NCBI RefSeq assembly: GCF_007474605.1
Contig: NZ_VHKL01000010.1
Location: forward strand, 186,001-250,000
Reading direction: 5' to 3'
Length of the DNA: 64,000 nt
Origin: Rhodoligotrophos appendicifer
Lineage (GTDB): Bacteria; Pseudomonadota; Alphaproteobacteria; Rhizobiales; Im1
The notes beneath the pieces were generated by a model. It was given only the letters and a program-made list of their open reading frames with translations. It had not been told where the DNA came from and searched no databases. Both the position numbers and the translations under genes were made by a program. Shown here piece by piece: positions 1 to 64,000 of the stretch; the stretch's first letter is position 1; each line of letters opens with the position of its first letter.

Positions 1-1044
1 ACGAAGCATGGGATCCACGTCGCCGCCGAAGTGGCCGCCGTGCGCAACGGCGTTGGCTTCGTCGAGCTGACGCCGATGACCAAATTCGAGGTTTCAGGTC
101 CTGGCGCATCTGCCTGGCTCGATCGGATCCTGGCAAATCGCCTGCCTTCCGTCGGCCGAATCTGCCTCGCGCATCAGCTTTCACCCAAAGGTACGGTGCT
201 CGCCGAGTACACCGTCACCCGCTTGGGGGAGGAGTTCTTCTATCTCGTCAGCACGCCGCGGGCCCAGCGGCATAATTTCGACCTCCTGAGGCGCAGCCTA
301 CCCTCCGACGTCCATTTCAGCCTGCGCGACGTCACGGACGAACGTGGGTGCTTCACCATCGTCGGGCCGCATGCCCGGGACCTGCTGCAGACACTGACCG
401 AGGTGGATCTCAGCAATTCCTCATTTCCTTGGCTCGCTGCGCAGGTGGGCGACATGGGGCTCGCCGGAGACGTCCGCTTCCTGCGGATCAATTATGAAGG
501 CGAGCTCGGATGGGAGATCTATCATCCCCTGCCCTATCAGCGCATGCTGCTGCAGCAGGTTCTCGATGCCGGCGAAGCCTACGGTCTCAGGCTCGTCGGA
601 GTGGAGGCTCTGGAGTCGCTGAGACTGGAGAAATCATATCGCGCGATGTATCGCGACATGAACCCTGCTCTGACAGCCCTGGAAAGCGGATTGCACCGGT
701 TCATCCACTTCGACAAGGGCGATTTCATCGGACGCGATGCGCTGCTGAGCCAGAAAAATGAGGGTGGCCCTTCGCGACGACTGGTGCCCCTCTCGATCGC
801 GCCCGGCGGGGATGCGAGCGTCATCGCGCATGAGAGTGTCTCTGTCGAAGGCCGGCTCACCGGCCGCGTCACCTCCGGCGGTTATTCCTATCATTTCGGC
901 CGCGATCTCGCGATGGCGCTCATCGAAAGTCGCGACACCCGGCCAGGCACGCAATTGGAGGTGAACATCTTCGGCGAGCAGCGGGACGCTGTGGTGATCG
1001 AGGAGTCACCCTATGATCCGGGAAACGAGCGGTCACGGTTGTGA
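1..1044 (+). CDS. GcvT-fold aminomethyltransferase-type protein, 5' truncated by window
   Basis: C-terminal part of a folate-dependent aminomethyltransferase-fold protein (GCV_T then GCV_T_C), the module of glycine cleavage T protein and of dimethylglycine/sarcosine dehydrogenase-type demethylases. The frame is open through base 1. The first in-frame GTG (base 31) already lies inside family-like sequence, so the true start is upstream. Visible family blocks are KFEVSGPGA, the NYEGELGWEIYHP strand, RLEKSYRAMYRDM followed by FDKGDFIGRDAL, and GRVTSGGYSY of the C-terminal barrel. The methyl donor cannot be identified from this part. Its last 12 bases overlap the convergent DUF167 gene. Confidence 0.85.
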   Translation, partial: TKHGIHVAAEVAAVRNGVGFVELTPMTKFEVSGPGASAWLDRILANRLPSVGRICLAHQLSPKGTVLAEYTVTRLGEEFFYLVSTPRAQRHNFDLLRRSLPSDVHFSLRDVTDERGCFTIVGPHARDLLQTLTEVDLSNSSFPWLAAQVGDMGLAGDVRFLRINYEGELGWEIYHPLPYQRMLLQQVLDAGEAYGLRLVGVEALESLRLEKSYRAMYRDMNPALTALESGLHRFIHFDKGDFIGRDALLSQKNEGGPSRRLVPLSIAPGGDASVIAHESVSVEGRLTGRVTSGGYSYHFGRDLAMALIESRDTRPGTQLEVNIFGEQRDAVVIEESPYDPGNERSRL

Positions 1045-1332
1045 GGAGGACAGTCGATCAACAGTTCTCCTCACGGTCTCCTCCAGGGCCAGAGGATCGC
1101 CCTTGACCAACACCGATTTCAGTCGATCCTTGGAGCCAGAAATGATCGAAATCTGTGACTTTGGAACATTCAAGGTCTTCGAGAGGAGCGCTACGACCGC
1201 GGCATTGGCAGCGCCATCCTGAGGCTTCGACCTCACTCGCAGCTGAAGTGCCGGTGTCCCGTCGGCCCCTCGCCATATGCCAGCGGTGCCCTCGCTCTTG
1301 GCGTTTGGGGTGACGCGGACAATCAGCACCAA
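1033..1332 (-). CDS. DUF167 (YggU) family protein
   Basis: Small protein of the DUF167/YggU family, function unknown. The family pattern is clear: RVTPNAKSEG at the start, LQLRVRSKPQDGAANAAVVALLSKTLNVPKS in pieces through the middle, and ISIISGSKDRLKSV near residue 70. The usual family length is about 95-105 residues. The GTG at 1332 is the outermost conventional start, but the frame stays open upstream with family-like residues (YPYRLSDDGL), so a TTG or CTG start some 15 codons earlier is possible. It follows yggT on the same strand, a pairing common in proteobacteria. Confidence 0.85.
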   Translation of the reverse strand: MVLIVRVTPNAKSEGTAGIWRGADGTPALQLRVRSKPQDGAANAAVVALLSKTLNVPKSQISIISGSKDRLKSVLVKGDPLALEETVRRTVDRLSSSQP

Positions 1333-1373
1333 GCCGTCATCCGAGAGGCGATAGGGATAACCGCCGTCCGCGC

Positions 1374-1664
1374 TCAGATTCCGGCGCCGTAAAAAAGATA
1401 AACCACCAGTCTTTCAAGGAAGAGCAGCAACACGATCAGGATCAGTGGCGAGATGTCCAAGCCGCCAAGATTAGGCAGGAAACGCCGAATGGGCGCCAAG
1501 GCGGGCTCTGTCAGACCGTCGATCGCATAGGCAATCTGACGAATGAAGCTTTGGCTGGGGCTGACGATGTTGAAAGCGACCAGCCAACTCAGAATTGCAC
1601 CTGCAATGATGATCCAGATGTAGATGTTGATTACTGTAATGATCAACCACAAGATCGGATTCAT
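1374..1664 (-). CDS. yggT: YggT family integral membrane protein
   Basis: YggT family inner-membrane protein of 96 residues with two hydrophobic domains: the N-terminal ILWLIITVINIYIWIIIAGA stretch, and a C-terminal helix ending in LVVYLFYGAGI. The loop between them holds the family signature LTEPALAPIRRFLPNLGGLDISP. I chose the ATG at 1664 because the fold begins there and a purine-rich AGGGTGA lies just upstream; an upstream in-frame start would add 20 unlike-family residues. The molecular role is poorly defined. It probably forms a transcript with the DUF167 gene downstream. Confidence 0.88.
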   Translation of the reverse strand: MNPILWLIITVINIYIWIIIAGAILSWLVAFNIVSPSQSFIRQIAYAIDGLTEPALAPIRRFLPNLGGLDISPLILIVLLLFLERLVVYLFYGAGI

Positions 1665-1803
1665 TATTGATTTCACCCTAACCCGCAAGCGCCTCCCGAC
1701 ATGTAGCCGTCGCACTGATTCCACGCAAGTGCGGCAGTGGAACCCTGAGGCCGAGAGGGCTGCTTGACAGGGCCGGGGGCTGACGCCTAGATACCCGCGG
1801 ATC

Positions 1804-1879
1804 GGGGCCGTAGCTCAGTTGGGAGAGCGCATCGTTCGCAATGATGAGGTCAGGGGTTCGATTCCCCTCGGCTCCACCA
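1804..1879 (+). tRNA. tRNA-Ala (anticodon CGC)
   Basis: A 76-nt cloverleaf can be folded by eye. The acceptor stem GGGGCCG pairs with CGGCTCC, the D stem is GCTC/GAGC, the anticodon stem CATCG/TGATG carries loop TTCGCAA (anticodon CGC), the T stem AGGGG/CCCCT carries loop TTCGATT, then discriminator A and an encoded CCA at 1877-1879. The gene is intact. Its last 17 bases start an 83-bp repeat found again at 34619, the signature of an integration site in a tRNA 3' end. Confidence 0.96.
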
Positions 1880-1945
1880 TCCACCCTCCAAGTCGTTGAT
1901 ATCTTTGGAAGTGAAGCAGGTTCAGCACTTCGCATTCGCCGCTGG
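1863..1945 (+). repeat. Direct repeat copy A, overlapping tRNA-Ala 3' end (attL-like)
   Basis: This 83-bp segment (17 bp of tRNA-Ala 3' end plus 66 bp downstream) recurs in the same orientation at 34619-34702. Only one substitution and one single-base indel separate the copies by eye. Identity starts at TCCCCTCGGCTCC and stops abruptly after CGCCGCTGG. Repeats beginning in a tRNA 3' end and bounding foreign DNA are typical att sites of tyrosine-recombinase islands. Confidence 0.85.
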
Positions 1946-2264
1946 AGTGCAGGCGGCTGTTAAGGGCTAAGTCTGTCAGGCATAGGCGCGCCTTTATCTT
2001 AGTGCTGGTTGTCCCCTCTGTGCTCAGCCGGGCCTGTCTGCCGTGTTTGAGATCCGCTTTGACCCTGCATGCTCCAGCGCTCAAGTGGGAAAGGTCCTAT
2101 CCCCTCCAGGCTCGGGGACCATCACGGCATCACCTACGCGGCGTGAAGGCAGCCGCGGTCCGGTATGAGGTGCCTATGGATCTAATGGTTTTCGACACTC
2201 ATCTCGACCCAGCGAAGCACTGAGTTTCCGCATCTTAGCGTTTGCCCCTGTACATCTGCCAGAG
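1946..2264. other. Non-coding stretch with a relic of an iclR-like 3' end
   Basis: No credible gene. Short reading frames here read back through the tRNA or lack any family pattern. Bases 2026-2063 closely match the 3' end of the IclR-family gene at 47924-47963: two exact 10-base blocks, GTCTGCCGTG and ATCCGCTTTG, with TTTGA between them and a 4-base gap. The copy here is frameshifted and leads nowhere, so it looks like leftover coding sequence. Nothing else was recognised. Confidence 0.6.
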
Positions 2265-3419
2265 TCAGCGACGGTCGCGAAGAAACTGTATTCCAAGGTC
2301 TTCGAACCGGGAACATCCCATCTGTCCTAAATTGGTATCGATTTGGGCGCGAAGGATCGACATGACCTTCGACACGCCCGCAACACCGCCGGCCACCGCG
2401 CCGAAGACGGCTGGCCGACCAAACAAGCCCATTGTCGCGCCGAGGCAGCGGGCAATGATGATGTCGGCGCCGCGGCGGATGCCACTGTCGACCAGAAGCG
2501 GAATCTCATCTCCGACAGCGGCCCTGATTTCGGCCAGCATCTCGATCGGCGCCGGTGCGCGATCCAGCTGACGCCCGCCGTGATTGGATACCAGAAGGCC
2601 GTTGGCGCCCAATCCGACCGCTCGTGCAGCATCATCGGGGTGAAGGATGCCCTTGATTATAAGGTTGTGCGGCCAGGCTTTCCTGATGTTTTCGACAAGC
2701 GACCAGGTCTGGCCGCTATTGGGGATCTGGGTGCTATAGACATCGGCCACTTCATCAGCGGTCGCCCCAGGCTTGGCGTAGGGCGCAAAATTCGCCATCA
2801 GGGGCAGACCACCGTTCTTGAAGTAGGAATATACCCAACCCGGATGCGCTATAGATTCCAGAGCGATCCGAGGCGTCACCCTCAGAGGGCGGGAAAATCC
2901 ATTACGCATGTTCCGTTCGCGTCTGACGCTGACTGGCACGTCGACGGTGATCAGCAGATTCTGGATGCCGGCTTCCCGCGCACGGCGAATGAGATCGAAA
3001 CTGATGGTCTCATCACGGGTCGTGTAGATCTGGAACCATGTGTTGTTCGGCGCGACCTTTACCGCTTCCTCAAGAGAGGCGTTGCTGGTGCTTGACATGA
3101 CGTAGGGAACGTTGGCCGCAGCGGCAGCCTCGGCGAGCATGAGGTCCGTGCCGTGTCGGAAGAGGCCAAGAATTCCCATGGGACAGATGCCGAACGGGGA
3201 GCTGTAGCTATGCCCAAAGAGTGTCACCGACTGGTCGCGCTTAGAGACGTCCATACAATAACGCGGCAGCAGGGAGTACTTGCGGAAAACTTGGGCGTTC
3301 CAGCCCAGCCCTTCCTCTCCGTCAACACCCCCATCGACGAAATCAAAAGCGATGCGGGGAAGCCGACTCCTCGCCATGGTGCGAATATCGTCCAGGTTAA
3401 CGGCGTTCTGGAGATGCAT
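2265..3419 (-). CDS. FMN-dependent alpha-hydroxy-acid oxidase/dehydrogenase
   Basis: 384-residue member of the glycolate oxidase / L-lactate dehydrogenase / mandelate dehydrogenase family, which oxidises (S)-2-hydroxy acids to 2-keto acids with FMN. Active-site equivalents visible are Tyr132 (IYTTRD), Lys256 (IIKGI), His280 and Arg283 in SNHGGRQLD, and the phosphate loop DSGIRRGADI. The tyrosine that lies near the N-terminus in glycolate oxidase (Tyr24) is Phe27 here (FDFVDGG), whereas the second copy at 61726 keeps it. It is the last gene after the Liv operon, 141 bp beyond livF. Substrate unknown. Confidence 0.88.
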   Translation of the reverse strand: MHLQNAVNLDDIRTMARSRLPRIAFDFVDGGVDGEEGLGWNAQVFRKYSLLPRYCMDVSKRDQSVTLFGHSYSSPFGICPMGILGLFRHGTDLMLAEAAAAANVPYVMSSTSNASLEEAVKVAPNNTWFQIYTTRDETISFDLIRRAREAGIQNLLITVDVPVSVRRERNMRNGFSRPLRVTPRIALESIAHPGWVYSYFKNGGLPLMANFAPYAKPGATADEVADVYSTQIPNSGQTWSLVENIRKAWPHNLIIKGILHPDDAARAVGLGANGLLVSNHGGRQLDRAPAPIEMLAEIRAAVGDEIPLLVDSGIRRGADIIIARCLGATMGLFGRPAVFGAVAGGVAGVSKVMSILRAQIDTNLGQMGCSRFEDLGIQFLRDRR

Positions 3420-3526
3420 TTCTTGCCCGCATTAATGTTGAGAGGGTATCGCTGATCGCGGCGTTCTGGAACGCGACATTCCCGAGACAGGTCGTGCGAA
3501 ATTTCTCGCTGGAAGGAGCGGCCCGG

Positions 3527-3542
3527 GCTCGCTTCCGCGAGC
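3527..3542 (-). promoter_or_regulatory. Small perfect hairpin between livF and the hydroxy-acid oxidase gene
   Basis: On the minus strand GCTCGC-GGAA-GCGAGC forms a 6-bp stem closed by a GGAA tetraloop, in the 141-bp gap of an otherwise tightly overlapping operon. There is no T-run, so it is not a classical terminator. It could stabilise or partially terminate the upstream message. Function is inference. Confidence 0.3.
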
Positions 3543-3560
3543 GGATGGGGCCGTGAACGC

Positions 3561-4316
3561 TCATGGATCGCCCTTTGCACTGTGCCCGAGATAAGCCGTC
3601 TCGAAGGCGCCCTTGGCAGCCAGTTCCTCGAAGGGGCCGGCAGCGACCACGCGACCGTTCGCCAGGACGATCGCCTTGTCGGCCAGCATTCGTGCGAAGG
3701 CGACATTCTGCTCGACGATGAGCATGGTCAATCCGCTCTCTTTCAGCCGGGTCAACGCCGCGTAGATGTTGCCCACGAGGACCGGCGCCAGACCCAGGGA
3801 CGGCTCGTCGAGCATCAGCAGCCTCGGCAGAGTCATCAGCGCCCGCCCAATGGCCAGCATCTGTTGTTCGCCACCGCTGAGGCTGCCGCCTTTCTGATCC
3901 CGCCTTTCGAGAAGACGCGGAAACAGCTCATAGACCTGCGTCAAGGCGTGGGCGCGCTCGGTTTGATAACGCTTGGCGCGAACGGCATAGGCACCAAGTG
4001 CCAGATTGTCGGCGACGGACAGGTCGGAGAAAATCCGGCGACCCTCGGGCACCTGGGCAATTCCTCTTCGCACGATGTCCTCGGCCGATTTCGCATCGAT
4101 TCGCTGCTCCTCGAAGCAGATCGAACCGGCATTGATGGGCACAAGCTGTGAAATTGCCTTGAGCATTGTCGTCTTGCCGGCGCCATTGGCGCCTAGCACG
4201 GCAACGACCTCGCCACGTTGAAGGTCCAGGCTGACGCTGCGCAGCGCCTGGATCTTGCCATAGAGAACATCAAGCTGGTCAAGCTGCAACAACGGGCGCG
4301 CTCCCGAGATACACAT
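3561..4316 (-). CDS. LivF-type ABC transporter ATPase
   Basis: One of the two cytoplasmic ATPases of a branched-chain-amino-acid-type (HAAT) importer. Walker A is GANGAGKTT (42-50), the Q-loop follows, the signature LSGGEQQ is at 146-152 and Walker B LLMLDEPSLGLAP at 167-179. The VPEGRRIFSDLSV segment is characteristic of LivF. The 251-residue length is normal. The start overlaps the livG stop by 38 bp, which implies coupled translation; no later ATG would keep the first strand. The ligand is set by the binding protein at 6946. Confidence 0.92.
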   Translation of the reverse strand: MCISGARPLLQLDQLDVLYGKIQALRSVSLDLQRGEVVAVLGANGAGKTTMLKAISQLVPINAGSICFEEQRIDAKSAEDIVRRGIAQVPEGRRIFSDLSVADNLALGAYAVRAKRYQTERAHALTQVYELFPRLLERRDQKGGSLSGGEQQMLAIGRALMTLPRLLMLDEPSLGLAPVLVGNIYAALTRLKESGLTMLIVEQNVAFARMLADKAIVLANGRVVAAGPFEELAAKGAFETAYLGHSAKGDP

Positions 4317-5055
4317 CGATCACGTCGCTGTTGCCGCGAATCTCCGCCGGGCTGCCATCGGCAATGACACGCCCGAAGCTCAACACGGTGAGGGTCTCGC
4401 AGAGGGACATGACCAGATCCATGTTGTGTTCGACCAGAAGTAGGGCCAACCCAGATGCATTGAGGCCGAGGAGCAACTGCTTAAGGCGGTCGGTCTCAGC
4501 GGGGTTCAAACCAGCCGCCGGCTCATCAAGCAGAAGCAGCTTCGGCCTACTGGCGAGTGCCCGCGCGATCTCCACCATGCGCTGATGGCCATAAGCGAGG
4601 TTCTGCGGAAGTTCCAGCGCATAAGGCGAAAGTCCGAGATCCTCGAGCAGGCTCTCGGCAAATGCGGTGATCTCGCGTTCCTCCCGACGGCCTGCAGGCA
4701 AACCCGTGATCGCACGAACAAATCCGGAACGAGACCAGGTATGGCAGCCGACCATGACATTCTGCAGCACCGTAAGACCAGGAAAGACACGCGGATTCTG
4801 GAAGACGCGGGCAATACCGAGGCTGGCGATCTGGTGGATTCTGCGGCCTCGGATCTGATCTCCATTGAAATGAATGCTTCCCGTCGCACCGCGATCATGG
4901 CCGCAGATGATGTTCATCAACGTCGATTTGCCGGCACCGTTAGGACCGATCAGGCCGCGGATCTCATTGCGCGGCATTCGGAAAGAAACGCCATCCAGGG
5001 CATTCAGGCCGCCAAACCGACGCGAGACGTCGCTGACCTCGAGCAGGTCCGTCAT
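4279..5055 (-). CDS. LivG-type ABC transporter ATPase
   Basis: 258-residue HAAT ATPase. Walker A is GPNGAGKST (37-45), the LivG-specific ARVFQNPRVFPGLTVLQNV segment lies near residue 85, and the degenerate signature LAYGHQRMVEIARAL typical of LivG precedes Walker B LLLLDEPAAGLNP. The C-terminal VEHNMDLVMSLCETLTVL is also LivG-like. It starts 4 bp inside the end of the livM gene (ATGA overlap) and is read on into livF. Confidence 0.92.
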   Translation of the reverse strand: MTDLLEVSDVSRRFGGLNALDGVSFRMPRNEIRGLIGPNGAGKSTLMNIICGHDRGATGSIHFNGDQIRGRRIHQIASLGIARVFQNPRVFPGLTVLQNVMVGCHTWSRSGFVRAITGLPAGRREEREITAFAESLLEDLGLSPYALELPQNLAYGHQRMVEIARALASRPKLLLLDEPAAGLNPAETDRLKQLLLGLNASGLALLLVEHNMDLVMSLCETLTVLSFGRVIADGSPAEIRGNSDVIDVYLGSAPVVAA

Positions 5056-6050
5056 GGCTGGCCACTCGCAACAGGCGCGCTCGGAGCGGCGTCACCTTTC
5101 TTTGGAGATGCCCTAGCCGAGTCCCTGAACTGTGTGAGAGCCCCTGCTATACCCTGGGGAAACAACAGGAAGACAGCAATGTAGATGACGCCATAGAGAA
5201 GACCATTATAGCGGGTCGAGGTGAGCAGGAGGCCCGGAACGACCGTCAGCAGCAACGTACCGATCACCGTACCCCATGCAGTGCCCATGCCGCCGACAAC
5301 CACAATCGCCATGACCAAAATCGAGAGGTGAACGGTGAAGGAATCGGCGCTGACTACGCTGAAATAGTGGGCGAAGATGCCACCGGCGATCCCAGCCATT
5401 AAAGCAGAGAGCGCAAACACATGGGTCTTCATCAGATGCACGTTCACGCCGCATGCTGAGGCGGCGGTTTCATCATAGCGCAAGGCAAGAAGTGCCCGGC
5501 CGACACGGGAGTCCTTGATCCGCAACGCAGCGAAGAGACACACCGCAAAGATCAGCCAGGCCAGGAAAAAGGCCTGGGTCGGCGTGACGATGTCGGTCCC
5601 GAACAGCGACAGCGGCGGAATGCCGTAAAGGCCGCTGGCACCACCGGTGACCTCTAGGGTGCCGACGAGAAGAAAGACGACTTGGCCGAACGCGAAGGTC
5701 GCCATCGCGAGATAATGCCCCTTGAGTCGCAGGATTATGGCGCCCATTACCCAGGCACAGAGAGCAACGATGATGGCGGCGAGCGGAATCGTCAGCCAGG
5801 GCGCGAGATCAGTGTTCATCGAGAGCAGAGCTGAGCCATAGGCGCCCATGGCGATGAAACCAGCCTGTCCGAAGGAGATCTGCCCAGCATAGCCGATAAG
5901 CATGTCGAGCCCGACGGCGGTGATCCCGTAGAGGCCGGCCAGGACGAGCAGAAGGATGAGGCTGTCATTGGCCCAGAGAGGGGCCGTCAGCACCGCAGCG
6001 ATGAAGAGTGCCCACCAGGCCATCGGACGAAGCGCAAGGATCTTCTGCAT
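5052..6050 (-). CDS. LivM-type ABC transporter permease
   Basis: 332-residue permease with about eight to ten hydrophobic segments and the LivM signatures GLDMLIGYAGQISFGQAGFI in two blocks, LRLKGHYLAMATFAFGQ, and VVVGGMGTAWGTVIGTLLL. I chose the ATG at 6050 because it overlaps the livH stop as TGATG and begins just before the first membrane helix; the same frame is open further upstream but that part reads through livH and has no permease features. It pairs with livH to form the channel. Confidence 0.92.
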   Translation of the reverse strand: MQKILALRPMAWWALFIAAVLTAPLWANDSLILLLVLAGLYGITAVGLDMLIGYAGQISFGQAGFIAMGAYGSALLSMNTDLAPWLTIPLAAIIVALCAWVMGAIILRLKGHYLAMATFAFGQVVFLLVGTLEVTGGASGLYGIPPLSLFGTDIVTPTQAFFLAWLIFAVCLFAALRIKDSRVGRALLALRYDETAASACGVNVHLMKTHVFALSALMAGIAGGIFAHYFSVVSADSFTVHLSILVMAIVVVGGMGTAWGTVIGTLLLTVVPGLLLTSTRYNGLLYGVIYIAVFLLFPQGIAGALTQFRDSARASPKKGDAAPSAPVASGQP

Positions 6051-6949
6051 CAGATCTCCAAGCGATGCCCGGTGCGGCGGCCAAACAATCCATGAGGCAG
6101 CACGAGGAGAAATAGAATCATGACCACGAACGAAATGACGTCGCGATATGTCGAGCTGATGAAGTAGCTGCTGAAGGCTTCGATGAGCGCCAGGGCCAAT
6201 CCCCCAATCATGGCGCCAAATACGCTGCCGAACCCGCCGATGATCGCCGCCACGAATCCCTTCACCAACAGAGGCAGCCCGATATTGTAGCCGGTGAGGA
6301 TGATCGGCGCCGAGACGGCCCCGGCAATCGCCCCAAAAGTGGCGCTCAAGGCATAGGCTGCCGCCACGACACGGCTGATTGATATGCCCACCAGCCGGGC
6401 GGCTGCAGGATCCATGGCGGCCGCGCGCATGGCTTTTCCGGTAAGTGTACAGGTCCAGAACACGGTCAGTCCCGCCGTTACCAGAAGACTTACCGCGATC
6501 AGCCAAAGGCTCTGCCGCTGGACGAACGCGGTAAAGATTTCCACCGGTGGACCGCTGGTAAATGCCGGAACCGTAATCGCCTCGCTGCCGGCGGTGACCA
6601 GCACCAGATTGGAGAGGATGACGGAGATCCCGAAGAGGGTAAACGCATAGCTGAAGGACGGCGCGTGACGGCGATGCAGGGGCGAGATGATGACACGCTG
6701 CAACGCCAGCCCCACAAGGGTGGTCAGGATGATCGCCAGCAACACCGCCAGCGCCAACGGGAGGCCGTAATAAATCCCGGCAAAGCTTAGAACGCCGCCC
6801 AGCATCACGAATTCGCCCTGGGCGAAATTGATGACGCAGGTCGAATTGTAGATAAGCGAGAATCCGATCGCCACCAGACCATAGAGACAGCCTTGCGACA
6901 AGGCGGACATGGCGAGGCGAACGACGTCGTGCAGCACGGGGTCGGTCAT
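6050..6949 (-). CDS. LivH-type ABC transporter permease
   Basis: 299-residue permease of the HAAT family. The N-terminal block LSQGCLYGLVAIGFSLIYNS followed by INFAQGEFVMLGG is the LivH signature. Further landmarks are GKAMRAAAMDPAAARLVGIS (cytoplasmic loop contacting the ATPase) and AAIIGGFGSVFGAMIGGLAL. The start shares ATGA with the end of the upstream binding-protein gene, so the five transporter genes are one transcript. Confidence 0.92.
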   Translation of the reverse strand: MTDPVLHDVVRLAMSALSQGCLYGLVAIGFSLIYNSTCVINFAQGEFVMLGGVLSFAGIYYGLPLALAVLLAIILTTLVGLALQRVIISPLHRRHAPSFSYAFTLFGISVILSNLVLVTAGSEAITVPAFTSGPPVEIFTAFVQRQSLWLIAVSLLVTAGLTVFWTCTLTGKAMRAAAMDPAAARLVGISISRVVAAAYALSATFGAIAGAVSAPIILTGYNIGLPLLVKGFVAAIIGGFGSVFGAMIGGLALALIEAFSSYFISSTYRDVISFVVMILFLLVLPHGLFGRRTGHRLEI

Positions 6950-8106
6950 GGCAAAGCGACCAGCGCCCCATCCTTGACCTGGGCCATCACCAGGGATTCC
7001 GGGGTGGGGCCGATATGGTTCGTTGGACTGAAGCTCACCACCGCCGTCGTGCCGGCAAAATTCTGCGTGGCCTCGAGGGCATCGCGGATCTTCTCCCTGT
7101 CGGTTCCCGCGCGTTTGATCGCATCGATGATGAGGTTTACGGCATCATAGCCGAGTCCGTTGTAGTTGACCGGTTCTCGGCCGTACTTCTCCTTGAAGGC
7201 GGTCGCGAAGGTCTGGATGGCGGGGGTCCGAGGGTCTGAGGCCGGCAAAGTCTTGTACACATCCAGCGTAGACAGGGACGCTACAAGACCTTCTACCGCT
7301 GCGTCCCCACCGATCTCCTTGAACTTCTTCAATCCCACCCCGAAAACCGGAGAACCGGCAACCATCGGCGTCTTGATGCCGAGCTGGTAGCGTGTCTTGG
7401 CAATGATCGCCGGCGGTATGCTGCCGCCGAACTGGACGATCACATCGGGCTTGGCGCTCTGGATTTTGATCAGCTGGGGCTGGAAATCGGTGTCATGAGG
7501 CTGATAGCTTTCCACCGCGATGATCTCGAGGCCCGCCTCCTTGGCCGCCGCCATGAACTGATCCCGCAGGGTTGTCGCATAGGGCACCGAATCGTGGATG
7601 ATCGCGACTTTCTTAATGTCCTTTTGGCTGAGAAGGTACTTCAGGATGGCCGCCGACTCGATGGGCGCCGGCGGGTACATGCCGAAGATCCACGCGGGCG
7701 GCTCCTTGGTGAACTTGCCCGTCAACGCTGCGAAGGAGACATCAGCGACCTTGAGCCTGGCAGCGATGGGAGCCAGGGCCAGGACCGATGCAGACGAAGT
7801 GGACCCGGCAACCGCAACAACATTGTCCGAATTGACGAGTGTCGTCATCCCGACGGCCGCCGTCGCCGGATCATATTTGTCGTCATAGACGACACCCTGC
7901 AGCTGCCGGCCATTGATGCCGCCTGCCTTGTTCGCCATGTCGATAGCCAGCTGGGCGCCATCCAGTTCCTGCTGTCCGGTATTCGCCGCCGGACCAGTGA
8001 TACTGCTGATGATGCCGATCTTGATCGGGCCGTCATCGGCAAGAGCCGGCACCGTCGCGGCTAGAAACCCGAGCGCCAGCACAACATGTTTAAAGGCAGG
8101 CCTCAT
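6946..8106 (-). CDS. Liv-type periplasmic solute-binding protein
   Basis: 386-residue type I periplasmic binding protein (Peripla_BP_6), first gene of the operon running to livF. Residues 1-23 form a signal peptide ending TVPALA, then DDGPIKIGIISSITGPAANTG opens the first lobe in two recognisable strands. AINMA-type helix DGAQLAIDMANKAGGINGR and a YDDKYDPATA loop are standard. Ligands of this family include amino acids, aromatic acids and short carboxylates, so the substrate is open. Operator site 1 lies 30 bp upstream. Confidence 0.9.
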   Translation of the reverse strand: MRPAFKHVVLALGFLAATVPALADDGPIKIGIISSITGPAANTGQQELDGAQLAIDMANKAGGINGRQLQGVVYDDKYDPATAAVGMTTLVNSDNVVAVAGSTSSASVLALAPIAARLKVADVSFAALTGKFTKEPPAWIFGMYPPAPIESAAILKYLLSQKDIKKVAIIHDSVPYATTLRDQFMAAAKEAGLEIIAVESYQPHDTDFQPQLIKIQSAKPDVIVQFGGSIPPAIIAKTRYQLGIKTPMVAGSPVFGVGLKKFKEIGGDAAVEGLVASLSTLDVYKTLPASDPRTPAIQTFATAFKEKYGREPVNYNGLGYDAVNLIIDAIKRAGTDREKIRDALEATQNFAGTTAVVSFSPTNHIGPTPESLVMAQVKDGALVALP

Positions 8107-8135
8107 AGCTTGTATCCTCCCATCAAGTGATTTAG

Positions 8136-8160
8136 TTTCTTATTAGAAAACTTTGTTTTC
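8136..8160. promoter_or_regulatory. IclR-type operator, site 1 (divergent promoter region)
   Basis: The pattern is TTTC-N6-GAAAAC-N3-GTTTTC (one base longer than the other sites) between the binding-protein gene (minus) and iclR1 (plus). A minus-strand TTGACA is at 8194-8199. Five related sites occur at other operon heads of the island, which supports a shared repressor site. Binding by the adjacent IclR protein is inference. Confidence 0.65.
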
Positions 8161-8225
8161 GATTATGCTTTATGATCGCCGATTGGGTTCGTCTGTCAAG
8201 TCTCTCAGAATCGAGGAGAGCGACC

Positions 8226-9014
8226 ATGTCTGTAAAAGCTTTGGGAAAATCGCTTGCCGTCCTGAAGCACTTCGCCATCGACGATACCCCCCTTGGCGTG
8301 ACGGATCTCGCCGAAGCAACCGGGATGACTAAGGGACAAATCTCCAAGATCCTCAGCACGTTCCGCGAGGCGGGCCTGCTGACGCAGGATCCGGAAACAC
8401 GGCGCTATTCCGTAGGATTGCAGGCATTCGCCCTAGGCGCGCGTTTCATGAACAGCCATCGCCTCGCCCATGATGCGCCCCCAATCATGCGCGCCCTGGT
8501 CGAAAAGAACCGGCAAAGCGCCCGTCTGTCGATCGCACATGGCGACGACGTGCTCTACATCTACGGCATCGAGGGGCCGCTCTTGCTTCAGATGGGTTGG
8601 CAGATCGGGACATGGATGCCGCTGCACGCCACCGCTGCAGGAAAAGCTGTTGCTGCCTTCTTTGCGCCAGACCGGCTGGCTTTGGTGATCAACCGCCAGG
8701 AATTGACCAAATTCACCGAGAACACGGTTGTCGACCGCGATCGATTGTCGGCCCAGCTTGAGGACGTCCGACGCCTGGGCTGGGCGCGGAACCGCGGCGA
8801 ACTCACTCCCGGCGTAGCGGTCATCGCTGTGCCGATCTTCAATCGGAATCGCATAGTGACCGGCGCACTGAGCCAAGTCTACCCCGAGCATCTGGTTGGC
8901 GAGATCGACGACGAGAGCCTCGTCGATGACCTACACGATGCCGCAAAGGCTCTGTCGGCGCGGCTCGGCTGTCTGGTCTATCCTTTTGGCGGTCACCGCA
9001 GGCCAAATCCCTGA
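8226..9014 (+). CDS. IclR-family transcriptional regulator 1
   Basis: 262-residue IclR regulator: N-terminal winged HTH (recognition helix MTKGQISKILSTFREAGLL, about residues 35-53) and C-terminal effector domain (YGIEGPLLLQMGWQIGTWMP, PLHATAAGKA, GVAVIAVPIF). I chose the ATG at 8226 because GAGGAGAG lies 8 bases upstream. An in-frame ATG at 8172 has no ribosome site. It is a clear sister of the regulator at 21428, sharing the HTH pattern and the LGCLVYPFG tail, so both may read the same operator. It is divergent from the first Liv operon. Confidence 0.92.
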   Translation: MSVKALGKSLAVLKHFAIDDTPLGVTDLAEATGMTKGQISKILSTFREAGLLTQDPETRRYSVGLQAFALGARFMNSHRLAHDAPPIMRALVEKNRQSARLSIAHGDDVLYIYGIEGPLLLQMGWQIGTWMPLHATAAGKAVAAFFAPDRLALVINRQELTKFTENTVVDRDRLSAQLEDVRRLGWARNRGELTPGVAVIAVPIFNRNRIVTGALSQVYPEHLVGEIDDESLVDDLHDAAKALSARLGCLVYPFGGHRRPNP

Positions 9015-9047
9015 ACAGCGCTGCTGCATTTTCCTGCCGGCTGCTGG

Positions 9048-9110
9048 TTGACAGTGATGCTGCCTCGATCCAAAATTACAACGATGTTTCTTAATAGAAA
9101 ACTTTGTTTC
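9048..9110 (+). promoter_or_regulatory. Promoter and IclR-type operator, site 2
   Basis: A TTGACA hexamer (9048-9053), 17-bp spacer and CAAAAT (9071-9076) are followed at 9087-9110 by TTTC-N6-GAAAAC-N3-GTTTC. The operator thus covers the expected start of transcription for the cyclase/amidohydrolase genes, which fits repression. Confidence 0.6.
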
Positions 9111-9168
9111 GAGTCCTGGGCGGATTGATAATCTCTGGAACGGGCGGGACAGGACGAAAGTCGACAAA

Positions 9169-10158
9169 ATGATGAAATATGCTGACCTGCTGGCGCGAAC
9201 CGACGCTCCTCCCGGGTCCTCCTGGGGCTTGTTTGGTGCTGACGACGAACTCGGCTCGCTCAATTTTTTGACGCCGGCACGCGTCCGCGATGCTGCGGGC
9301 TTGGTCAAGCGAGGAACGGTGTTCAATCTGGACTGCGCTCTCGACGCATTCCAACCGCCGATCGCCCGGCATAGAAACCCGCCGAAACATACGATCTTCA
9401 GCAACAGCCCCTTTCATAATGACGATTATCTCGACAGCTTCTACTTGCAGGCCACCTCGCAGATCGACGGGCTCCGTCACTTTAGGCATCCCCGTTATGG
9501 GTTCTACAATGATGCACTGAGGGTGACCGCCACGCCGGAGGACCCGCATCTGGGAATCGCGCGAATGGCGGAGCACGGAATCGTCGGACGTGGCGTGCTG
9601 CTCGACGTGGAGCGCTACCTCGTGGGCCTAGGCCGTCGCCTCGACCATCGCAACGGCGGTCACTTCGACGTCGCCGTCTTGGATGCCGTGGCTGCCTCGC
9701 AAGGCATCTCTTTTCAGCCGGGCGACCTCCTTCTGGTTCGGACGGGATGGCTGAATTACTATTTCAATGAGGCCAGTGACGCGGATCGCGCGGCATTGCC
9801 TTCCAATCTGATTTCGCCTGGCCTGGTTCAGTCCCATGACAGCCTCGCCTGGCTCTGGGACCATCAATTCTCGGTTCTCGCATTCGACAATGCCGGCGTC
9901 GAATGCGTTCCAGCCATCGCTGCATCGCCGTTCATCGACGAGATGCAGGGGATTGAGGGTGTGAACGCCCATCACGCGCCCATGATGCATCCCTATCTGA
10001 TCGCGCTCCTGGGATTTGTCCTAGGTGAATTGTGGAACCTCGAGGCGCTGGCCGATGATTGCGCGGCCGATGGGGTCTATGAGTTCCTGGTTTCGTCGAA
10101 GCCGCTGAACCTGCGGGGCGGCGTTGGCTCGCCCGCCAATGCCATGGCGATCAAATGA
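9169..10158 (+). CDS. Cyclase-family (kynurenine formamidase-like) metal-dependent hydrolase
   Basis: 329-residue protein of the PF04199 cyclase family, whose members hydrolyse N-formyl, lactone or other cyclic bonds. The metal-binding region reads SQIDGLRHFRHP (near residue 103), the long-form family variant with Gln in place of the first His of HxGTHxD. Other landmarks are SWGLFGADDELGSLNFLTP at the start, GRGVLLDVERYL, and GDLLLVRTGW. ATGs at 9169 and 9172 are equivalent. It overlaps the amidohydrolase-fold gene by ATGA, so they act together. Substrate unknown. A second member lies at 58469. Confidence 0.85.
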   Translation: MMKYADLLARTDAPPGSSWGLFGADDELGSLNFLTPARVRDAAGLVKRGTVFNLDCALDAFQPPIARHRNPPKHTIFSNSPFHNDDYLDSFYLQATSQIDGLRHFRHPRYGFYNDALRVTATPEDPHLGIARMAEHGIVGRGVLLDVERYLVGLGRRLDHRNGGHFDVAVLDAVAASQGISFQPGDLLLVRTGWLNYYFNEASDADRAALPSNLISPGLVQSHDSLAWLWDHQFSVLAFDNAGVECVPAIAASPFIDEMQGIEGVNAHHAPMMHPYLIALLGFVLGELWNLEALADDCAADGVYEFLVSSKPLNLRGGVGSPANAMAIK

Positions 10159-11114
10159 GCGATCCATCGTCTCGTTTCGTTGATCTGTTCGGATCGATGC
10201 CCACTCCGGAAAGACTAGCCTTCGAGATCCTGTCCTGGGGGTCCGAACCTGGCTATTCCGGTGTCTTCCGGGACCGATGGGCAGATCTCCAGAATTTGCC
10301 CCGCGAGGTGGTGGCGCAGGTCGCCGCGCTGCCACGTTCGTCCTATCCCAGGGAGGCGGTTTCGCTGCTGGCGCCGCATGCGCGCCGCATCGCGGACCTC
10401 GTCAGCGAGTTCCGCCGTGCGGGAGCCGTAAGGACGGTGCTGCACAATCTGCTTCCCACCAATCCCGGCCTCCGCAATGACGACCTGGCCGCGATTACAA
10501 CCCAGTTTCCAGACGATTTGTTGGGCTTCGCCCGGATCGATCCCACGACAGGTATCGAGGCGGCCAACGAGATCCGGCGGTGCGTATCGAGCTTCGGATT
10601 CCGGGGCGCTACCATGACGCCTTTTTGGCACCAGATCCGCTGCGATGACGAGACCTGCTTTCCGATCTACGAGACATGCAGCGCGTTGGGCATTCCGATC
10701 TGGATCCACATGAGTGTCAACTGGAAGCGAACGACGCCGCTGAGCTTCGAACATCCGCTCCACATCGATGCCGTCGCCTGTAAGTTCCCTGACCTGAAGA
10801 TCATCGCCGGTCATGGTGGCTGGCCGTGGATCCAGGACATGGTCGCCGTCGCCTGGCGGCATCCTAACGTCTTTGTCGACACCACAGCCTTCCGGCCGAA
10901 GCATATCGCGACGCCCGGCAGCGGCTGGGACATGCTGTGGTACTTCATGCAACGCACATTGCAGGAGAAAGTTCTTTTCGGTTCAACCTGGACGCTCCTG
11001 GGGATGAGCCTGGACAAGGTTGTGGCCGAGGTCGCGGAGACCGATCTCGACACCAAGACGAAAGAACGGTGGCTCTACGGAAACGCGGCGAAGCTGTTCG
11101 ACCTCACTCGCTGA
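10155..11114 (+). CDS. Amidohydrolase-2 fold protein lacking several metal ligands
   Basis: 319-residue TIM-barrel protein related to the ACMSD/amidohydrolase_2 group (PF04909). Recognisable strands are GFRGATMTPF, IPIWIHMSVNW, LKIIAGHGGWPWIQD and YGNAAKLFDL. The N-terminal HxH metal motif is absent (no histidine at all in about the first 70 residues), and the usual FGSDxP aspartate strand reads FGSTWTLL. Histidines of strands 5 and 6 remain. It may be a divergent enzyme with altered metal use or a partner of the cyclase-family protein it is translationally coupled to. Confident on fold, not on activity. Confidence 0.75.
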   Translation: MSDPSSRFVDLFGSMPTPERLAFEILSWGSEPGYSGVFRDRWADLQNLPREVVAQVAALPRSSYPREAVSLLAPHARRIADLVSEFRRAGAVRTVLHNLLPTNPGLRNDDLAAITTQFPDDLLGFARIDPTTGIEAANEIRRCVSSFGFRGATMTPFWHQIRCDDETCFPIYETCSALGIPIWIHMSVNWKRTTPLSFEHPLHIDAVACKFPDLKIIAGHGGWPWIQDMVAVAWRHPNVFVDTTAFRPKHIATPGSGWDMLWYFMQRTLQEKVLFGSTWTLLGMSLDKVVAEVAETDLDTKTKERWLYGNAAKLFDLTR

Positions 11115-11235
11115 CGCTTCAACGTCATCAGTGAATTGCCCCATGGGGCAGCAAAACCATTCCGACGCATGATCGAAATTCGACCAGGCGATGATTTCCG
11201 CACAATCCGGAATCGCCATCGGAAGGCAATCACGC

Positions 11236-11284
11236 TTGCGTCACGACGAGGATGAGCTACACTGGATCTAAGAAACACTGTTTC
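11236..11284 (+). promoter_or_regulatory. Promoter and degenerate IclR-type operator, site 6
   Basis: TTGCGT (11236-11241), 16-bp spacer, TACACT (11258-11263) form a plausible sigma-70 promoter for the TRAP operon. At 11272-11284 GAAAC-ACT-GTTTC matches the core palindrome of the island operator exactly, placed at the expected +1. The third half-site is degenerate. A separate perfect 14-bp palindrome TGCCCCATGGGGCA lies upstream at 11137 with no T-run. Confidence 0.5.
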
Positions 11285-11305
11285 AAATAGAGATACGGAG
11301 GAAGC

Positions 11306-12325
11306 ATGAGGCTGACGCAAATATTGTGCTTGGCTCTCCCTATCCTGCTCCTTGCGCCAGCAGCTGAGGGCCAGGAGAAACAAACGCTCCGTGTCGCCGA
11401 TGTTTATCCGGCGGGCCATTTCGTGGCCGAGGCTCTGACGAAGCCGTGGATGAAAGAGGTCGAGGCTCGCACTGGTGGTGCTGTGACCTTTCAGTATTTT
11501 CCGGCCGAGCAGCTGGGAAAGGGCAAAGACCTGCTCTCTTTGACCCAGTCCGGCGTTGCCGATATCGGCCTCGTTATCCCGGCCTTTGTGTCCGACAAAC
11601 TGCCGCTCTCAGCTGTCGCCGAGCTGCCCGGAGGCTTTGCCGAGGCCTGCCAGGGAACCATGGCATTCTGGAAGCTGGCCAATGGCGGATTTCTTGCCGA
11701 GAAGGAATATGCCCCCAATGGGGTCCGCGTGCTGTTTGCGACCGTCCTGCCGCCATATCAGATTTTTTCACGAACGAAGCTCGACTCGCTGAAGAGCTTC
11801 ACCGGGCTTAAGATCTATTCAACTGGAGGTGCGAAGGATCTGACCGTGCGCAAACTCGGCGCGGTTCCGATCCGGATGTCAACAGCCGAGGTTTTCGAGT
11901 CGCTGACCCGGGGCACGATCGACGGGGGGCTGATGTCCTACTCGACGGCGCGCGCATACAATCTGCAGGAGGAGGTCCATTCCGCGACCGAGGGCCAGAA
12001 CTTCGGCAGCGGCGTCATCACCTATGTAATCTCCGGTGACCGGTTGGCGAAGCTTTCCCCTGACGTACAGAAGGCTCTCATCGAAGCCGGTGATGCTGTG
12101 ACGCGCCAAGCCTGCGCCAAGATCCAACAGTCCATGCAAGGCGACGTCAACACGCTGAAGGAGGCAGGCGTCGAGATGATGACCTTGCCCGATGCGGATC
12201 GAACTAAAATCTCCGAGGATATGGCGAGCGTGGGTCAAGAATGGGCTCTCGAGCTCGACAAGCGCGGCAAGTCCGGCACGAAGGCGCTGGATGCTTTTCA
12301 CGCGGCGCTGAAGGCGTCCAACTAG
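11306..12325 (+). CDS. TRAP transporter solute receptor (DctP-type) 1
   Basis: 339-residue TRAP periplasmic receptor (DctP family). Signal peptide 1-23 ends in APAAEG-QEK. The family pattern follows: LRVADVYPAGHFV, VTFQYFPAEQLGKGKDLLSL, GVADIGLVIPAFVSDKLP, and the ligand-arginine region GLKIYSTGGAKDLTVRKLGA with SLTRGTIDGG. Ribosome site GGAGGAAGC precedes the ATG. It is closely similar to the next gene, so two receptors share one DctQM pair. Ligand is probably an organic acid. Confidence 0.93.
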   Translation: MRLTQILCLALPILLLAPAAEGQEKQTLRVADVYPAGHFVAEALTKPWMKEVEARTGGAVTFQYFPAEQLGKGKDLLSLTQSGVADIGLVIPAFVSDKLPLSAVAELPGGFAEACQGTMAFWKLANGGFLAEKEYAPNGVRVLFATVLPPYQIFSRTKLDSLKSFTGLKIYSTGGAKDLTVRKLGAVPIRMSTAEVFESLTRGTIDGGLMSYSTARAYNLQEEVHSATEGQNFGSGVITYVISGDRLAKLSPDVQKALIEAGDAVTRQACAKIQQSMQGDVNTLKEAGVEMMTLPDADRTKISEDMASVGQEWALELDKRGKSGTKALDAFHAALKASN

Positions 12326-12345
12326 AATCACAACGGGAGGACGAG

Positions 12346-13374
12346 ATGATCCGGCGACTTCTCAAGACGACGGTTGCGGCGCTGTCGCTTTTCGCAAGCT
12401 TCACGACGGTGCACGCGCAAGAGAAGATCACGTTGCGCGTAGCCGACCATTATCCGGTGAATGCCCCAACGGGCCGCTACACGGCAGGCTTCTTCATGGA
12501 CGAAGTGAAGAAGGCAACGAACGGCGCGGTGGAATTCCAGTATTTCCCAGCAGAGCAGATGGGCAAGGTGAAGGACCTGCTGGCCCTGACGCAAAGTGGT
12601 GTCGTTGATATCGGTTTTGTGGGACCGTCCTACGTGTCCGACAAAATGCCACTGTCGGGCGTCGCGGAACTGCCCGGCACATTTGCGACGTCCTGTGAGG
12701 GAACTCGAGCTTATTGGGCTTTGGCCAGAGACGGCGGACTTCTCGACAAGACCGAGTTCCGGCCGAATGGCGTCCGCGTATTGCTTTCCGTCGTTCTGCC
12801 CCCCTATCAGATCTTCACACGCAATTCGCTGGATGGCATCGCCGGTGTCGAAGGGTTGAAGCTGCGCTCGGGCGGCGGCGCGCAGGACCTCACCATCCGC
12901 AAGCTCGGCGCCGTTCCGATCCGTCTGGCGGGGCCGGAGGTCTATGAGTCACTGGCACGGGGCACCCTGGATGGGGTCGTGTTCCCTATCCCGTCGATTG
13001 CGACCTTCAACTTGCAGGGCAATCTCAAGACCGGCACCGTCGGCGAGAACTTCGGAGGTTTCGCCGTCAACTACGTAATTTCGGACGCTAAATGGAAGAG
13101 CCTCCCGGATGCAGTCAAAAACGCCATGCTTTCCGCCGGTGAAGCGACGACAAAGCACGCCTGCGAGATGTCGGACAGGGATCAGGAGCCAGCACTGGCA
13201 AAGCTGGAGGCAGCAGGCGTCGACATGAAGCCGTTGACGCAGGCGGACCAGACGAAGATCACCGAGTTGCTGAGGCCTGTTCAGACCGAATGGGCCACTG
13301 CTCTGGATAAGCGAGGCAAGCCAGGGGGCGAGGTCTTAAAGGCGTTCCTCGCGGAACTCGGAAAAGCGAACTGA
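12346..13374 (+). CDS. TRAP transporter solute receptor (DctP-type) 2
   Basis: 342-residue paralogue of the preceding receptor, with matching blocks LRVADHYPVNAPTGRY, VEFQYFPAEQMGKVKDLLAL, GLKLRSGGGAQDLTIRKLGA and SLARGTLDGV. I chose the ATG at 12346, which has GGGAGG upstream and begins a signal peptide ending TTVHA-QEK. A longer frame overlaps the previous gene and lacks a ribosome site. Differences cluster in loops that contact ligand in this family, so the two receptors may take related but distinct acids. Confidence 0.93.
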   Translation: MIRRLLKTTVAALSLFASFTTVHAQEKITLRVADHYPVNAPTGRYTAGFFMDEVKKATNGAVEFQYFPAEQMGKVKDLLALTQSGVVDIGFVGPSYVSDKMPLSGVAELPGTFATSCEGTRAYWALARDGGLLDKTEFRPNGVRVLLSVVLPPYQIFTRNSLDGIAGVEGLKLRSGGGAQDLTIRKLGAVPIRLAGPEVYESLARGTLDGVVFPIPSIATFNLQGNLKTGTVGENFGGFAVNYVISDAKWKSLPDAVKNAMLSAGEATTKHACEMSDRDQEPALAKLEAAGVDMKPLTQADQTKITELLRPVQTEWATALDKRGKPGGEVLKAFLAELGKAN

Positions 13375-13388
13375 GTCCCGGGGCAGGC

Positions 13389-13940
13389 ATGGGCAAGCTG
13401 CACCGATGGATCACCGCCGTCGAACGAGTGTCGGAGGCAATCTCCGGCTTCGTCGTGCTGGCGATCATGGTGATCGTCGCAATCGACGTGGTCATGCGCT
13501 ACGCCTTCAACGCGCCGCTCTCCTGGTCGTTCGACGTCATTTCGATCTACCTGATGGCGGCGGCGTTCTTCCTGTCGGCATCGGATACGCTGCGGCGCGG
13601 CCATCACGTTGCGGTGGACATCGCCTATGAGCATTTTTCACCTCGCTTGAAGATCCTGTCAAAGCTAGTGGGCTGGATAATGTCTGCCGTGGTCTTCGGG
13701 CTGATGGCCGCTTTGGCCGCCAGAAGCGCATTGAGCCGCTGGGAAACTGCGGACGTCATTGCCGGCGCAATCGCCTGGCCAACCTGGATCCCGTCGGCAT
13801 TGGCCGCCTTCGGCCTCAGCCTGCTGACTTTACGCCTTGTCGTCGGCTCGCTCGGCGCCTTGGCGAGTTTGCTCACCGGAAATGAGCGTTTCGCCGCTCC
13901 GCTCCATGCGGACATTGACCGCGTGGAGGATACGATCTGA
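13389..13940 (+). CDS. TRAP transporter small permease (DctQ-type)
   Basis: 183-residue small membrane subunit with four hydrophobic segments (starting at ISGFVVLAIMVIVAIDVVMRY) and the DctQ pattern NAPLSWSFDVISIYLMAAAFFL with a charged RRGHHVAVDI loop. It scaffolds the receptor-permease interaction in tripartite TRAP systems. It lies 14 bp after the second receptor and its TGA overlaps the ATG of the large permease as TGATG. Confidence 0.92.
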   Translation: MGKLHRWITAVERVSEAISGFVVLAIMVIVAIDVVMRYAFNAPLSWSFDVISIYLMAAAFFLSASDTLRRGHHVAVDIAYEHFSPRLKILSKLVGWIMSAVVFGLMAALAARSALSRWETADVIAGAIAWPTWIPSALAAFGLSLLTLRLVVGSLGALASLLTGNERFAAPLHADIDRVEDTI

Positions 13941-15226
13941 TGCTGCTCACTTCCATCCTCCTATTACTGCTCCTCCTGCTGTTTATCGGTCTGCCCGTTG
14001 GATTTGCCCTGGCCATCTGCGGGTCGCTGGGCCTCTACGGCATGGGCGGCATGCCCATGCTGCTCGGCATCCTCGACACGGCGCCCCTGTCCTCCGTCAC
14101 CTCGTATGAGCTGATTTCCGTGCCGATGTTCCTGCTCATGGCGGAATTCGTCATCCTGAGCGGGATTGCGGATGACCTGTTCAAGGCAGCCGCCATATGG
14201 GTCGGACGGGTGCCGGGCGGACTCGGGATTGCGACCGCCATCGCTGGCGCGGGGTTTGGAGCGATCTCGGGCTCGAGTACAGCATCGGCAGCCACGCTTT
14301 CCGCCACCACCATTCCAGCAATGTTGAAGCAAGGTTACGAGCCGAAAATGGCCTGCGGGGTGGTCGCCATTTCCGGCACCCTGGCCATGCTGATCCCGCC
14401 GTCGATCGCGCTGATCCTGTTCGGCATTATCGCCGACGTGAATATCGGAAAGCTGCTGATCGGCGGCATCATTCCGGGTCTCCTGGTGACGGCGACGATC
14501 GGGTTTACGATCTATGCCTTGGTGCTGCTTGATCCGAGCCGGGCTCCTGCGGGCCGCGCCTATTCGCTGCGCGAAAAACTTGCCTCGCTGAAGGTGGTCG
14601 GCCCCATGGTCGCCCTGTTCATGGCAGTGACCGGCATCATCTATCTCGGCATCGCCACACCAACTGAGGCCTCCGCGATCGGCGCGACGGGCGCCCTCCT
14701 GCTCGCGCTTCGGGAGCGCAAAGTCACCTGGTCCAAGCTGGTGAAAGTGGTCGCCGCAGCAGCCTCCACGAGTTGCATGATTTTCCTGATCATCATGGGC
14801 GCGCGGATCTTCGCATTCTTCTTCACCTTGACCCAGGTCACGCAGGATTTAGTGGGCTGGATTTCCATCATGGAGATCTCTCCCTACGTCATCATGGTCG
14901 CGATTCTTTGCGGCTATTTAATTCTTGGCTGCATCATGGACCAGGCCGCGATCCTGATCCTCACAGTGCCCATCGTGCTGCCCGTGGTCGTCGCACTCGG
15001 ATTCGATCCCGTATGGTTCGGCGTCATCGTCATAGTCATTGCAGAGGTCGGACTGTTGACGCCGCCCGTAGGGCTCAACGTGTTTGTCGTGTCCCGTTAC
15101 ACAGGGCGGCCCGTGGGCGAGGTTTTCGCCGGGGTCTCGCCCCACATCTTCGCTCACCTCATCATCATCGCTCTGATGGTGATCTTTCCCCAAATCATCC
15201 TCTGGCTACCGTCGCATATGAACTGA
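13940..15226 (+). CDS. TRAP transporter large permease (DctM-type)
   Basis: 428-residue large TRAP permease with about twelve hydrophobic segments. Landmarks are FIGLPVGFALAICGSLGLYG, GFGAISGSSTASAATLSATT (the conserved Na+/substrate region), PPSIALILFGIIADVNIGKL and LTPPVGLNVFVV. It drives sodium-coupled uptake of the ligand presented by the two DctP receptors. A run of CTC/CTG leucine codons near the start is simply the first helix. Confidence 0.94.
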   Translation: MLLTSILLLLLLLLFIGLPVGFALAICGSLGLYGMGGMPMLLGILDTAPLSSVTSYELISVPMFLLMAEFVILSGIADDLFKAAAIWVGRVPGGLGIATAIAGAGFGAISGSSTASAATLSATTIPAMLKQGYEPKMACGVVAISGTLAMLIPPSIALILFGIIADVNIGKLLIGGIIPGLLVTATIGFTIYALVLLDPSRAPAGRAYSLREKLASLKVVGPMVALFMAVTGIIYLGIATPTEASAIGATGALLLALRERKVTWSKLVKVVAAAASTSCMIFLIIMGARIFAFFFTLTQVTQDLVGWISIMEISPYVIMVAILCGYLILGCIMDQAAILILTVPIVLPVVVALGFDPVWFGVIVIVIAEVGLLTPPVGLNVFVVSRYTGRPVGEVFAGVSPHIFAHLIIIALMVIFPQIILWLPSHMN

Positions 15227-15304
15227 GCACCCGGGTCGTCGTGCCCACCGCACCACGATCAAACATAGAAGAATGGTTCAATTTCAGTAACAGGAGAGAT
15301 CTCG

Positions 15305-15682
15305 ATGCAGGACAGTGAGGGAAAGAAGCATTTCATGGAGACACTGGGCAATATTCCCGAGCCCATCCGAGCCATGGCGGAATACCAGCCTGAGGTGTTT
15401 GAGGGTTATGTCCGGATGCGAAAAGCCATCTATGGCGAAACCCAGACCCCCAATCTTGACCTTAAAACAAAGGAACTGCTGTACGTCGTTCTCGATATCG
15501 TCACGGGGAATCTCGACGGCGCCAAAAACCACCTTCAGGCGGGCATGAAGGCCGGCCTCACCGTCGGAGAGCTATCGGATGCCTGCATGCAGGTCATGCA
15601 TGTGTGCGGGATCACCACCTGGGGCAAGACGGGCTGGAAGGTGGTCGACTACGCCAAGGAGATCGAGCAAGGCAAGGCCTAG
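15305..15682 (+). CDS. Carboxymuconolactone decarboxylase (CMD/AhpD-like) family protein without CxxC
   Basis: 125-residue CMD-family protein (PF02627). The helix pattern LKTKELLYVVLDIVTGN, AKNHLQAGMKAGLTVGELSDA and a C-terminal GITTWGKTGWKVVDYA are characteristic. The AhpD redox motif ExxCxxC is absent (DIVTGNLDGAKNH), leaving only Cys in ACMQVMHVC, so it is nearer to true CMD-type than to peroxidase-reducing AhpD. CMD acts on the lactone made by muconate cycloisomerases, which suits the enolase-superfamily genes nearby. Ribosome site AGGAGAG. Confidence 0.82.
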   Translation: MQDSEGKKHFMETLGNIPEPIRAMAEYQPEVFEGYVRMRKAIYGETQTPNLDLKTKELLYVVLDIVTGNLDGAKNHLQAGMKAGLTVGELSDACMQVMHVCGITTWGKTGWKVVDYAKEIEQGKA

Positions 15683-15691
15683 GCCTTTTCA

Positions 15692-15731
15692 AGTCATCCC
15701 GGACCCGGCGAAGCAAAGTTCCGGGATGACT
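15692..15731. terminator. Inverted repeat between convergent operons, probable bidirectional terminator or REP-like element
   Basis: A perfect 12-bp inverted repeat (AGTCATCCCGGA and TCCGGGATGACT) with a 16-base loop sits between the converging CMD and livF genes. The stem is strong but has only short T stretches. GTCATCCCGG-type palindromes are common dispersed elements in alphaproteobacteria, so it may be both. Confidence 0.6.
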
Positions 15732-15744
15732 GTCTCTTGAATGC

Positions 15745-16461
15745 CTAATCCAGGCCCAGATAGCTGCGCCTAACGACTTCGCTGTCAGCCAGATCGCGGC
15801 TGGGCCCGTCAGCGATCACCGTGCCGTTCGCGAGGATATAGGCACGAGCGGAAACGGCGAGGGCAACCTGCGTGTTCTGCTCGACCAAGAGGATCGTGAC
15901 GCCGGCTTCACGGTTGATGCGCAGGATGATACCGAAGATCGCCTCGATGAGACGGGGGGCTATTCCCAGCGAGGGCTCGTCCAGCATGAGTAGCTTCGGG
16001 CGGCCCATGAGGGCCCGACCGATCGCCAACATCTGCTGTTCGCCGCCGGACAGGGTCGAGGCGATCTGACGGCGGCGGTCCTTGAGCACCGGGAAGAAAC
16101 CGAAGACCTGTTCGATGTCCCGGCCGATCGTGCTGCGTTCGTGCCGCAGATAGGCGCCCATGGTGAGGTTCTCGTAGACGCTCATACCGATAAAAAGGTC
16201 GCGCTGCTCCGGGACCAGGGCAACGCCCAGCCTTGCGATCCTGTGAGGTTTCATGCCAAGCAGCGGCCTCCCCTCAAGGGCAGCATTCCCACCGGTCGAC
16301 GGCATCAGGCCGCTCAGCGTTGCGAGAAGCGTCGATTTGCCGGCGCCATTCGCGCCGAGAAGAGCGACGATTTCTCCGCGCTCAACGTGCAACGACACGC
16401 CCCGCAGTGCCTCGACGCCACCATAGCCCGCGGAGAGGTTTTCAACCGAGAGCATCGGCAA
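15745..16461 (-). CDS. LivF-type ABC transporter ATPase
   Basis: 238-residue LivF ATPase, last gene of the second Liv operon. Walker A LLGANGAGKSTLL, LivF segment VPEQRDLFIGMSVYENL, signature LSGGEQQMLAIGRAL and Walker B LLMLDEPSLGIAP are all present. The end of the livG gene overlaps its start by 20 bp. Confidence 0.93.
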   Translation of the reverse strand: MPMLSVENLSAGYGGVEALRGVSLHVERGEIVALLGANGAGKSTLLATLSGLMPSTGGNAALEGRPLLGMKPHRIARLGVALVPEQRDLFIGMSVYENLTMGAYLRHERSTIGRDIEQVFGFFPVLKDRRRQIASTLSGGEQQMLAIGRALMGRPKLLMLDEPSLGIAPRLIEAIFGIILRINREAGVTILLVEQNTQVALAVSARAYILANGTVIADGPSRDLADSEVVRRSYLGLD

Positions 16462-17233
16462 TCTTTCCGGTCCCGAGATAAGCCTCGATCACCAGCGGGT
16501 CGCGCTCGATCTCGTGGCGGCTGCCACTTGCGATGCGGCGGCCGAAATTGAGGACGGTGATGCGATCGGAAAGATTCATCACGAAACGCATGTCATGCTC
16601 GATCAACAGTACGGTGATCCCGCGTTCGTCCCGCATACGGCGAACGAGATTGGCCACGTCGCGGGTCTCCTGGCTATTGAGTCCTGCCACCAACTCGTCG
16701 AGCAGGATCAGCTTCGGACGGCCGGCGAGAGCCCTGGCGAGGCCCAGAAGCCGGCCCTGGCCGCCCGTCAGCTCGGCTGCAGGGCGGTCCGCGTAGGTAG
16801 CCAGCCCGACATAGGCCAAGGCAGCCCATGCACTCTGCTTGGCGTCTTCCGCGCTTAGACGGGCCTGGGGTGGCGCGAACAGCGCGTAAAAGAGGCTCGG
16901 CTTGCTCAGCATAGCAGCACCGACCACGACGTTATCCAAGGCGGAAAGTTTTGGAAAAAGCTCCATATGCTGGAACGTCCGGGTGAGGCCGAGACGGGCC
17001 AGATCGTGGGGGCGCGTGGCACGCAAATCGTGACCATCAAAGGTGATTGTGCCGGCGGTGGCTGCATAGATCCGGGTGATCAGATTGAGCACTGTGGTCT
17101 TGCCGGCGCCATTGGGGCCGATAAGCGCATGGATCTCGCCTTGTTTCACATCGAGGTCGACGCCATCGACGGCAACAAGACCGCCGAAGCGCTTCGTGAG
17201 GCCGCGGGTCTGGAGCAATACGTTCGTGCTCAT
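16442..17233 (-). CDS. LivG-type ABC transporter ATPase
   Basis: 263-residue LivG ATPase. Walker [16 protein letters not shown], segment [19 protein letters not shown], the degenerate signature [16 protein letters not shown] and Walker [20 protein letters not shown]. The family LDEPxAGLN is LDELVAGLN here: proline after the catalytic glutamate is Leu, and Gln-Gly-Arg replaces the usual signature end. These are mild departures and the protein is otherwise complete. ATGA overlap with livM. Confidence 0.9.
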
Positions 17234-18174
17234 GGGCGCAGCCGCGCCGAGAGACGCTGCGATCCCCGACGGATAAGACCGGCGATCCCGTCGGGCATGA
17301 GGATGATGCAGGCGATAAGAAGCAGGCCGAAACCGATTTCCTGGAAGAATTGAGAAGACCGCAGCAATTCGCTGCCGAAGGTCAGGACGATGGCGCCGAG
17401 GACGCCGCCGGCGAGGCTTCCCATACCTCCGACGACGATCATGGCAAGAACCTTGATCGTCTCGAAGACGGTGAAACCCTGGGGAGTGATGTAGGAAAGG
17501 ATCATGGCCAGCATGCCCCCAGCAATGCCACCAAAGAAGGCACTGACGCCATAGGCCAGGAGGCGGGTTCGAATGAGATTGATTCCCGCGGATTGAGCGG
17601 CGATCTGGCTCTCGCGCATGGCCACGAAGGCGCGGCCGAGCTGCGAGCGGACGAGATTATGGGCGATCAGGATCATGACAACGGTGAGGGTTACAACAAC
17701 AAGGTAGGTCGAGACACCGCGGCTGAGGCCGAAGAGCTGCGGCCTCGGAACGGGCAAGCCCTGGAACCCGTGGGTGACATCTGTCCACAGGACAAGCACC
17801 AATACCACTGTCTGGCTGAAAGCGAGGGTCACAAGGGCGAGATAGAAATGGCGAAGACGCAACACGATGGCTCCGATGATCAGGCCGGCGACCACCGAGA
17901 CAAGAGCTCCACAGACAAGAGCGAGACTGAAATGAAGCCCATAGCGCTCCTGGACCACCGCAGAACCATAGGCGCCGAGGGCGAGGAACGCTGCCTGACC
18001 GAAATCGAACTCGCCTGCATATCCCATGAGGATGTTGTAGCCGGTCGCGAAGACCGCATACACGCAGATAAGATTGATCAGGAGCAAGGAATAGTTGTCG
18101 AGCAGCGGAGCTGCCGAATAAGCGATGGCGAGGACAGCGCAAGCAATGACGAGAGGGTGCGCGAGATGCTTCAA
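17230..18174 (-). CDS. LivM-type ABC transporter permease
   Basis: 314-residue HAAT permease. LivM landmarks are [59 protein letters not shown] and [19 protein letters not shown]. About nine membrane segments. ATGA overlaps on both sides tie it to livH and livG. It forms the channel of the second island Liv importer. Confidence 0.92.
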
Positions 18175-19040
18175 ACCCGCCGCTCCAGGCTAGCGCCGAA
18201 CATCCCCGTAGGGCGAATGGCGAGCACGGCCAGAAGAAGCACGAAAGTGGCAGCCGTCTGAAGATCGGCGCGCAGATAACCCGCTACCAGATTTTCGGCG
18301 ATTCCCAGCAGGATCCCGCCTAGGATCGCACCGGGAATTGAGCCAAAGCCGCCGAGCACGGCAGCGGTAAACGACTTCATGCCGATGTCGCCCATATCTG
18401 GATCGACGAGCAGGAGGGGACCGAGAAGCACTCCGCCGAAGGCCGAGAGGACAGTGCCGATGATCCACGTGATCGAGAAGATCAGGGGAACATTGACGCC
18501 CATCAGGGATGCCGCCCGTCGGCTCTGGGCGGTTGCCCGCATCGCCTGGCCAAGCCGGGTGAAATAGAAAAAGCCATAAAGGGCGCAGATGACGACCACG
18601 GTCGACCCGATGATGACAGCTTCCTGAAGGGTCAGCAGCATTGTGCCGAGGTGCAGCGGGGTGGATGAGATCGGTGATGGCAGATGGTACGCATCCGCTC
18701 CCCAGATCAGGCGGGCCACCCCCTTTAAGACAGTCGCGAGCCCAAGAAGGGCGATGACCCTAGACAGCATGGGAGCGCTGATCAGGGGGCGGGATACGAT
18801 CCGGTCGAAAACGACATATCCAACCAGCCCGGCCGCCCCTAGCGTCAGAACCAGGGCGAGCCAATAGGGCATCTCCCAAAGCTTATAGAAGGTCAGGATG
18901 AAATAGGCGCCCAGCATCATGCTTTCGCCGACGGCGAAGTTCACCGTCTCGGTCGCGTTGTAGATCATGGTGAAGCCAATCGCGACAAGCGCGTAGATGC
19001 AGCCTACGACGATCCCGCTCAGGATAAACTGCGCAAGCAT
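18171..19040 (-). CDS. LivH-type ABC transporter permease
   Basis: 289-residue HAAT permease with the LivH opening GIVVGCIYALVAIGFTMIYNA followed by VNFAVGESMMLGAY, loop LGQAMRATAQSRRAASLMGVN and AAVLGGFGSIPGAILGGILL. The usual FAQGE of the family reads FAVGE here. It begins 3 bp after the binding-protein stop. Confidence 0.92.
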   Translation of the reverse strand: MLAQFILSGIVVGCIYALVAIGFTMIYNATETVNFAVGESMMLGAYFILTFYKLWEMPYWLALVLTLGAAGLVGYVVFDRIVSRPLISAPMLSRVIALLGLATVLKGVARLIWGADAYHLPSPISSTPLHLGTMLLTLQEAVIIGSTVVVICALYGFFYFTRLGQAMRATAQSRRAASLMGVNVPLIFSITWIIGTVLSAFGGVLLGPLLLVDPDMGDIGMKSFTAAVLGGFGSIPGAILGGILLGIAENLVAGYLRADLQTAATFVLLLAVLAIRPTGMFGASLERRV

Positions 19041-19043
19041 GAC

Positions 19044-20210
19044 CTACTTCATCTCATCGCCGAAGAAGACCTGCTTGCCGCCTTTGTAACCTTCCAGATA
19101 TCCGCCCTTGACCGCCCGGTGGCTCTCTGCCGTAACCTTAAAAGGGTAAGGCATTTCGACCGCGGGGAAGGGCTCCATCCCTTCGAAGGCCTCAGTAAGG
19201 GTTTCGTTGGTGAGATCCTTGCCCGCGGCCTTGAGACCAGCCAGGAAATACTTCGTGGCGGCGTAACCCTGGGCGGCCCAGACGATCGGCTTCTCGCTGC
19301 CAAATTTGGCCTGCCATTTGCCGATGAACTCCTTGGTGCAGTCGGTGCCGAGGGCGCAGGCCAGGGGGCTGACAGCGTAGTATTCGATGGGCGCTTCGCC
19401 GGTCACAAGCTCGATAATCGCAGCTGACGAGCCGCCGCCGAAGGACAGCATCGGGATGTTAACCTGCTGCTTGTGGATCTCGCGGATTATAAAGGCGAGC
19501 GCCTTCGGTGTGCCTCCATGGATGATCAGGTCGACCCCAGCATCCTTGATTTGCGCGATCTGGGTGCCGGCGCTTAGCGCGTCTGGCTCGATGGTTAGAT
19601 CGAGTGAGATGTCCAGCCCGTATTTCTTCAGCTGCTCCACCGTTGCTTCATGCGTGATGGTGCCATATTCGCTGCGCTCGGCGATGAAGGCGATCTTGGT
19701 CGGCTTCATCGAGGCCGCGAGTTTGGCGACGGGGATCGCCTGGTCGTCCAGGGTGAGCTGCGCCTGGAAGGTCAGCGGCTGGAAGGGGACCGTGAGGCCG
19801 GGCGTGGACGAGGCCGGCGACCAATAGATCATGTCGTTTTCTACGACACGCGGATAGGCGGCGAGCGCTACCGGCGTGTACGGACCACCATAGATGAGGA
19901 AGACCTCATCGCGGTTCATCAGCTTGGTGACGGCGGCAACTCCGGCCCCAGGATCGCCCCGGTCATCCTCCACGATGAGCTCGACCTGGCGGCCATTGAC
20001 ACCGCCCGCTGCATTGGCCTCATCGATGGCAAGCTGGGCGGCCCGTTGATACGCAAGCCCGAAAACCGCAACAGGGCCCGAGAGGGAACTGTGCATTCCG
20101 ATCGTGACCTTGTCGTCGCTTACGCCCTGCTGAGCCAAAGCCGGCACAGCATACGCAAACAGCGCAGAGATTAGGACGGCCTTGGCCAAACCAAACTTCT
20201 TCAGAGACAT
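19044..20210 (-). CDS. Liv-type periplasmic solute-binding protein
   Basis: 388-residue Peripla_BP_6 protein. The ATG at 20210 was chosen over one 15 bp upstream because GGGAGG sits 6 bases before it and it opens a signal peptide (LISALFAYAVPALA-QQG). First-lobe strands KVTIGMHSSLSGPVAVFG and YQRAAQLAIDEANAAGGVNG are standard. The gene lies 19 bp after the enolase-superfamily gene, so enzyme and importer are co-transcribed and may share a substrate. Confidence 0.91.
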   Translation of the reverse strand: MSLKKFGLAKAVLISALFAYAVPALAQQGVSDDKVTIGMHSSLSGPVAVFGLAYQRAAQLAIDEANAAGGVNGRQVELIVEDDRGDPGAGVAAVTKLMNRDEVFLIYGGPYTPVALAAYPRVVENDMIYWSPASSTPGLTVPFQPLTFQAQLTLDDQAIPVAKLAASMKPTKIAFIAERSEYGTITHEATVEQLKKYGLDISLDLTIEPDALSAGTQIAQIKDAGVDLIIHGGTPKALAFIIREIHKQQVNIPMLSFGGGSSAAIIELVTGEAPIEYYAVSPLACALGTDCTKEFIGKWQAKFGSEKPIVWAAQGYAATKYFLAGLKAAGKDLTNETLTEAFEGMEPFPAVEMPYPFKVTAESHRAVKGGYLEGYKGGKQVFFGDEMK

Positions 20211-20229
20211 GATTTCCTCCCACATGTTT

Positions 20230-21330
20230 TTATCGGTCGGTACGGAATCGAGTCAGCGCCTCCTCATCCAGCTCGCCGCCATGACCGGGTGTTTGCGGCA
20301 GTCGCAGCTTGCCTCCCTCGATCTTCGGCGGATTTTTCAGTATCCCTGCCTCGGCTTCGAGATAGAAGGAAAGCTCCCCTGGATAATGAGCGGTGGCGCG
20401 ATTGGCAGCTTGGAATTGGGCACTCGTCAGGCTCCCAAGGTCCGTATCGCCCTGGCTGCCGATAACGGTTGCAAGACCAAAGGCTTCGCACAGCGCGACG
20501 ATGCGGGATGACCGGGCATAGCCGCCGCGAGCGGTCTTGATCGAGATGAAGCGGCAATGGCCGCGGCGAATTTCCTCGACGACTTGCGGGATATCAGTCG
20601 CGCTCTCATCAGCCATCAGCGGCAGCCGGGTGGCCCGGGCCACGTGACCCCGCGTTTCGCGGTCGGGCCCTGGGCAGGGCTCCTCGACCCAGGCGACGCC
20701 CGCATCTTCCCAGCGTGGCACCGTCGCGATGGCGGTTTCCAAGTCGTAGCCATGGTTGCAATCGACAGTAATGCGGATCTCGTCGCCAAGTTTGGCGCGA
20801 ACGCCGTCGATCAGCGCCGTGTCGCGTTTGGCATCAATTCCGGCCTTGAGTTTGAAGGTAGCAATCCCGTGCTGCTCTCGGATGCGGATCGCTTCGTCGG
20901 CGACCTCCTCCACCGAGCCAAGCCCCAATATGTGGCTGACCTCCACCTCGTCGGCGCCTCCGCCGAGCAGGTAGCGAAGTGGTAGACCCACGGATCGTGC
21001 GACGAGATCGTGGCAGGCGATGTCTACTGCCCCCTTCGCAGTGGCGTTTTGCTCAATCTTTGAAAGTCGAGTCCGGCGGCTCTCGACGTCATGTGCGTCA
21101 AGGCCCATCAGAAGGGGAGCAAACCATTCGCGCACGGCGTGGGTGATGGAGGAGGTCGATTCGCCATAGACCATGGGTCGGGCCGGAGCTTCGGCGGTGC
21201 CAACCACGCCGTCAGCGGATCGGACACGAACCAACACATGCTCCAGGGCCGTGAGTTGGCCTGTCGCGAACGACACCTTCCGTCTCAATGGTATGCGAAA
21301 CGGGATCGCCTCGACGGACGTAATTCTCAT
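20230..21330 (-). CDS. Enolase-superfamily enzyme, MLE subgroup (cycloisomerase or epimerase type) 1
   Basis: 366-residue enolase-superfamily protein of the muconate-lactonising-enzyme subgroup. Catalytic set seen: Lys160-x-Lys162 (FKLKAG), metal ligands Asp190 (VDCNHGY), Glu216 (VEEP) and Asp241 (MADES), and Lys265 on strand 6 (SIKTARGG). Members include cis,cis-muconate cycloisomerase, N-succinylamino-acid racemase and dipeptide epimerases; the specificity loop does not decide. It is first in the operon with the Liv importer behind it. Operator site 3 lies 8 bp upstream, and an AGGAAA within it serves as ribosome site. Closely parallels the enzyme at 26791. Confidence 0.9.
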   Translation of the reverse strand: MRITSVEAIPFRIPLRRKVSFATGQLTALEHVLVRVRSADGVVGTAEAPARPMVYGESTSSITHAVREWFAPLLMGLDAHDVESRRTRLSKIEQNATAKGAVDIACHDLVARSVGLPLRYLLGGGADEVEVSHILGLGSVEEVADEAIRIREQHGIATFKLKAGIDAKRDTALIDGVRAKLGDEIRITVDCNHGYDLETAIATVPRWEDAGVAWVEEPCPGPDRETRGHVARATRLPLMADESATDIPQVVEEIRRGHCRFISIKTARGGYARSSRIVALCEAFGLATVIGSQGDTDLGSLTSAQFQAANRATAHYPGELSFYLEAEAGILKNPPKIEGGKLRLPQTPGHGGELDEEALTRFRTDR

Positions 21331-21338
21331 GCGTTATG

Positions 21339-21362
21339 TTTCCTATATGGAAACTATGTTTC
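21339..21362 (-). promoter_or_regulatory. IclR-type operator, site 3
   Basis: TTTC-N6-GAAAC-TAT-GTTTC on the plus strand, abutting the start of the MLE-type gene on the minus strand. A minus-strand TTGACA lies at 21391-21396, 28 bp further upstream. The site is in the 97-bp gap behind the iclR2 gene. Confidence 0.65.
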
Positions 21363-21427
21363 TACTCAGGGTGAAGCAACTTGCGTCAGCTGTCAATTAC
21401 ACAGCGACGTCCAGACGCAGAGAAAGG

Positions 21428-22201
21428 CTAGGTACGGTCGTTGCCGAATGGATAGAGAGGACACCCCAGCCGCTGCGACAGGACACGAGCAGCCTTGTGG
21501 AGAATTGCCACATAACCGGGCTCGGCGGCGGGGGCCAGTACATGGCTTGGAAAGACCAGGGTGAAAGCCCCGACAACGTTCTGCTGTTCGGCCATGATCG
21601 GAACGCCGATGGTCGCCAGGCCTGGGGTCGTCTCATTGCGCATGATGTGAAACCCCTCCCCTCGGATCGCCTCCATCATGGCTGACAGCTTTCCCAAGTC
21701 GGTCTCCGTTTCCGCGGTCAGGGCAGGCAAGCCACTCTCCTTGAGAATGCGCAGCGCCCGGTCCTCTGGCTCGAATGCCAGCAGGACACGGCCTGCAGAG
21801 GTGGCATGAGGAGGCAGCCACTGGCCAGCGCGCCAGCTCGTATCGAGGAAGAGGGGTCCCTCGATGCCGACGAGATAGAGGATGTCATCCCCCACCATGA
21901 CGCTCAGACGTGCACTATGCCCTGTCCGTTCGACCAGATTGCGCATAGTGGGCAGGGCTTCACGCGTTAGTCGATCATAATTGATGAAGCGGGCGCCTAG
22001 GGCGTAGGCACGCGCGCCTACGCCATAGCGTCGTGTCGTCTGGTTCTGCACAAGCAAACCGCTCTGGCGGAACGCCGAAAGGATTTTCGACACTTGGCTC
22101 TTTGGAAGCCCAAGCTTTTCCGAGATTTCGCCCACACCCAGATCGGGTTGCGCACCGGCAAACTGCTGGAGGACCCTTAAAGCGGTGTCGAGCGATTTCA
22201 T
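21428..22201 (-). CDS. IclR-family transcriptional regulator 2
   Basis: 257-residue IclR regulator, sister of the one at 8226. HTH LGLPKSQVSKILSAFRQSGLL (about residues 29-49), effector domain with VGIEGPLFLDTSWRAGQWLP, PPHATSAGRVLL and GLATIGVPIM, and the shared tail LGCPLYPFG. It begins 88 bp after the MaoC-type gene on the same strand and may end that operon. Its recognition helix resembles iclR1, consistent with a common operator. Confidence 0.92.
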   Translation of the reverse strand: MKSLDTALRVLQQFAGAQPDLGVGEISEKLGLPKSQVSKILSAFRQSGLLVQNQTTRRYGVGARAYALGARFINYDRLTREALPTMRNLVERTGHSARLSVMVGDDILYLVGIEGPLFLDTSWRAGQWLPPHATSAGRVLLAFEPEDRALRILKESGLPALTAETETDLGKLSAMMEAIRGEGFHIMRNETTPGLATIGVPIMAEQQNVVGAFTLVFPSHVLAPAAEPGYVAILHKAARVLSQRLGCPLYPFGNDRT

Positions 22202-22289
22202 CTGCGTGGTTCAGCTCTTAGCAAAGTTGTGACGCCGGGCGATCCAAGGACCATCGCCACCCGTGTCATGCCCTTTCTGCCGGTATTTG

Positions 22290-23423
22290 TCACCGGGCGT
22301 CGAGTTCGACAGCGGCGGTGCCGATGGCGGTCATCTCCCCACGCTGGTTCTCAGCTTTCATCTCGAGATCCACAAAGGCTCTGTCGCCATCCCGATGCTT
22401 GCCGGTAACCTTTCCAGAAACGAAGGTCGTATCGCCAAAGATCACTGGCTTTTTCACCCGAACGCCAAGGGTTCGCAGCGCCGCATCGTCACCCATCCAA
22501 TTGGTGATGCAGCTTGCGACCATCCCGATCCGCTGAGGCCCGTTGTCATATGGCCCTGGCATGCCAATCTCGCTGGTCGCGACGTCGGCGTCCTGGTGAC
22601 CGATAGAAGGGCTGACGGCAGCACCGTAATAGCTCTTGTCGTAGTTGTTGGGGAGCTTCTCCGGGGCATTGCGCGCCCAGTGACTGAAGAGCCATTTCAA
22701 CTTTGTTGATTTGTACCCTGAAGTGCCGACAGCCCCGGCATAATAGCACGTCATGTCCAGACGATTGATGGGGCCGCGGGCGATCTTGGGAACGACATCA
22801 CCCACATTCACGTCGTCGAAACGCAGTGTGTCGCCCCCGCGGCGATATTCGTTGAGTACCATGTCCTCGATCGTGCGGAGTTCGGACTCCGTGTAACGAT
22901 GCTCTGAGAGAGGCTTGTATCGTAGTCCGCCTTCGGCGGTGGCACGAGGGACGCGAAAGCAATGCGACATGCCTTTCGCCACCAGCTCTCCGTCCTCCGC
23001 AAAATAACGAACATCGCCGGTCTGGACGATCATTCGTTTCACCAGCCCTCCAGCAACCTCCACCGCATCTGCCAATGTAGCCTTGACGGAAATCTCCTCG
23101 TTGCGCCGGATCGGTCGGTAAAAGGTCCAGTCGGTGCCCGAATAAATCCACTGCACATCGGGCAAACCAGGCGCGACGACGGCGTCAAAAATCCCATAGC
23201 AGAATGTCGGCGGCGCGATGATCCCGCCCCAGCGCGTTTTGGCGGCATAGGCGGGGTCGCTCCACAGCGGATTATCGTCTCCGAGACCCCAGGCATAGTG
23301 GCGAATGCTGTCGCGGCTCGCTTCGTAATTCCATTGCTCGATTCGGAATTCCTCGCCGATCATCTTGCGGGCCTCAGCCAGCGCATCTGGTCCGAGGCCG
23401 GGGGCAAGCAGTTGCATGTTCAT
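22290..23423 (-). CDS. MaoC-type double-hotdog acyl-CoA hydratase-like protein
   Basis: 377-residue protein with two hotdog domains. The N-terminal half carries the FAS1-like dehydratase (MaoC_dehydrat_N) pattern: SIRHYAWGLGDDNPLW, TRWGGIIAPPTFCYG, DWTFYRPIRRNEEI. The C-terminal half has RLDMTCYYAGAVG and GPQRIGMVASCITNWMGDDA with a final hotdog strand set. Such proteins hydrate enoyl-CoA or hydrolyse acyl-CoA thioesters. It overlaps the acyl-CoA synthetase gene by ATGA and has GGAG before the ATG, so it probably acts on the CoA ester that enzyme forms. Confidence 0.82.
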   Translation of the reverse strand: MNMQLLAPGLGPDALAEARKMIGEEFRIEQWNYEASRDSIRHYAWGLGDDNPLWSDPAYAAKTRWGGIIAPPTFCYGIFDAVVAPGLPDVQWIYSGTDWTFYRPIRRNEEISVKATLADAVEVAGGLVKRMIVQTGDVRYFAEDGELVAKGMSHCFRVPRATAEGGLRYKPLSEHRYTESELRTIEDMVLNEYRRGGDTLRFDDVNVGDVVPKIARGPINRLDMTCYYAGAVGTSGYKSTKLKWLFSHWARNAPEKLPNNYDKSYYGAAVSPSIGHQDADVATSEIGMPGPYDNGPQRIGMVASCITNWMGDDAALRTLGVRVKKPVIFGDTTFVSGKVTGKHRDGDRAFVDLEMKAENQRGEMTAIGTAAVELDAR

Positions 23424-25501
23424 GGAGTTTCTCCTTGATGTGTTGTAACGGGCACGACCAGCGCATCTACCGCGACAGCACCTTGCTGCCGGACAATGAG
23501 TGGGTTGACATCCACTTCTGCGATGGAGGGCGAGGCATGGAAGACATTGCCGATCCGGGCGATAATCTCCGCTGCGGCGGCCAAGTCGAGGATCGGCTTA
23601 CCCCGCGCTCCCTGCAGCATGGGAGCAATCCGCAGACTCTCGATGGCGCCGCTGACGGCTGCTGGCGAGGTGGGCAAGGGAAGGAAGGCGACGTCGGCCA
23701 GAACCTCGGTGAAGATGCCGCCTGCACCCACCATGAGTACCCGGCCTAACTCTACATCGACAGAACAGCCGACGATCAGCTCGACGCCGTCACTGACGAG
23801 GGGCTGGACCTCGATGCCGTCCACCTGTGCGCCCGGCGCCTTTTCGGCGACGGAGCGCATGATGTCGCCGAAGACCGCGGCGACCGCGTCCGCGCCACGG
23901 ATGCCGATGCGGACGCCGCCGACCTCGGTTTTATGGGCAATATCGGGCGAGACGATTTTCAGCACGACGGCCTCGGCCTTGGCAGTTGCAACCGCCTCGT
24001 CGACAGTGCGGCAGAGGCGGGTCTGGACCAGCGGCACTTTCGCAGTGACTAGAAAAGTCTCCGGGGTGGCGGCACTTCCAGAGCCTGCGGCCAAAGCGAC
24101 GAGGCTCGCGGTGCGATGGCCCGACAGGGCTGCCAACAGCCGCTCGGCGGTCGGCACGACCAGGACATTTGCAGCAAGCAAGGGCTGGCGATCCTCACGG
24201 GCAAGCTGATCGCTGGAGGACAGGAAGGTCAGGCCGACGCGCTTGCCCTGGGCCTTGGCATGATGGCCAAGTTCGGCGATCCTCGGGGCCAGCGCCCGAT
24301 AGTCGTGGGCGAGGCTGGTCAGCACCAGGATCAGCGTCTCCACTTGCGGATCGTCGAGAACCAGACGAGCGGCCTGCATGTAGCTGCCTTCATCGGCGAA
24401 GAGGGCAGTGTCGACCGGGTTCGCCACGGACATCTGGGGTGGGAGGAGCACGCGGAGGGCCCGGCTGGTGTCTGGAGTGAATTCCGCCAAGGGAATGCCG
24501 AGCGACTCCGCTGTGTCGGACATGAGGACGCCCAGGCCGCCAGAAATCGTTAGAATGCCAAGGCCGCCCGGCGTGCTGCGTGACGGGGGGCCGAACTTGT
24601 CGAAGGCCAGGCAGATATCGAGAAGCGCGTCCAGGGTATCGACCTCGATCAGGCCGCAGCGTCGGGCGAGGTCCTGCCAGACTCGGAAGGAGCCGGCGAG
24701 CTTGCCGGTATGGGAGATGGACGCTTTGCGGCCGACGGCAGAGCGGCCGGCGCGCAGTGCCACAATCTGCTTGCCCGCTGCAGCGGCACGGTGTGCGAGT
24801 GCGGCCAGGCGGTCGCCGTCCTTCACGCCTTCAATGAAGAGTGCGATCAGCTGCGCTTCCCCGTCGGCAATGAAATGCTCGACAAGGTCTAACAACCCCA
24901 GATCGGCCTCGTTGCCGGTTGATATCCAGGCGCGCAGAGCGATGTCGAGGTCGTTGAAGCTCTGCAGCAGAGAGTTGCCTAGGGCACCGCTTTGAGTCGC
25001 CAGCACCAGCCTGCCGGGGCGTGGCATGCGGCTGCGCAGCACTGTCGAAAATGTAGCCGTGACGGCAAGGCTCGGAATGAGAAGGCCAACGCAGTTGGGC
25101 CCGACCAGACGGGTGCCGTAGCGCTCGCAGATTTCCACCAGGCGATCTTGAAGAGCCCGGTCGCCGGCCTCGCCAAAGCCACTGGCAACGGAAATCGCAA
25201 ACGGGATACCGCGCTTGCCGCAGGCCTCCAGAGCGTCGGGCACTGCGGGTGCCGGCAGCAGGATGAGAGCCAGGTCGATGCCATCGGGCAACGAGGCGAT
25301 ATCGGGATAGCAGCGGATTCCGTCTATGTCGGTGTAGCGGGGATTGACCGGCGCGATCGTGCCATTGAAACCGTAGCGGCGGAGATAGCTCAAGGGTCGT
25401 CCGGAAAGTTTTGCCGCATCCGGCGAAGCACCGACCACCGCGATGCCACGCGGTGTGAAAAGACGCTCCAGGCTGCGCGGCTTGGGAGGCATGACGTTCA
25501 C
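23420..25501 (-). CDS. ADP-forming acyl-CoA synthetase (acetate-CoA ligase family), alpha-beta fusion
   Basis: 693-residue single-chain NDP-forming acyl-CoA synthetase. Order: CoA-binding Rossmann domain (GIAVVGASPDAAKLSGRPL), succinyl-CoA-ligase-like domain (RLVGPNCVGL, ATQSGALGNSLL) with the catalytic His264 in SISHTGKLAG, and a C-terminal ATP-grasp (VVLKIVSPDIAHKTEVGGV). It activates an organic acid with ATP and CoA, giving ADP. The frame starts at a GTG overlapping the previous stop (GTGA); an ATG nine bases later is equally likely. Substrate is probably the acid left by the pathway upstream. Confidence 0.9.
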   Translation of the reverse strand: MNVMPPKPRSLERLFTPRGIAVVGASPDAAKLSGRPLSYLRRYGFNGTIAPVNPRYTDIDGIRCYPDIASLPDGIDLALILLPAPAVPDALEACGKRGIPFAISVASGFGEAGDRALQDRLVEICERYGTRLVGPNCVGLLIPSLAVTATFSTVLRSRMPRPGRLVLATQSGALGNSLLQSFNDLDIALRAWISTGNEADLGLLDLVEHFIADGEAQLIALFIEGVKDGDRLAALAHRAAAAGKQIVALRAGRSAVGRKASISHTGKLAGSFRVWQDLARRCGLIEVDTLDALLDICLAFDKFGPPSRSTPGGLGILTISGGLGVLMSDTAESLGIPLAEFTPDTSRALRVLLPPQMSVANPVDTALFADEGSYMQAARLVLDDPQVETLILVLTSLAHDYRALAPRIAELGHHAKAQGKRVGLTFLSSSDQLAREDRQPLLAANVLVVPTAERLLAALSGHRTASLVALAAGSGSAATPETFLVTAKVPLVQTRLCRTVDEAVATAKAEAVVLKIVSPDIAHKTEVGGVRIGIRGADAVAAVFGDIMRSVAEKAPGAQVDGIEVQPLVSDGVELIVGCSVDVELGRVLMVGAGGIFTEVLADVAFLPLPTSPAAVSGAIESLRIAPMLQGARGKPILDLAAAAEIIARIGNVFHASPSIAEVDVNPLIVRQQGAVAVDALVVPVTTHQGETP

Positions 25502-26718
25502 CAGGCCGCCTCCAGCATCGCAAGAATAGGTGCCGCGTCGTTCGTGCGGCGCGGATTGAAGAACATGCCCCGGTCGCTCAGCGTGTGTTCAGCAATGGCG
25601 GGCAGCAGCGCCTTGTCGAGGCCAGTATCGCGCAGGCGGGTGGGAACCTTCGAGGCGCTCTGCAGCTCTCGAACGGCTTCGATGGCACATGTCGCAGCCT
25701 GCTCGGGTGTCAGGTTGCGGATATCTGCGCCCATGGCGTCCGCCATGCGAGCGAGTTGGGAGTTGGCAACATCGAGATTATAGGCAAGCGCGTGGGGCAG
25801 CATGATCGAGTTGGAGACGCCGTGGCCAAGACCGCCGAGGGCGCCGAGGCAATGGCAAACGGCATGATGGATGCCGACGCGAGCATTTGAGATGACCATG
25901 CCGGAGATGTGGGCCCCGGCCAGAACGCCCGCACGATGATCGACGGAGGCGGGGTCCTTCACCATGGCGGGAATGGCCTCGCTGAGAATTCGGATTCCCT
26001 GCAGCGCGAGGCCTTCGGATATGGGATTGCGCATGCGGGAATAGAGTCCCTCGGCGCAATGGGCGAAACCATTCATGGCCGTCGCAGCCATGAGCGATGC
26101 CGGAACCTCAATATTGGCCTGCGGATCCAGGACAATCAGGCGGCAGGCGAGTTTCACGTCCCAGAACAGCAGTTTGCGGCCATCCTCGGCGCGGATGCCA
26201 AGGCCTGGGGTGACCTCGGCGGCTGAGGCAGTCGTGGGCACGGCGATGACCGGGAGCTTCGGCTGATGCAACTCGGTTGGATAGAACTTGTCGGGCGGGA
26301 CGAAGGAGGAGGCGTGGTCCTCGATCTTGCCCCCCTCCGCCACCATGATGGCGATGCCCTTGGCGGTGTCGGAGGAAGAGCCCCCACCGACGGCGACGAA
26401 ACCGTCGATCTTCTCGGCGCGGGCGATCGCGGCACCCTTCGTGACTGCCACAGTGGAGGAATGCTCGACCACCTCTTCAAAGACGGTAACGACAAGGTCA
26501 CCTAGGGCCTTCATCACCTTCTGGAAAAGCTGGGTCTGGCGGGTATTGCGGCCGGCCGTGACCATGACGCGGGTGCAACCGAGCTTGCTGACTTCATCAG
26601 CCAATGCGTCGATAGCGCCGGGCCAAAGGATGACCCGGGTTCCGGTATTGGAATAATTGATCCAATGGGTCGGCGTCACGGGAGGAAGGCTGAGAGAGAC
26701 TTGAGCGCTTTCAATCAT
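25498..26718 (-). CDS. Iron-type alcohol dehydrogenase, maleylacetate-reductase-like
   Basis: 406-residue group III dehydrogenase. NAD-binding GGGSSSDTAKGIA lies near residue 112. The metal region reads MAATAMNGFAHCAEGLYSR: the first metal Asp of Fe-alcohol dehydrogenases is Asn, as in maleylacetate reductases, and GIHHAVCHCLGALGGLGHG also resembles them. So a metal-independent reductase of a maleylacetate-like or keto-acid substrate is more likely than an ordinary alcohol dehydrogenase. First gene of the operon with acyl-CoA synthetase and MaoC protein, directly behind operator site 4. Confidence 0.82.
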   Translation of the reverse strand: MIESAQVSLSLPPVTPTHWINYSNTGTRVILWPGAIDALADEVSKLGCTRVMVTAGRNTRQTQLFQKVMKALGDLVVTVFEEVVEHSSTVAVTKGAAIARAEKIDGFVAVGGGSSSDTAKGIAIMVAEGGKIEDHASSFVPPDKFYPTELHQPKLPVIAVPTTASAAEVTPGLGIRAEDGRKLLFWDVKLACRLIVLDPQANIEVPASLMAATAMNGFAHCAEGLYSRMRNPISEGLALQGIRILSEAIPAMVKDPASVDHRAGVLAGAHISGMVISNARVGIHHAVCHCLGALGGLGHGVSNSIMLPHALAYNLDVANSQLARMADAMGADIRNLTPEQAATCAIEAVRELQSASKVPTRLRDTGLDKALLPAIAEHTLSDRGMFFNPRRTNDAAPILAMLEAAW

Positions 26719-26723
26719 ATCTG

Positions 26724-26777
26724 TTTCTTAATGTGAAACTATGTTTCTATTGTGCGGGAGGTGTGGTGGCCTGTCAA
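26724..26777 (-). promoter_or_regulatory. Promoter and IclR-type operator, site 4
   Basis: On the minus strand TTGACA (26772-26777), 17-bp spacer and CACAAT (26749-26754) are followed at once by the operator (26724-26747, TTTC-N6-GAAAC-TAT-GTTTC on the plus strand). The site covers the predicted +1 of the dehydrogenase operon, so a bound regulator would block initiation. Confidence 0.65.
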
Positions 26778-26790
26778 CGACGGGCTGGCT

Positions 26791-27885
26791 TTATGTCACG
26801 CGAAACTGCTCCAGCTTGGACCGATCGATCTTCACGCCCATCCCGGGGGATTGCGGCACCATGAGACGGCCGCCGCGGATGGCTGGAATTTCTTCAAGCA
26901 CGTTTCCGGCCAGGTTGAGATGGAAAGACAACTCGCCCGGCAGGGCCTGTGGTGTGAGATGCGCCGCACCGAATTGCGCCGCTGCGACCACGCCGACGCC
27001 GCTGTCTCCCTGGCTTCCGATCATCGGGCGGATGGAGTGGCCGGCGCACAGGCCAAGGATATCGCGGCCGCGACGAAAGCCTGTGCGGGCGAGCTTGATG
27101 CTCACGAGATGGATGGTCCCATCCGCAATCTCGCGGGCGACTTCCTGGGGCGTGGTGCAGCTTTCGTCGCCCAGGATCGGCACGCCGCCCTGACGAGCGA
27201 CGATGTGGCGGGCGGCGCGGTCATGCACGGCGCATGGCTCCTCTGCCCAGGCGACGCCGTGGTCGGCGCAGACCGCCAGCATGCGCAAGGCCTCGTGCTG
27301 GCGGAACGCCTGGTTGCCGTCCACATAGAGCAAGGCCTGAGGCGACGCTTCGCGGACACGTGCCAGCATGGCGGCATCCTTGCCAGGATCGACCCCGACC
27401 TTCAGCTTGAAGGCGTCGATGCCGTAGCGCTCGTGGATGGCGAGAACCTGCTCGGCCATGATTTCGGGTTTGGCCGCGCCGCAGACATAGGTGGCGCGCA
27501 GGCTCTCAGCGCCCCCACCCAGCAGGCGGGCGCAGGGGATCCCAAGGGCCTGGCCCATGATGTCATGGAGCGCAAGGTCGATCGCGCCTTTGGCTGTGTG
27601 GTTGAAGGCGACCCGATCCAGCTCGGCCCAGACGGCATCGAGATGGAAAGGGTCACGACCAATGATCCCAGGCGCGAACCAGGTCTCGATGGCGGCGACG
27701 ATCGAGCGCTGGGACTCACCATAGATGAAGGATCGTGACGGCGCCTCTGCGATGCCGGTGAGGCCCTCGTCGGTCTCGATCTCGACGAGGACGTGCTCGG
27801 TCGCGGTCATGACCGCCTGGGCGAAGCCGAGGGCTTGCGCCATGGGGATGGTGAAAGGTGTCGTCCTGATGTGGGTGATCTTCAC
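26791..27885 (-). CDS. Enolase-superfamily enzyme, MLE subgroup 2
   Basis: 364-residue paralogue of the enzyme at 20230, with catalytic residues at almost the same numbers: Lys160-x-Lys162 (FKLKVG), Asp189 (VDGNQAF), Glu215 (AEEP), Asp240 (LGDES), Lys264 (SIKLARTG). The YGES and HTAKGAIDLALHD blocks also match. GTG start with GAGG upstream. It is the last gene of the third Liv operon, four bases after the mandelate-racemase-type gene, so three superfamily members are made together. Reaction could be cycloisomerisation, racemisation or epimerisation. Confidence 0.9.
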   Translation of the reverse strand: MKITHIRTTPFTIPMAQALGFAQAVMTATEHVLVEIETDEGLTGIAEAPSRSFIYGESQRSIVAAIETWFAPGIIGRDPFHLDAVWAELDRVAFNHTAKGAIDLALHDIMGQALGIPCARLLGGGAESLRATYVCGAAKPEIMAEQVLAIHERYGIDAFKLKVGVDPGKDAAMLARVREASPQALLYVDGNQAFRQHEALRMLAVCADHGVAWAEEPCAVHDRAARHIVARQGGVPILGDESCTTPQEVAREIADGTIHLVSIKLARTGFRRGRDILGLCAGHSIRPMIGSQGDSGVGVVAAAQFGAAHLTPQALPGELSFHLNLAGNVLEEIPAIRGGRLMVPQSPGMGVKIDRSKLEQFRVT

Positions 27886-27889
27886 GGGA

Positions 27890-28984
27890 TTACCTCACCA
27901 CCAAGGGCTCGATCGCGTCGTTGTCGAAGCTGAGGCCCAGGCCCGGCGCGGCGGTGGGCCGGAAAGCACCGCCCTCGAGCGTCGGCAGTCCCTTGAACAG
28001 GACCTCCCACCAGGAGACATATTCGAGGAAGGGAGCCGACGGGGTCGCCGCCATGACATGCAGCGACATCTCGTAGAAGACGTGGGGCACGACGCGGAGC
28101 TGCCAGGCACCCGCCAACGCGGCGACCTTCATCCATTCGGAAATGCCGCCAACGCGCTGGAGGTCGATCATGGGGATGTCGATTGCCTTGTGCTCGATCA
28201 GGCGGCGGAAGCCGATGCGGCCATAGTCGTTCTCGCCGGCGGCGATGGGCGTATCGAGGGCGGCAGCGATCTGGGCCATTCCCTCGATGTCGTCGAAGGC
28301 TATGGGGTCCTCGATGTAATAGAGGTCGTAGGGCTCCAGCGCCCGCCCGAGCTTGATCGCCCGCTCGACCGTCCACCCCTGGACCACGTCGACCATGAGG
28401 GTGAGATCGGGACCCACGGCTGCACGCACCGCCTCGACCCGGGCGATGTCGTCGCGCCAGTCCTTGCCGCCGCAGCGCATCTTGATGGCGCCGAAGCCGG
28501 CGGCTTTGTAATCCTCGGCCTCCTTCACGATCACATCGATCGGATCCGATAGGAAGAGGCCACCGGCATAGGCCGGAACCGGACGGTCCTCGCCGCCAAG
28601 CAGTCTCCAGACCGGCACGCCCAGCGCCTTGCCGGCGATGTCCCACAAGGCGGTGTCGATGGCGGAAATGGCGAACATGGCGGCGCCCGCGCGGCCCATA
28701 AAGTTCGTCTCGCGCCAGAGATGCGCATTGATGCGCTCGCGAGCAAACGGGTCCATGCCCTTCACCAGCCGAGCGAGATCATGGACAAGGGCTTCCAGGG
28801 CACGGGCCTTATGCAGCCCGAAGCACCACAGATAGGCGATACCGGTCACCCCTTCGTCGGTCTCGAGCTCCACGAGCACGTTATCGACGGCGGTGATGTT
28901 GTGGATCGGCGTGATCACCGGTCGGGGCAAGGGGACGGAGACGATACGGGTGTGGACCTGGGCAATGCGCATGGGATTGCTCAC
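27890..28984 (-). CDS. Enolase-superfamily enzyme, mandelate racemase subgroup A
   Basis: 364-residue MR-subgroup enzyme. Lys168-x-Arg170 (IKMRCG), metal ligands Asp199, Glu225 (IEDP) and Glu251 (AGEN), the His-Asp dyad Asp274 (IDLQRVGG) and His301 (VPHVF), and Glu305. A complete set for proton abstraction alpha to a carboxylate, as in racemases and sugar-acid dehydratases. The frame opens at a GTG overlapping the preceding stop (GTGA); the ATG 12 bases later is possible. Numbering is identical to subgroup-B neighbour, so the two arose by duplication. Confidence 0.9.
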   Translation of the reverse strand: MSNPMRIAQVHTRIVSVPLPRPVITPIHNITAVDNVLVELETDEGVTGIAYLWCFGLHKARALEALVHDLARLVKGMDPFARERINAHLWRETNFMGRAGAAMFAISAIDTALWDIAGKALGVPVWRLLGGEDRPVPAYAGGLFLSDPIDVIVKEAEDYKAAGFGAIKMRCGGKDWRDDIARVEAVRAAVGPDLTLMVDVVQGWTVERAIKLGRALEPYDLYYIEDPIAFDDIEGMAQIAAALDTPIAAGENDYGRIGFRRLIEHKAIDIPMIDLQRVGGISEWMKVAALAGAWQLRVVPHVFYEMSLHVMAATPSAPFLEYVSWWEVLFKGLPTLEGGAFRPTAAPGLGLSFDNDAIEPLVVR

Positions 28985-30072
28985 TGGGTAAAGTGACGGA
29001 GGCGATCTTCATTGAACGAGAGGCCGAAGCCCGGACCATCGGGCGGCGTCGCGTGGCCATCCGCGATGGCTATCTGCTGCTCGAAGGGGTTCGGCCACCA
29101 GGGCACTACCTCCAGGGTCATGGCGTTGGGAATGGCGCACATGAGCGAGGCATTGATCTCGGTAAAGACATGAGAGGCGATGGGCACGTTGGCGAGTGCG
29201 GCCGCCTGCGCGATCCGAAGCCACGGCGTGACCCCGCCAACGCGCTGCAGGTTCGGCATGAGGATGTCGGCGGCGCCAGTCTTCAGGGCATGGGCGAAAT
29301 CGCTGACGCCGAAATTGGTCTCTCCCGTGGCGACGGGCACGGCGAGGGCGCGGCGGACTTCGGCGAGGCCGTCGAGATCATCAGAGGCGATGGGCTCTTC
29401 GAACCAGCCGAGATTGAAGGCTTCCAAGGAATGAGCTGCCCTGATCGCCTGCTTCGGCGTCCATTGTTGGTTGCCGTCGCCGTAGATTGGCACATCTTCG
29501 CCAACGGCATTGCGGACGCGGGTAAGGCGGTCGGCATTGTCCACCATCGAGGGGCCGAGCTTTAGCTTCACGGCAGAAAAGCCTGCCTCCACGTAGCCAG
29601 CCATCTCGGCGGCGAGCCGGTCGGCGGACTGGCCCAGCGAGCCGCCGCTGCCATAGGCGGGAATGCGGCTGCGCGCCCCTCCGAGCAAGCGATGCACTGG
29701 GAGGCCAGCCGTTTTGCCCTTCAGGTCCCAGGCGGCAATATCGATCGCACCCATGGCGGAAAGCGCCGGCCCGCCGCGACCGACGAAGAGCAGGGAGTCC
29801 CACATTCTGCGCCACAGTTTCTCGGTATCAAGTACATCGAGGCCGATGACAACCTCTCCCAGCGCACGTGCAGCCGCATCGATCATGCGGATGTCTCGCG
29901 CACCGAAGCTGAATGTATAGGCGATTCCGGTCAGGCCGGATTCCGTCTGGAGTTCGACGAGAAGAAGGTCGGTACTGGCAATCAGCCCGACAGCCGCTTG
30001 AAAGGGGGGATCCAAGGGGAAGGATGCCGGGCGCAGGCGAAGACCCGTAATGCGCGTGCACGATGCGCTCAT
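28981..30072 (-). CDS. Enolase-superfamily enzyme, mandelate racemase subgroup B (dyad Asp replaced by Asn)
   Basis: 363-residue MR-subgroup enzyme: Lys169-x-Lys171 (VKLKLG), Asp199 (GDGNQQW), Glu225 (FEEP), Glu251 (TGET), His301 (ASHVF), Glu305. The residue that should be the dyad Asp is Asn274 (MPNLQRVGG), the position of Asp270 in Pseudomonas mandelate racemase. I chose the ATG at 30072, which overlaps the livF stop as TAATG and has GGAG nine bases upstream. The fold and ligands are intact, so the Asn suggests a one-base mechanism (dehydratase or epimerase) rather than racemisation. Confidence 0.88.
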   Translation of the reverse strand: MSASCTRITGLRLRPASFPLDPPFQAAVGLIASTDLLLVELQTESGLTGIAYTFSFGARDIRMIDAAARALGEVVIGLDVLDTEKLWRRMWDSLLFVGRGGPALSAMGAIDIAAWDLKGKTAGLPVHRLLGGARSRIPAYGSGGSLGQSADRLAAEMAGYVEAGFSAVKLKLGPSMVDNADRLTRVRNAVGEDVPIYGDGNQQWTPKQAIRAAHSLEAFNLGWFEEPIASDDLDGLAEVRRALAVPVATGETNFGVSDFAHALKTGAADILMPNLQRVGGVTPWLRIAQAAALANVPIASHVFTEINASLMCAIPNAMTLEVVPWWPNPFEQQIAIADGHATPPDGPGFGLSFNEDRLRHFTQ

Positions 30073-30773
30073 TAAAAGAGGCTCCACAATTGCTCGTCGC
30101 CGTCGATGTCCGCGGGCCTGCCCGAGAAGACGATGCGACCTGCCTTGAGGACGAAGATCCGGTCGACCAATTTCAACAGCTTGGTGACGTTCTGATCGAC
30201 AACGAGAACCGAGACCCCGAGGCGGTCGCGCATGTCGGCGACGCGCCGGAACACCTCATCCACGAGGACAGGCGCGAGCCCCGTCGAGGGCTCGTCCAGC
30301 ATGATCAGGCGCGGCCCACGCAACAACGCGCAGGCGAGTGCGAGCATCTGCTGCTGGCCACCAGAGAGCTTGCCGGCTGAAGAGGTTTTTCGCTCCCTCA
30401 GAATGGGGAACATCTCATCGATCAATCCCATCCGTCCTGGCGCGGCCTCGCCGCCGGCCGAGACAGCGATGTCAAGATTCTCTGCGACGGTCATGGAGCG
30501 AAAAGTGTTGCGCCCCTGCGGCACGAAGGCCAGACCTCGCGCCACCGCGGCGGCCGTCTTGTCCGCCAGGACGGGGACGCCATCGAAAATGATCTCGCCT
30601 GCCGCCGGGGCTACCAGCCCTATGGCGGTCCGCAGCACCGTCGTCTTGCCGGCGCCGTTGTGACCGACGAGAGCTGCGATCTCTCCTTCTTCCAGCCCGA
30701 GCGAGATGTCATGCAGGATCTGTTTGCGGCCATAGGCGACGGTGACTCTGTCGAGACTGAGCATGGTCATCAT
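30072..30773 (-). CDS. LivF-type ABC transporter ATPase
   Basis: 233-residue LivF ATPase of the third Liv importer. Walker [15 protein letters not shown] (His in place of the common Ala/Pro), VPQGRNTFRSMTVAENL, signature LSGGQQQMLALACALL and Walker B LIMLDEPSTGLAP. ATGA overlap with livG; TAATG overlap into the mandelate-racemase-type gene. Confidence 0.92.
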   Translation of the reverse strand: MMTMLSLDRVTVAYGRKQILHDISLGLEEGEIAALVGHNGAGKTTVLRTAIGLVAPAAGEIIFDGVPVLADKTAAAVARGLAFVPQGRNTFRSMTVAENLDIAVSAGGEAAPGRMGLIDEMFPILRERKTSSAGKLSGGQQQMLALACALLRGPRLIMLDEPSTGLAPVLVDEVFRRVADMRDRLGVSVLVVDQNVTKLLKLVDRIFVLKAGRIVFSGRPADIDGDEQLWSLF

Positions 30774-31513
30774 GCTGTTCCGAAATAGAGGTCACGCAGC
30801 TTCGGGTCAGCCTCGACCTCAGCCGGCGTGCCGGTGGCGATGACCTCGCCCTGGGCCAGGAACAGGACCCTATCGCAACAGCCACGGACCACGTCGAGAT
30901 TGTGTTCGATGAGCACAATGGTACGATCCGGTGCGCGTAGTTTGGCCACCGCGTCGATCACCACCTTCTGCGAGGACGGATCAAGCCCCGCCGTCGGCTC
31001 GTCCAGAAGCAGAATGCGGGCACCGCCGGCGACGAGGCAGGCAAGCATAACCAGCTTCTGCTCGGCATAGCTCAGATCACCGCCAAACTCTTCGGCGCGG
31101 GATTCAAGCCCGAACTGGGCGAGGAAGCCAAGGGCCTGACGCTGCTGCTCTTTGCGACGGGAACTGGTGGCGGTGAGCGCCGCGACGAGGCGGTCATTCA
31201 CGTCTGCGCGTGCCAGGACCACATTTTCGACCACGCGCAGGTGATGGAAGATGCGCGTCTGCTGAAAGGTGCGCCCGATGCCGAGCCGCGCGACACGGTG
31301 CGGTGCTGATCCGCTGATGTCTCGCCCGTCCAGAAAGACGCGGCCGCTGGTGGGTTTCAGATGGCCGGTAATCAGATTGAAGATCGTGGTTTTGCCGGCG
31401 CCATTCGGGCCAACGAGCCCGACGATCTCGCCCGGGCAGACCTCGGCGGTGACGCCCTTGACGGCGACAAGGCCTCCGAAGACTTTGCGGACCTGGTCCA
31501 TGCGGAGGCTCAT
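30770..31513 (-). CDS. LivG-type ABC transporter ATPase
   Basis: 247-residue LivG ATPase. Walker [16 protein letters not shown], segment GRTFQQTRIFHHLRVVENV, signature region DLSYAEQKLVMLACL and Walker B ILLLDEPTAGLDPSSQ, then VLIEHNLDVV. The signature departs from LSGGQ as in many LivG proteins. ATGA overlaps on both sides. Confidence 0.92.
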   Translation of the reverse strand: MSLRMDQVRKVFGGLVAVKGVTAEVCPGEIVGLVGPNGAGKTTIFNLITGHLKPTSGRVFLDGRDISGSAPHRVARLGIGRTFQQTRIFHHLRVVENVVLARADVNDRLVAALTATSSRRKEQQRQALGFLAQFGLESRAEEFGGDLSYAEQKLVMLACLVAGGARILLLDEPTAGLDPSSQKVVIDAVAKLRAPDRTIVLIEHNLDVVRGCCDRVLFLAQGEVIATGTPAEVEADPKLRDLYFGTA

Positions 31514-32382
31514 TCCGCGCCTCCGCGGCCACCCACCAGCCCGCGCGGACGCAGGAAACAGAAGCCGACCAGGATCACCCCGTAGATGATCTGGCGCAAC
31601 GGCCCCAGATCGGAGCTGGAGACGGGAAGGAAGCGAAGGAGCTCCGGCACGATGACGAGGACGGCGGCCCCGAGAAGCGGACCCCAGAGAGTGCCCATGC
31701 CCCCGATCAGAACCATCGACAGGATGAAGATCGAGGCGTGCACATCGAAGGCCTCGGGGCTGACGAAGGTGATGTAGTGGGCATACATGGCCCCGGCGAG
31801 GCCGGCCAGGGCGCCGGAGACGGCGAAGGTCTTGATCTTCAGTGCGACGATGTTCTTGCCCAGAGCCTGAGGCACCAGCTCGTCCTCGCGTACGGCCTTA
31901 AGCAGCAGTCCGAAGGAGGAACCGGTCAGGCGCAACAGGAACAGGAAGGCGATAACGAGTAGGAAAACATAGAGGACGAGATACTCGCCGTTGGTATCGA
32001 TCTGGAGGCCGAACAATTCCGGGCGGGGAACACCGCGCAGGCCGCCCGCACCGCCCGTAACGTTCAAGTTGAGATAGAGGCTCGAAAGGACCTCCTGGAC
32101 GCCAAAGGAGGCTAGCACAAGATAATGGCCGCTGACCCTCAACGAAGGGATGGCGATCAGCAAACTCAAAGCGCCGCCGGCGATCAGGCCGACCAGGGCG
32201 CCTTCCCAGAAACCGACACCGAAACTCAGGGCCGCCACCGCAGCGGCATAGGCGCCTACGCCGAAGAGACCGCCATGGACGATGGTGAAAAGGCCGGTAT
32301 AGCCGATGAGCAGGTCGAGGCTGATGGCGAGTAGGCCATAGATCGACAGGGTGACGAGGATGCCGAGGATATAGGAGGTCAT
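31510..32382 (-). CDS. LivM-type ABC transporter permease
   Basis: 290-residue LivM permease: LLAISLDLLIGYTGLFTIVHG, LRVSGHYLVLASFGVQEVL, LLKAVREDELVPQALGKN and LIGGMGTLWGPLLGAAVL. I placed the start at the ATG at 32382, 8 bp after the livH stop, where the first helix begins; a longer frame overlaps livH without permease features. The GLFTIVHG block replaces the usual SFGQA of LivM. Confidence 0.88.
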   Translation of the reverse strand: MTSYILGILVTLSIYGLLAISLDLLIGYTGLFTIVHGGLFGVGAYAAAVAALSFGVGFWEGALVGLIAGGALSLLIAIPSLRVSGHYLVLASFGVQEVLSSLYLNLNVTGGAGGLRGVPRPELFGLQIDTNGEYLVLYVFLLVIAFLFLLRLTGSSFGLLLKAVREDELVPQALGKNIVALKIKTFAVSGALAGLAGAMYAHYITFVSPEAFDVHASIFILSMVLIGGMGTLWGPLLGAAVLVIVPELLRFLPVSSSDLGPLRQIIYGVILVGFCFLRPRGLVGGRGGAE

Positions 32383-32390
32383 GCGGCCGC

Positions 32391-33272
32391 CTAGAGCGTC
32401 GCGCGCGGTAGGGAGCGACCGAACAGGCCCGTGGGACGCACCATCAGAAATAGCAGCACCACCGCATAAGTCAGAGCCGTCTGCCATTCGGTGGGCAGGA
32501 TATAGGCGGCAAGGCTCTCGATGATGCCGATCAGGAAGCCGGCTAGCGCGGAGCCGGCGATCGAGTCGATGCCCCCGAAGAACATCGCCATGGCTCCGGT
32601 CAAGACAGCAGGAATGCCGATATAGGGCGAGATGCCGGAGCCCGAGGCAATGAAAAGTGCGGCGGCAGCCGGCAGCAGCAGAGACCCTGCCCCGAAAGCT
32701 ACGAGCTTCAGCCGTGCCGTGTCGATGCCGTTCAGCAGGAGCAATTCTTCATTGTCAATCAAGGCGCGCAGCCGGCGGCCGGAGGTGCTGAGGAACAGGA
32801 AGGCCAGATAGGCGGCGACTACGATCGCTGCGGCAATGGGCGCAACGAGCTGGCCGCCGGTGAGGAAGATGCCGCCGATGATCATCGGCTCGGGCACCGG
32901 CACCGTGATGGAATAGCCGGTCGGGCCGAAGGCGAGGACCAAAAGGTTGTCGCAGACGATCATGACACCGAGGGACGCCATGACCATGACGAGGGGCGTT
33001 CCCCCAAGACGCTGTAAAGGGCGGTAGAGGAACAGCATGGAGGCCACCCCCAGCGCTGCCGCAACCACCATGGCGATGGGGACCGCGACCAGGAAGGGCA
33101 GACCCAGGGTGGCAGTCCCCAGCAAGAGACCGTAGGCACCGATTGTGTAGACGGCCCCTTGGGCGAAATGCCAAATCTTGGTGGTCGCAAAGATCGTGGC
33201 GAAGCTCAAGCCGAGGAGGGCGTAGACACTTCCAACGAAGATGCCATTGACGAGGAGCTGGACGAAGAGCAT
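32391..33272 (-). CDS. LivH-type ABC transporter permease
   Basis: 293-residue LivH permease. The ATG at 33272, four bases after the binding-protein stop, opens FVQLLVNGIFVGSVYALLGL and is followed by WHFAQGAVYTIGAYG. The longer open frame upstream overlaps the binding-protein gene and is arginine/proline-rich, unlike a membrane protein. Also seen are SGRRLRALIDNEELLLLNGID and AMFFGGIDSIAGSALAGFLI. Confidence 0.88.
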   Translation of the reverse strand: MLFVQLLVNGIFVGSVYALLGLSFATIFATTKIWHFAQGAVYTIGAYGLLLGTATLGLPFLVAVPIAMVVAAALGVASMLFLYRPLQRLGGTPLVMVMASLGVMIVCDNLLVLAFGPTGYSITVPVPEPMIIGGIFLTGGQLVAPIAAAIVVAAYLAFLFLSTSGRRLRALIDNEELLLLNGIDTARLKLVAFGAGSLLLPAAAALFIASGSGISPYIGIPAVLTGAMAMFFGGIDSIAGSALAGFLIGIIESLAAYILPTEWQTALTYAVVLLFLMVRPTGLFGRSLPRATL

Positions 33273-33276
33273 CGGC

Positions 33277-34416
33277 TCACGGCTCGATGACGGTGACGGT
33301 CTCGAAGGCGCCGTTGGCCACTTTGCGGATCGCCACCGCCTTGGCCACGGTGCCGTTGTCGGCAAAGACATTGTCACCGGCCACGCCGGGAAACCGCTTG
33401 GCTTCGACAATCTTGGCACGCAACGCTTCACCGGCCTGCCCATTCGACGCCTTCAGCGCTTCGGCAAAGATCATCACCGCGTCATAGCCGTAGGTGGCAT
33501 AGGGGCTGGTTGGCTTCTGCTTGAAACGGGCCTCATAAGCATCGACGAACGCCTTCACGCCCGGATCGCTGCTGGCGGGATCGAAGGCGGTGGTGGTGTA
33601 GATGACGCCTTCCGCCGCGGGGCCTGCGGCATCCAGGAACTCTTTGCTCTCGATGCCGGCATAGGACAGGATCGGCAGGTCAGGCAGCATCTGACGGGCC
33701 TGTTTGACGGCGAAGGGCATTTCGGCCGGGGTGCCCACGATGTAAAGCGCATCTGGCGCACTCGCCCGGATTTTTGCCAGCTGGACGCCATATGTCGTCT
33801 CATTGGACTTGAATGCCTCCTGCGCCGTAATGGCGCCGCCGACTTTTTCAAAGCCCTTTGCGAATGAGGCCTGGTTGAAGGTTCCGGTGTCGTTGTTGAC
33901 GTAGAGGGTGGCCATTTTCTTGTAGCCGAGTGTGTCGCGGGCGTATTTCGACAGGACTCCCGTATCGAAATCGGAGAGTTGCAGCACACTGAAAACATTC
34001 TTGGCGATGCCGGCCATTTTGGGCGACTGGGCACCCACATTCATGACGACGACCTGCTTCTGGTCCGCCAGAGGTGCGATCGCCTCCATGACCGAGCTGC
34101 CGCCGGACAGGATGACATCGACGCCGTCCACGTCGACGAGCTTGTTGAAGCCCTCGACACCCTTGCTGGCGACCCACTGGGAGTCTTCTGCAACGATGGC
34201 GATTTGAGGCCCGCCTTGCGATTTCACGACATCGGCAGCGGTTTCAGCACCCATCAGCATCCATTGACCGATCTGAGCGCCGAGGCCGGACAGGGCCACA
34301 AGAACGCCGACCTTCGGCGCATCGGCGGCAAGAAGGGGTGATACTGCTCCTAGTCTGGCAAAAGAGACACCCGCCAGCAAGAGACCCCCATGCAAGACTC
34401 CACGCCGGTTGATCAT
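33277..34416 (-). CDS. Liv-type periplasmic solute-binding protein
   Basis: 379-residue Peripla_BP_6 protein, first gene of an eight-gene operon ending at 26791. The ATG at 34416 follows GGAGGAG by two bases; a GTG four codons earlier falls within that ribosome site. The N-terminus NRRGVLHGGLLLAGVS has a twin-arginine-like pair before the hydrophobic core, and cleavage is likely after LLAADA. Lobe strands VGVLVALSGLGAQIGQWML and ILSGGSSVMEAIAPLADQ are standard. Cargo is probably the substrate of the three enolase-superfamily enzymes in the same transcript. Confidence 0.9.
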   Translation of the reverse strand: MINRRGVLHGGLLLAGVSFARLGAVSPLLAADAPKVGVLVALSGLGAQIGQWMLMGAETAADVVKSQGGPQIAIVAEDSQWVASKGVEGFNKLVDVDGVDVILSGGSSVMEAIAPLADQKQVVVMNVGAQSPKMAGIAKNVFSVLQLSDFDTGVLSKYARDTLGYKKMATLYVNNDTGTFNQASFAKGFEKVGGAITAQEAFKSNETTYGVQLAKIRASAPDALYIVGTPAEMPFAVKQARQMLPDLPILSYAGIESKEFLDAAGPAAEGVIYTTTAFDPASSDPGVKAFVDAYEARFKQKPTSPYATYGYDAVMIFAEALKASNGQAGEALRAKIVEAKRFPGVAGDNVFADNGTVAKAVAIRKVANGAFETVTVIEP

Positions 34417-34430
34417 TTCTCCTCCCACTG

Positions 34431-34483
34431 TTTCTTTATTAGAAACTATGTTTCAATAATATCGTTCGTGAGGAGAGAGTCAA
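34431..34483 (-). promoter_or_regulatory. Promoter and IclR-type operator, site 5
   Basis: On the minus strand TTGACT (34478-34483), 16-bp spacer and TATTAT (34456-34461), the best sigma-70 match in the island. Two bases on comes the operator (34431-34454; TTTC-N6-GAAAC-TAT-GTTTC on the plus strand), ending 14 bp before the binding-protein ATG. Placement over +1 fits repression. Confidence 0.7.
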
Positions 34484-34618
34484 TGTGCAAGCACGTCAAT
34501 TCCGGCTCCGATTGCGTGCGAACTGGATTTCACTCGAGGACACAAATTTGGCACACAGGGATCACCAAGGGCTTTCTAAGATATTGAAACTGAACAACTT
34601 CCAAGACCAAATGGCGCC

Positions 34619-34702
34619 TCCCCTCGGCTCCACCATCCACCCTCCAAGTCGTTGATATCTTTGGAAGTGAAGCAGTTTCAGCATCTTCGCATTCGCCGCT
34701 GG
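34619..34702 (+). repeat. Direct repeat copy B of the tRNA-Ala 3' end (attR-like)
   Basis: 84-bp near-copy of 1863-1945, same orientation: 17 bp of tRNA-Ala tail (including encoded CCA) plus 67 bp of its downstream flank. No other tRNA part precedes it. Flanking DNA is unrelated on both sides. It marks the distal boundary of the 32.7-kb segment. Confidence 0.85.
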
Positions 34703-34726
34703 TACATAATTATGGTCCAAGGCAGG

Positions 34727-34828
34727 ATGTCGGAGATGTCGAAAACTGCAGGTCTGGCCCTGCGCGGCAAGACCTACTCGTTCAGGATCCGGGTGCAAGG
34801 ACCTGGCACTTGCCGCCTAAGCAAATGA
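34727..34828 (+). pseudogene. Truncated tyrosine-recombinase (phage-type integrase) N-terminus
   Basis: An ATG with AAGGCAGG upstream opens 33 residues beginning MSEMSKTAGLALRGKTY and SFRIRV, the start of alphaproteobacterial integrases with the LxxRGxxYxFRxRVP motif. The reading then leaves the family (QGPGTCRLSK) and stops, so the rest of the gene is lost. Lying 24 bp beyond the tRNA-tail repeat is exactly where an island integrase is normally found. Short length limits certainty, but position and motif agree. Confidence 0.6.
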
Positions 34829-34897
34829 TACCACCAAATCTTGATCATCTTGCCACCCGGGAAAGCTGCATAGATGGCCGCAATAGCCATATCGGCA

Positions 34898-37255
34898 TTA
34901 TGGATGCCGCTTGTTTGAATCCAGCGGCTCCAAGACGATTGTGAAGCTGGTTTCTTCTGCGATCCGCTCGGCTGAGTAAAGCAGGGGGACGTAGGCACCT
35001 TCGGCCCATAAGGGAGCAAAATCCTTGTAATGCGGAGAAAAAGGGTCGCCAGCCTGCCCCGGCATGTTGATGCAGAGGCTGTCGTCCCAATTCCCAACAT
35101 CCATCACGAGCCGAATGGAAGCCGCCGTCGTGACGCGGAAAATCGAATCGAAGTCCATGTGCATCACCGTCGACGAGTCCCCGCCAACGGGAAGAGGCCC
35201 CACATTCAACTGCGGCCCTTCCTCGCCTGCGAGATTGGATAATGCATGTTCGATCTCAGCACGATGCAAGCCGCCCCAAGACCAGTCTTTTGCGTCCGAC
35301 CCCATCAATTTGCGGCATTTCCGAAAGGCCGCATCGAGGCTTGCCAGGATCAATTCGTCAAAGCGCTCTGGACGACCATCCACAAAAAACCGTCCTGGTT
35401 GCTCCAGCACCTCAAGGACCGCTTCATTATCGCCCGGGCTGACAAGGTCACCGAGATGGGCAGGTACGAAGCGGGCGATCACCATCGGTTTCAAGAATCT
35501 CGTCCACCAGATTTCGAAGAAGGCCCCGGGCCCACTTTCGGCGGCGACCTTTCCATCCCACTCCTGGAGCAGACCGAGATCATACCGGTCTTCCTCGGTA
35601 TGTAGGCGTCTTAGGACGGGGAGTACCCGCCTCGCAACGAGCGACATGACATCGGTCTGAAGCCGGCATGAAGCCGTGAGACTGTGCGGCGGATCCTGGC
35701 CAAGGACTTCAGCAATTCGCCGCGACCGGGACCGCTCATCCCATTCGAAGCCGACGGGATGTGTCCGGTGGTCCCAATCGGCGGGCAAGTTCATCTCATT
35801 GGCCGAGAGAACGAAACCGCAGAGAGGATCAACCTCCGCTGCCATCCGATGCAGGGCCATACGCCCCCGCCATTCGAACCGGCCGTCCCCCGGTACCGGC
35901 ATCAGACCACGCCAGTTCGGACGATACGGGACATGGCCGGCAGGCAGCCGAGCGATCGTGCCCGTCACATCGGCATAGACTTGATTGACCGAGGGGGCGC
36001 CCCAGCCATCAAGAGCCGCGGTAAAGTCCGCCAAGCTCCCGGCGCGCATTGTCCTCAAGCTCGCCATATAGGGAGCCGTTCCGGGCTCGAACCAAACGGA
36101 CCGGATCGCAAAAGCCCTCCGACTTGAGGGTTCATCGAACACAACTGGCCCGTGACGACTGAACCTCAGCACTGCGATTTGATCTGCGCAGCCTTTGACC
36201 GGTATTGCCTCCTCGATCGTCTGGAAGTCAGCCCACTGAGCCGCGTCGAGATAGCGGGAGGCTCCGTCCGTTTCGTAGACGTAGAGGTCCTCCTGGTCGG
36301 CCCGCAGAATCGTCAAGCCGAAGGCCGAGGTCTCGTTATGGCCGATGCAAATGCCAGGGGAGTTGGGTTCGCCCGCACCGATGACGTTCCAACCTGGCGC
36401 CTTCAGATGGACCAGATAGCGAAGGGATGGGACTGTGATGCTGCGGTGCGGATCGCTGGCGAGGATCGGACGCCCTGTTTCACTGCGTGCCGCAGAGACC
36501 GCCCAGTTGTTGGAACCATCCGGACGCTCGCTGCTGGCCATAGAGATTTGGGCCATCGTCCGCCAACGATCGGCTTCCTCGAGCGTCGCGGAAAGCCGTT
36601 CCCGGCTGAACGTGACGGGCGCCGTCGCAAGATTTAGCAAGTCGACCACGGCACGCGGGATGTTTTTGAGCAGCGGGTTCGGATCGCGCTCATAATCCAC
36701 CTCCGGCTGAGGCTTGCAGCGTAAAAACTCGGCAAGATCCGATGTTTCCGTCAGGATCGATCGCGCGACCTCGGAGGCAGCGTTACGGCACAGGCTATGG
36801 CTTCGAATCCTGACCACATCTTCGGCATGCCATACGGCCGGAGCGGTCCCCAGAACCCGGAATTCGAGAGGCAGTGGTGCATCGCCAGCATCAACGAGTT
36901 CGATGTAGGCATTGATCCCGGAAGCGAAGGCGGAGCAGATCTGCTCGGCATGAGGCCCGTAATGCGACCACTCGGCTTGCATCTCGCCGCGATAGAGAAA
37001 AAGTCGCGCCGCCTTGTCCTGATGGAGATATCCAGGCCCGAAGTCGCGCGACAAGAGCCCGAGGCCGCGCTTTCTCCAGAGGTCGATTTGCCAGAGCCTG
37101 TCGCGGGCGGCGTTGAAGCCCTGGGCGTAGAATAGGTCTTCCATGGACTCCGCGTTGATATGCGGAATACCCCAGCGATCGACATCGATCCGCACCGGCC
37201 CCTTCAGGCCGGTGAGCCGGTAGGATGTTGCAGCGCTAGACATCGAAGGCGACAT
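34898..37255 (-). CDS. Penicillin-acylase family N-terminal-nucleophile amidohydrolase
   Basis: 785-residue Ntn hydrolase (PF01804) that cleaves an N-acyl amide. The proenzyme has an alpha part, spacer, and beta chain whose new N-terminus is Ser248 (RPDG-SNNWAVS). DRWGIPHI, AQGFNAARDRLWQIDL and ASDPHRSITVPS are family landmarks. No signal peptide is visible, so unlike penicillin G acylase it seems cytoplasmic. It is last in an operon with a beta-amino-acid transaminase and BKACE, suggesting it frees an amino acid from an N-acyl or amide-linked precursor. Confidence 0.88.
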   Translation of the reverse strand: MSPSMSSAATSYRLTGLKGPVRIDVDRWGIPHINAESMEDLFYAQGFNAARDRLWQIDLWRKRGLGLLSRDFGPGYLHQDKAARLFLYRGEMQAEWSHYGPHAEQICSAFASGINAYIELVDAGDAPLPLEFRVLGTAPAVWHAEDVVRIRSHSLCRNAASEVARSILTETSDLAEFLRCKPQPEVDYERDPNPLLKNIPRAVVDLLNLATAPVTFSRERLSATLEEADRWRTMAQISMASSERPDGSNNWAVSAARSETGRPILASDPHRSITVPSLRYLVHLKAPGWNVIGAGEPNSPGICIGHNETSAFGLTILRADQEDLYVYETDGASRYLDAAQWADFQTIEEAIPVKGCADQIAVLRFSRHGPVVFDEPSSRRAFAIRSVWFEPGTAPYMASLRTMRAGSLADFTAALDGWGAPSVNQVYADVTGTIARLPAGHVPYRPNWRGLMPVPGDGRFEWRGRMALHRMAAEVDPLCGFVLSANEMNLPADWDHRTHPVGFEWDERSRSRRIAEVLGQDPPHSLTASCRLQTDVMSLVARRVLPVLRRLHTEEDRYDLGLLQEWDGKVAAESGPGAFFEIWWTRFLKPMVIARFVPAHLGDLVSPGDNEAVLEVLEQPGRFFVDGRPERFDELILASLDAAFRKCRKLMGSDAKDWSWGGLHRAEIEHALSNLAGEEGPQLNVGPLPVGGDSSTVMHMDFDSIFRVTTAASIRLVMDVGNWDDSLCINMPGQAGDPFSPHYKDFAPLWAEGAYVPLLYSAERIAEETSFTIVLEPLDSNKRHP

Positions 37256-37300
37256 AAACTGAAGCTGGTGGGAGCCAGGAATCCCTATCGTCCTGGCTCC

Positions 37301-38014
37301 TCATGCGATGACCGGACGGCGATCGCTGCGGCTGCGCTGAGTGCCCTTTTGGACGGAACCTTGATGGGAGAGAGCTCGGCCCATGATCTCTGCGGCTTCG
37401 GTCAATTCGTGCTCGACAGCAGCCCGGGCGGACGGCCCATCCCCCCGCTCAAGGGCTCTCAGAACCCGATTGTGATCCTCAAGCCCGAGGCCAAGTGTAG
37501 TCTTCGTGCGCATGATATTCAGACACGGCCCGGCCTGCAGCCACAGAGTTTCGATGATTGGAATGAGCAGCGGCGAACGCGCTGCATGATAAACGGTAAA
37601 GTGAAAGGTGAGATTGAGCTCGAGATAGTTCCCGCTTCCGGTCCCGTTCGCGATGGCGAGCAGCTGCTGCTGGATTGAATGCAGCTTCTCCAGTTCCGTA
37701 TCAGAAATCGTTTGGCACGCCCATTCCGCAGCCTGCCCCTCAATGGCGCAACGGATGCGACGCAGGTCCATCATCTCTTCGGCGCTCAGCATGGCCACCT
37801 CGACGCCGCGGTGAGGCCGTTCGTTCAGGGCTTTGTCAGCAACCAGCCGTTGCAGGGCCTGCCGGATCGGCATGGCGCTGGTTCCGAAACGCTTCGCGAG
37901 GCGAGCGACCACGAGCCGCTCGCCAGGCATCAGGTCCCCACGCATCAGGTCCCGCTTGAGGCTTTCATACACTCGCTCATGGGTCTGCTTGCGCGCCGTG
38001 CCCGTCACATTCAT
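37301..38014 (-). CDS. GntR-family (FadR/FCD subgroup) transcriptional regulator
   Basis: 237-residue regulator: N-terminal winged HTH (YESLKRDLMRGDLMPGERLV, then FGTSAMPIRQALQRL, residues about 16-60) and an alpha-helical FCD ligand domain with the metal-site pattern ELNLTFHFTVYHAA and LGLEDHNRVLRAL. It sits between the BKACE and penicillin-acylase-type genes (gaps of 44 and 45 bp), so it is probably autoregulated and controls this module through the ATTTGATCAAAT-type sites at 40301, 40419 and 46168. Confidence 0.9.
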   Translation of the reverse strand: MNVTGTARKQTHERVYESLKRDLMRGDLMPGERLVVARLAKRFGTSAMPIRQALQRLVADKALNERPHRGVEVAMLSAEEMMDLRRIRCAIEGQAAEWACQTISDTELEKLHSIQQQLLAIANGTGSGNYLELNLTFHFTVYHAARSPLLIPIIETLWLQAGPCLNIMRTKTTLGLGLEDHNRVLRALERGDGPSARAAVEHELTEAAEIMGRALSHQGSVQKGTQRSRSDRRPVIA

Positions 38015-38058
38015 AAAGCCTCTCGACCCGACGCCGCCTCAGCCAGAGCCCGATCTGG

Positions 38059-38946
38059 TCATCGGTCGTCGCACAATCCGAGCAACTCTCGAGCCTCGGC
38101 AACCGTCGCAGGAACTGCGCCGAGCGCTTTTACCAGATGCACCGCATCTGTCACCAGATCCTCGTTGCTCGCGAGCACGCCCCGGCTGCGGAACAGATTA
38201 TCCTCAAGTCCCACACGGACATGGCCGCCCATCAGCACCGATTGCGCCGCCATGGGCATCTGTTCGGCACCGGCACCAAAAGCCGCCCACACGGAGCCGG
38301 GTGGCAGCATGTCATGCATCAGCAGCAACGTGCGGAGGTCGGAACCTGCACCCCAGCGCAGACCCAGTGCAAACTGGAAGAAGGGCGGAGGCGAGATGAG
38401 ACCGTCGGCCACCAAATTCAAGGCAAGCCGCAAATGACCGAGATCGAAGATCTCCAACTCCGGTTTTACCCCAATTTCCTGCATCCGGGTCGCCATACCA
38501 CGGATCATTTCGGGTGTACTGACATAGAGCTCAGTGGGAGCTCCATTGTTGAAGCTGCCGCAGTCGAGGCTGCAAATTTCGGGCCTCAGCGCCTCCACAT
38601 GGGCCATCCTTTCAAGGCCGCCGACCAAGTCGGTGACCGGATCGAAAGGTTGGCAATCGGGTGCGCCCAACACCAGCTTGCCACCCATGCCGGCCGTCAG
38701 ATTGATGATGATCTCGGTCCCGCTGGCCCGGATCTGCTCGACAGCCTCTCGATAGAGCGCAATGTCGCGGCTGCCTCGGGTCGTCTCGGGATCGCGCACG
38801 TGGATGTGAACGATTGCCGCTCCCGCTCGCGCGGCTTTGAGGGCATCCTCGGCGATCTGCGCAGGCGTCACCGGGACATGAGGACTTTTTTTTGTCGTGT
38901 CGCTGTCGCCGGTCAGAGCACAGGTGATGATGACGGGACGCGACAT
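38059..38946 (-). CDS. BKACE family beta-keto acid cleavage enzyme (DUF849)
   Basis: 295-residue BKACE protein, which condenses a beta-keto acid with acetyl-CoA and cleaves it to acetoacetate and a new acyl-CoA. Zinc-site motif HIHVRDP is at 47-53, with IIINLTAGMGG, SLDCGSFN, ELEIFDLGHL and the GGHVRVGLEDNLF strand near the C-terminus. Its stop overlaps nothing downstream; its start abuts the transaminase gene. Together these could convert a beta-amino acid to CoA esters. An 8-base A-run in codons 18-20 (38886-38893) is unusual. Confidence 0.92.
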   Translation of the reverse strand: MSRPVIITCALTGDSDTTKKSPHVPVTPAQIAEDALKAARAGAAIVHIHVRDPETTRGSRDIALYREAVEQIRASGTEIIINLTAGMGGKLVLGAPDCQPFDPVTDLVGGLERMAHVEALRPEICSLDCGSFNNGAPTELYVSTPEMIRGMATRMQEIGVKPELEIFDLGHLRLALNLVADGLISPPPFFQFALGLRWGAGSDLRTLLLMHDMLPPGSVWAAFGAGAEQMPMAAQSVLMGGHVRVGLEDNLFRSRGVLASNEDLVTDAVHLVKALGAVPATVAEARELLGLCDDR

Positions 38947-40271
38947 CAGGCGGCCCCCCGATGCTGGCCGACAGCCGGCAGGATTGCGCGATTGTTGTCT
39001 AGGAAAGCCCCGAAAACCTCCAGAAACCGCTGGATATGCGATTCCTCATGGCTGAGCGACAGGGCGAGCATGCCGCGGGGTGTCACGTATTGCCCGGCAA
39101 GCATCATTTCCAAGTGCCAAAGCTGGTTCAGCCTCTCATCGGCATCATGAAGATCGGCCGGCGACATCACGGGGCCTGAAACGAAATGCAGGTTCATCAA
39201 GGATCCATAGCCGCAGACAATGCCCGCTACGCCTTCGCTGTCGAGAAGGTTCTGCATGCCTGCCCTCAGGCGCTCTCCAAGGGCATTGAAACGGGCGGAG
39301 GCTTCTTTCGTCAGCACCCGAGTTAACCCTGTCAAACCGGCCGCCATACTCAGGATGTTGTTGTTGAAGGTGCCACCATGGCTGAAGACGTCCCGTCGGC
39401 TGGGGTCGAAATGGTCCATTAGCGCACCACGACCACCAAAGGCACCGAAGCTCGCTCCACCGCCCACATATTTGCCGAGTGTCATGAGATCCGGAGTGAC
39501 GCCCGTGACCGTCTGCAACCCCCCATAATCAAGGCGCGAGGTCATGACCTCGTCGAAGATCAGCAGCGCCCCGATATCCGTTGTCTTGGCGCGAAGCATG
39601 CCCAGAAACGGGTCGGATGCCCGGATGCAGCCGCCACCCCCCAGCATTGGCTCAAGGATGACGGCCGCCAGACTGTCCTTATGGGCCCCCAGCAGCATTT
39701 CAGTGCCTTCAACGTCGTTGTAGTCTGCGAATATGAACGGAAAGGGGAGATTGAGCACAGAGCCGCCATGGGCAAAGGTCAGGACTCCACCGTGATAACC
39801 TTCACGAAACACCAAGACCTCCTGGCGTCCCGTCAGGGCGCGCGCTGCAGAGATCGCCATGATGTTTGCCTCTGTCCCCGAATTGCAGAAACGCACGCGT
39901 TCCAATGCCGGAAATCGCTCAGTGAGAACCTCGGCCAGACGGGCCTCAAAGATGTTCGGGCCGCCTAATGCGATACCCTTGCGGACCGCAGAGATGATCG
40001 CTTCCTGAATGACGAGATTGGAGTGGCCGTAAAGGGCCGCCGAATATTCGCTGACGAAATCCGTGTAGCGATGCCCGTCGAGGTCGGTCACCGAACAGCC
40101 TTCGCCTTTTACAATCGCCACCGGGAACGGCTCGTACCAAAGCACTGAGCGCGTGTTGCCGCCAGGGAGACTGCGGCGCGCATCTTCATGCCGCGAGGCA
40201 CTCCTCGGATTTGCCTCGATATACCGGGTGCGGGCATCGAGCACGGCCGAATCGATGCTAGAATTACGCAT
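38946..40271 (-). CDS. Class III aminotransferase, beta-amino acid (beta-phenylalanine) transaminase-like
   Basis: 441-residue PLP enzyme related to glutamate-1-semialdehyde aminomutases. PLP lysine is Lys267 (TLGKYVGGG), Asp240 is in LIFDEVMTSR, and the carboxylate-binding Arg41 lies in GGNTRSVLWY. From memory these match Variovorax beta-phenylalanine aminotransferase (Arg41, Lys267, and the SPRG arginine near 398, here Arg399) better than haem-pathway GSAM. I chose the ATG at 40271 on that numbering and a GGGG upstream; earlier ATGs add non-family residues and would swallow the operator. Product would be a beta-keto acid, the BKACE substrate. Confidence 0.82.
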   Translation of the reverse strand: MRNSSIDSAVLDARTRYIEANPRSASRHEDARRSLPGGNTRSVLWYEPFPVAIVKGEGCSVTDLDGHRYTDFVSEYSAALYGHSNLVIQEAIISAVRKGIALGGPNIFEARLAEVLTERFPALERVRFCNSGTEANIMAISAARALTGRQEVLVFREGYHGGVLTFAHGGSVLNLPFPFIFADYNDVEGTEMLLGAHKDSLAAVILEPMLGGGGCIRASDPFLGMLRAKTTDIGALLIFDEVMTSRLDYGGLQTVTGVTPDLMTLGKYVGGGASFGAFGGRGALMDHFDPSRRDVFSHGGTFNNNILSMAAGLTGLTRVLTKEASARFNALGERLRAGMQNLLDSEGVAGIVCGYGSLMNLHFVSGPVMSPADLHDADERLNQLWHLEMMLAGQYVTPRGMLALSLSHEESHIQRFLEVFGAFLDNNRAILPAVGQHRGAA

Positions 40272-40300
40272 GGTCGTTGCCCCAAAGCTATGCATGCCAT

Positions 40301-40312
40301 ATTTGATCAAAT
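40301..40312. promoter_or_regulatory. Perfect palindrome ATTTGATCAAAT, probable GntR-type operator
   Basis: A 12-bp perfect palindrome 30 bp upstream of the transaminase start. A near-copy lies 118 bp away (40419) before the divergent transporter operon, and another before the gamma-glutamyltransferase gene. Shared occurrence at three operon heads points to one regulator, most likely the local GntR protein. Confidence 0.6.
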
Positions 40313-40418
40313 TATGAGTGCAAAGTTCTCCGGTCAAACGATATCGTAAAGCGTATGCCCGGTTTTTGTCTCCCGACGGCGCTCCCCTTTGGTGCAGCCG
40401 ACGTTTGACGTGCCGAGG

Positions 40419-40430
40419 ATTTGATCAGAT
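40419..40430. promoter_or_regulatory. Near-palindrome ATTTGATCAGAT, probable GntR-type operator
   Basis: Eleven of twelve bases match the palindrome at 40301. It lies 71 bp upstream of the dppB-type ATG in the divergent promoter region. Confidence 0.55.
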
Positions 40431-40501
40431 ACTAGTCGCCGTAATTGGGGGAGACGCCATTTGAATTGCGTATCGCGTGGCGATGCCGGAGGGAGACATC
40501 C

Positions 40502-41443
40502 ATGGCGCGAATGATCGTCATCCGCGTCATCCATTCGCTCCTCGTTCTTCTGGCGGTCAGTTTCGTCATCTTCATGGCAGTGGAAGTGCTGCCTGGTGAC
40601 GTGGCGCGGCGGATGCTGGGGCGGGAAGCCCCAGAGGAATCACTCGCGATCCTGCGCGCGCAGATGGGCCTTAATGAGCCAATTCTTTATCGCTACGTCC
40701 ATTGGCTGGGAAATGCGCTCACCTTCGATTTCGGGATGTCATTCGCTAATCGACGCCCCGTCTGGGACATCATCGCTCCGCGGCTGGCGAACACTGCCAT
40801 GCTGGGCGCCATCGCCCTCATCCTTTACCTGCCGATCGTCCTGGTGACCGCCATGATCCAGGCGACCCACCGTGATTATCCCATCGACCATGTTCTGACG
40901 GTTGCGACAATCATTGTCCTTTCGACCCCAGAGTTTCTTCTCGGCACCCTGATGTTGTTATGCTTCGGGCTGTGGCTGAATTGGTTTCCTGTGGTGTCGA
41001 CGTTGTATTCTGGGATGAGCCTCGCACAGCTGGGCAGCGCCCTTATCCTGCCCGCAGTTTCGCTCGCGATCATCATGTCGACTCACGCGGTGCGCATGCT
41101 TCGCGATAATCTCATCGAGACACTCGATTCTGAATTCGTGACCATGGCCGAGTTCAAGGGCTTGAGCCCGCTGCGAATTCTCATGCGACACGTCCTGCCC
41201 AATGCGCTCGGGCCCACCCTCAACATCACCGCGCTCAACCTGTCCTATGTCATCGGTGGTGTCGTGCTGATTGAACGGGTCTTCGTCTTTCCGGGGTTTG
41301 GAAGCCTGATGATCGACAGCCTTCAGCTCCGGGACGTGCCGCTGATCGAGGCCTGCGTGCTGATCGCTGCCTCCGTCTATATCCTGGGCAATCTGGTCGC
41401 GGACATCGTCTCGATCTGGCTCAATCCAAAGCTTCAGACATGA
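40502..41443 (+). CDS. Dipeptide/oligopeptide-type ABC permease (DppB-like)
   Basis: 313-residue permease with six membrane segments. The ATG at 40502 has GGAGGGAGA upstream and begins ARMIVIRVIHSLLVLLAVSF, the usual DppB opening. Further signs are VLPGDVARRMLG, the LGLNEP-type loop (MGLNEPILYRYVHWL) and the EAA-loop FVTMAEFKGLSPLRILMRHV. First gene of a three-gene operon divergent from the transaminase. Binding protein is encoded separately at 44418. Confidence 0.92.
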   Translation: MARMIVIRVIHSLLVLLAVSFVIFMAVEVLPGDVARRMLGREAPEESLAILRAQMGLNEPILYRYVHWLGNALTFDFGMSFANRRPVWDIIAPRLANTAMLGAIALILYLPIVLVTAMIQATHRDYPIDHVLTVATIIVLSTPEFLLGTLMLLCFGLWLNWFPVVSTLYSGMSLAQLGSALILPAVSLAIIMSTHAVRMLRDNLIETLDSEFVTMAEFKGLSPLRILMRHVLPNALGPTLNITALNLSYVIGGVVLIERVFVFPGFGSLMIDSLQLRDVPLIEACVLIAASVYILGNLVADIVSIWLNPKLQT

Positions 41444-42303
41444 CCACCATCGTCCTCAATGCTTCTCGCAGATGGTCGCACCTGCCAGTAACACTGAAGG
41501 CCGGCGCCATCATCCTGCTGATCCATCTGCTGCTGGCTGCCGTCGGGCCGTTCATCTCCCCCTATGGCTATGCCCAGATCAACACCGGCGCTCCAATTTC
41601 AGGCGCCAGCTTTGCACACCCCTTTGGTACAGACCAGTTGGGACGGGACGTGTTCAGCCGCGCCCTTTATGGCGGTCACATCGTGATCATCCTCTCCGTC
41701 ATGGGGACCCTGGTGGGCCTGGTGGCAGGGAGCGTTGTCGGCCTGTTCTCAGGCCTCGTCGGCGGCCGCGTCGATACGCTCATCATGCGGCTCTGCGAGG
41801 TCATGATCAGCATACCGTTCCTGATCCTGGCGCTTTTGTTGATCATGATTGCTGGACCCCAGGTCGCCGGAAATCCGTTGACCCTGATCTGGGTCGTTGG
41901 TCTCGTGTATTTCCCCCGCATCACCCGTATGGCCCGGGTCGCCGCGGTGGAAATCGCCTCGCGCGATTATGTGACCGCCGCCAAGCTCCGCGGCGAGACG
42001 AAGTGGGCAATCATGCGTACCGAGATCCTGCCCAATGCTGCCGGCATCCTGCTGGTCGAGTTCGCGATACGCGCCGGACATGCGCCGATCCTGATCGGCT
42101 CCCTCGGATTCCTCGGCTTCGGAATTCGCCCTCCCCTTCCGGAATGGGGCCTGATGATGAGCGAGTACCGGAACCTCATCGTGGTTGCACCCATGACCGT
42201 GGTCGGACCCGGTCTTATGCTCGCGACGCTTGTGATCGGACTTAATTTATTCACCGAGGGGCTGGCGCGAAAGATCGGGGCGAGGCCCGCCAATGATGGT
42301 TGA
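41440..42303 (+). CDS. Dipeptide/oligopeptide-type ABC permease (DppC-like)
   Basis: 287-residue permease partner. HPFGTDQLGRDVFSRALYG is the diagnostic DppC block, followed by GSVVGLFSGLVGGRVDTLIMR and the EAA-loop DYVTAAKLRGETKWAIMRTEI. ATGA overlap with dppB-type gene upstream and an 11-bp overlap with the ATPase gene downstream. Confidence 0.93.
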   Translation: MTTIVLNASRRWSHLPVTLKAGAIILLIHLLLAAVGPFISPYGYAQINTGAPISGASFAHPFGTDQLGRDVFSRALYGGHIVIILSVMGTLVGLVAGSVVGLFSGLVGGRVDTLIMRLCEVMISIPFLILALLLIMIAGPQVAGNPLTLIWVVGLVYFPRITRMARVAAVEIASRDYVTAAKLRGETKWAIMRTEILPNAAGILLVEFAIRAGHAPILIGSLGFLGFGIRPPLPEWGLMMSEYRNLIVVAPMTVVGPGLMLATLVIGLNLFTEGLARKIGARPANDG

Positions 42304-44341
42304 CCCGAGCATCATCGCCCAGGGGCCACATGCAGGCACAGTGCTGGTCCGGCTGCAAAATCTCACCGTCACCTATACCGGCATGCGAACGCCAGCCGTC
42401 AAGGATGTCTCTTTCGCCATTAAACAAGGTCAGGTCGTGGGCTTGGTCGGCGAGTCCGGTTCCGGAAAGAGCACGGTCGGCCGCCAACTCTTGTCCCACC
42501 GCGGTCCGGGCCTGACAGTAGCAGGACAGGTCCTCATCGACGACGTCGATATACTGACACTTCCGGAGGGCGAGCTCAGGAAAATGCGTGGCGCCAAGAT
42601 CGCCTTCGTTCCGCAAAATCCGACCACCGCCCTTAATCCAGCAATCCGGGTCGGAGCGCAGATTGCCGAAATCCTTTCGGTGCATCGCAGCGTCGCTGAT
42701 CACGCCGAAGCCAGAACGCGCGTGCTCGACCTGTTCCGCTCGGTTGGTTTCCCCCAGCCGGAGCACTTCGTCGACCGCTATCCCTCGCAGCTGTCAGGCG
42801 GCCAGCAGCAGCGGGTGACGATCGCGATGGCGATTGCCTGTAACCCAGACGTGGTGGTTTTCGACGAGCCTACGACCGGTCTCGACGTTACGACCCAGCG
42901 TCAGATCATCGATCTGCTGCTCAACCTCAAAAAACACGCACGCATGACGATGCTGTACATCACTCATGACCTGTTGTTGCTGCGTGAGCTCGCAGACGTC
43001 ATCGGCGTCATGTATGCCGGCCAACTGCTCGAGATCGGCGGCGTCGATGAGGTCTTCGACACGCCGCTGCATCCCTACACACAAGGGTTGCTGGCTTCGG
43101 TGCCGGGCATTGAGGCTAACCGATACCCAAAGCTGCGCGGAATTACAGAGCGGGCACAGGCGCCCGATGGCGGCTGTCCCTTCGCACCTCGATGCGAATA
43201 TGTAGAGGTTCGCTGTACAACGCCTGCCTTCGCGTGCCGGTCCTCAGCGTCGGCCCTCATGGAGCATCATGCGCAATGCTGGAAGGTCGGCGAGCTCCTT
43301 TTCGCTGAAGCGCACCCTGGCGCCGGCCTCGACTCCAACAGGCTTGTTCCTCAGAATATTGAGCCAGCAGTCCTCCACATCGACTCCCTGTCGGTCCGTT
43401 ATGCTCCAACCGGCTTTTTCCGTCGCGAAGACGGCGTGGCGGCTGTCGAGAGTGCGAGTCTTTCGGTTGGTAGGGGAGAAATTCTGGCTCTGATCGGGGA
43501 ATCCGGCTCAGGCAAGTCGTCCCTTGCGCGCGCGATTTGCGGGGCGGCACCCGTAGTTTCCGGCACGGTTCATCTCAATAATGAACTGGTCAGTCGAAAG
43601 CTCAGTGGCCGCACCCGCGAGCAGATCCGCCGCCTCCAATACATCTTTCAGAATCCTGACGCCTCCCTCAACCCGCGGATGACCATCCGCGCGACACTGG
43701 AACGGCCGCTCGGTACTCTGTTCGGCATCTGGGGTCAGACGGCAGAACCGAAAATTGGCAGCATCCTTGATGAGGTCGGGTTAGATCGGAAATTCGCGAC
43801 CCGGATGCCTGGTGAATTGTCGGGGGGCGAGCGTCAGCGGGTGGCCATTGCGCGGGCGCTCCTGGCCGAGCCTGATATTCTGATCTGCGACGAGGTCTTA
43901 TCAGCGCTGGACGTATCGGTGCAGGCCAGGGTCCTCGACTTGTTCGCCGCACTACGCACCAGTCGAAATCTTGCCCTCCTTTTCATATCCCACGACCTGA
44001 CGACGGTGCGGCAGATCGCGGATCGTATCGCTGTCATGTATCGAGGCCGGATCGTCTCCCATGGCCCCACCCATGCCATGCTGGACGGCCCCGCGCATCC
44101 GTATGTCGCCTCATTGCTCGCCTCCGCGCCGGGAATGGCCCGGAAGGTCGAAAGCAAGCCGCTGGCCCCCTCCGCAATTCCCGTGCCCGAAGCCTGCCAG
44201 TTCTTCGACCGCTGCGACCATCGCATGCCTGGGCTATGTGATCGCGTTCCACCCCCACTACGCAGGACGCCGCTGGGTTCCGAAGTGCTCTGCCAGCTCG
44301 CCCCGGAGGAAATGCCAATGCCCAGTCGTCCAATGGGGTAG
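42293..44341 (+). CDS. Fused double ATPase of a peptide-type ABC transporter (DppD-DppF-like)
   Basis: 682-residue single polypeptide with two complete ABC domains. The first has Walker A GESGSGKSTV (53-62), signature LSGGQQQRVTIAMAI and Walker B VVVFDEPTTGLD, then the oligopeptide/dipeptide C-terminal extension (GCPFAPRCEYVEVRC). The second, from about residue 360, repeats GESGSGKSSLARAI, LSGGERQRVAIARAL, DILICDEVLSALD and its own Cys-containing tail (FFDRCDHRMPGLC). Normally these are two genes, so this one gene replaces DppD and DppF. Confidence 0.93.
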   Translation: MMVDPSIIAQGPHAGTVLVRLQNLTVTYTGMRTPAVKDVSFAIKQGQVVGLVGESGSGKSTVGRQLLSHRGPGLTVAGQVLIDDVDILTLPEGELRKMRGAKIAFVPQNPTTALNPAIRVGAQIAEILSVHRSVADHAEARTRVLDLFRSVGFPQPEHFVDRYPSQLSGGQQQRVTIAMAIACNPDVVVFDEPTTGLDVTTQRQIIDLLLNLKKHARMTMLYITHDLLLLRELADVIGVMYAGQLLEIGGVDEVFDTPLHPYTQGLLASVPGIEANRYPKLRGITERAQAPDGGCPFAPRCEYVEVRCTTPAFACRSSASALMEHHAQCWKVGELLFAEAHPGAGLDSNRLVPQNIEPAVLHIDSLSVRYAPTGFFRREDGVAAVESASLSVGRGEILALIGESGSGKSSLARAICGAAPVVSGTVHLNNELVSRKLSGRTREQIRRLQYIFQNPDASLNPRMTIRATLERPLGTLFGIWGQTAEPKIGSILDEVGLDRKFATRMPGELSGGERQRVAIARALLAEPDILICDEVLSALDVSVQARVLDLFAALRTSRNLALLFISHDLTTVRQIADRIAVMYRGRIVSHGPTHAMLDGPAHPYVASLLASAPGMARKVESKPLAPSAIPVPEACQFFDRCDHRMPGLCDRVPPPLRRTPLGSEVLCQLAPEEMPMPSRPMG

Positions 44342-44353
44342 GTCTATCGACAG

Positions 44354-44380
44354 CCAGGGGGAGCATGAAGCTGCCCCTGG
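44354..44380. terminator. Stem-loop between convergent genes
   Basis: CCAGGGGGAGC and GCTGCCCCTGG pair over 11 positions with one mismatch around a 5-base loop, between the ends of the fused ATPase gene and the binding-protein gene. No clear T-run, so terminator activity is likely but unproven. Confidence 0.5.
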
Positions 44381-44417
44381 CCCCGTGCGGCAAAGCTCTA
44401 AAAGAAAATCCCGCTGC

Positions 44418-45935
44418 CTACCGATCCGAGCAGGTCACCGTCTCGAAATTCGGGCTGATGACCTGGAGCGGGGGCGAAAAACCATCGCAGGCTTTCCGCA
44501 TCGCATAGACGCTTTGATAGAAGAAGGGCACGATGACCGAGCCCTGTTCGGCAAGCAAGGTTTGCGCTTTCTTGTACAGCTCTACGCGCTTTGCGTCATC
44601 GAGCTCAGTTCTTGCTGACGCAATAAGAGCATCGAATTCGGGATTCTTCCAGCGACCCTCGTTGTACTTTGCGTTGCTGGAGAACAGATAGCTCAAGGCC
44701 TCTCCGGGCGGACGGCTCTGCCAAGTGGAAGTGAAGAAGGGTCGCTTCAGCCAGACCGTATCCCAGTAAGTGTCACCAGGATTGTTGACGAGTTGAATGC
44801 GAATGCCGGCCGGTGCGGTCATCTGCTGGACGGCTTGTGCAAGCCCGAGCATTCCGCCGGATTCAGCCGTATTCAGCTCGATGTCGATGCCATTCGGATG
44901 TCCCGCCTCGGCGAGCAGCTTCTTTGCGCCCTCAATGTCCTGCTTAGGGGCGTTAGGGCTATAGGCACTCGGCCAGCTTGGCGGGATCGGACTATCATTG
45001 CCTGGGACCGCCATGCCCAGCATCACTGTGTCGACCAGAACCTGGCGGTCGATCGCCTTCTTGACAGCCTGCCGCACGCGGACGTCGTCGAATGGCTTCG
45101 TGTCGCTCCACATGGCGATCGTCAAATAGGAGGCCGGCGGCGCCAACATGACTTCGATGTTGGGGTCCGCCTTCAAGATTGGAGCACTCGAAGCCCCGAT
45201 GCTGAGCATCAGATCGGCCTGACCGGATTGGATCGCCGCTGTACGCGTGACCTCTTCCAGCATGATGCTAATCTCGAGGCACTCGGCCTTAGGCAGGCCG
45301 GGTTTCCAATAGTTCGAGTTTTTGCGAAGGACACGCCTCGTCTCGGTGGGGCTGAAGGTTTCGACGGTGAAAGGACCGGTACCGATCGGCTTCACGCGCA
45401 GATCCTCAGACTTAGCACCGTCCTGCACCACATAGGCCTGTTTGATCCCGAAGAACGTGGGGAGTTCTGCAACGACATTTTCGGTCTTGAATTCTACGGT
45501 CAAGTCGTCGATCGCTTTGATGTTCTCTGCTTTTAAGAAACTTAGCGTGTTCGCCGCCGACGACCCGACTGCCGGATCGATAATCCGCTTGAATGAGTAG
45601 GCTACGTCCTTGGCGCTCAAAGGCTTGCCGTCACTGAATTTGATCCCTGGACGAAGCTTGAAGGTCCAGGTCTTGCCATCATCCGAGACGGACCAAGACT
45701 CAGCGAGGTCTGGCACCGGCTGCAATCCGTCGTCGCTAAGCTTGACCAGCTTGTTGAAAATTGCTGCCACACCCAGGCTGTCGTCGGTCGTCACCTGTAG
45801 TGCTGGATCAAGAGTGATGTTGGGAAGACTGCTCTCGGTGCCGATCACCCGGACGCATTCGGCGGCATGAGAAATTCCGGGCAAAGATAACGAAGCAACG
45901 AGCGAAAATGCAACAAAGCCGTGAGATCGGCGCAT
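44418..45935 (-). CDS. Family 5 (dipeptide/nickel-type) periplasmic binding protein
   Basis: 505-residue SBP_bac_5 protein. The ATG at 45935 has a near-perfect AGGAGGTGACC ribosome site and starts a signal peptide ending GISHA-AEC; a longer frame upstream has neither. Family blocks are LVKLSDDGLQPVPDLAESW, DGKTWTFKLRPGIKFSDGKP, KPIGTGPFTVETFSP and AIDRQVLVDTVMLG. It is convergent with the permease/ATPase operon and divergent from the gamma-glutamyltransferase gene, and should present an amide or peptide to that importer. Confidence 0.92.
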   Translation of the reverse strand: MRRSHGFVAFSLVASLSLPGISHAAECVRVIGTESSLPNITLDPALQVTTDDSLGVAAIFNKLVKLSDDGLQPVPDLAESWSVSDDGKTWTFKLRPGIKFSDGKPLSAKDVAYSFKRIIDPAVGSSAANTLSFLKAENIKAIDDLTVEFKTENVVAELPTFFGIKQAYVVQDGAKSEDLRVKPIGTGPFTVETFSPTETRRVLRKNSNYWKPGLPKAECLEISIMLEEVTRTAAIQSGQADLMLSIGASSAPILKADPNIEVMLAPPASYLTIAMWSDTKPFDDVRVRQAVKKAIDRQVLVDTVMLGMAVPGNDSPIPPSWPSAYSPNAPKQDIEGAKKLLAEAGHPNGIDIELNTAESGGMLGLAQAVQQMTAPAGIRIQLVNNPGDTYWDTVWLKRPFFTSTWQSRPPGEALSYLFSSNAKYNEGRWKNPEFDALIASARTELDDAKRVELYKKAQTLLAEQGSVIVPFFYQSVYAMRKACDGFSPPLQVISPNFETVTCSDR

Positions 45936-46241
45936 GGTCACCTCCTGTGAAACCCCTTGCCGGCACTGGGGCTTTCTTGAGCACCAAGCGGCCGACACTC
46001 CCCGGCGCAGCGCCATAACTGCTGCCATTTGACAGATTTGCGCGTTTTCTATTCTCCGTCAACCATGTCATTCTGTGATGACAAACCACCCCAGATAAGG
46101 TCCTTTAAGGATGCCGCTCCCTCAAGGCCTTGGATCAAATCCGCCCGCCTAGGACAATGGAGCGTGAATTTGATCAATTAGCATTGGCCATCAAAGTCGA
46201 CGGCCTGACACCTGGACAGATCACAACACGAGAGCAGCGGC
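45936..46241. promoter_or_regulatory. Divergent promoter region of the binding-protein and gamma-glutamyltransferase genes
   Basis: No gene. An inverted repeat TGTCAT-N6-ATGACA lies at 46066-46083. A minus-strand TTGACG (46058-46063) could be the -35 of the binding-protein gene. ATTTGATCAATT at 46168-46179 matches the operator at 40301 in 11 of 12 positions, 62 bp before the gamma-glutamyltransferase start, and a weaker version (TTGGATCAAAT) is at 46130-46140. Confidence 0.5.
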
Positions 46242-47819
46242 ATGATGCGAAATTTCCACTTTCCTGGACGGTCCTCGGTGCATGGCACGTCATACATGGC
46301 CGCCAGTTCACACCCGCTCTCGACTGCGGCGGCGGTCGGCATCCTCGCTCGGGGCGGAAACGCCGTCGATGCGGCGATCGCTGCAAGCGCCGTTCTGGGC
46401 GTCGTCGAGCCGGAGCAATGCGGAATCGGCGGCGACTGCTTTGCCTTGATTGCTCCCCCCGGCTCCGCACCAATTGCCGTAAATGGCAGCGGGCGGGCGC
46501 CACAAGCCGCCAATGCACACTGGTACCTGGATCGCGGGATAAGCGAGATTAATCCAGACACAGCCCACGCAGTTACCGTTCCCGGTGCCGTCCACGCCTG
46601 GTCGGAGATGTCGCGCGCCTATGGCACCATGGCGCTTGATGCGCTGCTCGCTCCTGCGATCGATCTTGCCGAGCATGGGCATGCTGTCCATGAGCGAGTC
46701 GCCTGGGATTGGGCAAACTATAGCGTCATGATGCGTGAACGACCTGAACTTGCCGCGCTCTATCTTTCCGATGGCAAGCCCCCTTCACCGGGCCAGGTAA
46801 CTCGACAGCTGCGCCTTGCCGACAGCCTCCGGCAGATCGCCTCCGAAGGTGCCGGCGCCCTGTATGGCGGATCCCTTGGGAAACGCTTGGTGGCCCATCT
46901 GGCCGGCCACGGCGGACTTCACAGCCTCGAGGATTTTGCCTCACATCGAACGGAGTTTGTCACGCCAATCAGCGTGCCGTTCGGTTCAGGCGAGGTGATT
47001 CAATGTCCGCCCAATGGTCAGGGAATCACGACGCTGCTTATGCTCGAGATGCTGAACGGGTTGAAACGCCCCGCTGATCCCCTAGGCATCGAACGTATCC
47101 ACCAGCTGCTCGAGGCCTATGCGATCGCGAAGCTGGAGCGTGACAGTCAAGTGGGAGATCCCGAATTTTCCACAGATCCAAAAATCTTACTCGATCCAAT
47201 CTTTGTCGCGGGTTTGCGGAGGCGCTTCCGTCCCTCCCTCGATCCGTTGCGATCTGAGGCCCGGACGATGGGGTCGGATACAGCGTTTGTCTGCGTCGTC
47301 GACCGAGAACGAACGGCGGTGTCCTGCATCAACTCAGTCTTCAAGAGCTTCGGCAGCGGGCTCGTCGCACCAAATACCGGCTTTCCATTGCACAATCGGG
47401 GTGTGGGTTTTGTCGTCTCCCCAGGACATCCCAACTGCATCGGTGCCGGCAAACGGCCGCTGCACACGATTATCCCGGGAATGATGATGCAGGGCGGCCG
47501 CCCTATCATCGTCTTCGGGATGGTGGGTGGCGATTTTCAGCCGCTCGGCCAAGTCCTCATGCTGCAGAACATGGTGGAATATGGCATGGATCCTCAGGCG
47601 GCAATCGACTTTCCGCGGGTCTATCCAGTTGGTGGCAAGCTGCGGATCGAGGAGGGAATTCCCGAAACCCTGTGCGCCGGGCTGTCTGACTTAGGCTATG
47701 ATCTTGAAAGGTCGGTCTCGCCAATCGGTCTCGCCCAGGCGATCCGGATCGACTGGCAGAACGGCGTCCTCACGGCAGGCTCGGACGGCCGAGCCGATGG
47801 ATGTGCTTTTGGCTGGTAG
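46242..47819 (+). CDS. Gamma-glutamyltransferase family Ntn hydrolase
   Basis: 525-residue GGT-family protein that cleaves gamma-glutamyl amides. The autoprocessing nucleophile is Thr347 (GSDTAFVCVVDRERTAVS), followed by SFGSGLVAPNTGFPLHNRG and TIIPGMMMQGGRPIIVFG with the GGDFQPLGQ oxyanion region. ASSHPLSTAAAVGILARGGNAVDAA at the start is family-typical, given in parts. No signal peptide is visible, so a cytoplasmic role on imported gamma-glutamyl compounds is likely. The second ATG (46245) is equivalent. Confidence 0.9.
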   Translation: MMRNFHFPGRSSVHGTSYMAASSHPLSTAAAVGILARGGNAVDAAIAASAVLGVVEPEQCGIGGDCFALIAPPGSAPIAVNGSGRAPQAANAHWYLDRGISEINPDTAHAVTVPGAVHAWSEMSRAYGTMALDALLAPAIDLAEHGHAVHERVAWDWANYSVMMRERPELAALYLSDGKPPSPGQVTRQLRLADSLRQIASEGAGALYGGSLGKRLVAHLAGHGGLHSLEDFASHRTEFVTPISVPFGSGEVIQCPPNGQGITTLLMLEMLNGLKRPADPLGIERIHQLLEAYAIAKLERDSQVGDPEFSTDPKILLDPIFVAGLRRRFRPSLDPLRSEARTMGSDTAFVCVVDRERTAVSCINSVFKSFGSGLVAPNTGFPLHNRGVGFVVSPGHPNCIGAGKRPLHTIIPGMMMQGGRPIIVFGMVGGDFQPLGQVLMLQNMVEYGMDPQAAIDFPRVYPVGGKLRIEEGIPETLCAGLSDLGYDLERSVSPIGLAQAIRIDWQNGVLTAGSDGRADGCAFGW

Positions 47820-47923
47820 CCAAAGGACGATCGGACGCGAGCGGCTGTAAGTAAGGCGAAGGCGCCTCCATCTTAGGCTGCCAGGGAATGCTCGATGTTC
47901 GCTCTCTGCTTCAAATCCAAATA

Positions 47924-48748
47924 CTAGTCGGGCCCGTCTGCCGTGGGTGTTTGATATCCGCTTTGGAGCCTTGAGACCGCGTTACGCATAACTGTGAGAA
48001 TCTGCCCCAGTTGATCATTCAGCCGATCTACCAGGCCACCCACGCCGACAGCAAAAGTCTCGCTGCCATTGATTGCGGGAAGCATCATAGATATGCAGCC
48101 GCCGGCTCTCAGGGGCAGGTTAGGCAGGTAACAATAGCCCTTGTCGCTTATGTCCTTCAGGCGCTCTGCGATGTCATTGATGTTGGTTTTTTGGCCCTTA
48201 TCCGCGAGGCGAGCATTGATCTGCTTACAAAGCCGCTCCGCCGTTGCCAACGGCATCTGGCTCAGGAACATCCAGCCGAGGCTCGTTCTCGTCAACGGGA
48301 GCTGACTCCCTTCCACAATGTGGAACCTAATCTCGTGCGAAGAATCGATAACCTTTTGGTACTGGATAAACTGGTCGTTTCTTGACGCCAAGAGGACTGT
48401 TTCTCCTGTGGCACGGCTAATCTCCTCCATCAAAGCTAGAATACGGTCGTCCAGCCGGCTGTCCAGCCAATGACTGAGCTGACTGATCTTCGTGGTCGGG
48501 AAATAACGTCGGGCTTCCCGATCGTAATGAAGATAGCCGAGCTGGACCAGACTCTTCAGCAAAACCGTCGTGCTTGATTGAGGATACTCCAAACGTTCCA
48601 CGATCTCCTTCAATGGAGCCGGTCGTTTGATGACAGCGAACATTTCAAAAATCTGCAGCACCCGTGCCGCCGACTTTACTGGTGAAGCATTCATAGCACC
48701 GTTTCTGACGGTACGCTCGGCGTCTCCTTCAGAGGCGGCGCGGGTCAT
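47924..48748 (-). CDS. IclR-family transcriptional regulator 3
   Basis: About 274 residues. HTH region APLKEIVERLEYPQSSTTVLLKSL, then the effector domain with TRTSLGWMFLSQ and SMMLPAINGSETFAVGVGG. The HTH differs clearly from the two island IclR proteins. Start is uncertain: the ATG at 48748 (GGAAG upstream, overlapping the VOC gene by 20 bp) is preferred, while 48694 begins closer to the HTH. It follows the VOC gene and probably controls both that gene and the divergent operon from 49839. Its last 38 bases have a relic copy at 2026-2063. Confidence 0.85.
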   Translation of the reverse strand: MTRAASEGDAERTVRNGAMNASPVKSAARVLQIFEMFAVIKRPAPLKEIVERLEYPQSSTTVLLKSLVQLGYLHYDREARRYFPTTKISQLSHWLDSRLDDRILALMEEISRATGETVLLASRNDQFIQYQKVIDSSHEIRFHIVEGSQLPLTRTSLGWMFLSQMPLATAERLCKQINARLADKGQKTNINDIAERLKDISDKGYCYLPNLPLRAGGCISMMLPAINGSETFAVGVGGLVDRLNDQLGQILTVMRNAVSRLQSGYQTPTADGPD

Positions 48749-49667
48749 TGGCTTCCAATACCGAAGTGAATCCAAGACGGAACCCCATTGCCGTGCTGGG
48801 GTCGGTGACGACAAGGTCTGCGGTCTGAACCTCGAGCCCGACGCCGCATGCCAGCAAATGTTCTGCAGCTCGGCCTAGGTCGCGCACCTTAAATGTAATG
48901 CTGTGTGCTGTATTTCCGACTCTCTCGAGGTCCTTCCGACAGGGGCCGTCAGCAATAGGAGTAGCGATCTCGAACACGATCGGCTCCTCGCCCACCACGA
49001 CCCAGTGGCTGTTGGTCCCCAGTGCTTCGTTGCGGCCCTCCGCGAACAAGCGCCCGCCACATATATCGACGAGAAACTTTAACGCGAGCGCGGGATCGCG
49101 CAGGACCACCGTCTGGTGTGCAAGATATTCGACGCCCATAGCATCGTCGGGACCTGGCTGTATTTGCTTCCATCCGGGCTTCATTCGCGGATCCGCCAGC
49201 GGACTTGTCTGGAACCAGACGTCGCTGCCTTCCCAGAATTCCCACATGATGCCGGTATCGGCAGGATGTGTGTAAAGCAAGGTTCGCTGCTCATTGCCGG
49301 GTGGTGTTCCGATCACCGGCTTTCCACTGCCGGACGCAGTCAGTCGTATCCGATGACGGTGGTGGAGCTGATAAACCGCGTCTTGCATGTCGGACACATA
49401 AAAGCACGGGAAGAACCAGTGGTTGCCGACGATATCGTGATACATCCGAAACTGCGATAGATGCGTTTGTTCCGGCGAAATGTTCTCGATGCACGTATCT
49501 GCCACAACGGTAAGCGTCCGATAGGCGGCGCCCTGATCCGAGTAGGGGATAGTCGTAGACGGCACCCCGAAGATTTTTGAATAGAATCGCCGTGCCGCCT
49601 CCAGATCGTCGACCATGAATGTCGGGTGAAAGAACTTGGTGATCTTCACGCCCGTCTGCCCCGCCAT
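48729..49667 (-). CDS. Two-domain VOC (glyoxalase/dioxygenase superfamily) protein
   Basis: 312-residue protein with two vicinal-oxygen-chelate modules: FFHPTFMVDDLEAARRFYSKI (about 9-29) and YLAHQTVVLRDPALALKFLV (about 180-200). Candidate metal ligands are His in HPTF, His in LAHQT and Glu in VFEIATP. The superfamily covers extradiol dioxygenases, glyoxalases and epimerases, so the reaction is open. The ATG at 49667 follows GGAGGG; an upstream TTG is not needed. Operators lie just upstream. Confidence 0.8.
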   Translation of the reverse strand: MAGQTGVKITKFFHPTFMVDDLEAARRFYSKIFGVPSTTIPYSDQGAAYRTLTVVADTCIENISPEQTHLSQFRMYHDIVGNHWFFPCFYVSDMQDAVYQLHHRHRIRLTASGSGKPVIGTPPGNEQRTLLYTHPADTGIMWEFWEGSDVWFQTSPLADPRMKPGWKQIQPGPDDAMGVEYLAHQTVVLRDPALALKFLVDICGGRLFAEGRNEALGTNSHWVVVGEEPIVFEIATPIADGPCRKDLERVGNTAHSITFKVRDLGRAAEHLLACGVGLEVQTADLVVTDPSTAMGFRLGFTSVLEANDPRRL

Positions 49668-49680
49668 ACAGCCCTCCAAT

Positions 49681-49746
49681 TCACATATGTGATACTGAAA
49701 ATCTTATATGAGAAATAGTTGACGGTCCAGCTCTTGGCTATATCCT
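49681..49746 (+). promoter_or_regulatory. Paired operator and promoter between the VOC gene and the P450 operon
   Basis: TCACATATGTGA (perfect palindrome, 49681-49692) and TCTTATATGAGA (49702-49713) start exactly 21 bp apart, two helical turns. Downstream, TTGACG (49719-49724), a 16-bp spacer and TATCCT (49741-49746) make a plus-strand promoter. The pair lies upstream of that -35 (activator position) while overlapping the start region of the VOC/IclR transcript. Binding by IclR 3 is inference. Confidence 0.6.
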
Positions 49747-49838
49747 TTTGAGTGTTGGCTTGATTGCGCCACGCCAGTCCTCTTCGGAGAGGCAGCGGTC
49801 TGGCGCAGGTATGAGAGTTCCTTTCGAAAGGTTGAGCG

Positions 49839-50438
49839 TTGGCACGTCCCCTTTTTATCCTGGGCATCGGCGGCACGACGCGACTTGGCTCTTCGACCGA
49901 GGCAGCCATCCGCCATTGTCTGAACGCAGCATCCGCGAGGGGCGCTGAAACGGCATTGCTGTCTGGCCCTGAGCTGGAGTTGCCGATGTACTCCCCTGCC
50001 AGGGCCGGCCAGAACGCCGCGGCGGCGCGCCTTGTTGCGCTCTTGCGGCGCTGCGACGGGCTCATTCTGGGGTCACCCGGATATCACGGCTCGATCTCGG
50101 GTTTGATGAAGAATGCCCTAGACTATGTGGAGGAGATGCGGGAAGACCCCTCACCCTATCTGGAGGGTCGCGCAGTAGGATGCATCGCGTGCGCGGCCGG
50201 TTGGCAAGCCGCCGGTTCCACCCTCGCGGCAATGCGCAGCGTCGTTCACTCCTTGCGGGGCTGGCCGACACCTTTGGGCGCAACGATCAACAGCGCCTTG
50301 TCGCCATTCGATCCATCGGGCCGATGCACCGAGGCCGGCGTGGGGCAGCAGCTTGAGATCATCGGGCGCCAAGTTGTCGATTTTGCACACCTGCAGGCCG
50401 GAGCACAGGAGCGTTCGGAAAACGCGGCTGCAGCCTAA
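49839..50438 (+). CDS. NAD(P)H-dependent FMN reductase
   Basis: 199-residue flavodoxin-fold reductase (PF03358). FILGIGGTTRLGSSTEAAI is the FMN phosphate-binding start and ILGSPGYHGSISGLMKNALDY the isoalloxazine loop. A TTG start at 49839 is required because the frame has a stop six bases upstream and the fold begins at once; AAAGG lies upstream. It most likely supplies reduced FMN to the luciferase-like monooxygenase two genes on. First gene of the long plus-strand operon. Confidence 0.88.
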   Translation: MARPLFILGIGGTTRLGSSTEAAIRHCLNAASARGAETALLSGPELELPMYSPARAGQNAAAARLVALLRRCDGLILGSPGYHGSISGLMKNALDYVEEMREDPSPYLEGRAVGCIACAAGWQAAGSTLAAMRSVVHSLRGWPTPLGATINSALSPFDPSGRCTEAGVGQQLEIIGRQVVDFAHLQAGAQERSENAAAA

Positions 50439-50509
50439 GGGAAAAGGCGAGCTGATCGAGCGATTTCGTACTGAAGCGAAAACAAAAAGAATCTCTGCGG
50501 GAGGAAGCA

Positions 50510-50751
50510 ATGCCAATGCGTCGGACGGTCGCTTCAGCGATGTCCCTCATCGTTAGCGCATCATGGATGCCGGTGGCCGCGATCGCGCAGGCTGAGGACG
50601 GCCAATGATCCAGCCGCTGCACGTCTTCAAGGTCAAAGCGCCCGCCGAATCCATTGGTCGCTGTGACGACTACAAGGTGGTGATGACAGTCCCCGGAGAC
50701 CAAGCCTATCGCCCGCTTGCGGACAGTCATTGTCCGCTGCTCCAGAAGTAA
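50510..50751 (+). pseudogene. Internally deleted Liv-type solute-binding protein gene
   Basis: GGGAGGAAGCA and an ATG (50510) open 32 residues that form a signal peptide ending VAAIAQAEDGQ and stop at 50608. The next frame (50605-50751) encodes 48 residues, including VFKVKAPAES, then DYKVVMTVPGDQAYRPLADS and CPLLQK: the C-terminus of a Liv-type binding protein, like the VKTPAESKDPWDYY tail of the gene at 52798. Some 350 codons between are gone and the two pieces are in different frames. The neighbouring genes are intact, so this is a local deletion. Confidence 0.7.
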
Positions 50752-50764
50752 GGATTGAACCGGT

Positions 50765-51928
50765 ATGAAGGCGTCCCTCTTTTGTTTGCCAAGTGTTGGA
50801 TCCCGCGCCGAGATCGAGGCCGGGATGGCCGGTCAGCGTAATGATCTCTACCAGCGAATGCTGGCTGAAATGTCCGAACTCATCCGCATGGCCGACGACC
50901 TCGGCTATGACTCGGTGAGCTTCACCGAGCATCACTTTCATATCGAGGGTTTCGAGGTCTCTAATAATCCGGTGATGCTTGATCTCTACTTCGCGATGCA
51001 GACGAAGCGGATCCGTGTAGGGCAGCTGGGGATTGTGCTTCCCGCACAGAATCCGATCCGGGTCGCAGAAGACATCGCCATGCTGGATCACATGAGCGGT
51101 GGGCGGGCCTGCGCCGGCTTCGCTCGCGGTTACCAGCGCCGGTGGGTCGACATCATGGCCCAGCAAACCCACGGAGTACGTGGAGCGCTTCCTCACGAGC
51201 ATGACCAGATCGATGCAGCGAACCGAGAGGCATTCGAGGAAAATTTCCAGCTCATCAAGAAGTGCTGGACTGAGCAGATGATCACCTTTGACGGGAAGTA
51301 CTGGAAGGTGCCGGCAGGCCGTACACCTTGGACGCTTGATACCACGCAGAAATGGGGTGCAGGCGTTGAGGATGGAATTCTGAAATCGATTGGCGTGGTA
51401 CCCAAGCCTCTCCAGAAACCGTACCCGCCCGTGTTTCTGCCATTTGCCAGTTCAGAGAACAGCGTTCGTTGGGCCGCGCGGGAAGGGGTCACGGCTATCT
51501 TGCCACCGATGCATTCGAGCTACGAGAACCCTCTTTACGACGTCTATGCCGAAGTCTCAGGACGCCCACGGGGTGATGGTACGGGTTTGCTGCGCGACGT
51601 CATCATCGCAGATACCGATGAGGAAGCACTGAAGCTGTGGGAAGACTCAGGACGCTTTTCCACCCGAGCCTGGTTCGAGCCGTTCGGCTTCCGAAAGCAT
51701 ACAATGGATCCGGGAGCCAATCGCTATCCAACCCCCCAAGAGGCCATCGAGCTGGGTTATGCTCTGGTCGGTACCGTTGACACCGTGACCCGCGCTTTGG
51801 AAGCAAACATGAAGCGCCAGAAAGTCGATTGGCTGTTTTGTTACACCTATAATGCGCTCATTCCCCATGCCAAACTGATGAAGTCGGTCGAGCGCTTCTG
51901 GACGGAAGTCATGCCCAGGTTCAATTGA
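50765..51928 (+). CDS. Luciferase-like (LLM) FMN-dependent monooxygenase
   Basis: 387-residue member of the bacterial luciferase superfamily (PF00296), which uses reduced FMN from a partner reductase for oxygen insertion, including type II Baeyer-Villiger reactions. DSVSFTEHHFHIEG, IRVGQLGIVLPAQNPIRVAEDIA in parts, and GGRACAGFARGYQ are family landmarks. The FMN reductase is the nearest intact gene upstream. With P450 and SDR genes in the operon, a ketone-to-lactone step is the favoured role, but desulfonation or aldehyde oxidation cannot be excluded. Confidence 0.88.
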   Translation: MKASLFCLPSVGSRAEIEAGMAGQRNDLYQRMLAEMSELIRMADDLGYDSVSFTEHHFHIEGFEVSNNPVMLDLYFAMQTKRIRVGQLGIVLPAQNPIRVAEDIAMLDHMSGGRACAGFARGYQRRWVDIMAQQTHGVRGALPHEHDQIDAANREAFEENFQLIKKCWTEQMITFDGKYWKVPAGRTPWTLDTTQKWGAGVEDGILKSIGVVPKPLQKPYPPVFLPFASSENSVRWAAREGVTAILPPMHSSYENPLYDVYAEVSGRPRGDGTGLLRDVIIADTDEEALKLWEDSGRFSTRAWFEPFGFRKHTMDPGANRYPTPQEAIELGYALVGTVDTVTRALEANMKRQKVDWLFCYTYNALIPHAKLMKSVERFWTEVMPRFN

Positions 51929-51949
51929 GCCGAGGAGCTTAGAAGGCTG

Positions 51950-52729
51950 ATGGTTTTGCCGCCGCCCAATCCTATCCTGCGCAAGTTTGAACGAGGCGAA
52001 ATGGCCTTCGGAACTTTCGTGTTTTCGCGCGACCCAGCAGTCACTGAGATCGTAGCGGCCGCCGGGTTCGACTTGGCTGTGATAGACACTGAACACGCCC
52101 CCTTAGGAGTCGGTGAGATCATCGATCACCTGCGCGCAGGAAACGCAGCCGGACTATCCTGCTGGGTCCGAGTTGCCGGCTACAATCCAGCAGAGGTGGG
52201 CAGACTTCTCGATCTTGGCGCCCAGGGGATCTTGTTTCCTCACTACGGGATGCAGCCCGATGAGGCCGCGAACGCCCTAAGCGCTCTGCGCTATGCGCCC
52301 GAGGGAAGCCGCCCGACCTGTACTGGAATTCGCGCCAGTTCCTATGGCGTCGGGAGCTTCGCCGATTACACGAAGCGCGCCAATAGCGAGGTGATGGGCA
52401 TCGGTCTTATCGAAGATGCCGAGGTGGTTGATCGCATCGAGGAAGTCATTGAGGCCTGTACACTGACGGCAGTCATGCCCGGCGGCGGAGGCGATTTGGC
52501 GACCTCAATGGGTCTCCACGGTCAGGGAACGCATCCCCGTGTGATCGGTGCGGCGCGGAAGGTCGTCGAGACTGCCAAGCGGAAGCCGGGCCTGAAGGTC
52601 GGGGTCTATGTCTCAGACCTGGCTGGTGCCGAGGAGTGGCGCGCCCTGGGAGCTGACTTCCTGGTTTACTCCATCGACTACAAGGTCCTTTCCGCGGCCT
52701 ATTCAGGCATAAGGCAGGCTTTGGCTTAG
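51950..52729 (+). CDS. HpcH/HpaI-type class II aldolase
   Basis: 259-residue HpcH/HpaI aldolase/citrate lyase family protein. Catalytic His is in VIDTEHAPLG (about residue 49), with Arg in CWVRVAGYN, metal Glu in GLIEDAE and Asp in GGGGDLATSMG. Gln of the usual QxE reads Leu-Ile-Glu. These enzymes cleave 4-hydroxy-2-keto acids to pyruvate and an aldehyde, a fitting last step for a ring-cleavage route. It lies 21 bp after the monooxygenase gene. Confidence 0.85.
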   Translation: MVLPPPNPILRKFERGEMAFGTFVFSRDPAVTEIVAAAGFDLAVIDTEHAPLGVGEIIDHLRAGNAAGLSCWVRVAGYNPAEVGRLLDLGAQGILFPHYGMQPDEAANALSALRYAPEGSRPTCTGIRASSYGVGSFADYTKRANSEVMGIGLIEDAEVVDRIEEVIEACTLTAVMPGGGGDLATSMGLHGQGTHPRVIGAARKVVETAKRKPGLKVGVYVSDLAGAEEWRALGADFLVYSIDYKVLSAAYSGIRQALA

Positions 52730-52797
52730 AAGCAGCCCGAGAAAGACGGTGCTGCACGACAACGGTGATGAACACCGGAGCAAGAAGGGAGAACGAG

Positions 52798-54012
52798 ATG
52801 AAGGTGCTAAGAACGGCTTTTGCCGCGCTGCTCTGCCTGGTTGCACAGGCGGGGCTACAGTCGGCGGTAGCTCAAGAGCCGGTACGTATCGGGCTCATCG
52901 ACGACCAGAGCTCGGTCTATTCGGGCCTGGGAGGCAAAGGGACGGTGATCGCCGTCCAAATGGCAATTGAGGATTTTGGCGGCAAGGCTCTGGGTCAGCC
53001 TATCGAGTTTCGCTCCGCCGATCATCTCAACCAGCCTGACCTCGCTTTAAGCTTGGCTTCAGCCTGGCTAGACCGAGACAAGTTCGACGTCATCCTCGGC
53101 GGCGGCAGTTCCGCTGCTCTGCTGGCGGTTCAGAACATGATGAAGGCCAAGCCAACCAAGACCTTGATGGTCACCGGCTCGTCCAATCTCGATTTCGCGG
53201 GCAAGGCCTGTACTGAGAACTCAATGCAGTTCGCCCCGAATAACTACGTGCTACTGGCGCCGACGATCAAAGCGCTCACCGATCAAGACCAGAAGAAATG
53301 GTATCTGCTGTCGAGCGACAATGCCGGAGGCAAGACGGCACGCAGCGTTGCAACGAAGAAGCTGGAGCAGTTCGGTGGCTCGGTTTCGGGCACGGCACTG
53401 TTTCCTCTAGACTCAACGGATTTCTCGTCTTTCCTGCTGCAGGCACAAGCGACCACGCCGCAGGTGCTGGGGCTGTCAACATCAGGCTCACCGCTGGTTG
53501 CTCTGGTTAAGCAGTCGCGGGAGTTTGGCCTCCAGGCCTCGGGCATTCAGATGGCTCTGCTGGCGGCCTTTATCACCGACATCCACAGCATCGGCCTCGA
53601 GGCGGCACAAGGCTTGGTGTTCTCGACGATATTCTACTGGGATCGCAACGAGAAGACCCGCGACTTTGCTAAGCGGTTCTTTGCCAAGGACGGCGGGATG
53701 CCGACCCAGATGCATGCTGCCGCTTATGCAGCAACCATCCATTACCTGCAGGCTGTCGAGACAGCCAAGACGGCCGACGCGACCAAGGTCATCCCCTTGA
53801 TGCGCGAGAAGCACATCGACAATCCGCTCTTCGAGGACGCCTATGTGCGCGAGGACGGTGCGGTCATCTGGCCTGCCTATTTCGTCCAGGTAAAAACGCC
53901 GGCAGAATCTAAGGACCCCTGGGACTATTACACGATCAAGGCCACAATCTCAGGGCAGGATGCCAATCTGTCGATCAAGGATCAAGGCTGTCCGCGTTTT
54001 GCCGGCCAGTGA
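52798..54012 (+). CDS. Liv-type periplasmic solute-binding protein
   Basis: 404-residue Peripla_BP_6 protein. ATG at 52798 follows AAGGGAG; the 11 residues upstream in frame are not signal-like. Signal peptide ends GLQSAVA-QEP. Blocks VRIGLIDDQSSVYSGLGGKG and GGGSSAALLAVQNMMK are typical of a subfamily seen next to aromatic or terpenoid catabolic genes. It is the intact receptor of the importer that follows and is probably the successor of the deleted copy at 50510. Confidence 0.9.
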   Translation: MKVLRTAFAALLCLVAQAGLQSAVAQEPVRIGLIDDQSSVYSGLGGKGTVIAVQMAIEDFGGKALGQPIEFRSADHLNQPDLALSLASAWLDRDKFDVILGGGSSAALLAVQNMMKAKPTKTLMVTGSSNLDFAGKACTENSMQFAPNNYVLLAPTIKALTDQDQKKWYLLSSDNAGGKTARSVATKKLEQFGGSVSGTALFPLDSTDFSSFLLQAQATTPQVLGLSTSGSPLVALVKQSREFGLQASGIQMALLAAFITDIHSIGLEAAQGLVFSTIFYWDRNEKTRDFAKRFFAKDGGMPTQMHAAAYAATIHYLQAVETAKTADATKVIPLMREKHIDNPLFEDAYVREDGAVIWPAYFVQVKTPAESKDPWDYYTIKATISGQDANLSIKDQGCPRFAGQ

Positions 54013-54023
54013 CGAGAGTGTCG

Positions 54024-54809
54024 ATGCCCGCAACGTCCGACATCGTGCTGAGGACCGAAGGTCTGACCAAGGAGTTTTCCGGCTTCGTTGCCGTCTCCGA
54101 CGTTAGCCTTTCGGTTCGCCGCGGCACGGTCCACGCGCTCATAGGTCCTAATGGCGCCGGCAAGACGACTGTCTTCAACCTCTTGACAGGCTTCTTGCCA
54201 CCCACGTCCGGGCAGATCTTCTATAAGGGCGAGGACGTCACCCGTGATCGCCCTGCCGCCATCGCCAGGCGCGGCATGGTGCGGTCATTTCAGATCTCGG
54301 CGGTGTTCCCACATCTCAGCGTGCGGGAGAACATAGGGATTGCGCTCCAAAGAGCGACGGGCACGTCGTTCTTCTTCTGGCGACACGAGAAGTCTCTGAA
54401 TTACCTCAACGCTCGTATCGAGAGCCTCGCAGCGCAATTCCGGTTGTTGGACGCACTGGACATACCGACCGTTGAACTCCCTTACGGGCGAAAGCGAGCA
54501 CTCGAGATAGCCACCACCCTGGCTCTGGAACCCGACCTGCTGCTCCTGGATGAGCCGATGGCCGGCCTCGGCCGCGATGATATCGACCGTGTCTCAGGCT
54601 TCATACGCGACCTGGCCAACGAACGCACAGTGCTGATGGTGGAGCATAATCTTTCCGTCGTCGCCCGTATCTCGGATGTTATCACGGTTTTGACGCACGG
54701 CCAGGTGCTGGCGGAAGGGCCCTATGCGGAGATTTCACGGAATCCCAAGGTCCTCGAAGCCTATGTCGGTACGGCTCACGCGATGCCGGCGCAAGAGGAG
54801 CGGACCTAG
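54024..54809 (+). CDS. LivG-type ABC transporter ATPase
   Basis: 261-residue LivG ATPase: Walker [54 protein letters not shown] in place of the signature, Walker B LLLLDEPMAGLGRDD and VEHNLSVVARI. I prefer the ATG at 54024, with GAGAG upstream, to a GTG at 54009 that overlaps the binding-protein stop but has no ribosome site. Confidence 0.9.
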   Translation: MPATSDIVLRTEGLTKEFSGFVAVSDVSLSVRRGTVHALIGPNGAGKTTVFNLLTGFLPPTSGQIFYKGEDVTRDRPAAIARRGMVRSFQISAVFPHLSVRENIGIALQRATGTSFFFWRHEKSLNYLNARIESLAAQFRLLDALDIPTVELPYGRKRALEIATTLALEPDLLLLDEPMAGLGRDDIDRVSGFIRDLANERTVLMVEHNLSVVARISDVITVLTHGQVLAEGPYAEISRNPKVLEAYVGTAHAMPAQEERT

Positions 54810-54811
54810 CA

Positions 54812-56737
54812 ATGGATCTCTTCGGCATTCCCGTTCCGGTGCTCTTTGGCCAATTGTTGTTGGGGCTGATCAATGGCGCCTTCTATGCCATGATGAGCCT
54901 CGGGCTTGCGCTGATCTTCGGGCTCCTGAACATCGGCAACTTCACCCACGGCGCGCTCTACATGATGGGCGCCTTCGTGGCTTGGTGGCTCCTGACCTTC
55001 TTCGGTATCGGCTACTGGCCTGCTCTGGTCATCGCACCCCTGGTCGTTGGCGCTTTTGGCATGCTGCTTGAGCGAGTCTTGCTGAAGCGTATCTACGACC
55101 TGCCCCACGTTTACGGGTTGCTGTTGACCTTCGGTCTGACCCTTGTCATCGAAGGACTGTTTCGCCAAGGCTACGGAACGTCGGGCCTTTCCTACCCCAC
55201 TCCTCAGATACTGACAGGTGGGTGGAATTTGGGGTTCATGTTCCTGCCGGCCTATCGCGGCTGGGTCATTTTAGCCTCCGTCCTTCTTTGCGCTGCAACG
55301 TGGTTCGTTATTGAGCGCACGCGTTTGGGCTCAAACCTGCGCGCCGCGACAGAGAATCCGACATTGACCGGGGCGCTGGGGATCAACGTGCCGCGTCTCG
55401 TCACGATGAGCTTCGGTCTCGGCGTCGGGCTGGCGGCCGTCGCTGGCGTGATGGCAGCGCCCATTTTTCAAGTCAATCCACTCATGGGATCGAACCTGGT
55501 CATCATCGGCTTCGCCGTGGTTGTGATCGGCGGGCTGGGCTCGATCCTTGGAGCGATCGTCAGCGGCTTTGGGGTTGGCATTGTTGAGGCCTTCGCCAAA
55601 GTCTTCTATCCGCATGGCTCGACGACCGTGATCTTCGTCCTCATGGCGGTTATTCTGCTCATACGTCCCGCTGGCCTGTTCGGCCGTTCTGGCGGCGGGC
55701 CCGTGATCGAATCCGCTCCGGTGGTGCCTGTTTCCACCAAACCAAACCGATTCAGCGAGCCGCTTCTTCTGATAGGGCTACTTGCTGTCGGGGCGCTGGC
55801 ACCTTTCGTGGTCTATCCGACATTTCTGATGAAGGCCCTGTGCTTTGCACTCTTCGCCAGCGCGTTCAATCTGCTGATCGGCTATGTCGGGCTGCTTTCC
55901 TTTGGTCATGCCGCCTTTTTTGGCGGCGCCGCCTATGTAACCGCACTCGCTGCCAAGGAATTGGGATTTCCGCCGGAGCTCGCACTGCTTTCCGGCACCG
56001 TCGCAGCCGCCGTGGTCGGTGCACTTTTCGGTTGGATCGCTATTCGCCGCCAGGGCGTCTATTTCGCGATGATCACCCTCGCTCTGTCGCAAATCGTATT
56101 CTTCTATGCAATGCAGACGCCCTATGCGTCAGGTGAGGACGGCATCCAAGAGGTGCCGCGCGGTCACCTCTTCGGTTTTATTGATCTGAACAATCAGTTG
56201 AACCTCTACTTCTTTGTTCTCGGTGTGTTTGTCCTCGGGTTCCTCATTATCCGACGGACCATCCATTCGCCCTTCGGCCGCGTGCTGAAGTCCATCCGGG
56301 AAAATGAACCCCGAGGGATCTCACTTGGCTATGACACCGATCGCTTCAAACTTTTGGCCTTCACCATCTCGGCCGCACTGGCCGGGCTCGCCGGCGGGAC
56401 TAAGGTGTTGGTGTTTCAGGTGACATCGCCCTCGGACATTCACTGGATGGTGTCTGGCTTCGTGATCCTGATGGTCCTGATGGGTGGGCTGGGCACGGTC
56501 CTGGGACCCACCGTTGGCGCATTGATCCTGACGTCCATGGACTATTACCTGGCCGAATTCGGCTCCTGGATCCTGGTCATCGAGGGCTTCGCCTTTATCA
56601 TTTTCGTCCTGCTGTTCCGCCGCGGTGTGGTCGGCGAGATCACGGCGCTCGTCCATCGGCTGAAGGAGCGACACCACCATCGAAAACCCGCGCCGCTGCA
56701 TGCGCAAGAAGCAACACCGGAGGGGTACTCTTCGTGA
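54812..56737 (+). CDS. LivH-LivM fusion permease
   Basis: 641-residue protein joining both HAAT permeases. Residues 1-290 are LivH (LLGLINGAFYAMMSLGLALI, GNFTHGALYMMGAF, VVVIGGLGSILGAIVSGFGV). A linker around 295-315 leads to LivM (ASAFNLLIGYVGLLSFGHAAFF, IRRQGVYFAMITLALSQIVFF, SIRENEPRGISLGYD, LMGGLGTVLGPTVGALIL). About 18 membrane segments in total. No internal stop or frameshift. This replaces the usual livH/livM pair. Confidence 0.92.
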   Translation: MDLFGIPVPVLFGQLLLGLINGAFYAMMSLGLALIFGLLNIGNFTHGALYMMGAFVAWWLLTFFGIGYWPALVIAPLVVGAFGMLLERVLLKRIYDLPHVYGLLLTFGLTLVIEGLFRQGYGTSGLSYPTPQILTGGWNLGFMFLPAYRGWVILASVLLCAATWFVIERTRLGSNLRAATENPTLTGALGINVPRLVTMSFGLGVGLAAVAGVMAAPIFQVNPLMGSNLVIIGFAVVVIGGLGSILGAIVSGFGVGIVEAFAKVFYPHGSTTVIFVLMAVILLIRPAGLFGRSGGGPVIESAPVVPVSTKPNRFSEPLLLIGLLAVGALAPFVVYPTFLMKALCFALFASAFNLLIGYVGLLSFGHAAFFGGAAYVTALAAKELGFPPELALLSGTVAAAVVGALFGWIAIRRQGVYFAMITLALSQIVFFYAMQTPYASGEDGIQEVPRGHLFGFIDLNNQLNLYFFVLGVFVLGFLIIRRTIHSPFGRVLKSIRENEPRGISLGYDTDRFKLLAFTISAALAGLAGGTKVLVFQVTSPSDIHWMVSGFVILMVLMGGLGTVLGPTVGALILTSMDYYLAEFGSWILVIEGFAFIIFVLLFRRGVVGEITALVHRLKERHHHRKPAPLHAQEATPEGYSS

Positions 56738-57534
56738 AGCCTACGATTGACCTGCAAGGAAAGACGATCGTCCTAACGGGTGCCGGCCAAGGGCTCGGCG
56801 CTGCCACAGCCGAAGTCCTCGCTGCAGCCGGCGCAAATCTGATGTTGCTCGACCGCAACCAGTCGGAGGTCGAAGCCGTGGCTGCAGCGCTGCGCAAGAC
56901 CGGAGTTCAGGTTGAGACACGCACCTGCGACATCAGTTCTGAAGCCGATGTGGAGGCGGCGCGTGCCGCGACCGCAAGCCGGTTTGGTAAATGCGATGGC
57001 TTAGTGAACAATGCCGGCGTGGTCGGCTTCACTCCCCTGGAGGATCTACCCCTAGCCGAATGGAACCGGTTGCTGTCGGTGAACCTGACCGGCACTTTCC
57101 TTTGCATACAACATTTCGGGCGCATGATGCTGGCGCAAGGTTCGGGAAGCATCGTGACCATCACCTCCACCGCTGCCAGCATTCCCCAGTCTCAATCGGG
57201 CGCCTATTCCTCCAGCAAAGCTGGCGCCATGATCCTCGCTAGGCAGGCGGGCATGGAGTGGGGCCCGCGAGGCGTTCGCTCCAACGTGGTCAGCCCAGGC
57301 GCCATGTGGACTCCCATGACCAAGCCATTCCAAAGCGATCCCGCCGCCGTCGAGCGGCGGAGCGCATTGATTGCGTCGCGCCGCATCGCCGAGCCTGTGG
57401 AAATGGCGCATGTGATTGCCTTTCTGTTGAGCGACCTCGCGAGCTACGTGAACGGTGCCAATATCGATGTTGATGGGGGCCTCCGTCAGATGATGCTGTC
57501 GTTGATGCCCAGGCCCGGAGTGAACGCCCATTGA
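56734..57534 (+). CDS. Short-chain dehydrogenase/reductase (SDR)
   Basis: 266-residue classical SDR: cofactor motif TGAGQGLGAA (15-24), LDRN after strand 2 favouring NAD, NNAG near 91, catalytic Ser-Tyr-Lys with AYSSSKAG near 150, and VSPGAMWTPM. It oxidises a secondary alcohol or reduces a ketone. GTG start overlaps the permease stop (GTGA). In this operon it would oxidise the P450 product to the ketone taken by the flavin monooxygenase. Confidence 0.9.
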   Translation: MKPTIDLQGKTIVLTGAGQGLGAATAEVLAAAGANLMLLDRNQSEVEAVAAALRKTGVQVETRTCDISSEADVEAARAATASRFGKCDGLVNNAGVVGFTPLEDLPLAEWNRLLSVNLTGTFLCIQHFGRMMLAQGSGSIVTITSTAASIPQSQSGAYSSSKAGAMILARQAGMEWGPRGVRSNVVSPGAMWTPMTKPFQSDPAAVERRSALIASRRIAEPVEMAHVIAFLLSDLASYVNGANIDVDGGLRQMMLSLMPRPGVNAH

Positions 57535-58472
57535 CCGCGCTCCCTCTCTCGACAGGTGAAATTCGGGTTCTGGCATCCGGCCTGCGCTTTCCGGAAGGCC
57601 CAGTCTGGTTGGCGGATGGCTCTATCGCCCTCGTGGAGATCGCCCGAGGCACGATCACCCGTGTCGATCCTTCTGGAAAAATCAGCATCATCGCCACGAC
57701 AGGCGGTGGACCCAACGGCATGGCTCTCGGCCCCGATGGCGCATTCTACGTGTGCAACAATGGCGGCTTCACTTGGCTCGAGGAGAATGGCCGGTTCCGC
57801 CCCGTCGGACCCTCGCCCGACTATAAGACAGGCCGGATCGAACGCGTTGATCCCGACACGGGCGAATCGACGATCCTCTACGATCGATGCGGCGATCATC
57901 CCTTGTGCGGGCCCAATGACTTGGTCTTCGACGCAGACGGTGGGTTCTATTTCACCGATACCGGCCGCGTTCACCACCGCAGTCGCGATCATGGCGGCGT
58001 CTACTACGCCCGCGCCGATGGTTCCGAGATCACGGAGATCGTCCATCCTATGATCGGCCCGAACGGCATCGGTCTGTCCCCGGACGGTGCCGCGCTTTAC
58101 GTTGCCGAGATGGAGACAGCCCGTCTCTGGTCCTACGAGATCCTCGCCCCCGGAAGGGTTGCGAAACTACCCTTCCCCATCCTGAACGGCGGGCGTTTGG
58201 TAGCGGGTCTGGGTGGTTTTCAGCGGATCGACAGCCTGGCAGTCGAAGCGTCCGGCAATATCTGTCTCGCAACTCTGGTAACCGGAGAGATCATCGTTGT
58301 CTCGCCGGAGGGAGAGATCGTCCGTAAAGTCAAAATGCCGGATATCTACTGCACAAACCTCTGTTTCGGCGGTCCCGACAGGAGAACTGCGTTCATCACC
58401 ATGGGTCTGTCCGGCGAGTTGCTCGCAATGTCCTGGGCCGAGCCTGGGCTGGCGCTCAATTTCGGGGCATGA
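57531..58472 (+). CDS. SMP-30/gluconolactonase family lactonase
   Basis: 313-residue six-bladed beta-propeller lactonase (PF08450). Metal ligands are visible: Glu in LRFPEGPVW, Asn in GGPNGMALG and CGPNDLVFDADGG, Asp in LSPDGAALYVAEM. TTG start overlaps the SDR stop, with GGAGTGA at the right distance. It hydrolyses lactones, so it suits the product of a Baeyer-Villiger-type step. Confidence 0.88.
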   Translation: MTALPLSTGEIRVLASGLRFPEGPVWLADGSIALVEIARGTITRVDPSGKISIIATTGGGPNGMALGPDGAFYVCNNGGFTWLEENGRFRPVGPSPDYKTGRIERVDPDTGESTILYDRCGDHPLCGPNDLVFDADGGFYFTDTGRVHHRSRDHGGVYYARADGSEITEIVHPMIGPNGIGLSPDGAALYVAEMETARLWSYEILAPGRVAKLPFPILNGGRLVAGLGGFQRIDSLAVEASGNICLATLVTGEIIVVSPEGEIVRKVKMPDIYCTNLCFGGPDRRTAFITMGLSGELLAMSWAEPGLALNFGA

Positions 58473-59491
58473 CGGACGTGGAAGCGCAAAACCGTCATAC
58501 ACGCTGGCGCAAACGGCCTTCACCATCCACCTGGGGGGATTTCGGGGCGGACGACCAGCGCGGACGGCTGAACCTGATCACACCAGAGCGTCGCCTTGCA
58601 GCATTGCAAGAAGCACGCGTCGGCAAATCCTTTTGCCTGTCGCTGCCGCTCGACTATCCCGGCGGGAGGGCCCTGTCACCGTTCCGCAAGCCACCGGAGC
58701 TGCGAGCCGAAGTTATGGCTGATGGCCAGCCGGTGTTTAATGCCGGCGCTGGCGCCAGCCAATCAGACGCAACAGATCTGTTCTGCGATCAGTCGGTTCG
58801 TCTGTCGCTTCAATATTCCACCCATTGGGACGGGCTCGCCCATGTGGGCGCGCGGTTCGACGCCAATGCCGATGGGGAGGCGGAATGCGTCTATTACAAT
58901 GGCTTCCCGGCGCAGGACACGCATGATGACGGCGTCCTTCGACTCGGGGTCGAGACTATGGCTGAGACCTGCGTCCAAGGGCGGGGTGTGATGATCGACC
59001 TCGTGCCACATTTCGGCGGCACTGCCCACCCCGTTGGTTATGACGACCTCATGCGGGTTGTGGAGCATGACGGTGTCATCGTGGGCGAGGGCGACATCGT
59101 TTGCTTTCGCACCGGATTCGCGGACCTTCTGCTCAAAATGCGCCGGCAGCCGGATCGCAATCGCCTTTTCTCCGAGACCCCGGCCCTGGACGGCCGCGAT
59201 GAGCGTTTACTGCAGTGGATCACGGACATCGGGCTGGCAGCGATCGTTGCCGATAATTATGCCGTCGAGACGCTGCCAAGCCGGCCCGGACATCAAGCCT
59301 GTTCGCCGAACCTGCCGCTGCACCAGCATTGCCTGTTCCAGCTTGGCGTGCCTCTAGGCGAATTGTGGCACCTCGGTGACCTGGCCGACTGGCTGTGCGC
59401 TCATGGGCGCAACAGCTTTCTTTTGACGGCACCGCCCTTGCGACTGACGGGAGCGGTTGCTTCGCCGACCACCCCTGTTGCGACGGTGTGA
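58469..59491 (+). CDS. Cyclase-family metal-dependent hydrolase
   Basis: 340-residue long-form PF04199 protein. Metal motif YSTHWDGLAHVG keeps the His-Asp-His pattern that the island member (9169) has as Gln-Asp-His. Start STWGDFGADDQRGRLNLITP and end LPLHQHCLFQLGVPLGELW are typical. It may open a lactone or amide, and could act in series or as an alternative to the SMP-30 protein whose gene it overlaps (ATGA). Confidence 0.86.
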   Translation: MTDVEAQNRHTRWRKRPSPSTWGDFGADDQRGRLNLITPERRLAALQEARVGKSFCLSLPLDYPGGRALSPFRKPPELRAEVMADGQPVFNAGAGASQSDATDLFCDQSVRLSLQYSTHWDGLAHVGARFDANADGEAECVYYNGFPAQDTHDDGVLRLGVETMAETCVQGRGVMIDLVPHFGGTAHPVGYDDLMRVVEHDGVIVGEGDIVCFRTGFADLLLKMRRQPDRNRLFSETPALDGRDERLLQWITDIGLAAIVADNYAVETLPSRPGHQACSPNLPLHQHCLFQLGVPLGELWHLGDLADWLCAHGRNSFLLTAPPLRLTGAVASPTTPVATV

Positions 59492-59515
59492 ACCACTCAA
59501 GATCTGGAGGAGACC

Positions 59516-60727
59516 ATGGCTGACACCCAACACCTGCCGCAATATCCCATCAGGCGGACCTGCCCCTTTGACCCACCGGCCGAATTCTCGGAGTTCCGCG
59601 ATGAGCAGCCACTGACGCGGATGCGCCTTTGGGATGGCTCGGCGATGTGGCTCGCAACCCGCTATGACGAGGTGCGGACTATTCTGGCAGACCCGCGCTT
59701 CAGCGCCATTCCGGCGGTGCCGGGCTACCCGATCGTCGCCGAAAGCCGCGCCGCCATGCTGCGGGCCGAGCGTCACAACTTCGCCTTCATGGATGATCCC
59801 GAACATGCCGGGTTCCGGCGGATGCTGGTAAAGATGTTTACCGTAAAGCGGATCGGACAGATGCGCCCGGCGATCCAGAAAATCGTCGACCAGCTCCTTG
59901 ATTCTCTTCTGGCCAAGGGTCCGCCAGTCGATTTCATCAAGGATTTCGCGCTTCCGGTTCCGTCGTTGGTGATCTCAGAACTCCTTGCCATTCCCTATGA
60001 GGATCACGAGTTCTTTCAGGACTGTGCCGCCGCCCGAGTAAATCTCAGCGCTCCACCGGAGGTGTCTGCCAATGCAGGGAAGAAGATTTGGGATTATCTC
60101 GATGGTCTCTTGACCAAACGCGAGCAGGGAATTGGATTGGGCGACGATTTGCTGAGTCAACTTGTCATTGAGCAAATTCGTCCTGGGCATCTCGCTCATG
60201 CGGACGCGGTGGGCACTGCCCGGGCGCTACTGCTTGCCGGACACGATACGACCGCCACCCAGATCGGCGCCGGAACGTTGACGCTGCTCGAGCATCCAGA
60301 CCAACTTAGGGCGCTAATAGCGGACCCATCTCTCGTTCCGGCAGCCGTTGAAGAAATTCTGCGCTACTTCACGATTACTCATCACAATGCGCCCCGAGTT
60401 GCCTTGGAAGACGTGCAGATTGGCGATCAAGTCATCCTCGCAGGCGAGGGGGTGATTGCGTCGGTGAGTGCCGCGAACCGCGACCCACGGGCTTTTGCAG
60501 ATCCAGATCGCTTCGATATCCACCGGGATGCAAACCACCATCTGGCCTTCGCCTATGGCGTGCACCAATGCCTAGGTCAGGCGCTTGCCCGTTTGGAATT
60601 GCAAATTGTGTTCGAGACGCTGTTTCGGCGAATACCCACCCTGAGATTGGCGGTTCCTTTCGAAGAACTCAAATTCAAGCATGAAAGCCTGACCTTCGGC
60701 GTGATCGAGATGCCGGTTGAATGGTAG
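59516..60727 (+). CDS. Cytochrome P450 (soluble, bacterial class I)
   Basis: 403-residue P450. Haem ligand Cys352 in FAYGVHQCLG, I-helix AGHDTT (241-246) with the acid-alcohol pair intact, Glu280-x-x-Arg283 (EEILR), and the substrate-access region DPEHAGFRRML. No membrane anchor. It needs a ferredoxin and reductase: the ferredoxin follows directly, no reductase gene is in the window. Likely first oxidant of the pathway, hydroxylating an unactivated ring carbon. Confidence 0.95.
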   Translation: MADTQHLPQYPIRRTCPFDPPAEFSEFRDEQPLTRMRLWDGSAMWLATRYDEVRTILADPRFSAIPAVPGYPIVAESRAAMLRAERHNFAFMDDPEHAGFRRMLVKMFTVKRIGQMRPAIQKIVDQLLDSLLAKGPPVDFIKDFALPVPSLVISELLAIPYEDHEFFQDCAAARVNLSAPPEVSANAGKKIWDYLDGLLTKREQGIGLGDDLLSQLVIEQIRPGHLAHADAVGTARALLLAGHDTTATQIGAGTLTLLEHPDQLRALIADPSLVPAAVEEILRYFTITHHNAPRVALEDVQIGDQVILAGEGVIASVSAANRDPRAFADPDRFDIHRDANHHLAFAYGVHQCLGQALARLELQIVFETLFRRIPTLRLAVPFEELKFKHESLTFGVIEMPVEW

Positions 60728-60752
60728 CAGCCAACACAAACGAGAGGTTCTT

Positions 60753-60960
60753 ATGCGCGTTAAAATCGATCACAGCGGCTGTATTGGGGCCGGTCAATGC
60801 GTACGCGTCGCGCCTGAGGTCTTTGCTCAGGACGAGGAGGACGGCATGGTTATACTCCTTGATGAAACCCCCCCACCAAGCCAGCGCGACGCGGTGATCA
60901 AGGCAGCAAAGCTTTGTCCCGCTCGCATCATTGACGCCGATGACGAGGAACCTCTTTCCC

Positions 60961-60971
<11 letters not shown>
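60753..60971 (+). CDS. Small ferredoxin ([3Fe-4S] type) partner of P450
   Basis: 72-residue ferredoxin with Cys10, Cys16 and Cys55 (CIGAGQC and LCP) and no fourth cysteine in the usual place, the pattern of [3Fe-4S] P450 ferredoxins from actinobacteria and proteobacteria. ATG at 60753 follows GAGAGG; a longer frame overlaps the P450 gene. It passes electrons from a reductase encoded elsewhere to the P450. Confidence 0.92.
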
Positions 60972-61665
<694 letters not shown>

Positions 61666-61725
61666 TTAGGGACCCCGAACCAGTGAGGAAATTGTCTATA
61701 GGACCCTCAAGCATGCGAGCAACTA

Positions 61726-62901
61726 TTAACCAGTGCGACAATCACCTCTCGCTAACAGCTGCTCCTCGGTTAACATCGCAACATCCGCGCATCCGATCTG
61801 AGTCAGCGTAATGTCGATCTCACGCCTGAGTAATTCAATCGCCCGCCGGACCCCGACGAGGCCGCCTGCCGCTACTCCGTAGACCATCGCTCTTCCAGCG
61901 AAAACAAACTGTGCTCCGAGACACATCGCGATGATGATGTCCGCACCGCGACGTATCCCGCTGTCAAGCATCAGGACGGTTTGCTCGCCAACGGCCGCCT
62001 TGATTGAGGGAAACACCTCGACGGGCGACGCTGCCCTGTCCAGCTGCCGACCACCATGGTTAGACACGATGATTCCATCTGCACCCTGTCCCACCGCGCG
62101 CCTGGCGTCATCTGGATGCATGATGCCCTTCACCACAAGTGCGCCTGGCCACATGCTCCGATAGAATGCGATTTCGTCCCAGGTATGTGAGGGACAAGGA
62201 AACTGCGCGTTGAAGGTGTCGATCGATTGCGCCGGAGTCGCATCCGCACCTGCATAGGGCAGCCAGTCCCCGAAAGCCGAGAAGCCGCCGGTCCGGTAGT
62301 AGTTCATCATCCAGCCCGGATGCAGCAAGGCTTCAAGCATCAATAGCGGGCGTGGACGTAAGGCGTAGGAGAATCCATTCCGCAAATTCCTCTCGCGCTT
62401 CGGGTGGCAAGGAACGTCCACGGTGACGACGAGGGTCTTCACGCCGGCAATCTTCGCCCGATCGATTAGATCACCGGCAATGCGGCGGTCCCTGGCGGCA
62501 TAGAGCTGATACCAGAGATGGTCTGGTGCTGCTCGAGCCGCCTCCTCAATGGAAGTGTGACTGGCGCCCGACAGGATGAAAGGCACGTCTTCCTGGACGG
62601 CCGCCTTCGCCAGCATCAGATCGCCTCCCGGGCGGAACAGCCCCACCATCCCGGTCGGTGCAATACCGAAAGAGGTCGAATAGCGCCGACCGAAAATTTC
62701 CTTACCCTGATTGCAGTTGGCGACGTCGATGAGGTAACGCGGCACGAAAGCGTAGCGCTGGAAGGCATTCTCGTTGCGGGCGAGACAGAGTTCGTCTTCG
62801 ACGCCACCCTCTATGTAATCGAAGACGATCTTGGGCAGCCGCCGCTTCGCCAGGCGGTGGAGATCGGCGATGCTGACGGCGTCCTGAACTGTCATCTGCA
62901 C
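61726..62901 (-). CDS. FMN-dependent alpha-hydroxy-acid oxidase/dehydrogenase
   Basis: 391-residue second member of the glycolate oxidase family. VFDYIEGG keeps the active-site tyrosine (Tyr29) lost in the island copy. QLYAARD, LVVKGI, SNHGGRQLDRA and DSGIRRGADIII give the other catalytic and FMN contacts. It lies 53 bp after the binding-protein gene on the same strand, repeating the island arrangement of a Liv importer and a hydroxy-acid oxidase together. Confidence 0.88.
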   Translation of the reverse strand: MQMTVQDAVSIADLHRLAKRRLPKIVFDYIEGGVEDELCLARNENAFQRYAFVPRYLIDVANCNQGKEIFGRRYSTSFGIAPTGMVGLFRPGGDLMLAKAAVQEDVPFILSGASHTSIEEAARAAPDHLWYQLYAARDRRIAGDLIDRAKIAGVKTLVVTVDVPCHPKRERNLRNGFSYALRPRPLLMLEALLHPGWMMNYYRTGGFSAFGDWLPYAGADATPAQSIDTFNAQFPCPSHTWDEIAFYRSMWPGALVVKGIMHPDDARRAVGQGADGIIVSNHGGRQLDRAASPVEVFPSIKAAVGEQTVLMLDSGIRRGADIIIAMCLGAQFVFAGRAMVYGVAAGGLVGVRRAIELLRREIDITLTQIGCADVAMLTEEQLLARGDCRTG

Positions 62902-62954
62902 TCTGCGTCATCCGTCGCGGGGTGACGAGCCAAGGCCCGTCACCTGATCCGCGA

Positions 62955-64000
62955 TTACTTCTCGATTGGCTTCCAGACGCCATCCGAGAACTGCATGAAG
63001 GTCAAAGGCAGCTTTGCGATATTGCTGTCGACGAAACTGATCGAGCCCGTCACGCCAGCGAAATCCTTAGTTTCCTTCAGAGCCTTTAGAATGCCCTCCT
63101 TTGTATAGCCGCCGCGCTCCATGGCCGACGCATAGAGCCTGACCGCGTCATAGAAATAGGGGCCGTACAGATCCGGCTTCTTCCCGTATTTCGCTTCGTA
63201 TTCGCTGTTGAACTTCTGCACTGCGGGACTGGTAGGATTGAGGCTGGGAGAGCCACTTATGAAGCCATTTGCAGAGGCTCCTGCGATGTCGGCGAAAGCG
63301 GAGTTCTGCACCGAACCATGGCTCAGGAACTGCGCTTTGATGCCCACTTCCGATGCTTGCCGAACGAGGAGACCGGCTTCCGCGTAATAGGCATAGGTGA
63401 CGATCAAGGGGGGTTTCGTTGCTCCAAGCCGGGTAAGCTGTGAGCGGAAGTCACGGCCTCCCTTTTCGATCACTTCCTCCGCCAGGATTTCGCCGCCAAG
63501 TTCCTTGAAACGGCTGATAAAGACGCTGCTGAGGCCCTTTCCGTAGGAGCTGTTTTCATAGATGATGGCAGCCTTTTTGAAGCCCAGCTTGTTGAAGGCA
63601 AATTCAGCGATCTCCTTCTCTTCGTCATCTGCGAGGGGGTAATTGCTGAACACCGTAGGGCCACCGGTGCGGATCTCCGGTGATACAGCACCGACGCACA
63701 TCATCGGGGTGTCCGTCTCACGCGAAAGCGGGAACTGCGGCAGAACCACCCCGGTCATGGTCGATATGATCGCTGGAATGCCGTCAACAGCCGTCAAGCG
63801 CCGAAATTCGGCGACGCCGTCCTTCGCCTGATTCTTGCTGTCAGCATAGACCAGTTCAAGCGGGTGACCGCCGATGCCTCCGGCGGCATTGATCTGCTCC
63901 TCTGCGAGCGCGGCACCCCGGCGGAAGTCGGCGCCATAATCTGCCGTGGGACCCGTGAGCGGCAAGATCACCCCCAGCTTGTAAGGTTCCTCAGCGAACG
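62955..64000 (-). CDS. Liv-type periplasmic solute-binding protein, 5' end outside window
   Basis: About 348 residues of a Peripla_BP_6 protein. The frame is open to the window edge; just before the first lobe (VILPLTGPTADYGADFRRG) it reads FAEEPYKLG, the end of a signal peptide. So only the N-terminal signal is missing. NAAGGIGGHPLELVYADSKNQ and ENSSYGKGLSSVF are family loops. The rest of its importer is presumably upstream, beyond base 64000. Confidence 0.88.
   Translation of the reverse strand, partial: FAEEPYKLGVILPLTGPTADYGADFRRGAALAEEQINAAGGIGGHPLELVYADSKNQAKDGVAEFRRLTAVDGIPAIISTMTGVVLPQFPLSRETDTPMMCVGAVSPEIRTGGPTVFSNYPLADDEEKEIAEFAFNKLGFKKAAIIYENSSYGKGLSSVFISRFKELGGEILAEEVIEKGGRDFRSQLTRLGATKPPLIVTYAYYAEAGLLVRQASEVGIKAQFLSHGSVQNSAFADIAGASANGFISGSPSLNPTSPAVQKFNSEYEAKYGKKPDLYGPYFYDAVRLYASAMERGGYTKEGILKALKETKDFAGVTGSISFVDSNIAKLPLTFMQFSDGVWKPIEK

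Follow-up and report, generated by a model that had tools for sequence, protein, structure and literature searches.

A candidate GntR-controlled regulon for the breakdown of amide-linked beta-amino acids through a beta-keto acid cleavage enzyme in Rhodoligotrophos appendicifer

Do the genes at positions 34898-47819 of a 64,000-nucleotide stretch of the Rhodoligotrophos appendicifer genome (hereafter the window) belong to one pathway, in which a beta-amino acid is freed from an amide, transaminated, and cleaved by a beta-keto acid cleavage enzyme (BKACE)? An earlier note on this DNA proposed such a pathway, and all the genes that it named are present as open frames at the places given. The minus strand encodes a class-III transaminase that belongs with the VpAT/MesAT beta-amino-acid enzymes (AT, 38946-40271), a BKACE of the carnitine-type branch (PF05853, 38059-38946), a GntR/FCD regulator with matches to both domains (37301-38014), and a Penicil_amidase-type Ntn (S45) amide hydrolase resembling D-succinylase, here called the acylase (34898-37255). 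The AT stop codon and the BKACE start codon share one base (TGATG), and a perfect 10-bp inverted repeat with a 10-nt loop and no T run occupies the gap between the GntR and acylase genes (37271-37300). A peptide-type importer is present as described: on the plus strand, an OppB-type permease (40445-41443; likely start, after checking of the start codon, ATG 40502), an OppC-type permease (41440-42303), and a fused OppD-OppF ATPase with two ABC_tran and two oligo_HPY stretches (42293-44341) together span 40445-44341, and a periplasmic binding protein of family 5 (SBP_bac_5, 44418-46028, minus strand; likely start ATG 45935) has a hydrophobic N-terminus. A terminator-like inverted repeat (44353-44381) separates the convergent OppDF and SBP genes. 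The last gene encodes a GGT-like Ntn amide hydrolase (G_glu_transpept, 46242-47819, plus strand). The steps are scattered over several transcription units and are not ordered along the DNA, contrary to the description of every step being in order, and no thioesterase, CoA-transferase, or thiolase was found within the module itself.

The strongest link among these units is an operator-like palindrome. The 5.59-Mb genome contains ATTTGATCARWT at only three sites, each of them in the cluster: as ATTTGATCAAAT in the AT promoter (40301-40312), as ATTTGATCAGAT in the OppB promoter (40419-40430, plus strand), and as ATTTGATCAATT in the divergent SBP/GGT intergene (46168-46179, plus strand). The shared palindrome is real and far above chance: the window has four strand matches (three sites) where 0.17 would be expected. 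The whole-genome search returned the same three sites only, and the reversed-pattern control returned none. Because the operator falls within the longer TTG open reading frame of AT (to 40337), the AT start is probably ATG 40271 or, alternatively, ATG 40295. The operator sites support the view that one GntR regulator and this palindrome unify the parts as a single regulon, and comparison with orthologues suggests that the GntR/FCD protein is the likely binder of ATTTGATCAAAT. Five orthologues of the regulator were found (genomes G055, G246, G591, G717, and G738; 47-49% identical). A BKACE gene was located within two genes of the regulator in all five and AT adjoined it in four, and the palindrome TTGATCAA was present upstream, in the divergent intergene, in every case; the G055 regulon has an FAD oxidoreductase and no local AT. 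In control loci, TTTGATCAAA occurred once in 1.99 Mb (108 loci; the loci of the five orthologues and of the window, those shorter than 9 kb, and L219, which has two matches, are excluded). It was also found in L201/L209 and L207, short loci outside the control with more distant GntR homologues (40% and 35%).

The transaminase retains the features of enzymes acting on free beta-amino acids. When aligned with VpAT, all six signature residues were identical: R41, V43, E75, Y76, K267, and R398 correspond to R63, V65, E97, Y98, K289, and R421 of the AT open reading frame. The Arg41 and Lys267 reported earlier are thus VpAT numbers. Lys267 is the PLP lysine. Arg41 and Glu75 of VpAT bind the carboxylate, and Val43 and Tyr76 contact the aromatic ring (PMC9850050). 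In the AT tree, 69 of the 71 rows, including the window AT, fell on the VpAT/MesAT side of the marked branch (99/98), apart from GSAM and StoTA; the two rows outside this side are long and drew a warning from the tool. Neither the tree nor the motif therefore points to a semialdehyde enzyme. Membership in the VpAT/MesAT beta-amino-acid family is supported by these comparisons, as is the proposed correspondence between the product class of the transamination and the class of compounds that BKACE would cleave.

The same two enzymes could also operate in reverse order, as in a variant lysine fermentation in which BKACE acts first, on another beta-keto acid, and the transaminase then acts on the beta-amino acyl-CoA formed. 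The available part of PMC3149608 describes such an enzyme, Kat. This HemL-like beta-transaminase was traced through its gene context, shares a pathway with Kce, and works on 3-aminobutyryl-CoA and thioester mimics but not on the free acids tested there. However, the window AT lies in the VpAT/MesAT clade, whose substrates are free beta-amino acids, and MesAT is only 24% identical to Kat. In addition, AT keeps E75 and R41, the latter a ligand of the free carboxylate (PMC9850050), and the module has no dehydrogenase to make a beta-keto acid first. We consider this order quite improbable, and transamination followed by cleavage remains the preferred one.

A search for the same cluster in other genomes showed that the AT-BKACE pairing recurs both in the order and on plasmids, which lends the proposed step from AT to BKACE strong comparative support. 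Genes at the compared loci were called with a codon-usage caller, which reproduces the window genes and was adopted because greedy calling of the longest ORFs produced numerous spurious antisense genes in this high-GC DNA; at L223, L226, and L229, its profile labels missed annotated BKACEs, and the records' own annotation was used instead. In other genomes of the order, BKACE was found within 2 kb of an AT homologue at 4/39 loci (0.175 expected, Poisson P 3e-5), an excess that weakened within 9.3 kb (4 vs 0.70 expected, P 0.006). Within six genes of AT, BKACE was present at 5/46 loci outside the window, compared with 0/219 among more distant genes; a partial match, G038:C21, was left out of the counts. 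At the remaining 41 of the 46 loci, the six-gene range held no BKACE, so that AT must have further roles, for example in a route with CoA-transferase and thiolase. On plasmids, BKACE lay near AT in 8 of the 18 loci opened, which were part of 33 AT records (nine from S. meliloti, three from S. medicae, one from R. bangladeshense, and two from Phaeobacter were left out). Four of these eight (L223, L224, L226, and L229) represent a single related cluster. The Phaeobacter BKACE of L220 lies 6.3 kb away, surrounded by pca genes, and may act on 3-oxoadipate; if it is set aside, the count is 7/18. The BKACE label required eight changes on the AT tree, six of them forced, which may represent losses as well as gains, and the AT-linked BKACEs were spread over five or more positions in the BKACE tree. 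Some clusters have fuller gene sets: importer-M81-BKACE-thioesterase-AT-CoA transferase A/B-thiolase-Glu dehydrogenase in Rhizobium CB3060; an amidase, a Zn hydrolase, AT-FCD-BKACE, and an acetoacetate-CoA ligase in Phyllobacterium; and M20-BKACE-AT-CoA transferase in Microvirga. The thioesterase, CoA-transferase, thiolase, acetoacetate-CoA ligase, and glutamate dehydrogenase of some clusters are the expected follow-on steps.

The window BKACE matched PF05853 with 327.8 bits (cut-off 24.8), and the alignment showed that it keeps His46, His48, Glu230, Glu143, Arg226, and Asp231 (Kce numbering), of which the first three are Zn ligands and the others catalytic. The groups reportedly defined in the founding BKACE paper (Bastard 2014) are given in PMC4922564, a table in which includes benzoylacetate among the compounds on which BKACEs act, a chemical precedent for the cleavage proposed here. 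The score against the Kce equivalog NF052387 was 242 bits, under the curated cut-off of 382. Catalytic Tyr145 is said to be present in all BKACEs in the accessible text of PMC12871164; the window protein has Phe at this position, as do all eight BKACE rows adjoining carnitine dehydrogenase, and it was therefore filed as carnitine-type rather than Kce. The tree likewise placed it in the carnitine-dehydrogenase-linked branch (96/90, 14 rows), near the base, where inner support is weak (85/47); it is 51-57% identical to the rows adjoining carnitine dehydrogenase. Alignment was doubtful for the P. graminis row (Ala at His46), the Microvirga row (short N-terminus), and G000_C21 (long branch), and a Streptomyces locus (L234), which carries no annotation, was left out. 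Because of this placement, beta-phenylalanine, the model substrate suggested at first, is not the best-supported substrate, although AT keeps the aromatic-binding residues. The substrate hints conflict: AT keeps the residues of an aromatic pocket, whereas BKACE is of the carnitine type.

Two further readings arise from this BKACE. The first is that the substrate is carnitine-like, BKACE being a spare dehydrocarnitine enzyme unrelated to AT. Among eight annotated plasmid relatives of BKACE that were opened, four have a named carnitine dehydrogenase within two genes, and three others have a 3-hydroxyacyl-CoA-dehydrogenase-type relative of it at that distance. However, the module lacks carnitine dehydrogenase, its AT and BKACE genes overlap, and the genome carries its own BKACE next to a carnitine-dehydrogenase homologue on contig C17; because of this separate pair, a carnitine cluster was rejected as the main reading, and we regard it as very unlikely. 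The second is that the protein performs BsfD-type chemistry, with acetyl transfer and decarboxylation but no cleavage, in a biosynthetic cluster. BsfD shares the Phe at Tyr145 (PMC12871164, available text), and GNAT genes occur near some ATs; however, the eight rows that share this Phe stand in a catabolic context, and the importer, the hydrolases, and the acetoacetate-using enzymes of relatives suggest catabolism. Such chemistry is, in our view, highly doubtful here.

Both Ntn types proposed for the cleavage of the amide are present, but neither has quite the character assigned to it. The acylase matched PF01804 with 621.9 bits, and its nearest solved relative is the D-succinylase 7eby (E 3e-195, residues 9-770); Ser248, which lines up with the residue at which the beta chains of other acylases begin, is the predicted nucleophile, and hydropathy revealed no N-terminal hydrophobic stretch. 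The GGT-like protein scored 316.6 bits against TIGR00066, under the cut-off of 357.85. In the alignment, catalytic Thr391 is kept, whereas R114, N411, Q430, D433, S462, and S463 (E. coli numbering), residues of the gamma-glutamyl site, are replaced by S, F, R, G, H, and T. With none of the six residues present, gamma-glutamyl specificity, and with it the proposed gamma-glutamyl substrates, was rejected.

The acylase could not be retained as a fixed part or core of a conserved module, as none of 29 acylase loci carried an AT above 29% identity. These loci come from two sets (9 + 20), of which L006 and L052 look like one locus because their contigs are equally long, with flanks of about 9-10 kb and some contigs ending sooner. 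An Opp set was present within 10 kb at seven of them, and L012 had a weak AT (29%) and BKACE (34%) about 6 kb away. This lack of linkage, the similarity to D-succinylase, and the position of the acylase as the last gene of its operon, after the hairpin, would suit a true D-succinylase for N-succinyl-D-amino acids, with AT and BKACE forming a separate route that shares the regulator. Against this, the acylase gene lies 45 bp after GntR on the AT-BKACE-GntR strand, the operator also precedes the importer and the GGT-like gene, and other AT-BKACE clusters have unrelated amide-cleaving families (M20, amidase, and M81). Amide hydrolases near AT were only about two-fold enriched (32/503 near genes vs 7/219 far), which weighs against the beta-amino acid amide reading. 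An alpha- or D-amino acid amide as the substrate appears improbable.

On balance, we consider it likely that the cluster is a GntR-controlled catabolic regulon for an N-acyl or peptide-like amide of a beta-amino acid. Of the pathway first proposed, the regulon, the AT-BKACE logic, and the amide hydrolases stand; gamma-glutamyl substrates, a fixed acylase, and beta-phenylalanine as the model substrate are not supported. The Opp-type importer would take up the intact amide, which the D-succinylase-like and GGT-like hydrolases would cleave in the cytosol. AT, judged by its family, would then pass the amino group at the beta position on to a keto acceptor. Before the resulting beta-keto acid could decarboxylate, BKACE would cleave it with acetyl-CoA, yielding acetoacetate together with a CoA ester shorter by two carbons. 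Acetoacetate and the CoA ester would be finished by enzymes encoded elsewhere in this genome and inside the cluster in some relatives. As long as no inducer is present, GntR probably represses the three promoters through ATTTGATCAAAT, as the uniqueness and conservation of the operator suggest. More speculatively, and with low probability, the AT-BKACE route would be an undescribed, widely dispersed form of beta-amino acid breakdown, in part borne by conjugative plasmids of legume symbionts, in which both the amide hydrolases that precede the pair and the BKACE branches that complete it are interchangeable; the substrate in the window's branch would be a cationic beta-amino acid in amide form (e.g., N-acyl-aminocarnitine, beta-lysine, or beta-arginine), giving dehydrocarnitine or a look-alike as the keto acid. 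Judged by their titles, the papers listed in a literature search for aminocarnitine concern pharmacology, medicine, or chemistry.

If this reading is true, capture by BKACE before decarboxylation is one answer to the fate of beta-keto acids derived from beta-amino acids, and the carbon is conserved in acetoacetate and a CoA ester. It would also explain what orphan clusters with the label "3-keto-5-aminohexanoate cleavage protein" do, provide a regulator-operator pair for finding more such clusters, and supply matched AT and BKACE pairs for biocatalysis.

In L-carnitine degradation, carnitine dehydrogenase acts first and BKACE then cleaves dehydrocarnitine. The BKACE branch is the same as in the window, and a beta-keto acid and acetyl-CoA give acetoacetate and a CoA ester in both; however, the dehydrogenase there forms the keto acid from a beta-hydroxy acid, whereas AT would form it from a beta-amino acid, in a step that follows amide hydrolysis. 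The oxidative deoxyribonate pathway also has BKACE in a small catabolic operon, with acetoacetate activated afterwards, but an SDR dehydrogenase feeds it and no nitrogen is involved (PMC6365646, available part). Lysine fermentation with Kce and the Kat variant likewise joins BKACE and a HemL-like beta-transaminase, but Kat, only 24% identical to MesAT, acts after Kce and on the CoA ester (PMC3149608, available part). The window acylase differs from its nearest solved relative, the Cupriavidus D-succinylase (PDB 7eby and 7ea4), in having no N-terminal hydrophobic stretch. The transamination of beta-phenylalanine by VpAT of Variovorax, MesAT of Mesorhizobium, and Paraburkholderia PsJN relies, in VpAT and MesAT, on the same AT family and signature residues; the accessible text of PMC6150868 calls the fate of the beta-keto acid from (S)-beta-phenylalanine uncertain and has it decarboxylate to acetophenone, whereas a dedicated BKACE follows AT in the window cluster. 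No natural pathway with a beta-transaminase ahead of BKACE was found in the literature searched, in agreement with the earlier note, although an engineered pair exists. According to the available part of PMC11961710, beta-alanine:pyruvate transaminase and BKACE work together in engineered E. coli as a module of the CORE cycle, with another transaminase and the non-native substrate malonate semialdehyde, so the same two-enzyme logic has been demonstrated in cells.

All the genes named in the earlier note were present at 34898-47819. On the minus strand, the transaminase (AT), the beta-keto acid cleavage enzyme (BKACE), the GntR/FCD regulator (GntR) and the acylase form a single run, in which the BKACE start shares one base with the AT stop and gaps of 44 bp and 45 bp separate BKACE from GntR and GntR from the acylase, respectively. 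The latter gap holds a perfect 10-bp hairpin without a T run (window:37271-37300), which possibly tunes acylase expression. OppB, OppC and a fused OppD-OppF ATPase lie on the plus strand, divergent from the AT run; the family-5 binding protein is encoded on the minus strand, and the gamma-glutamyltransferase (GGT)-like gene diverges from it. To the left (window:28981-34428) are a mandelate-racemase-type enolase superfamily enzyme and, judged by eye, an importer of branched-chain amino acid type, with no operator copy in this interval. To the right (window:47924-52729), an IclR regulator, a glyoxalase-fold protein, a luciferase-like monooxygenase and, by eye, an HpaI-type aldolase apparently belong to a separate pathway.

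The palindrome reported previously reads ATTTGATCAAAT (40301); two further copies are ATTTGATCAGAT (40419) and ATTTGATCAATT (46168). WTTTGATCARW gave four both-strand matches (three sites) in the window against 0.17 expected from shuffles. In the whole 5.59-Mb genome, ATTTGATCARWT was limited to these three sites and the reversed control pattern had no occurrence. Because the operator falls within the AT ORF as called (38946-40337, TTG start), this ORF is too long; in-frame ATGs lie at 40295 and 40271. Orthologues of GntR with 47-49% identity were identified in G055 and G246 (from a search of 297 genomes from the order, this one among them, which listed weaker ones too) and in G591, G717 and G738 (among 151 genomes of one family). 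BKACE lay at most two genes from GntR in all five loci, AT adjoined GntR in four, and a TTGATCAA palindrome occupied the divergent-pair intergene in all five; in locus L183, a second copy overlaps the binding protein's called start. The 10-mer TTTGATCAAA occurred in four of the five, the fifth (L232) carrying near variants, and once in 1,990,557 control bases (108 loci, some loci being excluded), in a locus with a Pot-type importer fetched for an own-genome GntR paralogue (43% identity). GntR probably represses the three promoters in the window that carry the palindrome. Locus L211 (G000:C1:840000-859900), with a paralogous GntR (43%), TTGATCAAAGATCAA-type sites, a Pot-type importer and, by eye, an FAD oxidoreductase gene, is perhaps a sister regulon within the same genome.

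With AT alone as query (E up to 1e-100), matches were found in 38 of these 297 genomes, the own genome among them. BKACE lay within 2 kb of AT in 4 of 39 loci from the 37 other genomes (L095, L099, L107 and L108); those genomes hold 159 BKACE genes, from which 0.175 such loci would be expected (Poisson P 3e-5). Widening the distance to 9.3 kb left the count at four, with 0.70 expected (P 0.006). When the own paralogue and six loci from a phylum search were added, BKACE was at most six genes from AT in 5 of 46 loci, and among more distant genes the count was 0/219. Plasmids yielded 33 AT records, with BKACE in 8 of the 18 loci opened (seven called from record annotation, L231 from the profile); four of these eight represent one related cluster. 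AT and BKACE recur together in other genomes.

A substrate-product relation between the two enzymes predicts repeated pairing of AT with different BKACE branches. On the BKACE tree, AT-linked BKACEs fell at no fewer than five places: the G246/G591/G717/G738/G227 group, the Phyllobacterium/Sinorhizobium group, G156 next to BsfD, CB3060 next to A. fabrum, and the window/G229 area; placement was less sure for P. graminis, Microvirga and Phaeobacter. The BKACE label on the AT tree required eight gains or losses, six of them forced by well-supported branches, and its clustering exceeded all 500 shuffles. Counting against a substrate-product relation are the 41 of 46 AT loci without BKACE nearby and two plasmid AT loci with CoA-transferase A/B plus thiolase in place of BKACE; the latter enzymes are another means of using a beta-keto acid. 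CoA-transferase A/B and an ArgE/DapE-type deacylase were seen near AT in L227, L230 and L232, with thiolase too in L227 and L230, and these sets would provide a beta-keto acid route alternative to BKACE. Another recurrent layout of the AT family has HyuA-HyuB adjoining two tandem class-III transaminases (L126, L128 and L129).

The paired genes have varied neighbors. Rhizobium sp. CB3060 combines an ABC importer, M81 peptidase, BKACE, thioesterase and AT with 3-oxoacid CoA-transferase A/B, acetyl-CoA acetyltransferase and glutamate dehydrogenase, and TTGATCAA sites lie upstream of the importer's binding protein and in the M81/BKACE and thioesterase/AT gaps. M81 (MlrC-type) peptidases were observed near the beta-transaminase in L165, L219, L222 and L225; MlrC frees the beta-amino acid Adda from linear microcystin. 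In Phyllobacterium, AT-FCD-BKACE diverges from an amidase, an arginine-deiminase-family protein, a Zn hydrolase (M20), an importer and acetoacetate-CoA ligase; the same order occurs on plasmids of S. medicae, S. meliloti and Rhizobium 007, the gaps throughout being 31-37 and 43-56 bp. The arginine-deiminase/DDAH-family protein within this rhizobial cluster (L224:4788-5702; equivalents in L223, L226 and L229) hints at a guanidino or amidino substrate, e.g. beta-arginine. In Microvirga, 2 bp separate BKACE and AT; M20 precedes them by 1.6 kb and CoA-transferase follows at 2.5 kb. G246 and G591 carry a Pot-type importer, M20, FAD oxidoreductase, AT, GntR, BKACE and thioesterase; M20 is present in G717 and FAD oxidoreductase in G738. 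G055, of the window's own genus, has Opp genes 50-61% identical to those of the window, an N,N-dimethylformamidase-like hydrolase, FAD oxidoreductase, GntR, BKACE and thioesterase, and its regulon locus contains no local AT. The order in G229 is HyuA-HyuB-GGT-BKACE-AT.

The best solved relatives of AT (TRANSAMINASE) were the beta-transaminases 6iz9 and 2yku and VpAT 4ao9 (E 1e-127 to 7e-127), and a 71-row tree placed it on the VpAT/MesAT side, apart from GSAM and StoTA. The window AT has R41, V43, E75, Y76, K267 and R398 (VpAT numbering); across the rows, R41 and R398 are each kept in 69/71 and K267 in 71/71. In the available text of PMC9850050, the substrate is bound at its carboxylate by R41 and at its aromatic ring by V43 and Y76; the authors add that the motif leaves room for aliphatic substrates. 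A paralogue of the same family, 58-59% identical, lies at G000:C4:299983-301284 (L096); neither BKACE nor TTTGATCAAA was found in its 19.9-kb stretch, and its neighbors appear by eye to be TRAP transporter-like and polyamine-type genes.

BKACE scored 327.8 bits against PF05853 and retains the Zn ligands and the catalytic Glu, Arg and Asp. Relative to Kce, Tyr145 is replaced by Phe and Asn108 by Asp, and both substitutions are common to 8/8 rows adjoining carnitine dehydrogenase or a close homologue. The eight rows with Phe are L168, L169, L171, L179, L193, L195, L196 and L197; they contradict the statement, in the available part of PMC12871164, that every BKACE carries Tyr at 145. The window BKACE falls in a 14-row branch with the carnitine-dehydrogenase-linked rows (96/90), near its base, where inner support is weak. 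Among eight annotated plasmid relatives opened, four had a named carnitine dehydrogenase at most two genes away and three more had a 3-hydroxyacyl-CoA-dehydrogenase-type relative of it at that distance (36-47% to the enzyme on own-genome contig C17), the exception being Mesorhizobium japonicum (HyuA-HyuB-BKACE-SDR). The own genome encodes four further BKACEs; the one on C17 shares 53-54% identity with the window BKACE, and its neighbor is homologous (43-50%) to named carnitine dehydrogenases. BKACE substrates listed in the accessible portion of PMC4922564 include benzoylacetate (group G3) and positively charged compounds (G5).

The two hydrolases had been classed as penicillin acylase and gamma-glutamyltransferase types. 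The acylase is D-succinylase-like rather than of penicillin acylase type according to its nearest solved relative, 7eby (E 3e-195). In the GGT-like protein the catalytic Thr is retained, but R114, N411, Q430, D433, S462 and S463 (E. coli numbering) are all missing. No hydrophobic stretch was found at the acylase N-terminus; in the GGT-like protein, N-terminal hydrophobicity peaks at residues 41-55, which we read as internal. Both proteins are therefore likely to work in the cytosol, following import. Six hydrolase kinds (M20, amidase, GGT, HyuA, HyuB and phosphotriesterase family) were counted, and they occurred at most six genes from AT in 18/46 loci, or 15/46 without phosphotriesterase-family-only loci. 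By gene, the counts were 32/503 near AT and 7/219 far from it, an approximately two-fold excess that is no more than suggestive. The acylase itself was rejected as a conserved partner, an AT above 29% identity being present in 0/29 acylase loci.

Judged from sequence, the cluster is probably explained by a route in which an amide would be imported and hydrolysed in the cytosol, transamination would give a beta-keto acid, and BKACE would pass this to acetyl-CoA by retro-Claisen transfer. Gene content, family membership, residues, operator and recurrent pairing were observed directly; each reaction, the reaction order and the substrate are inferred. The substrate hints conflict, the AT pocket suiting aromatic or aliphatic compounds but the BKACE branch cationic keto acids, and no single substrate is named. 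All parts are of known kinds; their joining is the new element. No natural transaminase-then-BKACE pathway was found in the literature searched (subscription journals being mostly outside it), in agreement with the earlier note, and the available text of PMC6150868 describes the later metabolism of the beta-keto acid of (S)-beta-phenylalanine as uncertain. As far as the accessible parts of two reports show, BKACE was deliberately combined with a beta-alanine transaminase in engineered E. coli (PMC11961710), in contrast to the natural cluster here, and a HemL-like transaminase acts after Kce on a CoA ester (PMC3149608), whereas here the transaminase would act before BKACE.
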